From positions 1 through 22,053 of the IMG/VR virus record IMGVR_UViG_3300032323_003551: 22,053 bases of DNA. The stretch is one strand, 5' to 3'. This document shows, in pieces, positions 1-22,053 of this stretch. Source of the DNA: a virus. Position 1 is the stretch's first letter, and the number at the start of each line of letters is the position of its first letter. Under the pieces are notes generated by a model. The model did not search any database. It was not told where the DNA came from and saw only the letters and a list, made by a program, of their open reading frames with translations. Made by a program: the position numbers and the translations under genes.

Positions 1-29
1 ATTTTTGCAACAAAATACTTTTCGTCCAT
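1..29 (-). CDS. 5' end of a gene running off the window (prohead core position)
   Basis: Only the first nine codons are visible, reading MDEKYFVAK, starting from the ATG at 29. The gene follows the prohead protease on the same strand after a 12-nt gap, and the leader is A-rich with no Shine-Dalgarno. In T4 the gene after 21 is 22, the prohead core scaffold, followed by 23, the major capsid protein. That is a positional guess only; nine residues cannot identify the product. Confidence 0.5.
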
Positions 30-41
30 AATTTATATTTT

Positions 42-758
42 TTATTTTCCTAAAAAATCGGTAAGTTTTTTCATCAAATCAGTAGACTTGTCTAAATTCT
101 TTTCAGGTTGAGAAACTTTCTTTTCCTCTTCAAGATTTTCTTCATATTTTTCTCTTTCATTTACATCCGAAAAAAGGTAAGCTCCAGGTGTTGAGGGTGA
201 GGATACTAAGTCAAAACAAATTAATTCAAAATCATCTTGAACTTCATTTCTTTCACCAACTTTTTTTAATGAACCAACACCTCTTGATGAAACACCCATA
301 GTAACTCCTTGTCTCATTAGATTAGCTGCTTGGTCACCTTTAGTGGAAACAATACCTCGTTCATGGAAACCTGGTGAAGTGAGTAGTTTCAATTTACCCA
401 TCAATATATTTTTATCCCACCAAACGTCTGTTATTATGTGTGAAACTCTATCGAGGTCAATTAAAGAAGATTCTGGGTGGTTTAGTTCTGAAGTTGATAA
501 ACCTTTAGCAATCATTTTTTTATATCTTTCAGCCTCTCTCTTTAGTATTCTTTCAGGATAGAATCTACCATTTCTATTTGGAGTGTCATATTTTTGTAGA
601 ACAGCATAAAATTCAAAAGGGTTTTTATAATCCATTTTGACAGCCTCTCTTAAAAAAGCGGCATTCATATCTTCACGAGGAGACACATAGCCAGCATCCA
701 TTTCAATCAAAATCCCATGACCTGATTCATTTGCCTCAAGAATTCTTAATTTCTTCAT
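42..758 (-). CDS. gp21: Prohead core protease, T4 gp21-like (S80 family)
   Basis: Serine protease of the T4 gp21 family, which cuts scaffold and internal proteins inside the prohead before DNA packaging. The 238-aa protein shows the family signatures ELNHPESS with the likely catalytic His at residue 94, and GVSSRGVGSL with the catalytic Ser at 157 or 158. T4 gp21 cleaves after (L/I)-x-E, and L/I-x-E motifs occur near the N-termini of several other proteins in this window. The C-terminal tail from about residue 200 is Glu/Lys-rich and could be the self-cleaved segment. It lies in T4-like order after the portal region and before a gene in the gene 22 position. A TATTTAT word lies 13 nt before the start. 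Confidence 0.9.
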   Translation of the reverse strand: MKKLRILEANESGHGILIEMDAGYVSPREDMNAAFLREAVKMDYKNPFEFYAVLQKYDTPNRNGRFYPERILKREAERYKKMIAKGLSTSELNHPESSLIDLDRVSHIITDVWWDKNILMGKLKLLTSPGFHERGIVSTKGDQAANLMRQGVTMGVSSRGVGSLKKVGERNEVQDDFELICFDLVSSPSTPGAYLFSDVNEREKYEENLEEEKKVSQPEKNLDKSTDLMKKLTDFLGK

Positions 759-771
759 AACTCTTTTAGAA

Positions 772-778
772 ATAAATA
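772..778 (-). promoter_or_regulatory. TATTTAT element before the prohead protease
   Basis: Read on the minus strand, TATTTAT ends 13 nt before the gp21 start codon. It is one of a set of sense-oriented copies in this window; putative late promoter core. Confidence 0.4.
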
Positions 779-806
779 TACTGATTGAGTAAGTTTAGTT
801 GTTATT

Positions 807-1235
807 TTACTTTTTGGTTTTATAAAAGTCAAAATAAGAATTGTTTGTAAGGTTATTTGTGAAAATGTTTTTAACGATTCTTTTAACTGAATCTTTTAAT
901 TCTTGAGATTTAAAATCCAATTCTTCATTGGTGTATAAATTTACTTCTAAATTAAAAAAAGATTTTTTTCCTACTGATATTCCACTTGTTCTCAAATCTA
1001 AATCGACAATGCTCTTATCCATAAAAACTGTTTGAGATATTGAATTGAATACTGAATGCTTTATTTCACGATTAAGATTACATACAACCCTATACCAATT
1101 ATCGTGGTCTTTTTTGGGACATACCCAAGATTGGATATTAATGTAAATGGATTTTAAATTTTTTGAATCGACAGTGCCATATACTGATTTAATTGGACTG
1201 TAAAGATTCAACTTTACACTTTTACCTTTTTTCAT
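807..1235 (-). CDS. Unknown 142-aa protein between portal region and protease
   Basis: I do not recognise this protein. It is Lys/Asn-rich, has no signal peptide or membrane segment, and looks mixed alpha/beta: strand-like stretches in the first 100 residues and a Lys-rich helical C-terminus. Two Cys (about residues 39 and 52) form no obvious metal site. It starts at the first ATG and its 5' region faces the divergent bS21 gene across about 95 bp. In T4 the small genes between 20 and 21 encode prohead core proteins, which is only a positional hint here. Confidence 0.75.
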   Translation of the reverse strand: MKKGKSVKLNLYSPIKSVYGTVDSKNLKSIYINIQSWVCPKKDHDNWYRVVCNLNREIKHSVFNSISQTVFMDKSIVDLDLRTSGISVGKKSFFNLEVNLYTNEELDFKSQELKDSVKRIVKNIFTNNLTNNSYFDFYKTKK

Positions 1236-1316
1236 TAAATTTCATGTTATTAAAGTTTATTTTAATAAAAATAAGACATATAGAACTTAATGTCAAAAAA
1301 TTACAAAAAACAATAA

Positions 1317-1323
1317 TATTTAT
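1317..1323 (+). promoter_or_regulatory. TATTTAT element before the phage bS21 gene
   Basis: TATTTAT ends 8 nt before the bS21 ATG on the plus strand, so this lone plus-strand gene has its own copy of the element found before the minus-strand virion genes. Confidence 0.4.
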
Positions 1324-1331
1324 TTCAGAAT

Positions 1332-1520
1332 ATGTTAATTATAGAAATTAAAAACAACGAAAATATTGAGAAAGCTCTCAAGACTTTAAAGTCTAAAGTT
1401 ATTAAGACCAAACAAAATCAACAATTGATGAATAGGAAAGAATTCACAAAAAAATCTGTTGAGAAAAGAGCTCAGAAGTTGAAAGCAATTTACAAACAAA
1501 GAAAAGTTAACGAATTATAA
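1332..1520 (+). CDS. rpsU: Phage-encoded small-subunit ribosomal protein bS21
   Basis: The 62-aa product fits bS21 closely in length and pattern. It opens with MLIIEIKNNENIEKALKTLK, has a basic middle (KVIKTK, then RKEFTKKSV) and ends with basic KRAQKLKAIYKQ helices. bS21 sits on the 30S platform beside the anti-Shine-Dalgarno end of 16S rRNA. In Bacteroidetes, bS21 with bS18 and bS6 is reported to occlude that anti-SD, so a phage copy could change which mRNAs are initiated. Phage bS21 genes are known from virus surveys; this role is inferred. No Shine-Dalgarno precedes the start. It is the only plus-strand gene in the first 13 kb and its 3' end overlaps the convergent 232-aa gene by 6 nt. 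Confidence 0.85.
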   Translation: MLIIEIKNNENIEKALKTLKSKVIKTKQNQQLMNRKEFTKKSVEKRAQKLKAIYKQRKVNEL

Positions 1521-2213
1521 ATTCTTTTCTAAATTAACTAATTTAACATAGTTAATTTGATTGAATTCTTCTCCCTTCAATTTGTTAATTGTTTCAGTTA
1601 TTTTTTCAATAACATCACTTTCTTTTTGTTCGCCGAGAATCGAATTCAATTTTTCGATAGTTTTTTCTTTAAGTGCTGAAAAACCCTCTTTTAAATTTTC
1701 ACCATCAGATTTAAGAATTTCAATAAAGGTTTTCTTAGATTGTTCGTCCATAGTATCCACATAATTCTCCAAAGTTTGGTTAGCAATTTTTACCATTGTG
1801 CTAATTGGAATTTGTATAGATTCTTTAACAATTTTGTTTTCTGAAGTCAAAACTTTTATAATATTTTTTCTAGCCTGTAATCTTTCGTGGATATTGAGCT
1901 TATTTGTATAAACTAAAGTATCAATGTCTGAATATAAGTTATCATTACTCTCAGATATACTTTTTGGCATTTTGATTGTTGGTAATAATCTTTGGATAAG
2001 ACCAATACCTTCATTAACATATTCATTAGCATCTGAAGCACTCAGACCTTGAGAAGTTGAAAGTTGGTCATACAAGTTATAAACCTTGGACAACGACTTA
2101 CTGTTGAGAACATTTTCTTTGAATTCTCTTAAAGATTTTTTAAATTCTTTCTCGTTTCTATACGATTCAATAAGATTTTTTTCAATAATGGATTTTACTT
2201 GTCCGAAAGTCAT
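1515..2213 (-). CDS. Helical protein in the gp67/68 (prohead core) position
   Basis: This 232-aa protein is not recognised by motif. It is almost entirely predicted helix, rich in Lys, Glu, Ile and Asn, with coiled-coil-like stretches near residues 1-35 and 170-225, and has no Cys or membrane segment. The N-terminus (MTFGQVKSIIEKNLIES) is an amphipathic helix with I-x-E and L-x-E motifs at residues 9-11 and 14-16, resembling targets of the gp21 protease. It lies directly downstream of the portal gene, where T4 carries the core genes 67 and 68. A scaffold or core role is therefore reasonable but rests on position. Confidence 0.75.
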   Translation of the reverse strand: MTFGQVKSIIEKNLIESYRNEKEFKKSLREFKENVLNSKSLSKVYNLYDQLSTSQGLSASDANEYVNEGIGLIQRLLPTIKMPKSISESNDNLYSDIDTLVYTNKLNIHERLQARKNIIKVLTSENKIVKESIQIPISTMVKIANQTLENYVDTMDEQSKKTFIEILKSDGENLKEGFSALKEKTIEKLNSILGEQKESDVIEKITETINKLKGEEFNQINYVKLVNLEKNL

Positions 2214-2229
2214 TTTTTTGTATTTGAAT

Positions 2230-2236
2230 ATAAATA
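2230..2236 (-). promoter_or_regulatory. TATTTAT element between portal and the 232-aa gene
   Basis: On the minus strand TATTTAT immediately follows the portal stop codon and ends 16 nt before the 232-aa start, so it fits exactly into the gap between the genes. Confidence 0.4.
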
Positions 2237-4090
2237 TTATGAATTTAATAACTTATCCAATTCTTTTGAAATTTCTCCCAAAGATTCTCTAGCTTTTCCT
2301 AAATCAAGGAATTGGTCCCCTTTAATCATGTTATTTTCAACTAAAATATTAAAGTCCTTCTTTCTTGATTCAGGTGTTACTTCAGCCTCACCTCCACCTG
2401 CCTCTGCCGGTGGTGGAGCTTCGCCTCCACCTAATTCTCCACCTGCTGGTTCAGGTAGTCCTGCTGGTTCACTTCCTCCCCCGAATGATGGTAGTGGACT
2501 TTCAGTTTCTGTTTCAGCACCTTGTGTTGTTGTGGTTCCCGTTGTTGTTCCGTAAAGTTTGTCGATATTATCAAAGAAACCTGTCTTTGTAATAACTGTT
2601 GCAGTTGCTTTCAACTCTTCACCAACAGCTCTTTCAATTCTTTGTTGTTGTAAGTCAAGTTTAACTTCTTCATCAGACCAACCAAAGATATGTTTCTTAG
2701 CCCATGTAGATGAAGTTGCTTGAATACCATTTCCTGGGTCTGCAACTAAATCTTTGTATAATAATACTTTTTCTTTCCAAACATCTATTTTTAATAGGTC
2801 GGCTTGTGTAGATGGGTTTGTAAGTCCTAAAGTAAAGTTTGATAATTCATCTTCAAAACCTAATAAGAATAAATGGACAATTGCAATTTTGTTTAGTTCT
2901 TGCAACATACTTTTTTGAATTCTATTAATTGTTCTGGCGAATCTAATATCTTGAAGAGATAGGTTTTTACCATCACCAACAACTTCTTCAAATCCTAAGA
3001 ATGCTTTTGGAACACGAAGTGCTGTTAACAATTTCTTTTGGATATATTCAATATCGGCAATCTCTGATAAGTTTGTAGCTCCAGGTAAAGTATCAATTGG
3101 ACTTGGTGCTGCAGGGTCTCTTACAGGAACAAAGTAATCTTGGTCAACGGCCATTTGGTTAAACCTCATATCAACGTTTCCTGTTTTACTATCAACAATT
3201 TGTTCTCTTTTGAACTTGTTAGCAACACGTTGAACGTATGCTTCAACATCATCATCATTCATGTTTCCAACAAAAACCTTAAAGATTCTTCTCTCAGGTG
3301 CTCTTGATGTTCTATATATCAACATTGCATCCTCAGATAACAATAATTGTTTCCAAATTCTTCTCGCTTTTTCCAACATAGAAGTTCCATAGGGAAGTTT
3401 TCTATCGTCACCCAATAATCTAAAGTGAGCAATTTCCCAAGTTTGGAATTCCATGTTCTTGTTTTTCCAAGTAAATGTTAAGGCTTTGTTTGGTTCAGTC
3501 TTTTCAACCTGAACTGAAATCTTTTGACTCGCACCTACCTCATGTCTTTCAATTTCAATTGTTGGTAGTTGTTGACATCCAACAATTCCTCTCTCAGGGT
3601 CTAACTTCAAGTAAACAAAGTTATCACCATACTTACAGGTGTTTCTTGTCCACATTGGAAGGTTAGTGTTGATATCGAGTGCATTATTGAATAAGTCAGC
3701 TAATACTGATTTGATTCTTTTTGATTCAGAATAAATCTGAAGAATAAATCCATCTTCGTTTGTTGTTGTAGATTCTTCAGCGTAGATATCTAATGCTGCA
3801 GAAATCTCAGGAGTATACTCCATTGATTCATAATCATACTGAGCGGATAATCTTGAGGGCTCGTAGTAGATGGCTTGAGAATATAAATTGTTTTCAACCT
3901 TTGTCCATTGACCCGCCAAATAGAATGATTGTTGAGCTTGAAGTTTTTCCTTCTCGTATTCTTCTCTACTTTTTGTGCGTAATATTTCTTTCTTATCAAA
4001 CTTGAAAGTTGGATAATCTTGGCCCAAAAGGGAATTCGGACCAAATGTTTTGGATAATCGTTGCCAAACTGTTAAATTCTGTTCTGCCAT
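2237..4090 (-). CDS. gp20: Portal vertex protein, T4 gp20-like
   Basis: Forms the dodecameric ring at the special vertex of the head, through which the terminase pumps DNA and to which the neck attaches. The 617-aa protein has a gp20-type layout: an N-terminal region with SAQYDYESMEYTPEISAALD (about residues 81-100), the stretch WTRNTCKYGDNFVYLKLDPE, and a helical clip/stem region with RRIFKVFVGN and LSLQDIRFARTINRIQ. It is longer than T4 gp20 (about 520 aa). Much of the difference is a Gly/Pro/Glu-rich low-complexity segment near residues 510-580, followed by a helical C-terminus. It follows the terminase gene with a 39-nt gap and keeps the T4 order 17-20-21. Confidence 0.92.
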   Translation of the reverse strand: MAEQNLTVWQRLSKTFGPNSLLGQDYPTFKFDKKEILRTKSREEYEKEKLQAQQSFYLAGQWTKVENNLYSQAIYYEPSRLSAQYDYESMEYTPEISAALDIYAEESTTTNEDGFILQIYSESKRIKSVLADLFNNALDINTNLPMWTRNTCKYGDNFVYLKLDPERGIVGCQQLPTIEIERHEVGASQKISVQVEKTEPNKALTFTWKNKNMEFQTWEIAHFRLLGDDRKLPYGTSMLEKARRIWKQLLLSEDAMLIYRTSRAPERRIFKVFVGNMNDDDVEAYVQRVANKFKREQIVDSKTGNVDMRFNQMAVDQDYFVPVRDPAAPSPIDTLPGATNLSEIADIEYIQKKLLTALRVPKAFLGFEEVVGDGKNLSLQDIRFARTINRIQKSMLQELNKIAIVHLFLLGFEDELSNFTLGLTNPSTQADLLKIDVWKEKVLLYKDLVADPGNGIQATSSTWAKKHIFGWSDEEVKLDLQQQRIERAVGEELKATATVITKTGFFDNIDKLYGTTTGTTTTQGAETETESPLPSFGGGSEPAGLPEPAGGELGGGEAPPPAEAGGGEAEVTPESRKKDFNILVENNMIKGDQFLDLGKARESLGEISKELDKLLNS

Positions 4091-4119
4091 GATACAATTT
4101 TACTTAATACTTCGATAAT

Positions 4120-4126
4120 ATAAATA
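4120..4126 (-). promoter_or_regulatory. TATTTAT element before the portal gene
   Basis: TATTTAT on the minus strand lies just after the terminase stop and ends 29 nt before the portal start, the longest spacing in the set. Confidence 0.35.
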
Positions 4127-4129
4127 CTA

Positions 4130-5887
4130 TCAAGCCCCGAATAACCACTTATATGTTTCGTAGTCTTTTTTAGATGCACCGTTATTCCATACTCTTGAGT
4201 CTTTACCCATCTGTGGAACCATTGGATTAAAGAAATCAGAAGTATTTTTGTTTTCATGAACGTTACTTGTCCAAGAATTTAGCATGGCTTTTGTATGATT
4301 TGCAACTTTATTTAAAGATTGGAAAGATTTCTCAGCAACATAAATTGCCATAGAAATCCCCATTATACAGTCATCGTGATGGTTTTTTTGGTGGTCAGGT
4401 CTTCCATTAATATAAATAAAAGTATTCATTTCGTTGTATAATCTATTTGAATACACTCTGAAGTCATGTCTCATACCTTCTTCAAATGCCGCAATAATTT
4501 GAACTCTTTTACTATTGAAATTAATGCCTGGTATCTTTTCATTCAATTTGGGGTCCCATTTCCATTTATTAGTTGTGTCAACATTATCAACATACAAACC
4601 ACCACCATAAGACATTTCTTGCATTTTTCTTGCGGTTGAAACACCCATACCTCCTGTGATATCCACAACACAATAAGCATTATACATTGTCCCCCACTTA
4701 TAAGCAATTTCCGCTATAACATCTGGTGGAACTTTTCCAACATATTCTAACACTTGTTCTCTTTCATCAAAATCAATGATTTGGATACACGAGAAGTCCT
4801 CCGAATCTCCACGTGATACATCAACACCCATAACATATTTGTGACCGTTAACGGGTTCTTTAAATATCCATAGGGACCCTCCCATCAACTTAGCGGATGG
4901 TTCTCTTAACATATTCTTGGAAATATTCTGCATAAGTTCAGATTCAAATACGTTATCACCTGAACCCAAGAAATTACATTCCAATTCCTGAGCAACCTTA
5001 CGTCTATCGAATTTCAATTTCTTAACCATCCCTTCAAACCAAGCGGAACATGGTTTATATCCTTGTTCGATGTAATCAGTAGTAACCTTATGGTCTCTTT
5101 CATATGGATTTTCAATCGATAAATCAACAATCAAATCTTTGGAATATTCTTCTCTGTTGAGAAGATAATGAACTAAATCGTTCGTTTTAACCATGAAAAG
5201 GTCTTTTGTATAACGAGGGTCACGATACCAAAACATTTCAGATATTTTGAAATCGTTCATGTTTCTTAAAGACTGGTCATAAATTTCATAATAGATTGGG
5301 TCATATCCGTTAGGAGTTGAAACCACGATAACCTTACCACCCGTAGATAGTGAGGCCATACACGCTGACCAAAAATCTCCGTCAGCCTCAATGAACGCTG
5401 CCTCATCAAAAATAAGGATGGTTGGGGTATAACCTCTCAGGGCATCTTTAGATGTTGCAACAGATTTAACTTCACAATCATTTGTAAGTTTGAAGTGTCT
5501 TTGAGAGTTTTTTTCTTTTGAAAATCCAACACCGACCCATGATGGCCACTGTTCTGTAAAACTTCTAATCTTGTTAGCCATCTCGACAGATGTATCTAAC
5601 TTATTAGCAATGATTAGAATCTTTTCAGGTTTTTGTTTTTTGGCAAATACCAATTTTTTTGAAGCCCAAGCTGCGGTAACTGTGGATACACCCGCCTGAC
5701 GATATTTCAATGCAATATTTTCATTGTGGTTATCGTAATCTTCAATCAAACTTACTTGGTCAGGAAAAAGGTCTAAGGGAACATACTTAGAAACTGTGTT
5801 ATCGTATGTCTGTAAATAAGTTCGAAGTGCATAAGGAGTATTCCTCATACACTTCGTTACTTCTATAATTAATTGTTCTTTAGTCAC
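4130..5887 (-). CDS. gp17: Terminase large subunit, T4 gp17-like ATPase-nuclease
   Basis: The DNA packaging motor and headful nuclease. Over 585 aa the N-terminal ATPase shows a Walker A variant YRQAGVST (about residues 62-69), followed by the IIANK strand, and a Walker B ILIFDEAA with the D161-E162 pair. The coupling motif VVSTPNG is near 188. The C-terminal RNase H-like nuclease has its acidic residues in GVDVSRGD (D356), CVVDITGG (D409) and NHHDDCIMG (D505/D506). All motifs are intact and the length is close to T4 gp17 (610 aa). It starts 6 nt after the 437-aa gene ends, so the two are probably co-transcribed. No clear small terminase subunit is seen in the window. Confidence 0.95.
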   Translation of the reverse strand: MTKEQLIIEVTKCMRNTPYALRTYLQTYDNTVSKYVPLDLFPDQVSLIEDYDNHNENIALKYRQAGVSTVTAAWASKKLVFAKKQKPEKILIIANKLDTSVEMANKIRSFTEQWPSWVGVGFSKEKNSQRHFKLTNDCEVKSVATSKDALRGYTPTILIFDEAAFIEADGDFWSACMASLSTGGKVIVVSTPNGYDPIYYEIYDQSLRNMNDFKISEMFWYRDPRYTKDLFMVKTNDLVHYLLNREEYSKDLIVDLSIENPYERDHKVTTDYIEQGYKPCSAWFEGMVKKLKFDRRKVAQELECNFLGSGDNVFESELMQNISKNMLREPSAKLMGGSLWIFKEPVNGHKYVMGVDVSRGDSEDFSCIQIIDFDEREQVLEYVGKVPPDVIAEIAYKWGTMYNAYCVVDITGGMGVSTARKMQEMSYGGGLYVDNVDTTNKWKWDPKLNEKIPGINFNSKRVQIIAAFEEGMRHDFRVYSNRLYNEMNTFIYINGRPDHQKNHHDDCIMGISMAIYVAEKSFQSLNKVANHTKAMLNSWTSNVHENKNTSDFFNPMVPQMGKDSRVWNNGASKKDYETYKWLFGA

Positions 5888-5893
5888 AAATCA

Positions 5894-7207
5894 TTATTTG
5901 GGTCTCGATATACCCAAACTACCTAAGAAATCATCCAAGTCATCTTCATCATCGTCATCACTGTCCGATTCTGTGTCATTTTCTTCTTTGTAATTCTCAA
6001 ACTCTTCTTTCATCTGCATCGCTTCCTTCATAATTTCTTCGAATCTTGAAGTTGCTCTACTGATTTTAGATTGGTCTTCGGAAATAGCATTACCTACGAT
6101 TTCCAAAAATTCCTGAGCTGGCACTTGGTATAACAAGATATGGAACCAGTTTATTAGGCCTTTGTTTGATTCATCAAACATTTCATCGGGTAAGGCAAAT
6201 CTTATTTTTTCTACAATTTCAGGGCCTATTCTCAATTGCATCGGTTCGTTTGATAATACATCAACAGCACCTCTAACTTTTTCACGAACATCAGGGTTTT
6301 TAGAATGACCATGTCTACCTTTAGCCTCTTCTAACCCTTTGATTATCTCATGACATAAAATAGGGAAAATCATACCTGTAGCAACTATTTTTGTGTCAGG
6401 TTGTTCTTCTCCACCACCTTCTCCACCTTCTTCACCATCATCATCAGCATCTTCTAAAGATACTTTTCCTGCAACACCTTGTCCTGTCTGACTCATCATT
6501 TCAATCATTTGTTCCATGGTAAAATACATGAAATCATTGATTGCCATAATACCCAAATAGTCTCTGTATAAAGAAGGGTCGATAGCATCTAATCTTGCTT
6601 TAACATCAGGTTTTTGGAAAATGTAATGTCCTTTTTTCGCAGCTCCTTGAATAATTGCATTGATTATATTTCTCTTGTGTTTTTCTAATTCAAATTCTTC
6701 TTCGTCCGTTAAATCTTCGATATCAAATGAAGGAAATTCTAAGTTTTCTTTTTCATCATCATCTTCTTCCTCTTCATCTTCAGGTTCTTCAGGTTGATAT
6801 CTAAAATCTGAAGTATCGGGTTGTTCACCTAAATGAGCCTCAATTTCATACCACCCTTCAGGAACTTCACCCTCCTCCAAAGAAGCGTCTATAGCTAATT
6901 GTTTAAGTTCGTCTTTGTGTGCGGCCTCAATTCTCATGATATTAGGAAGTTTCCTCATCATTTCATTGTATACCATTCCCTGAACTTGTTTCGAACTGAG
7001 GTTCTCAATTCCAGTGACCTCTCTTAATTTATTAGCAACTTTTTGGAATCTATTACTAACAAGTCTTTGAACATCAGCAGCTCCTTTTTTCATTGCAGGA
7101 TTTGATGCATATAAATTTTCAGGACTAGCCAATTTTCTTTCCAAACTTGGGTCCATTCTTTCTGGAGTATTTCCGTAATCTATTTGTTCTTTCAATTTTT
7201 TTGCCAT
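5894..7207 (-). CDS. Unknown acidic protein upstream of terminase
   Basis: A 437-aa protein I cannot assign. It has a basic, helical N-terminus (residues 1-110) and two strongly acidic tracts, near residues 137-155 (Glu/Asp run) and 410-428 (Ser/Asp run). Between them are two helical segments, one around HKRNIINAIIQGAAKKGHYI and one around LINWFHILLYQVPAQEFLEI, separated by a Gly/Glu-rich linker near 255-270. There is no signal peptide or enzyme motif. T4 has the small terminase gene 16 at this place, but the protein is far longer than gp16 (164 aa) and shows no obvious helix-turn-helix. A virion or packaging accessory role is guessed from position. Confidence 0.8.
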   Translation of the reverse strand: MAKKLKEQIDYGNTPERMDPSLERKLASPENLYASNPAMKKGAADVQRLVSNRFQKVANKLREVTGIENLSSKQVQGMVYNEMMRKLPNIMRIEAAHKDELKQLAIDASLEEGEVPEGWYEIEAHLGEQPDTSDFRYQPEEPEDEEEEDDDEKENLEFPSFDIEDLTDEEEFELEKHKRNIINAIIQGAAKKGHYIFQKPDVKARLDAIDPSLYRDYLGIMAINDFMYFTMEQMIEMMSQTGQGVAGKVSLEDADDDGEEGGEGGGEEQPDTKIVATGMIFPILCHEIIKGLEEAKGRHGHSKNPDVREKVRGAVDVLSNEPMQLRIGPEIVEKIRFALPDEMFDESNKGLINWFHILLYQVPAQEFLEIVGNAISEDQSKISRATSRFEEIMKEAMQMKEEFENYKEENDTESDSDDDDEDDLDDFLGSLGISRPK

Positions 7208-7209
7208 GA

Positions 7210-8022
7210 CTATTTCTGTAATAAATTAATAATAAGGTCAAGAACTTCATCTTTTGCTTGCTCAGGTGAAACTTTCTTAGCCTTTGGTGATTCTTTTTCA
7301 CCTGGGTTTGGATTTTTTCCTGGATGACTTGGTCTTGGTTTAGTTGAAGGTTTTCCTGGTTTTGTTGTCGGAGAAGTCTTTGGTTTTGATGGTGCTGTTG
7401 CAGGACCAGCTTCTGCCAAATATTTTAATAACTCTCCTTTAGTAATCTTGGGAGGTAAATTTCTTTCTACAATTTTCATAATCTGATTTTCTAAAAACAA
7501 AGATACAGGATTTTTTCCTTCTCCCAATTGTTTTTTTACTTCTCTAACACATCTTTCCCATTTTCTTGACTTTTTAGGTCCAACTTGAGAATGACAAATA
7601 GAAAATGCATTTGATTTTCCTTCAAACATTCCCATTCCGTCAGTTTCGTCACCAAATCCATCATCAGATGAAGGACCCACTTGTTTTGGGTCTTGAGTTT
7701 CGGTTTCTTTGTTTGGGTCCATAGTTACTTCTTCCTCTTCACTAACTTCTCCTTCAGCAGTCACGGTAACACTATCATCAGCATTTACTCTAACACTACT
7801 TCCACCTGGAATTGATTGACCCTTGGCTTTCATTGCATTGATTTCTGATGCAGGATATGTTGTCTCTTTTTTTGTAACTGTAACAGCTTCTTTAGTTTCT
7901 TTTTTCTCAGCAATCATTAATCTCGAATGTAGAGTATTAACTTGAGATTCCGTTAATTTATGAACAGTTTTTGCCGATAATCCTTTTTCAATTAATTGAA
8001 GCGCTTTTAAATTAGTTTTCAT
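7210..8022 (-). CDS. Unknown protein with a Cys-containing helical motif and a Pro/Lys tail
   Basis: I chose the ATG at 8022 (MKTNLKALQLIEKG) over the one at 8040. It gives an 11-nt overlap with the upstream gene, ATGAAAACTAA, and is preceded by a purine-rich GAAAAGAAAG. The product (270 aa from this start) has a helical N-terminus, an acidic middle, a compact motif NAFSICHSQVGPKKSRKWER followed by CVREVKKQ, and a basic Pro/Lys/Thr-rich stretch before a short C-terminal helix. Function is unknown. It ends 2 nt before the 437-aa gene starts, so it belongs to the same tightly packed run leading into terminase. Confidence 0.75.
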   Translation of the reverse strand: MKTNLKALQLIEKGLSAKTVHKLTESQVNTLHSRLMIAEKKETKEAVTVTKKETTYPASEINAMKAKGQSIPGGSSVRVNADDSVTVTAEGEVSEEEEVTMDPNKETETQDPKQVGPSSDDGFGDETDGMGMFEGKSNAFSICHSQVGPKKSRKWERCVREVKKQLGEGKNPVSLFLENQIMKIVERNLPPKITKGELLKYLAEAGPATAPSKPKTSPTTKPGKPSTKPRPSHPGKNPNPGEKESPKAKKVSPEQAKDEVLDLIINLLQK

Positions 8023-8407
8023 ATACAACTTTCTTTTCAAATTCTAATATCAAATCTCTTTCATAGAGTTTGTCTTTTATTTTTTGTTCCTCTTCTCCGA
8101 ATCGGAATACAAGTCTTTTTTGTCCTTGTTCCTCCTCACTTTCCCATGCTAACGCAACTACATCATCCATTGCGTCTATCATACAAAAAAAATCGGAGTT
8201 CTGAATCAATTCCAACTTTACATCAGTTTTTTTCAGAACTCCTACTTTTTTAATATATTTTAATTCAGGTGGAGTTGGGTAACCATTCGATGGTTTACTT
8301 TCCCACGCTTCACCCCACACATCTAAACTATCTGAGAATATGAATTCGTAAAGGTTATCACCTTTATAGTTAGGCCCTAATCCATTTACGTAAATCAAAT
8401 AACTCAT
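8012..8407 (-). CDS. Unknown 131-aa protein in the virion operon
   Basis: Not recognised. It opens MSYLIYVNGLGPNYKGDNLY, looks mostly beta with alternating hydrophobic strands, and has a charged C-terminal part ending in a helix. No membrane segment is seen, and the single Cys (FFCMID) forms no motif. The start codon overlaps the stop of the 411-aa gene as ATGA, and its own stop overlaps the next gene, which suggests translational coupling along the operon. Confidence 0.75.
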   Translation of the reverse strand: MSYLIYVNGLGPNYKGDNLYEFIFSDSLDVWGEAWESKPSNGYPTPPELKYIKKVGVLKKTDVKLELIQNSDFFCMIDAMDDVVALAWESEEEQGQKRLVFRFGEEEQKIKDKLYERDLILEFEKKVVYEN

Positions 8408-9639
8408 ATTACTAATCCTTCTGGTGAAATCTTAATTTGTTTTGTTTTATTTTCAAACACCAAATTTTTCTTATTAGTAATTCCAACAAATTGGAAATTG
8501 ATATTTTCTTCTAAAAACTTTTTAGCAGCTAATTCTTGTTCAAATGTTTCTGTCATTTTCACAACATCTTTCATTTTTGTTTTAACACTTTCCTTAATTT
8601 GTTGTTGTTTGTTTGCATTTCTTTCTCTGCTTTCTAAAATTTCTTTTTTAGAAACTTCAAAATATTTTGAAATTACTTTATCAACTTTTGATTCTTTGAA
8701 GATGCTATCGAAGATTGCTCCGTTACTTTCGCCCATTTCAGGTTGAGTTTGGTCGATTTCAATATCCATATCAGATTGAATATCCTCTACTTCTGTATCA
8801 TCAGTCATATCTTCACCGTCCATATCATCACCACCTAAGTCTTCAGAATCACCTTCAAACTTAGACATGATGTCTTCTTTATCTTCTTCAGAAAGTTCAC
8901 CTAAATTTAAAGATGATAATACCATATTGATAACGTATTTGATATCTTCAGAAGTCATTCCTTGTTCGTTATCCAACACTCTAACCTTTTGAGTTAATTT
9001 ACCTGTAAGTTTTTGAATAGTTTTAAAAGTTACTTTTTCTTCAGATGGTTCAGAATCCATTTCGGTATCCATCTCGGCATCCATACTAACTTCTTCATCA
9101 CCCATATCACCTTCAGCGTCCATATCAACACTCATGTCTTCAACATCGCCACCTTCATCTCCGCTTGGAACTGGTGATGGAGGTAATTCTGGTGATGGAA
9201 CTGATGGTGGAGCAACAGGAGCTGGTGCCGCAGGTGCTGCAGGAACTTCAACTTCTGGTTTTGGAGTTTTCAAAACGAATTTTTTTTGTTCACCATAGAG
9301 GGAAACTTCTTCTTCGTTTTCGTTTACTCTGTTTAACTCGCCAGCTAAAAGATTTAATCTTTTAAGTGCCTGAGAATATGAATTATAGTATTTCCTATTT
9401 TTCATAGGTTCAATATAATCTGTTTCAGATTCAGATATAGTTTTCTTAATGATATATCCTTGTCTTTCTTTAACAATTTCATAATTGTTACCATCGGCTA
9501 AGGAAACTGAATATTGAGATTTTGCGGTTTCGTTAACAAGTTCAGGAAGAGCCTCGTTAAAACGAGCGATTTCCATAATTCTTCTTATTTTATCTTGTCC
9601 TTCGAGTTTTTCACTACCTAGAGGTTTTAAATCTGCCAT
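8404..9639 (-). CDS. Unknown acidic protein with Pro-rich and Asp/Met-rich linkers
   Basis: A 411-aa protein of modular appearance: an N-terminal helical/beta part (1-125), a Pro/Ala-rich linker (about 129-160), acidic tracts made of repeated D/M/E units (about 165-197 and 268-300), a helical insertion between them, and a C-terminal domain (about 310-411) with coiled-coil-like KKEILESRERNANKQQQIKE. No catalytic motif is visible. The low-complexity acidic tracts resemble those of phage scaffold or internal proteins, but that is an analogy. The leader is A-rich without a Shine-Dalgarno, and the gene starts 21 nt after the Thr-Pro repeat gene ends. Confidence 0.78.
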   Translation of the reverse strand: MADLKPLGSEKLEGQDKIRRIMEIARFNEALPELVNETAKSQYSVSLADGNNYEIVKERQGYIIKKTISESETDYIEPMKNRKYYNSYSQALKRLNLLAGELNRVNENEEEVSLYGEQKKFVLKTPKPEVEVPAAPAAPAPVAPPSVPSPELPPSPVPSGDEGGDVEDMSVDMDAEGDMGDEEVSMDAEMDTEMDSEPSEEKVTFKTIQKLTGKLTQKVRVLDNEQGMTSEDIKYVINMVLSSLNLGELSEEDKEDIMSKFEGDSEDLGGDDMDGEDMTDDTEVEDIQSDMDIEIDQTQPEMGESNGAIFDSIFKESKVDKVISKYFEVSKKEILESRERNANKQQQIKESVKTKMKDVVKMTETFEQELAAKKFLEENINFQFVGITNKKNLVFENKTKQIKISPEGLVI

Positions 9640-9660
9640 TTTTATATTTTTTATTTAATT

Positions 9661-10695
9661 TTAGTTATTTAATCCGTTTAATCCACCCAATTTAACTGAC
9701 ATCGATTGGATTGCGATACCACCGTCAGTTCCATATTCAGGATGAGGATATACAGTTCCAGTGCCAGTATAACCACTTACAGGGTCACAACAGAAATTAT
9801 TATATTCATAGAAAGTATCAACAGTATTTCCAGTGTATTCTGTTCCACACTCTTCACAACTATCAAAAGAACTGATTACTGTTGCTGTATCAACAACTGG
9901 TCCGAAACTTAATCCGTCAACAATATAACATCCATAAGGTGTTAGATTTTCAAACGTTCCCAATATTATCTGACCTAATCTAAAACTACCTGTGATTTCA
10001 ACACTGAAAATTCCACCTCCACCACAATTTCTAATTAACCAATAAGGTGCAGAACTTGGAGTTACTGTTGGTGTCGGAGTTAATGTTGGAGTTACTGTCG
10101 GAGTTGTTGTTTTTGTTGGAGTTACAGTCGGTGTAATAGTTGGTGTTGTTGTTTTTGTTGGGGTGATAGTCGGTGTTATAGTTGGTGTCGTCGTGTTTGT
10201 TGGTGTTATAGTTGGTGTAGCGGTTACTGTTGGAGTTACCGTTCTTGTAGGAGTTATAGTTGGTGTCGGAGTTACCGTTCTTGTTGGGGTGACTGTCGTT
10301 GTCGGAGTTATAGTCGGAGTTATTGTAGCCGTTACGCTTGGCGTAGGTGTTCTAGTAGGTGTTGGAGTTCTTGTTGTTGTTGGAGTTATACTTGGTGTTA
10401 ATGTAATAGTTGGTGTAATAGTTGGTGTTACTGTTTGTGTTGGAGTTGGTGTAGGTGTAGGGTTTGCTGCTATACAAGTGTCACAATCACCATAATCAGT
10501 AGATAAAGTCGCAACTCTATCGATACCAGTCGCAGGTTCTGCGTTGTTTATAATATCATAACAACCTGGTGCAGTTGAACCAACAAATGTTAAATAATAG
10601 TTACCATTAACCGCAGGTAACGATGAACTATCAAAATCAACTAATATTGCCGGACCCCCTGAGCAACTACCAACAAGATATGTAACTAACGCCAT
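9661..10695 (-). CDS. Thr-Pro repeat protein with two cysteine modules (probable virion surface protein)
   Basis: The 344-aa product has three parts. Residues 10-75 form a small domain with C11, GCY at 44-46 and CDTC at 71-74. Residues 79-214 are a long T-P-T-x-T-P repeat. Residues 223-285 form a second domain with the same cysteine layout (C224, GCY at 255-257, CEEC at 280-283), so the two caps look like a duplication. A short third part has a CCDP motif. There is no secretion signal, which fits a phage structural protein rather than a host exported one. The extended Thr-Pro rod suggests a spacer in a fibre or a head/tail decoration protein; this is inference. It has its own TATTTAT element 11 nt upstream. 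Confidence 0.75.
   Translation of the reverse strand: MALVTYLVGSCSGGPAILVDFDSSSLPAVNGNYYLTFVGSTAPGCYDIINNAEPATGIDRVATLSTDYGDCDTCIAANPTPTPTPTQTVTPTITPTITLTPSITPTTTRTPTPTRTPTPSVTATITPTITPTTTVTPTRTVTPTPTITPTRTVTPTVTATPTITPTNTTTPTITPTITPTKTTTPTITPTVTPTKTTTPTVTPTLTPTPTVTPSSAPYWLIRNCGGGGIFSVEITGSFRLGQIILGTFENLTPYGCYIVDGLSFGPVVDTATVISSFDSCEECGTEYTGNTVDTFYEYNNFCCDPVSGYTGTGTVYPHPEYGTDGGIAIQSMSVKLGGLNGLNN
10054..10461 (-). repeat. Degenerate in-gene tandem repeat encoding the Thr-Pro rod
   Basis: About 400 bp of imperfect repeats with periods of 6 and 18 nt, seen on the plus strand as words such as GTTGGTGTTA and GTCGGAGTTA. Synonymous variation between copies is high, so it is an old, protein-selected repeat rather than a fresh expansion. 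The opposite strand is open for 110 codons only as a by-product. Confidence 0.85.
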
Positions 10696-10706
10696 TTTTT
10701 TTCTTT

Positions 10707-10713
10707 ATAAATA
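10707..10713 (-). promoter_or_regulatory. TATTTAT element before the Thr-Pro repeat gene
   Basis: TATTTAT on the minus strand, 11 nt before the start codon, followed by an A-rich leader (AAAGAAAAAAA). Confidence 0.4.
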
Positions 10714-10745
10714 TATGATTTGAGTAAATAATCTAATTATTATTT

Positions 10746-12530
10746 TTATGGCATTGCATCAAATATCTTATCTATCTTATTTCCTGAGCCAGAAATAATG
10801 TTATTTCCACTTTCTTTTCTTATTTGAAGAACATAATCTCTGAGTTCATCTATATTTGTAACACCATCTTCAATCTTCTTATTGAATTTTTTGGCAAATT
10901 TTTGAAACCATCCTGAGCCTTGATATGTCGCATAAGCAAAGTTGAAATATAACTTAGGGTCACTCATGATAATACTTTTTGCCTCTTCAGAAAGATATCT
11001 ATTAGAAAAATCTAGAAAATGTGGTTCCATAATTTGTGCAACCAAATCTAACAATTTGTCTCTTAAAGTAGGATTATCTTCCAAAGCATATCCATACTTC
11101 CAATTACTTTTTGCATCTTCATCGTCAATTAATTTCCAAAACTCAACTCCTGCCGAAGAGTTACTTTCTTGTCTACCATGTTTTCTATCCATACCAAACA
11201 TAGTCTCTCCACTGTCACCCATCCACGCAAATTTACTTTGGTTTGCGGCTTTCATATAAGGATGAAAATATCCTCCCTCTAATTTGTTTGTGATGGTGTC
11301 AACAGCATCTCTAAATTTCAAACTCGATTTTACATCACTATTAGTATACTGACGTTCTGTTTGAACTTTATTTAAATCACTATCTTTAAAATTTTGAGAA
11401 ATTAGATTTTCAATAAGGGCTTTTATTTCTTCTTTTCCAAAAACACCTGTTTGAGTCATGTTATTTTTTTCTTGAAACTTTTTGGTAGCTTCTTCCGTTT
11501 CTTGTCCAAATTTTCCATCCACACCCGATTTAGGTAGTGAGTGACCTAAAAGTTGTAAACCCTTTTGTATTTCTTCTACATCTGCAAAATATGGAACTTT
11601 TTGACCTGGTGTATATTCATATTTTACATTATTGTCCAATAATCCATTAAGATTAGTTAGATATTTTGAGTTTGCAATTTCATCTGAAACTTCGGGAGTG
11701 CCTCCGGCAGCAATTGTCAATTGTTTTAACATGTCAATAAATGGATGATTTTCAACATCTTCAAAAACTACTTTTTTAATTGAGAAATTTTCTTTCAGTT
11801 TGTTCTCAATTGATAATTCTTTATCTTTTATCTTTGTCTTTTCATCAAACAACTTTCCAATATGCCCCGACCTTCTTAGGAATTTGAATACTAAATTTTC
11901 ATAAGAAAATTCACCATCTTTGCTTAAACCAGATTGTCTATATTTTTTTAATTTTTCTTTAAGGGATTTGAGTTTTTCAGCATTACCTTCAGACTTGGCA
12001 ATTTCAACCGCATCATCTATTTTATCAGTCCAACATTTAATTTTCTTTTTCAGAACTGACATATCAATGTTCTTATGTGTTTTTGTTGGAACGTGGACCC
12101 ACTCATTATTCATTATAGAATAAACTCCATCGCTGTGAGATTCGGCAGATTCTCCCTGAGCATATACTTCAACATCATATCCAAAAATCCTGATGTTGTG
12201 TTTGTCGTTAAATAATTTCTTTTTAAGGTCGAATAGTTCTTCGTATAATTTTTCTTGTTTACCATATCTTTCGAAATCGATGATAACGTGTAAATCAAAA
12301 TCTGAAAATTCAGACCAATTAAAATTTGCTAATGAACCCATAAGATAGATATCTTCAACAAAAACATCCTCACCTAAATCATCAACAAACTCATCTGCAA
12401 TACGCAAAAGAGCCTTTCTGACTTTGGTTATCAAGGTTGATTTTTTGGGGTCGCTCGGATTTTCCCAAACCTTCGGGTTTAGTGTTTCTTTAATCGAAAA
12501 ACTATCTAGAATTTTTTTGTAACTATCCAT
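10746..12530 (-). CDS. Fusion: nucleotidyltransferase fold + peptidoglycan-binding domain + muramidase-like domain
   Basis: One uninterrupted 594-aa reading frame with unlike parts. Residues 1-20 (MDSYKKILDSFSIKE) look like a capsid-targeting helix. Residues 55-125 carry the pol-beta-type nucleotidyltransferase signature: G65-S66, then SDFDLHVI with D77 and D79, and a possible third Asp at 119 (GYDVEVY). A Lys-rich helical linker follows. Residues 315-377 match a PG_binding_1 domain (IQKGLQLLGH, GVDGKFGQET, KKFQEKN). Residues 405-594 resemble GH108-type muramidases, with LEGGY (candidate catalytic E418) and GDSGETMFGMD. The wall-binding and lytic parts suggest host entry or lysis. The role of the transferase part is unknown. 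The muramidase call is the least certain. Confidence 0.75.
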   Translation of the reverse strand: MDSYKKILDSFSIKETLNPKVWENPSDPKKSTLITKVRKALLRIADEFVDDLGEDVFVEDIYLMGSLANFNWSEFSDFDLHVIIDFERYGKQEKLYEELFDLKKKLFNDKHNIRIFGYDVEVYAQGESAESHSDGVYSIMNNEWVHVPTKTHKNIDMSVLKKKIKCWTDKIDDAVEIAKSEGNAEKLKSLKEKLKKYRQSGLSKDGEFSYENLVFKFLRRSGHIGKLFDEKTKIKDKELSIENKLKENFSIKKVVFEDVENHPFIDMLKQLTIAAGGTPEVSDEIANSKYLTNLNGLLDNNVKYEYTPGQKVPYFADVEEIQKGLQLLGHSLPKSGVDGKFGQETEEATKKFQEKNNMTQTGVFGKEEIKALIENLISQNFKDSDLNKVQTERQYTNSDVKSSLKFRDAVDTITNKLEGGYFHPYMKAANQSKFAWMGDSGETMFGMDRKHGRQESNSSAGVEFWKLIDDEDAKSNWKYGYALEDNPTLRDKLLDLVAQIMEPHFLDFSNRYLSEEAKSIIMSDPKLYFNFAYATYQGSGWFQKFAKKFNKKIEDGVTNIDELRDYVLQIRKESGNNIISGSGNKIDKIFDAMP

Positions 12531-12535
12531 CCTTA

Positions 12536-12542
12536 ATAAATA
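12536..12542 (-). promoter_or_regulatory. TATTTAT element before the fusion gene
   Basis: The minus strand reads TATTTATTAAGGATG, so only 5 nt separate the element from the start codon. An AAGG overlaps this gap but is too close to the ATG for an ordinary Shine-Dalgarno. Confidence 0.45.
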
Positions 12543-12551
12543 GTTGGATAC

Positions 12552-12794
12552 CTATAGTTTTTTATATTTGAATTTTTTGGAGATTTCAGTTGTAAAAAAT
12601 TTACCCTGTGATTCCGCTTTTCTGAATTGAGTATATGATTGGTGGGGAACCTCATCATACTCATATTTAAGTCCGTTATTAAATTCAACTACTAATTTTT
12701 TTGTTTCAGTGTCGTATTCAGTTTTCTTAATGTTTGAAGATTTTATTTCGTTAATAATCTTCGTTCCTTTAATTTCTTCTTTAGTTATTGGCAT
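12552..12794 (-). CDS. KTSR-domain protein
   Basis: The 80-aa protein matches the small KTSR domain in pattern: SSNIKKTEYD, then LVVEFNNGLKYEYDEVP, then a helix with YTQFRKAESQGKFFTTEI and a basic end. KTSR domains occur in many phages and bacteria; the function is not established. Its start overlaps the stop of the 111-aa gene by 14 nt and the fusion gene follows after 21 nt, so it is part of the same transcription unit. Confidence 0.8.
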   Translation of the reverse strand: MPITKEEIKGTKIINEIKSSNIKKTEYDTETKKLVVEFNNGLKYEYDEVPHQSYTQFRKAESQGKFFTTEISKKFKYKKL

Positions 12795-13083
12795 CGTTCA
12801 ATGGTATTAATGAATCAATTTTATCCATTTTTGATTGTAAATAAAGATTAACTTCTGAATCTGAAATATCAAACCCATATTTACGTAAATGTTTTTTAAG
12901 GTGGTCAAATAAATAAGCAATTTCAGCTCTCAATTCGAATAATTTGTTAGGTCCTGAACTAATTCTAGTCACGGTTTCTTCAGTATGACCCAATTCTTTA
13001 AGAAGTAATCTAATCTCCAAATACTTCTCCAAGAGTTCTCGTAAACTTGAAGTCTCTTCGATAAAATTTTTCCATGTTTCCAT
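12781..13083 (-). CDS. Small helical protein with a capsid-targeting-like N-terminus
   Basis: I place the start at the ATG at 13083 (METWKNFIEETSSLRELLEK, about 100 aa) rather than at 13116. The earlier start would add a hydrophobic MNVWFFSIIII stretch and run into the divergent gene. The METWKNFIEE opening resembles the T4 internal-protein targeting peptide and contains I-x-E at residues 8-10. The rest is helical and charged, with no domain I can name. It is the first gene of the minus-strand virion block. The start choice is uncertain. Confidence 0.7.
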   Translation of the reverse strand: METWKNFIEETSSLRELLEKYLEIRLLLKELGHTEETVTRISSGPNKLFELRAEIAYLFDHLKKHLRKYGFDISDSEVNLYLQSKMDKIDSLIPLNDANN

Positions 13084-13100
13084 AATTATAATTATGGAAA
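13077..13100. promoter_or_regulatory. 24-bp perfect palindrome spanning two divergent start codons
   Basis: Each half reads TTTCCATAATTA from its own side (13077-13088 and its mirror to 13100). The two ATG codons (13081-13083 on minus, 13094-13096 on plus) lie inside it, 10 nt apart, so both genes begin ATGGAAA. Candidate operator or cruciform. No room exists here for conventional promoters and leaders. Confidence 0.5.
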
Positions 13101-13660
13101 AAAACCAAACATTCATAAATCACGGTAAAATTAATATTGAAAATATATTAAAAATTATTGAGGTTAATAATTTGGATTGGGACGAATTCACAGATAGACA
13201 AAAAAGACTAACTCTTGTGCACTCACAAACCAAAACAATCCCAATAATTTTTGATAAATCTTTTGATTTTGATTCTTTTAAAATTGTGCCCACAAATCAT
13301 TACCCATTGTTTCAAGAAGAAATATCTAAATTGGAGACTATAATAAGTTCTAACACTAATGAAGACGGTAAAATAATAAGAGCCATTCTTGTTAATCTCC
13401 CTTCAGAAAAATCAATACCTATCCATAAAGATTATGGAAAAACTTTAGTTTCTTGTAGAAGAATACATATACCAATCCAAACAAATGAAAATTGTTTTTT
13501 TACAGTTGGCGATGACAAAAGAAATTTAAAACTAGGAGAGCTATGGGAAATAAACAATGACAAGATGGAACATTCCGTAGATAATTTGGGAGAAACTGAC
13601 AGAATTCACCTGATTGTAGATTGGGTTGAACAATCCATACTTAAACACTATGATAGTTAA
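13094..13660 (+). CDS. 2OG-Fe(II) oxygenase of the Asp/Asn beta-hydroxylase type
   Basis: Predicted non-haem iron, 2-oxoglutarate-dependent hydroxylase. In the C-terminal half of the 188-aa protein the expected pattern is present: IPIHKDYG with metal ligands H111 and D113, RRIHIPIQTN, FFTVGD, GELWEINN, the distal ligand H160 in MEHSVDN, and R170 in DRIHLIVDW for 2-oxoglutarate. This is the cupin-like fold of aspartyl/asparaginyl and proline hydroxylase relatives. The N-terminal 95 residues probably give substrate specificity and are not recognised. The stop overlaps the start of the sulfotransferase by 11 nt, so the two are probably translated together. Substrate unknown: a peptide side chain or a small molecule are both possible. 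Confidence 0.8.
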   Translation: MEKNQTFINHGKINIENILKIIEVNNLDWDEFTDRQKRLTLVHSQTKTIPIIFDKSFDFDSFKIVPTNHYPLFQEEISKLETIISSNTNEDGKIIRAILVNLPSEKSIPIHKDYGKTLVSCRRIHIPIQTNENCFFTVGDDKRNLKLGELWEINNDKMEHSVDNLGETDRIHLIVDWVEQSILKHYDS

Positions 13661-14315
13661 GGATAAAAAACTTATTGTGCTAATGCCACCGAAAACCGCA
13701 TCTAATTCTTTAAAAGATACTATGGAAAAAAACGGAATTCGATTTACCAAGCCAATAAAAAAAATTTCAACCCCATTGATTCATTTAAAATTGAATGAAA
13801 TTATTGAAATTTTTGAGGTTAATGATTTGTCTGAATATAAAATATTACAGGTTACAAGAGACCCCTACACAAGATTTGTTTCGTCTTACTTCCATTTAAT
13901 GAGAATTACTCAGAATGTTGAGTTAATAAAATTTTCAAATTACGACTTCGACACGTTTACTCAGCATTTTTACGAGTCAATTAGGTCAGAAAATTTTATA
14001 AAAAATTTTTATGGTAGTAATTCTTATGTTGACCGATGTATTAGTAGTGGTATTAGTTGGGGCGGTAGTAGACTTTTCGATACTCAAAAAAGTTGGGGAG
14101 AATCAGATTTGAATATTTCGTATTTTAAATTAGAAGATATATCCAAAAAAATTTCAATAATCAATGATTTCCTATCTACAAAAATTTCTTACTTATCCAA
14201 TATCAATAAATCTAACTTAGATTACAAATACAGTTCAATGTTAACTCCTGAAATCAAAAACATCATTTTGGAAGTGTTTAAAGAAGATTTTGAGTTTTTT
14301 GATTATGAAAAATAA
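13650..14315 (+). CDS. PAPS-dependent sulfotransferase family protein
   Basis: The start is the ATG at 13650 (MIVKDKKLIVLMPPKTASNS), overlapping the previous stop as ATGATAGTTAA; a TTG eight codons upstream is less likely. The 221-aa product has the two PAPS-binding signatures: PPKTASNSLKD near the N-terminus (5'-phosphosulfate loop) and VTRDPYTRFVSSYFH about 55 residues later (3'-phosphate site, with Arg and Ser). This is the layout of the carbohydrate-type Sulfotransfer_2 family. It would transfer sulfate from PAPS to a hydroxyl group. The partner hydroxylase upstream could create that hydroxyl. Phages need host PAPS for this. Acceptor unknown. Confidence 0.82.
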   Translation: MIVKDKKLIVLMPPKTASNSLKDTMEKNGIRFTKPIKKISTPLIHLKLNEIIEIFEVNDLSEYKILQVTRDPYTRFVSSYFHLMRITQNVELIKFSNYDFDTFTQHFYESIRSENFIKNFYGSNSYVDRCISSGISWGGSRLFDTQKSWGESDLNISYFKLEDISKKISIINDFLSTKISYLSNINKSNLDYKYSSMLTPEIKNIILEVFKEDFEFFDYEK

Positions 14316-14957
14316 TTAAGATTCAATTATATCAACAATTTTAGAAACAAATTCCTTTTTCCTTATCAAATAAAATGCAACTTGTGCTATATCACAGTCA
14401 ATCATTTCAATAGTCACATTTGGACAAGTTGAAATATTGTTAATTTGATTAACGTGTTTACTTGCGTTTTGAGCAACAATGGAATGTATTTGGGTTGTGT
14501 AATTTGCAGATTCCAAGTATGGTTTTAAATTTATGTATGGGTGTGACTGGTCTAAAAAAAGACCTTGTTCGTGTCTACCATCATTATTTAATAATAATGT
14601 TGCTTGGTCCATATATGTAACAGGATTAAATACGATAACTGTTTCAACATTCAACAAAGTTCCAAAAAGGATTGCCCCATAACCACCAACACAATTACCA
14701 ATAAAAATTGTTTTTGTATAACCTGAAACATACTCTGATAATAAATTCAAAACTTTTTCGTGACTATCGTATGTTTCATCGATTCCATTGAAAAAAAATT
14801 TTCCATTTGTATCATTTATTTTAATTGTGTCATAATTCAAAGCGTCTAACGTTCCCTTGAATTCTTCGACCGTAGTTCCAAAAACAGTTTCCTCATGTGC
14901 TTGAAATGCAACAACTAAGGTGTCACTCCCTTTTAAATTTTCGTATATTGACTCCAT
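14316..14957 (-). CDS. Alpha/beta-hydrolase-like protein with Cys in the nucleophile elbow
   Basis: A 213-aa single-domain protein with an alpha/beta hydrolase core: the strand DTLVVAFQAH, a region FFFNGIDETYDS, and the elbow TIFIGNCVGGYGAILFG, where C89 stands in place of the usual Ser (G-x-C-x-G-G), then TVIVFNP. Related proteins end in a conserved His before a helix; here that stretch reads CDIAQVAFYL with no His. So it may be a non-catalytic binding protein or use altered chemistry. Relatives occur with surface-polysaccharide genes, which may fit the adjacent sulfotransferase. It is convergent and end-to-end with the sulfotransferase gene, and has a TATTTAT element 12 nt upstream. Confidence 0.7.
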   Translation of the reverse strand: MESIYENLKGSDTLVVAFQAHEETVFGTTVEEFKGTLDALNYDTIKINDTNGKFFFNGIDETYDSHEKVLNLLSEYVSGYTKTIFIGNCVGGYGAILFGTLLNVETVIVFNPVTYMDQATLLLNNDGRHEQGLFLDQSHPYINLKPYLESANYTTQIHSIVAQNASKHVNQINNISTCPNVTIEMIDCDIAQVAFYLIRKKEFVSKIVDIIES

Positions 14958-14969
14958 TATTTTTTAATA

Positions 14970-14976
14970 ATAAATA
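14970..14976 (-). promoter_or_regulatory. TATTTAT element before the hydrolase-like gene
   Basis: TATTTAT on the minus strand, 12 nt before the start codon. The rest of the 141-bp divergent gap (14958-15098) shows nothing else I can name. Confidence 0.4.
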
Positions 14977-15087
14977 GTGTTGAGTGCTATAAAACAAAAT
15001 TAGTCAGTAGTTAGGGTAAGGTTTTACTTTCTAAAGTTTTTGATTGGGTCTCTAAATTCAATTGACGAAGATTTTAAGTCATTACGA

Positions 15088-15094
15088 TATTTAC
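15088..15094 (+). promoter_or_regulatory. TATTTAC element before the kinase-like gene
   Basis: A one-mismatch copy, TATTTACATATATG, with 4 nt to the start codon. The layout matches TATTTATATATGTG before the metalloprotease gene. Confidence 0.3.
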
Positions 15095-15098
15095 ATAT

Positions 15099-15695
15099 AT
15101 GAATGTGTCTATAGAAAAAATAGTTAGGAAGTATCTAAATGAGGTAAGAACCCAACAGAAAAGTGAGTTTAATCGTGGAATGGAACACAGAATTTATGCC
15201 TCCAAAAACAATCCTAATAGATTATTCAAAGTAGGTGACGAGGGTGTTTTATATTGGGTGAAAGTATTCCGTTCAAATCCTAATATTTTTGCCGAAGTTT
15301 TCAGAACAGGTAAAATAAATGATAGTGAAGTTCGTGGGACTTACTATGCAGAAATCGAAAAACTACAAACAGATAGGGTTATAAAAGAATGGGAACAAAT
15401 TGAAGAAAAATTAGAGGAGATAGGTGTAATTGATTCTGAGGATGGTGCGTTTGGTAGAGATATTACTGATATCTATACAAACCACGGAGACGACCAAAAA
15501 ACAATTTCCGAAATAGCCAAAAAATTAAACGAATACGATAAGGACACTTATAATCTTTTTATTAAGTATTTTACACTTTTTAAGGATTGTGAAAAGGCAA
15601 TAGAAAAAATTGTGGGTCATGAAACTTTAGTTGATGCTCACCGTTATAACTTTGGATATAGTTCCGATGGCAAACTTAAATGTTTAGATATATAA
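15099..15695 (+). CDS. Small kinase-like protein with a capsid-targeting-like N-terminus
   Basis: The first 16 residues (MNVSIEKIVRKYLNEV) form an amphipathic helix with L-N-E at 13-15. The body has strands near residues 30-56 (HRIYASKNNPNRLFKVGDEG), with K44 as a possible ATP-binding Lys, a charged helical middle, and at the very end LVDAHRYNFGYSSDGKLKCLD. The D179-N184 spacing and final D197 resemble the catalytic loop (D-x4-N) and metal-binding Asp of protein or aminoglycoside kinase folds. The protein stops right after that Asp (198 aa), so the usual activation segment and C-lobe are missing. The kinase reading is tentative. Confidence 0.65.
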   Translation: MNVSIEKIVRKYLNEVRTQQKSEFNRGMEHRIYASKNNPNRLFKVGDEGVLYWVKVFRSNPNIFAEVFRTGKINDSEVRGTYYAEIEKLQTDRVIKEWEQIEEKLEEIGVIDSEDGAFGRDITDIYTNHGDDQKTISEIAKKLNEYDKDTYNLFIKYFTLFKDCEKAIEKIVGHETLVDAHRYNFGYSSDGKLKCLDI

Positions 15696-15698
15696 CTA

Positions 15699-16217
15699 TT
15701 AATTAGTTTCTTTAATTAAAAATCCTATTGATAATGTAATTCTTGGTTTTTTACCAATAACTTTTGTGCTTCCGTGAGAATATTTTCCTGCAACACATTT
15801 CCAAATTAAATTTTCCTCAAGTATATTAATGTTGCCTCCATATATAGAATGTCCACCATCTTCAGGGTAACTTAGAATCAAATTCCATCTTGTGTGAATA
15901 TAATCCCCGTAATTTTTATCGGTATGATTTTGGATGGAAGAACCTTCACTGTTTACACCTATAAAATCATCATACACGGGTTCTTTTTTCCAATCAGTAA
16001 TATTTTCGAGCTCTATTATTTTGTTTTTAATAGTTAAGACTAATTCGTGTATTGAATCATTACTTGAGATTAATTTATATCTTCTACCAAAACTCTTGGG
16101 ATTTACCATAAAGGATTGATAATTTGTATCAGTCCAATTTAATAAGGTTTGTTTAACTTCATCATCTATAAAGTTCTTATAAGCATAAGTTCCTTTCAAT
16201 TCTATTTTTTCAATCAT
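15699..16217 (-). CDS. 2OG-Fe(II) oxygenase (second, unrelated type)
   Basis: A 172-aa dioxygenase of the prolyl-4-hydroxylase-like kind. Metal ligands are H98 and D100 (QNHTDKN) and H148 (AGKYSHGSTKV); R159 (KPRITLSIGF) should bind 2-oxoglutarate. The spacing from HxD to the distal His fits the family. It shares no motif arrangement with the beta-hydroxylase-like protein at 13094, so this is an independent acquisition. Possible substrates include host or phage proteins or nucleic acid bases; nothing here decides. It is convergent with the kinase-like gene, and a terminator plus TATTTAT element lies directly before its start. Confidence 0.82.
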   Translation of the reverse strand: MIEKIELKGTYAYKNFIDDEVKQTLLNWTDTNYQSFMVNPKSFGRRYKLISSNDSIHELVLTIKNKIIELENITDWKKEPVYDDFIGVNSEGSSIQNHTDKNYGDYIHTRWNLILSYPEDGGHSIYGGNINILEENLIWKCVAGKYSHGSTKVIGKKPRITLSIGFLIKETN

Positions 16218-16220
16218 ATA

Positions 16221-16227
16221 ATAAATA
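16221..16227 (-). promoter_or_regulatory. TATTTAT element before the second oxygenase
   Basis: The minus strand reads TTTTGTATTTATTATATG: the T-run of the terminator, the element, 3 nt, then the start codon. A -10 here would force a leaderless mRNA. Confidence 0.4.
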
Positions 16228-16228
16228 C

Positions 16229-16253
16229 AAAACCCCCACCGAAGTGAGGGTTA
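16229..16253. terminator. Bidirectional intrinsic terminator after the small heat-shock gene
   Basis: A 9-bp stem (AACCCTCAC with GTGGGGGTT on the minus strand, one G-U pair) closes a TTCG tetraloop and is followed by TTTTG. On the plus strand it is followed by AATTTTTA. It separates the heat-shock gene from the oxygenase. Confidence 0.75.
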
Positions 16254-16257
16254 ATTT

Positions 16258-16659
16258 TTAAAGGAGACTAATTCTTTTCTTTTCTTGTCTTTTGTAGTTA
16301 GGAACGAATACCGTAAGTAATCCATCTTCTATTGTAGCTTCAATTGATGAAGCATCATAATCATCTCCGATTTTAAATTGTTGGGAAATAGATTTCTTTT
16401 TTTCTTCATTATTCAACTTATAGGTTCTCTTACCTTCGATATGAATGACACCCCCTTCCATCTCAACTTTTAAGTTTGACTTGTTGAATCCTGGTGCATC
16501 GAAGAAAAGGTAAGCTCCGTCTTTGGTGTGGTTGATTTCATAAAGTTCACTTCCTGAATCATTATTTACAAGAGTGGTGGTGTAGTTGTAGTTTGACCTT
16601 CCCCTGTTGTTAAAGAATGTGTCGAATAAATCGTTTAATTCTGAGTTTCCGTAAATCAT
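16258..16659 (-). CDS. hsp20: Small heat-shock protein (Hsp20/alpha-crystallin)
   Basis: ATP-independent holdase that keeps unfolding proteins soluble until Hsp70 or Clp machines act. The 133-aa protein has a short N-arm with Asn/Tyr, an alpha-crystallin domain (about 36-122) with GAYLFFDAPGFNKSNLKVEM and the hallmark ATIEDGLLTVFVPN, and an I-x-L tail motif (RISLL). Length and order are normal for class A sHsps. It is transcribed away from the Clp ATPase gene from a shared 197-bp region, so co-regulation is likely. T4-like phages of several hosts carry Hsp20 genes. On the minus strand TATAAATA, identical to the T4 late promoter core, lies 26 nt upstream of its start. Confidence 0.93.
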   Translation of the reverse strand: MIYGNSELNDLFDTFFNNRGRSNYNYTTTLVNNDSGSELYEINHTKDGAYLFFDAPGFNKSNLKVEMEGGVIHIEGKRTYKLNNEEKKKSISQQFKIGDDYDASSIEATIEDGLLTVFVPNYKRQEKKRISLL

Positions 16660-16856
16660 AATTTTTTAGTTTTTTTAAAATTTATTATTTATATTTGTAA
16701 TAATCAAGTTCAGTGCCGTTGGCACATCTCTGTAATATTTTCAGTTCTTTTCTTAACAAAATGTCATTATGACATATAAAAAAATAAACCCTGACAATTT
16801 GTCAAAATATTTGGCAGTGTCCAATTTTTGATACACCTTTGTAAAAATTATACATT
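16660..16856. promoter_or_regulatory. Divergent control region of hsp20 and clpC with inverted repeats
   Basis: This 197-bp gap holds a hairpin GTGCC-GTT-GGCAC (about 16713-16725), a perfect 7-bp inverted repeat ATGTCAT-T-ATGACAT (16761-16775), and a perfect 6-bp inverted repeat TGACAA-T-TTGTCA (16792-16804). The last two share the half-site TGTCA and both have a central T. The word TATTTATA is at 16686-16693. A weak host-type promoter follows at 16810-16841. Confidence 0.6.
16810..16841 (+). promoter_or_regulatory. Weak Bacteroidetes-type promoter for clpC
   Basis: TTTG at 16810-16813, 20 nt, then CACCTTTG at 16834-16841 (consensus TAnnTTTG, one mismatch). The expected start would be within about 10 nt of the ATG. 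It lies just downstream of the 16792-16804 inverted repeat. Confidence 0.35.
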
Positions 16857-18872
16857 ATGAATGATTTAATGGACGACGACGAAACAATGAAGAGTAAAAA
16901 ACAAAAACAGAATTCAGACAGTAGCACTCCTGTCTTGGATAATTTCAGTAGAGATTTAAATAAACTTGCAGAGCAAGGTAAGTTAGACCCTGTTATCGGA
17001 AGAGATAGAGAAATACTACGTATTGCTCAGATTCTTTCCCGTCGTAAGAAAAACAACCCAATTATTGTTGGGGAACCTGGTTGTGGTAAGACCGCACTTG
17101 TTGAAGGTCTCGCAATCAAAATTGTGAATGGTGAATGTCCAAGAAATCTTGTGGACAAAAGAATTGTAAACCTTGATTTAACTTCTGTGGTTGCGGGAAC
17201 AAAATACCGTGGTCAGTTTGAAGAAAGAATGAAGGTGATTATCGAAGAGCTTCAAGCAAATCCCAATATCATCGTATTCATTGATGAAATCCATACCCTT
17301 GTTGGTTCTGGTAACTCGGCAGGTTCTATGGATGGTTCAAACATTTTCAAACCAGCTCTTTCTCGTGGAGAACTCCAATGTATTGGAGCAACCACTCTCG
17401 ATGAGTTCCGTAAGAACATTGAGAAGGATGGAGCATTAGAACGTAGATTCCAAAAGGTTTTGGTTGAACCTTCATCAGTTGCGGAAACAATCCAAATCCT
17501 CAAGAATGTTCGAGACAAGTATGAATCTTATCATAAGGTTTCATATACGGATGAGATTATCGAAACGTGTGTTAAACTCGCTGACCGATATATCACCGAC
17601 CGTGAATTCCCTGATAAGGCATTCGACATCTTGGATGAAGTTGGAGCTCGTATGCAGACCGAACTTAAAGTTCCACCTGTAATCGAAGACCTTAAGAAGA
17701 AAGCATCTGAAATCAAACAACAGAAAATTGATGTTGTTAAGAAGCAAAACTACGAACAGGCTGCACAACTTCGTGACAAGGAAAAGAAATTGTTAGATAA
17801 ACTTGAGACTGAAAAGACTAAGTTTGAAGAACAACTTATCAAAGACAAACAAAAGATTACTCTTGAAGATGTTTATGATGTTGTTTCTAACATGACAAAA
17901 ATCCCTGTCAACAAAATGAGTCTTGATGATTCAAAAGCACTTATCAATTTAGATAAGGAGTTGATTGGTAAAGTAATTGGTCAAGACGCTGCAGTTGTCA
18001 AGATTGCGAAAGCAATCAAGAGAAATCGTCTTGGTATCAAAGACCCCAATCGTCCAATCGGTTCATTCGTATTCCTTGGTTCAACAGGTGTTGGTAAAAC
18101 TCACTTGGCCAAACAATTAGCGAAAGAAATGTTTGGCTCTGTAGATTCACTTATCCGTGTGGACATGTCTGAATATCAGGAAAAACATACCGTATCTAAA
18201 TTGGTTGGAGCTCCTCCAGGTTATGTAGGATATGAAGAAGGTGGACAATTAACTGAAAAGGTTAAAAACAAACCGTATTCTGTTATCCTATTTGATGAGG
18301 TGGAAAAAGCTCACAAAGATGTATTCACAGTGTTACTCCAAATCTTAGACGATGGTCACGTTACCGATAGTCTTGGACGTAAGATTAACTTCAAGAATAC
18401 GTTGATTATCCTTACTTCTAACTTGGGTGTTAAGAAACTTCAGGACTTCGGAACTGGTATTGGTTTCTCTAACAACACTTACGGAAATGAGGAGGCTAAA
18501 AAACAGGTGTTAATGAAAGAAATGAAGAATTTCTTTTCTCCTGAATTCTTGAATCGTATCGACGATACAATCGTATTCAACTCATTAAGTCCTGAAGACA
18601 TCAAGAAAATCACTGAGATTGAATTGAAGAAACTTGTAGCTCGTCTTGATGAGATGAAATACACAATCAGTTACGATGAAACATTAGTTGATTATTTAGC
18701 TAAAATTGGATTCGATGAATTGTATGGAGCTCGTCCTTTAAAAAGGGCAATTCAAGACAAGGTTGAAGACCTTTTATCTGAAGAAGTATTGACAGGTAAG
18801 ATGGTTGAAAACAAATCCTATCAAATCAAAGTTGACGGAGAGGAAGTCAAAGTCACAAAAAAGGGTAGATAA
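16857..18872 (+). CDS. clpC: ClpC-type AAA+ unfoldase lacking the N-terminal domain
   Basis: A 671-aa double-ring unfoldase subunit. D1 has Walker [10 protein letters not shown] (72-80), pore loop KYRGQ, Walker B VFIDEIH (140-146) and Arg finger RR at 196-197. A short middle segment with a UVR-like [17 protein letters not shown] (about 301-317) marks ClpC rather than ClpB, which has a long coiled coil. D2 has GSTGVGKTH (408-416), pore GYVGY, ILFDEVE, and sensor-2 GARPLKR. The loop GIGF at 534-537 is the ClpP-docking loop, so it should feed host ClpP. The usual N domain (about 140 aa) is absent, replaced by an acidic/Lys-rich 25-residue start. It uses many CGT Arg codons, unlike the AGA-rich neighbours. 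Confidence 0.93.
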
Positions 18873-18874
18873 TT

Positions 18875-18902
18875 AAGGGGGGAATTTATTCCCCCTTTTT
18901 TT
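18875..18902 (+). terminator. Strong intrinsic terminator after clpC
   Basis: The stem GGGGGAA/TTCCCCC with a TTTA loop is followed by seven T; flanking AA/TT extends it. It begins 2 nt after the clpC stop codon and runs straight into the TATTTAT element of the next gene. Confidence 0.85.
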
Positions 18903-18903
18903 G

Positions 18904-18910
18904 TATTTAT
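18904..18910 (+). promoter_or_regulatory. TATTTAT element before the metalloprotease gene
   Basis: Read TTTTGTATTTATATATGTG: terminator T-run, element, 4 nt, then the GTG start. Confidence 0.45.
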
Positions 18911-18914
18911 ATAT

Positions 18915-19673
18915 GTGAAAAATCTTATCAGGAGAATATTGAAAGAAGAAATCAAGAACGGCAAAGTTATTTGTGACGGTTGTGGATGGTCATGGGATTT
19001 ATCTGATGGTGGAGATGACAAATACATTTGTCATAAATGTGGTCACGATAACACACCAAAAACTCAATCAAATCTTGATAGACTTATGGGTGGATTCAAA
19101 ATGAATTTCCCTGAAAAATTACAACCTAAAATTGATGAGGTTACAAAGTTTGTTGTTGATTATATTACAGACCACGACTTAAAAATTAAATTCTTAAACT
19201 CTTGTTCTACAGGATTTTCCGGTGTTAGGACGAAGGACAGTATCATCATTTGTTCTCCAAATCAAATGACTACTTTGGGTGATTTCATTTACACAATATT
19301 CCACGAAATTAGGCACGAAGACCAAATTAGTCAGCTGAAAATGGATAACCCACTAACTGATTATGATTTAGATGATTTTGAAAAATTATCAGAACAATAC
19401 TGGAAGATGGAAATGGATGCCGACAATTTTGCAAAACAAATGGTTGCAAAACTTGTGATGAAATCAGGTATACCTATGGAAATTGCAAAACCAAACTTTC
19501 AACTTTCTCCCTATATTGAAAAATACCCATCAATGTCCAAAATGGTTAAAACCTATTTAGAACAAGTTGTGATGGGAATTAAAGATATAAAAAAATCGGG
19601 TGGCGAATTTACTGATATTCAAGACCACCCGATAGTTAAACGTTATATTGATAAGTTGGAGAACTTTATTTAG
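18915..19673 (+). CDS. Zinc-ribbon HExxH metalloprotease-like protein
   Basis: Start is GTG at 18915; the ATG two bases earlier runs into a stop at once. The 252-aa protein opens with MKNLIRRILKEE, a basic amphipathic helix resembling a capsid-targeting peptide (L-K-E at 9-11). A zinc ribbon follows (C20, C23, C39, C42, in CDGCGWSWD...YICHKCGHDN). The protease part has IFHEIRHEDQ with the HExxH zinc site (H130, E131, H134) and EMDADNFAKQM with E166 as the likely third ligand. This is a gluzincin-like layout; the target is unknown. If virion-packaged, it would be delivered with the DNA. It lies directly behind clpC but beyond a strong terminator, so it is transcribed separately. Its stop overlaps the convergent M20 gene by 4 nt. 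Confidence 0.8.
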   Translation: MKNLIRRILKEEIKNGKVICDGCGWSWDLSDGGDDKYICHKCGHDNTPKTQSNLDRLMGGFKMNFPEKLQPKIDEVTKFVVDYITDHDLKIKFLNSCSTGFSGVRTKDSIIICSPNQMTTLGDFIYTIFHEIRHEDQISQLKMDNPLTDYDLDDFEKLSEQYWKMEMDADNFAKQMVAKLVMKSGIPMEIAKPNFQLSPYIEKYPSMSKMVKTYLEQVVMGIKDIKKSGGEFTDIQDHPIVKRYIDKLENFI

Positions 19674-20512
19674 AAGACTTGTCTTGTTTTCCAATCATAT
19701 TGTTTAGCCTTTTTATAGTGTAATTTATTCCCCAAAAGTTCAATCATTTTTTTACCCATATCAATACCGTTGAATACGTCTTCTACAACAACATATTCAT
19801 TTCTACTGTGATATTCATAATATCCAATTGAGAAATTGATACAAGAAAAATCAAACTTTCCTCTGAGAGCATAAACATCAGTATAAGGGTGAACCATGTA
19901 ATCCATATCTTCTTTAATCATTCCCTCACTGAGAACTTTATCACAAACCTCAAAGAATTCTGATTCTCTGTCAAACAATACTTGTCCGAAACATTTCTCA
20001 GTAATCATCCAGTTTTCAGGTGCATCAAATTGAATACCATATCCAACATTTTTGAAAAACTCGGGGTCAGATTTACTAGAACCGTGACAACCTGTTTCTT
20101 CAGATACGAAGAAAGCCGCCTTCAAATAAGGAAGTTCTTTCAATAAAGTCAAACAAGCAAAAACACCACATTTATCATCACCACCAATTCCAACTGGTAG
20201 TCCGATATTGTCGTATGCTTTAAGTGATAACTTTTCTTCTTTTTGTGCGTTTGGTAAAAATTCTTCTCTAATGTTTAGATGGCAAATTTCGTGCACAGTA
20301 TCAGTGTGAGATATAACACAAGGAAAATAAAAATCCTCAGGTAATTCTTCTGTTTCTTGTTTAGTTGCATAAACATTATTATAATCGTCTTTATAATGGG
20401 AAATGTTGTTTTCTTCTAACCAATTCGTTAGATATTCCACCATCAAATCCTCTTTGTAAGTTTGAGTAGGAATACTCAAAACCTCCTTTAAAAAATCTAT
20501 ATTTTTTGTCAT
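19670..20512 (-). CDS. M20-family metallopeptidase (peptidase T-like), short form
   Basis: Di-zinc exopeptidase family; bacterial members trim di- and tripeptides or deacylate amino acids. All five metal ligands and the catalytic pair are visible: H69 (ISHTDTVH, with D71), bridging D112 (GIGGDDKCG), E138-E139 (FVSEETGC), D163 (FDAPEN) and H235 (YEYHSRNEYV). At 280 aa it is well below the usual 370-410, because the inserted dimerisation/lid domain between about 165 and 225 is cut down, so it may act as a monomer. Phage copies are unusual. A peptide-salvage role after Clp proteolysis is inferred from neighbours. It has a near-perfect host-type promoter and almost no leader. Confidence 0.88.
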   Translation of the reverse strand: MTKNIDFLKEVLSIPTQTYKEDLMVEYLTNWLEENNISHYKDDYNNVYATKQETEELPEDFYFPCVISHTDTVHEICHLNIREEFLPNAQKEEKLSLKAYDNIGLPVGIGGDDKCGVFACLTLLKELPYLKAAFFVSEETGCHGSSKSDPEFFKNVGYGIQFDAPENWMITEKCFGQVLFDRESEFFEVCDKVLSEGMIKEDMDYMVHPYTDVYALRGKFDFSCINFSIGYYEYHSRNEYVVVEDVFNGIDMGKKMIELLGNKLHYKKAKQYDWKTRQVF

Positions 20513-20516
20513 ATCA

Positions 20517-20547
20517 CAAAGATAAGAAAAAATTAGATATCATCAAA
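20517..20547 (-). promoter_or_regulatory. Bacteroidetes vegetative-type promoter for the M20 peptidase
   Basis: On the minus strand: TTTG (20547-20544), exactly 19 nt, then TATCTTTG (20524-20517), matching TTTG/TAnnTTTG. The start codon follows after 4 nt, so the mRNA may be leaderless. The -33 part lies inside the 3' end of the 349-aa gene. Confidence 0.65.
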
Positions 20548-21582
20548 ATTAAATAATGTAGGTTGGTAGAGTAAGTTGTTAAAATTTTCTTCAGATAACT
20601 TCAAACTTCTTTCTTTTAAATCCTTTTGAAGTTTGACTTCTATTTTGTTTGGATTTTTATCAAATCCTATTACTTTAAATCTAACCTCTTTCGGTTTTTT
20701 TGGTAATTTGTGCCATCTTTCCGAACCATACTTTTCGGTAATTCTATCAACCATGTCTATGTATGATTTCAAATCAAAACCATCTCTTTCATAGTCATCT
20801 TCAATCGATTCTAAAATTTCATTTAAACTGCGTGATACTGTGCGATTGAATGATTCATCATCAAAATATTCGTCATTCTGATAATCATATGAATATTCGT
20901 GCCATCCACCTATATCTGTTCGACTGGTCTCAAAAACTTTTTTTAATAATTCTTCAATTGGGAGATGAACAGAGTTAGTTCTAATATACCACATAATCAA
21001 ATTAGCTACGGTAGTTTTTAATCCGGCATAAGGTATAAATTCAAAATCAAATTCTTTGAAATAATCATTCACCTCTTTGTTGATTGTTTTTTGTGCCACT
21101 TCAATCATTTCTCTATTCTTTTCAGTCTGATAGTCATTCAATATATTTTGTGTAGGGAAATTAAATGCATCAAACATTTTATTAGCTAATCCCTTCCTAA
21201 AGTCTTCATCTTCTAAATCAAATTTTCTACCATGTATCAACTTATTTACCTGCCTGAGTTTCTCAATGTTTTCATCATTGAAATGACCAAATATTGTATA
21301 TCCTTGGAGAAAATCTTCTTTAACTGAATAGTAATCCATAAATTCATAATCACTATAATATGAATTTATCATTTTCATGAACCATACATCATCATCAGAA
21401 ATATCAAATAAATTAAAAAATTTTACATCGTCGTCAAACTCAATAGTTAATTCACTTTGAGCCAAGTTCTGAGAGTTTGTTCTTACCCTTTCAATAATAG
21501 GGTCAACATCCTGTAACTCATAAGCACTAATCTTTCCATTAGCAAATTTTTTTAAACCATAAAATGAATCGAGAGGTTCCAT
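20533..21582 (-). CDS. Unknown 349-aa acidic protein next to the tmRNA
   Basis: Not recognised. The protein is acidic and aromatic-rich (many D, E, F, Y), mostly helical, with no Cys pair, membrane segment or enzyme motif I can name. Features are an N-terminal stretch with DDDVKFFNLFDISDDDVWFM, a middle part with FDFEFIPYAGLKTTVANLIM, an Asp/Tyr-rich segment YSYDYQNDEYFDDESF, and a basic C-terminal strand region (KKPKEVRFKVIGFDKNPNKI). The C-terminus LLYQPTLFNFDDI resembles a short linear docking tail. It diverges from the tmRNA gene, and the M20 gene follows after 20 nt. An adaptor or substrate role in the proteolysis island is possible but unproven. Confidence 0.75.
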   Translation of the reverse strand: MEPLDSFYGLKKFANGKISAYELQDVDPIIERVRTNSQNLAQSELTIEFDDDVKFFNLFDISDDDVWFMKMINSYYSDYEFMDYYSVKEDFLQGYTIFGHFNDENIEKLRQVNKLIHGRKFDLEDEDFRKGLANKMFDAFNFPTQNILNDYQTEKNREMIEVAQKTINKEVNDYFKEFDFEFIPYAGLKTTVANLIMWYIRTNSVHLPIEELLKKVFETSRTDIGGWHEYSYDYQNDEYFDDESFNRTVSRSLNEILESIEDDYERDGFDLKSYIDMVDRITEKYGSERWHKLPKKPKEVRFKVIGFDKNPNKIEVKLQKDLKERSLKLSEENFNNLLYQPTLFNFDDI

Positions 21583-21588
21583 ACCATT

Positions 21589-21595
21589 ATAAATA
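21589..21595 (-). promoter_or_regulatory. TATTTAT element before the 349-aa gene
   Basis: The minus strand reads TATTTATAATGGTATG, with 6 nt between element and start codon. It is back to back with the tmRNA promoter. Confidence 0.4.
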
Positions 21596-21602
21596 GATTT
21601 TG

Positions 21603-21633
21603 TTTGGAAAATCTCTATTTATTCTTATCTTTG
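21603..21633 (+). promoter_or_regulatory. Bacteroidetes vegetative-type promoter for the tmRNA
   Basis: TTTG at 21603-21606, 19 nt, TATCTTTG at 21626-21633. The -7 word and spacing are identical to the M20 promoter. Transcription should begin near 21640, leaving a short leader for RNase P to remove before 21655. A TATTTAT copy lies within the spacer (21616-21622). Confidence 0.7.
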
Positions 21634-21654
21634 TAATCAGTTCATTGAAAATAT

Positions 21655-22052
21655 GGGGATGTCTAGGTATTGATTGCAATACTTAGGGTAAGCAGGCACG
21701 TAGTCAGAATTCATCTATGACTTAAATCCACGGTGAAAAAATTCAAATGGCAATACTTTTGCTAAAATGGCTACTTTAGGCTTAATCGCTGAAGAAGCTT
21801 CAGTTGTAGCTTAATTTAAGTAACAACTACTCGGGTCGGTTAGGACATATAACCTAGGAACAGAAGTCCAATATACGGGTCACAGGTCGGAGCTCGTTTA
21901 AAATAATTTCGAGACCAGGTTGTTTGTAAGTTTGGTTCCCACATATATCAAACTTAATATTTCGTAACATTGAGAAACGATGTTGAACTAAACGTGTAGT
22001 CTGTCTGCGTTAATGTTGTAAGACAGCGGTTCGATTCCGCTCATCTCCACCA
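21655..22052 (+). ncRNA. ssrA: tmRNA (transfer-messenger RNA), complete
   Basis: Rescues stalled ribosomes and adds a degradation tag. The 5' GGGGATG pairs with CATCTCC near the 3' end in a 7-bp acceptor stem, with G3-U70, the alanyl-tRNA synthetase identity pair. Discriminator A and an encoded CCA follow (22049-22052). The T arm AGCGG-TTCGATT-CCGCT is intact. A clear pseudoknot is at 21838-21869: GGTTA/TAACC with GGAC/GTCC. Another stem is AAGTTTG/CAAACTT. The tag frame probably starts at GGC 21749 after AATTCAAAT, as in Bacteroidetes, giving 21 residues that begin GNTFA and end EEASVVA before TAA at 21812-21814. Length 398 nt is normal; the tag is long and lacks the usual LAA end. Confidence 0.93.
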
Positions 22053-22053
22053 C

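Follow-up and report, generated by a model that had tools for sequence, protein, structure and literature searches.

A Bacteroidota-type phage tmRNA with a long, clade-conserved tag encoded near a ClpC-type unfoldase

The tmRNA Locus and Its Gene Neighborhood

The window, i.e., the whole stretch of DNA analyzed here, is a viral contig of 22,053 bases that ends one base past a tmRNA gene (Table 1). All of the data considered are metagenomic sequence. The order of genes leading toward the tmRNA is Hsp20, ClpC, a putative zinc metallopeptidase, an M20-like peptidase, and a 349-aa protein. The initial annotation had noted a phage ClpC about 3 kb from the tmRNA, and the gene does lie 2.8 kb away. 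In ~100 loci, wherever enough sequence is available, ClpC, peptidase, 349-aa protein, and tmRNA keep the same order. The window also encodes a sulfotransferase-like protein (PF03567; 13626-14315) and, at 9661-10695, a protein that contains a long run of Thr-Pro repeats (TPTPTxTPT). The tmRNA of a 321-kb relative is followed by a gene (L380:6060-9335) for a 1091-aa outer-membrane beta barrel that includes a carboxypeptidase-regulatory-like domain and resembles a host surface protein. On this contig (G020, loci L380 and L381) are also 24 tRNA genes that serve all 20 amino acids, together with genes for two carbamoyltransferases.

Table 1. Features of the tmRNA locus, with positions in the window.
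Feature	Position	Strand	Basis
Hsp20 small heat-shock protein	16258..16659	-	PF00011; synteny in part of the relatives
ClpC-type AAA+ unfoldase, 671 aa	16857..18872	+	Lacks the N domain; retains the IGF and pore loops
Putative zinc metallopeptidase (zinc ribbon and HEIRH)	18915..19673	+	Invariant H-E-x-R-H in alignment
M20-like peptidase, 280 aa	19670..20512	-	phrog_4191; weak PepT-like and dipeptidase matches
349-aa protein	20533..21582	-	Synteny, beside the tmRNA throughout the clade
Bacteroidota-type promoter, TTTG-N19-TATCTTTG	21603..21633	+	Motif precedes the tmRNA in 39/69 unique relatives
boxA-like GTTCATTGA, between promoter and tmRNA	21640..21648	+	Motif in relatives
One-piece tmRNA gene (ssrA), Bacteroidota type	21655..22052	+	ARAGORN, Rfam RF00023, covariation
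H-type pseudoknot PK1	21702..21737 (21702-21706/21718-21722; 21710-21715/21732-21737)	+	Sequence, helix counts
Tag reading frame GNTFAKMATLGLIAEEASVVA and stop TAA	21749..21814	+	Rfam alignment; kept in 74 unique relatives
7-bp hairpin inside the tag frame	21788..21804	+	Present in the window, not conserved

The phage ClpC contains two AAA+ modules and a UVR-like middle domain (Pfam matches AAA, AAA_2, AAA_lid_9, UVR, and ClpB_D2-small). The ClpP-docking GIGF (IGF) loop and the pore loop KYRGQFEER are retained. Pfam gave no match in the protein to the Clp_N adaptor-binding domain, and only 24 residues precede D1 versus a median of 192 in hosts. The phage proteins are mostly 670-671 residues long, compared to ~850 in hosts. 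ClpC shares ~60% identity with that of Flavobacteriales and relatives; because of this identity and the type of promoter found upstream of the tmRNA, we place the phage with the Bacteroidota.

The HEIRH protein lies between ClpC and the peptidase and is strongly conserved in the relatives; its fold matches are weak and zincin-like. The M20-like peptidase is next to the tmRNA in relatives and lies between ClpC and the tmRNA in the window. The 349-aa protein shows 30-60% identity within the clade and has a confidently predicted fold (pLDDT 89); searches matched it to no family, to no PDB entry or other structure, and to nothing in annotated phages. Hsp20 may belong to the same system, as suggested by its place in the neighborhood.

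ClpP (PF00574, CLP_protease) was found in 21/36 related contigs, including every contig of at least 180 kb, among them the 317-321 kb relatives. Some related contigs of 128-150 kb, which are fragments, gave no ClpP hit, and ClpP is not seen in the window's own phage because the contig ends at the tmRNA. The relatives' proteins score as true ClpP rather than as a head protease, a separate one being present in the phage. They keep the motifs ASMG, MLHQ, and RDxWL, which we take to be those of the catalytic Ser, His, and Asp.

Structure of the tmRNA

ARAGORN and Rfam place the tmRNA at the same coordinates and on the same strand. The match to RF00023 scores 95.7 bits (E 1.6e-36; cut-off 47) over the full length of the model (1-374). 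The acceptor G3-U70 pair, the T arm, and the 3′ CCA can all be read from the sequence, and the pseudoknot is formed by the strands AGTCA/TGACT and TTCATC/GGTGAA. The complete tmRNA with these four elements that the initial annotation had described is confirmed. Across 24 distinct relatives that were aligned, pairing reaches 98.8% in the acceptor stem, where three pairs covary, and 96.7% in the T stem, where all five do. G3-U70, the alanine identity pair, occurs in 24/24. Sliding the partners by 1-3 columns in this alignment lowers pairing from 87.5% to 46-58%, so the stem pairing is not due to chance. A DNA-level search for similar phage tmRNAs returned matches to the last 30 bases only.

The promoter motif occurs at two sites in the window versus 1.7 expected, and in the window alone it is therefore no evidence for a promoter. 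The strict motif was found upstream of the tmRNA in 39/69 unique relatives versus 0.9% of random stretches. The boxA-like element is present in 59/69 unique relatives against a background of 0.2%, and also in 15/60 bacterial tmRNAs. This element may act in antitermination or in processing.

Resume Codon and Reading Frame of the Tag

The tag spans 21 codons (21749-21811) followed by a TAA stop (21812-21814). The Rfam alignment sets GGC (21749-21751) against the model's own resume codon, GCA. In every one of the 74 unique phage tmRNAs and 30 host tmRNAs compared, an A occupies position -4 from the resume codon, the same place as A86, the frame-setting base of Escherichia coli (PMC2481249). We read the tag as GNTFAKMATLGLIAEEASVVA, 21 residues, because of the GGC alignment, the -4 A, and the tag GNTFAKM... 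that ARAGORN itself gives in close relatives. A GGC resume codon and a tag of about 21 residues ending in EEASVVA had been proposed from the sequence at the outset, and that frame holds; the covariance alignment gave no other frame and no short LAA-ending tag.

ARAGORN's output for the window is the short tag AEEASVVA. We consider it hardly credible that this is the true tag, as the Rfam alignment, the Bacteroidota context before GGC, and the -4 A in every unique phage tmRNA all contradict it, and the same program gives GNTFAK... in close relatives. AEEASVVA was thus ruled out as a mis-start inside the frame.

A 7-bp hairpin within the tag was also part of the initial annotation. It exists in the window, but all seven pairs are found in only 1/64 unique 21-codon tags. 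The hairpin is therefore incidental, and it was rejected as a structural element.

Conservation of the Tag in Viral Relatives

A scan with the terminase identified many related viral contigs. Thirty-five were searched whole, and 16 of these have a tmRNA above the cut-off. The long tag is present in all 16, a set that was not chosen by tag. Scans with two neighboring genes and the tag pattern enlarged the set to 74 unique tmRNAs, in which the tag has 21 residues in 64 cases and 22 in 10. The tags follow the motif GN[TVI][FL]xK[ML]xx[LIV]GL, with the consensus G-N-[TVI]-[FL]-[ANS]-K-[ML]-[ASE]-x-[LIV]-G-L. K6, G11, and L12 are invariant in the 64 tags of 21 residues although they are written with two, three, and four codons, respectively, and E15 is found in 61/64. 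The C-termini vary (VAA 17, VGA 12, VTI 9, VVA 7, and others), and 61/74 end in A; the core is constant. On this evidence a tag of 21-22 residues is a clade trait of the virus relatives. Two relatives (L113:4532-4927 and L128:3452-3859) apparently resume at GAC (Asp) rather than GGC, giving DNTLSKM... and DATFAKM...; Asp tag starts are also seen in some Bacteroidota.

Third codon positions of the tag are the most variable (permutation p = 0.01), and the tag frame has the lowest pN/pS of the three (0.59 vs. 0.74 and 1.00), although the relatives share ancestry and such statistics overstate their independence. The other two frames contain stops in 69/74 and 73/74 tmRNAs. The codon and pN/pS figures agree in pointing to selection on the tag as a peptide.

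These data bear on whether the tmRNA could be a nonfunctional, drifting copy of a host gene that the phage captured, with a long frame that arose by chance. In favor of this explanation, the Rfam score is low (95.7 bits, compared to roughly 100-170 for host copies). Drift would not be expected to leave covarying stems, an invariant G3-U70 and -4 A, a conserved promoter, synonymous changes at invariant residues, and stops in the two other frames. We regard this explanation as exceedingly improbable, and as in effect refuted by the conservation. The tmRNA is real and of the Bacteroidota type and, judged from sequence, very probably functional.

Comparison with Host tmRNAs

The phage tmRNA resembles the one-piece tmRNA of Bacteroidota (RF00023) in its GGC (Gly) resume codon within an AAATGGC-like context, its G3-U70 pair, and PK1. 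It differs in having a shorter and divergent downstream domain. The tags also differ. Bacteroidota-type degrons (e.g., GENNYALAA) have 9-10 residues and a [Y/F]A[L/M]AA end, in LAA or MAA, whereas the phage tags have 21-22 residues without an LAA or MAA end and fall outside this type. The initial description of a long tag lacking the LAA end thus stands.

Nor is the long tag a standard of the host clade. Short tags ending in [L/M/Y]AA were found in 132/134 tmRNAs from Bacteroidota genomes. Of the other two, one (L475) has 15 aa from an upstream GGC and ends in RMAA, and the second (L476) has no clean tag, with a shifted-frame stretch that reads ..GDNFGYRMAV. Tags that were odd or missing in the ARAGORN output for four loci (L356, L428, L441, and L470) proved short and standard on re-reading. 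The core pattern of the phage tag had no match in 84,980 prokaryote genomes. On these two counts we rejected the long tag as a host trait.

A Proposed Route for Tagged Proteins

The best reading, to which we assign an even chance, is that the phage tmRNA relies on host SmpB for loading and that the tagged chains are destroyed by phage ClpC-ClpP. Under this proposal, the host polymerase would transcribe the tmRNA from the tmRNA's own Bacteroidota-type promoter. Host AlaRS would then charge it via G3-U70, and host SmpB would bring it to ribosomes stalled during infection. Host SmpB is proposed as the loader because a search of 36 related viral contigs gave no SmpB. The ribosome would resume at GGC 21749 and append GNTFAKMATLGLIAEEASVVA. 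ClpC, without its N domain, may bind the tag mainly through the internal K..xxLGL..E core instead of a C-terminal LAA, and pass the chain to the chamber of phage or host ClpP. The neighboring M20-like peptidase might finally trim the peptides and so recycle their amino acids. The RNA structure, the frame, the conserved tag, the promoter, the synteny of ClpC and peptidase, and the relatives' ClpP gene can be read directly from sequence; charging and loading, recognition of the tag, degradation, and trimming are inferred. The initial annotation had suggested that a tag lacking LAA may avoid host ClpXP and be read by another protease such as the phage ClpC. The presence of ClpP in the relatives and the conservation of the tag as a peptide make the role of ClpC more plausible. 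Against this reading, small hydrophobic ends such as VAA (17 of 74) and VVA (7 of 74) might be acceptable to host ClpXP. A search for protein C-termini resembling the tag gave none in the 321-kb relative G020, where so few are expected by chance that their absence carries no weight.

Tags of the ssrA type are usually degraded by ClpXP (PMC9382460), and in E. coli LVA and other variants of LAA still work as degradation signals (PMC9097571). A host protease, be it ClpXP, Lon, or another, could read the phage tag, most of whose small hydrophobic C-termini are in A, leaving the phage tmRNA as extra rescue capacity only and ClpC-ClpP for general turnover or host takeover. We think this unlikely. 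What is conserved is the internal core and not the C-terminal end, use by the host would not explain why the whole clade has retained a 12-residue insert, and the tmRNA is accompanied by phage ClpC and ClpP.

A further alternative is that the tag is a mark and not a degron, one that binds a phage protein, directs its carriers to a compartment, or shields rescued phage proteins from ClpXP, the benefit being ribosome rescue. The tag has no LAA end, its core could serve as a binding motif, and the 349-aa protein adjoins the tmRNA in the clade. Given that the tmRNA is flanked by proteolysis genes and that degradation is the role of known tmRNA tags, this is, in our estimation, distinctly unlikely.

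The reading with phage ClpC-ClpP can be taken further, to an orthogonal viral quality control in which host ClpXP ignores the phage degron and adaptor-free phage ClpC-ClpP reads it. We advance this tentatively, as a possibility short of an even chance. A conserved tag foreign to the host, a reduced ClpC, and ClpP in the same genomes make such a split from the host ClpXP line testable. If the split is true, the two would form a natural viral orthogonal pair of tag and protease, and K[ML]xx[LIV]GL would be a candidate motif for a ClpC degron that could also help to degrade proteins in the laboratory. The phage would then pick which nascent chains of the infected cell are destroyed and recycle their amino acids. 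These possibilities bear on why phages carry tmRNA genes.

Other Phage tmRNAs and Long Tags

Mollicutes (Mesoplasma florum) have a tmRNA with a longer, non-LAA tag that is read by Lon instead of ClpXP (PMC9382460). It is a precedent for a long non-LAA tag paired with another protease; the M. florum tag is bacterial and ends in NYAFA with Lon as the reader, whereas the proposed reader here is the phage ClpC. Complete ssrA genes are known on phages, including the mycobacteriophage Bxz1 group, Bacillus phage G, pelagiphages and methylophages, and huge phages (PMC4131195, PMC9004378, PMC7162821), and a tmRNA was found in 402/18,146 phage genomes (PMC9004378). As read in this analysis, the tag of Bacillus phage G is AKLNITNNELQVA (13 aa). 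The tmRNA of Bxz1 also has a long tag.

ClpP, ClpA, ClpX, and ClpS are known from jumbo phages, with proposed roles in host targeting or assembly (PMC7824862). That work does not mention tmRNA. Phage tmRNAs and phage Clp parts are thus already known, and what appears to be new is the clade's own tag beside ClpC. We found no account of a clade-wide conserved long phage tag beside ClpC in the openly accessible papers that were searched.

The huge phage LR756508, which also has ClpC, carries a tmRNA (L399:1501-1944) with an open frame of ~36 codons from GGC that reads GVNNADYESAGF...KPAAV. A search for relatives found none; the frame is possibly another long phage tag.
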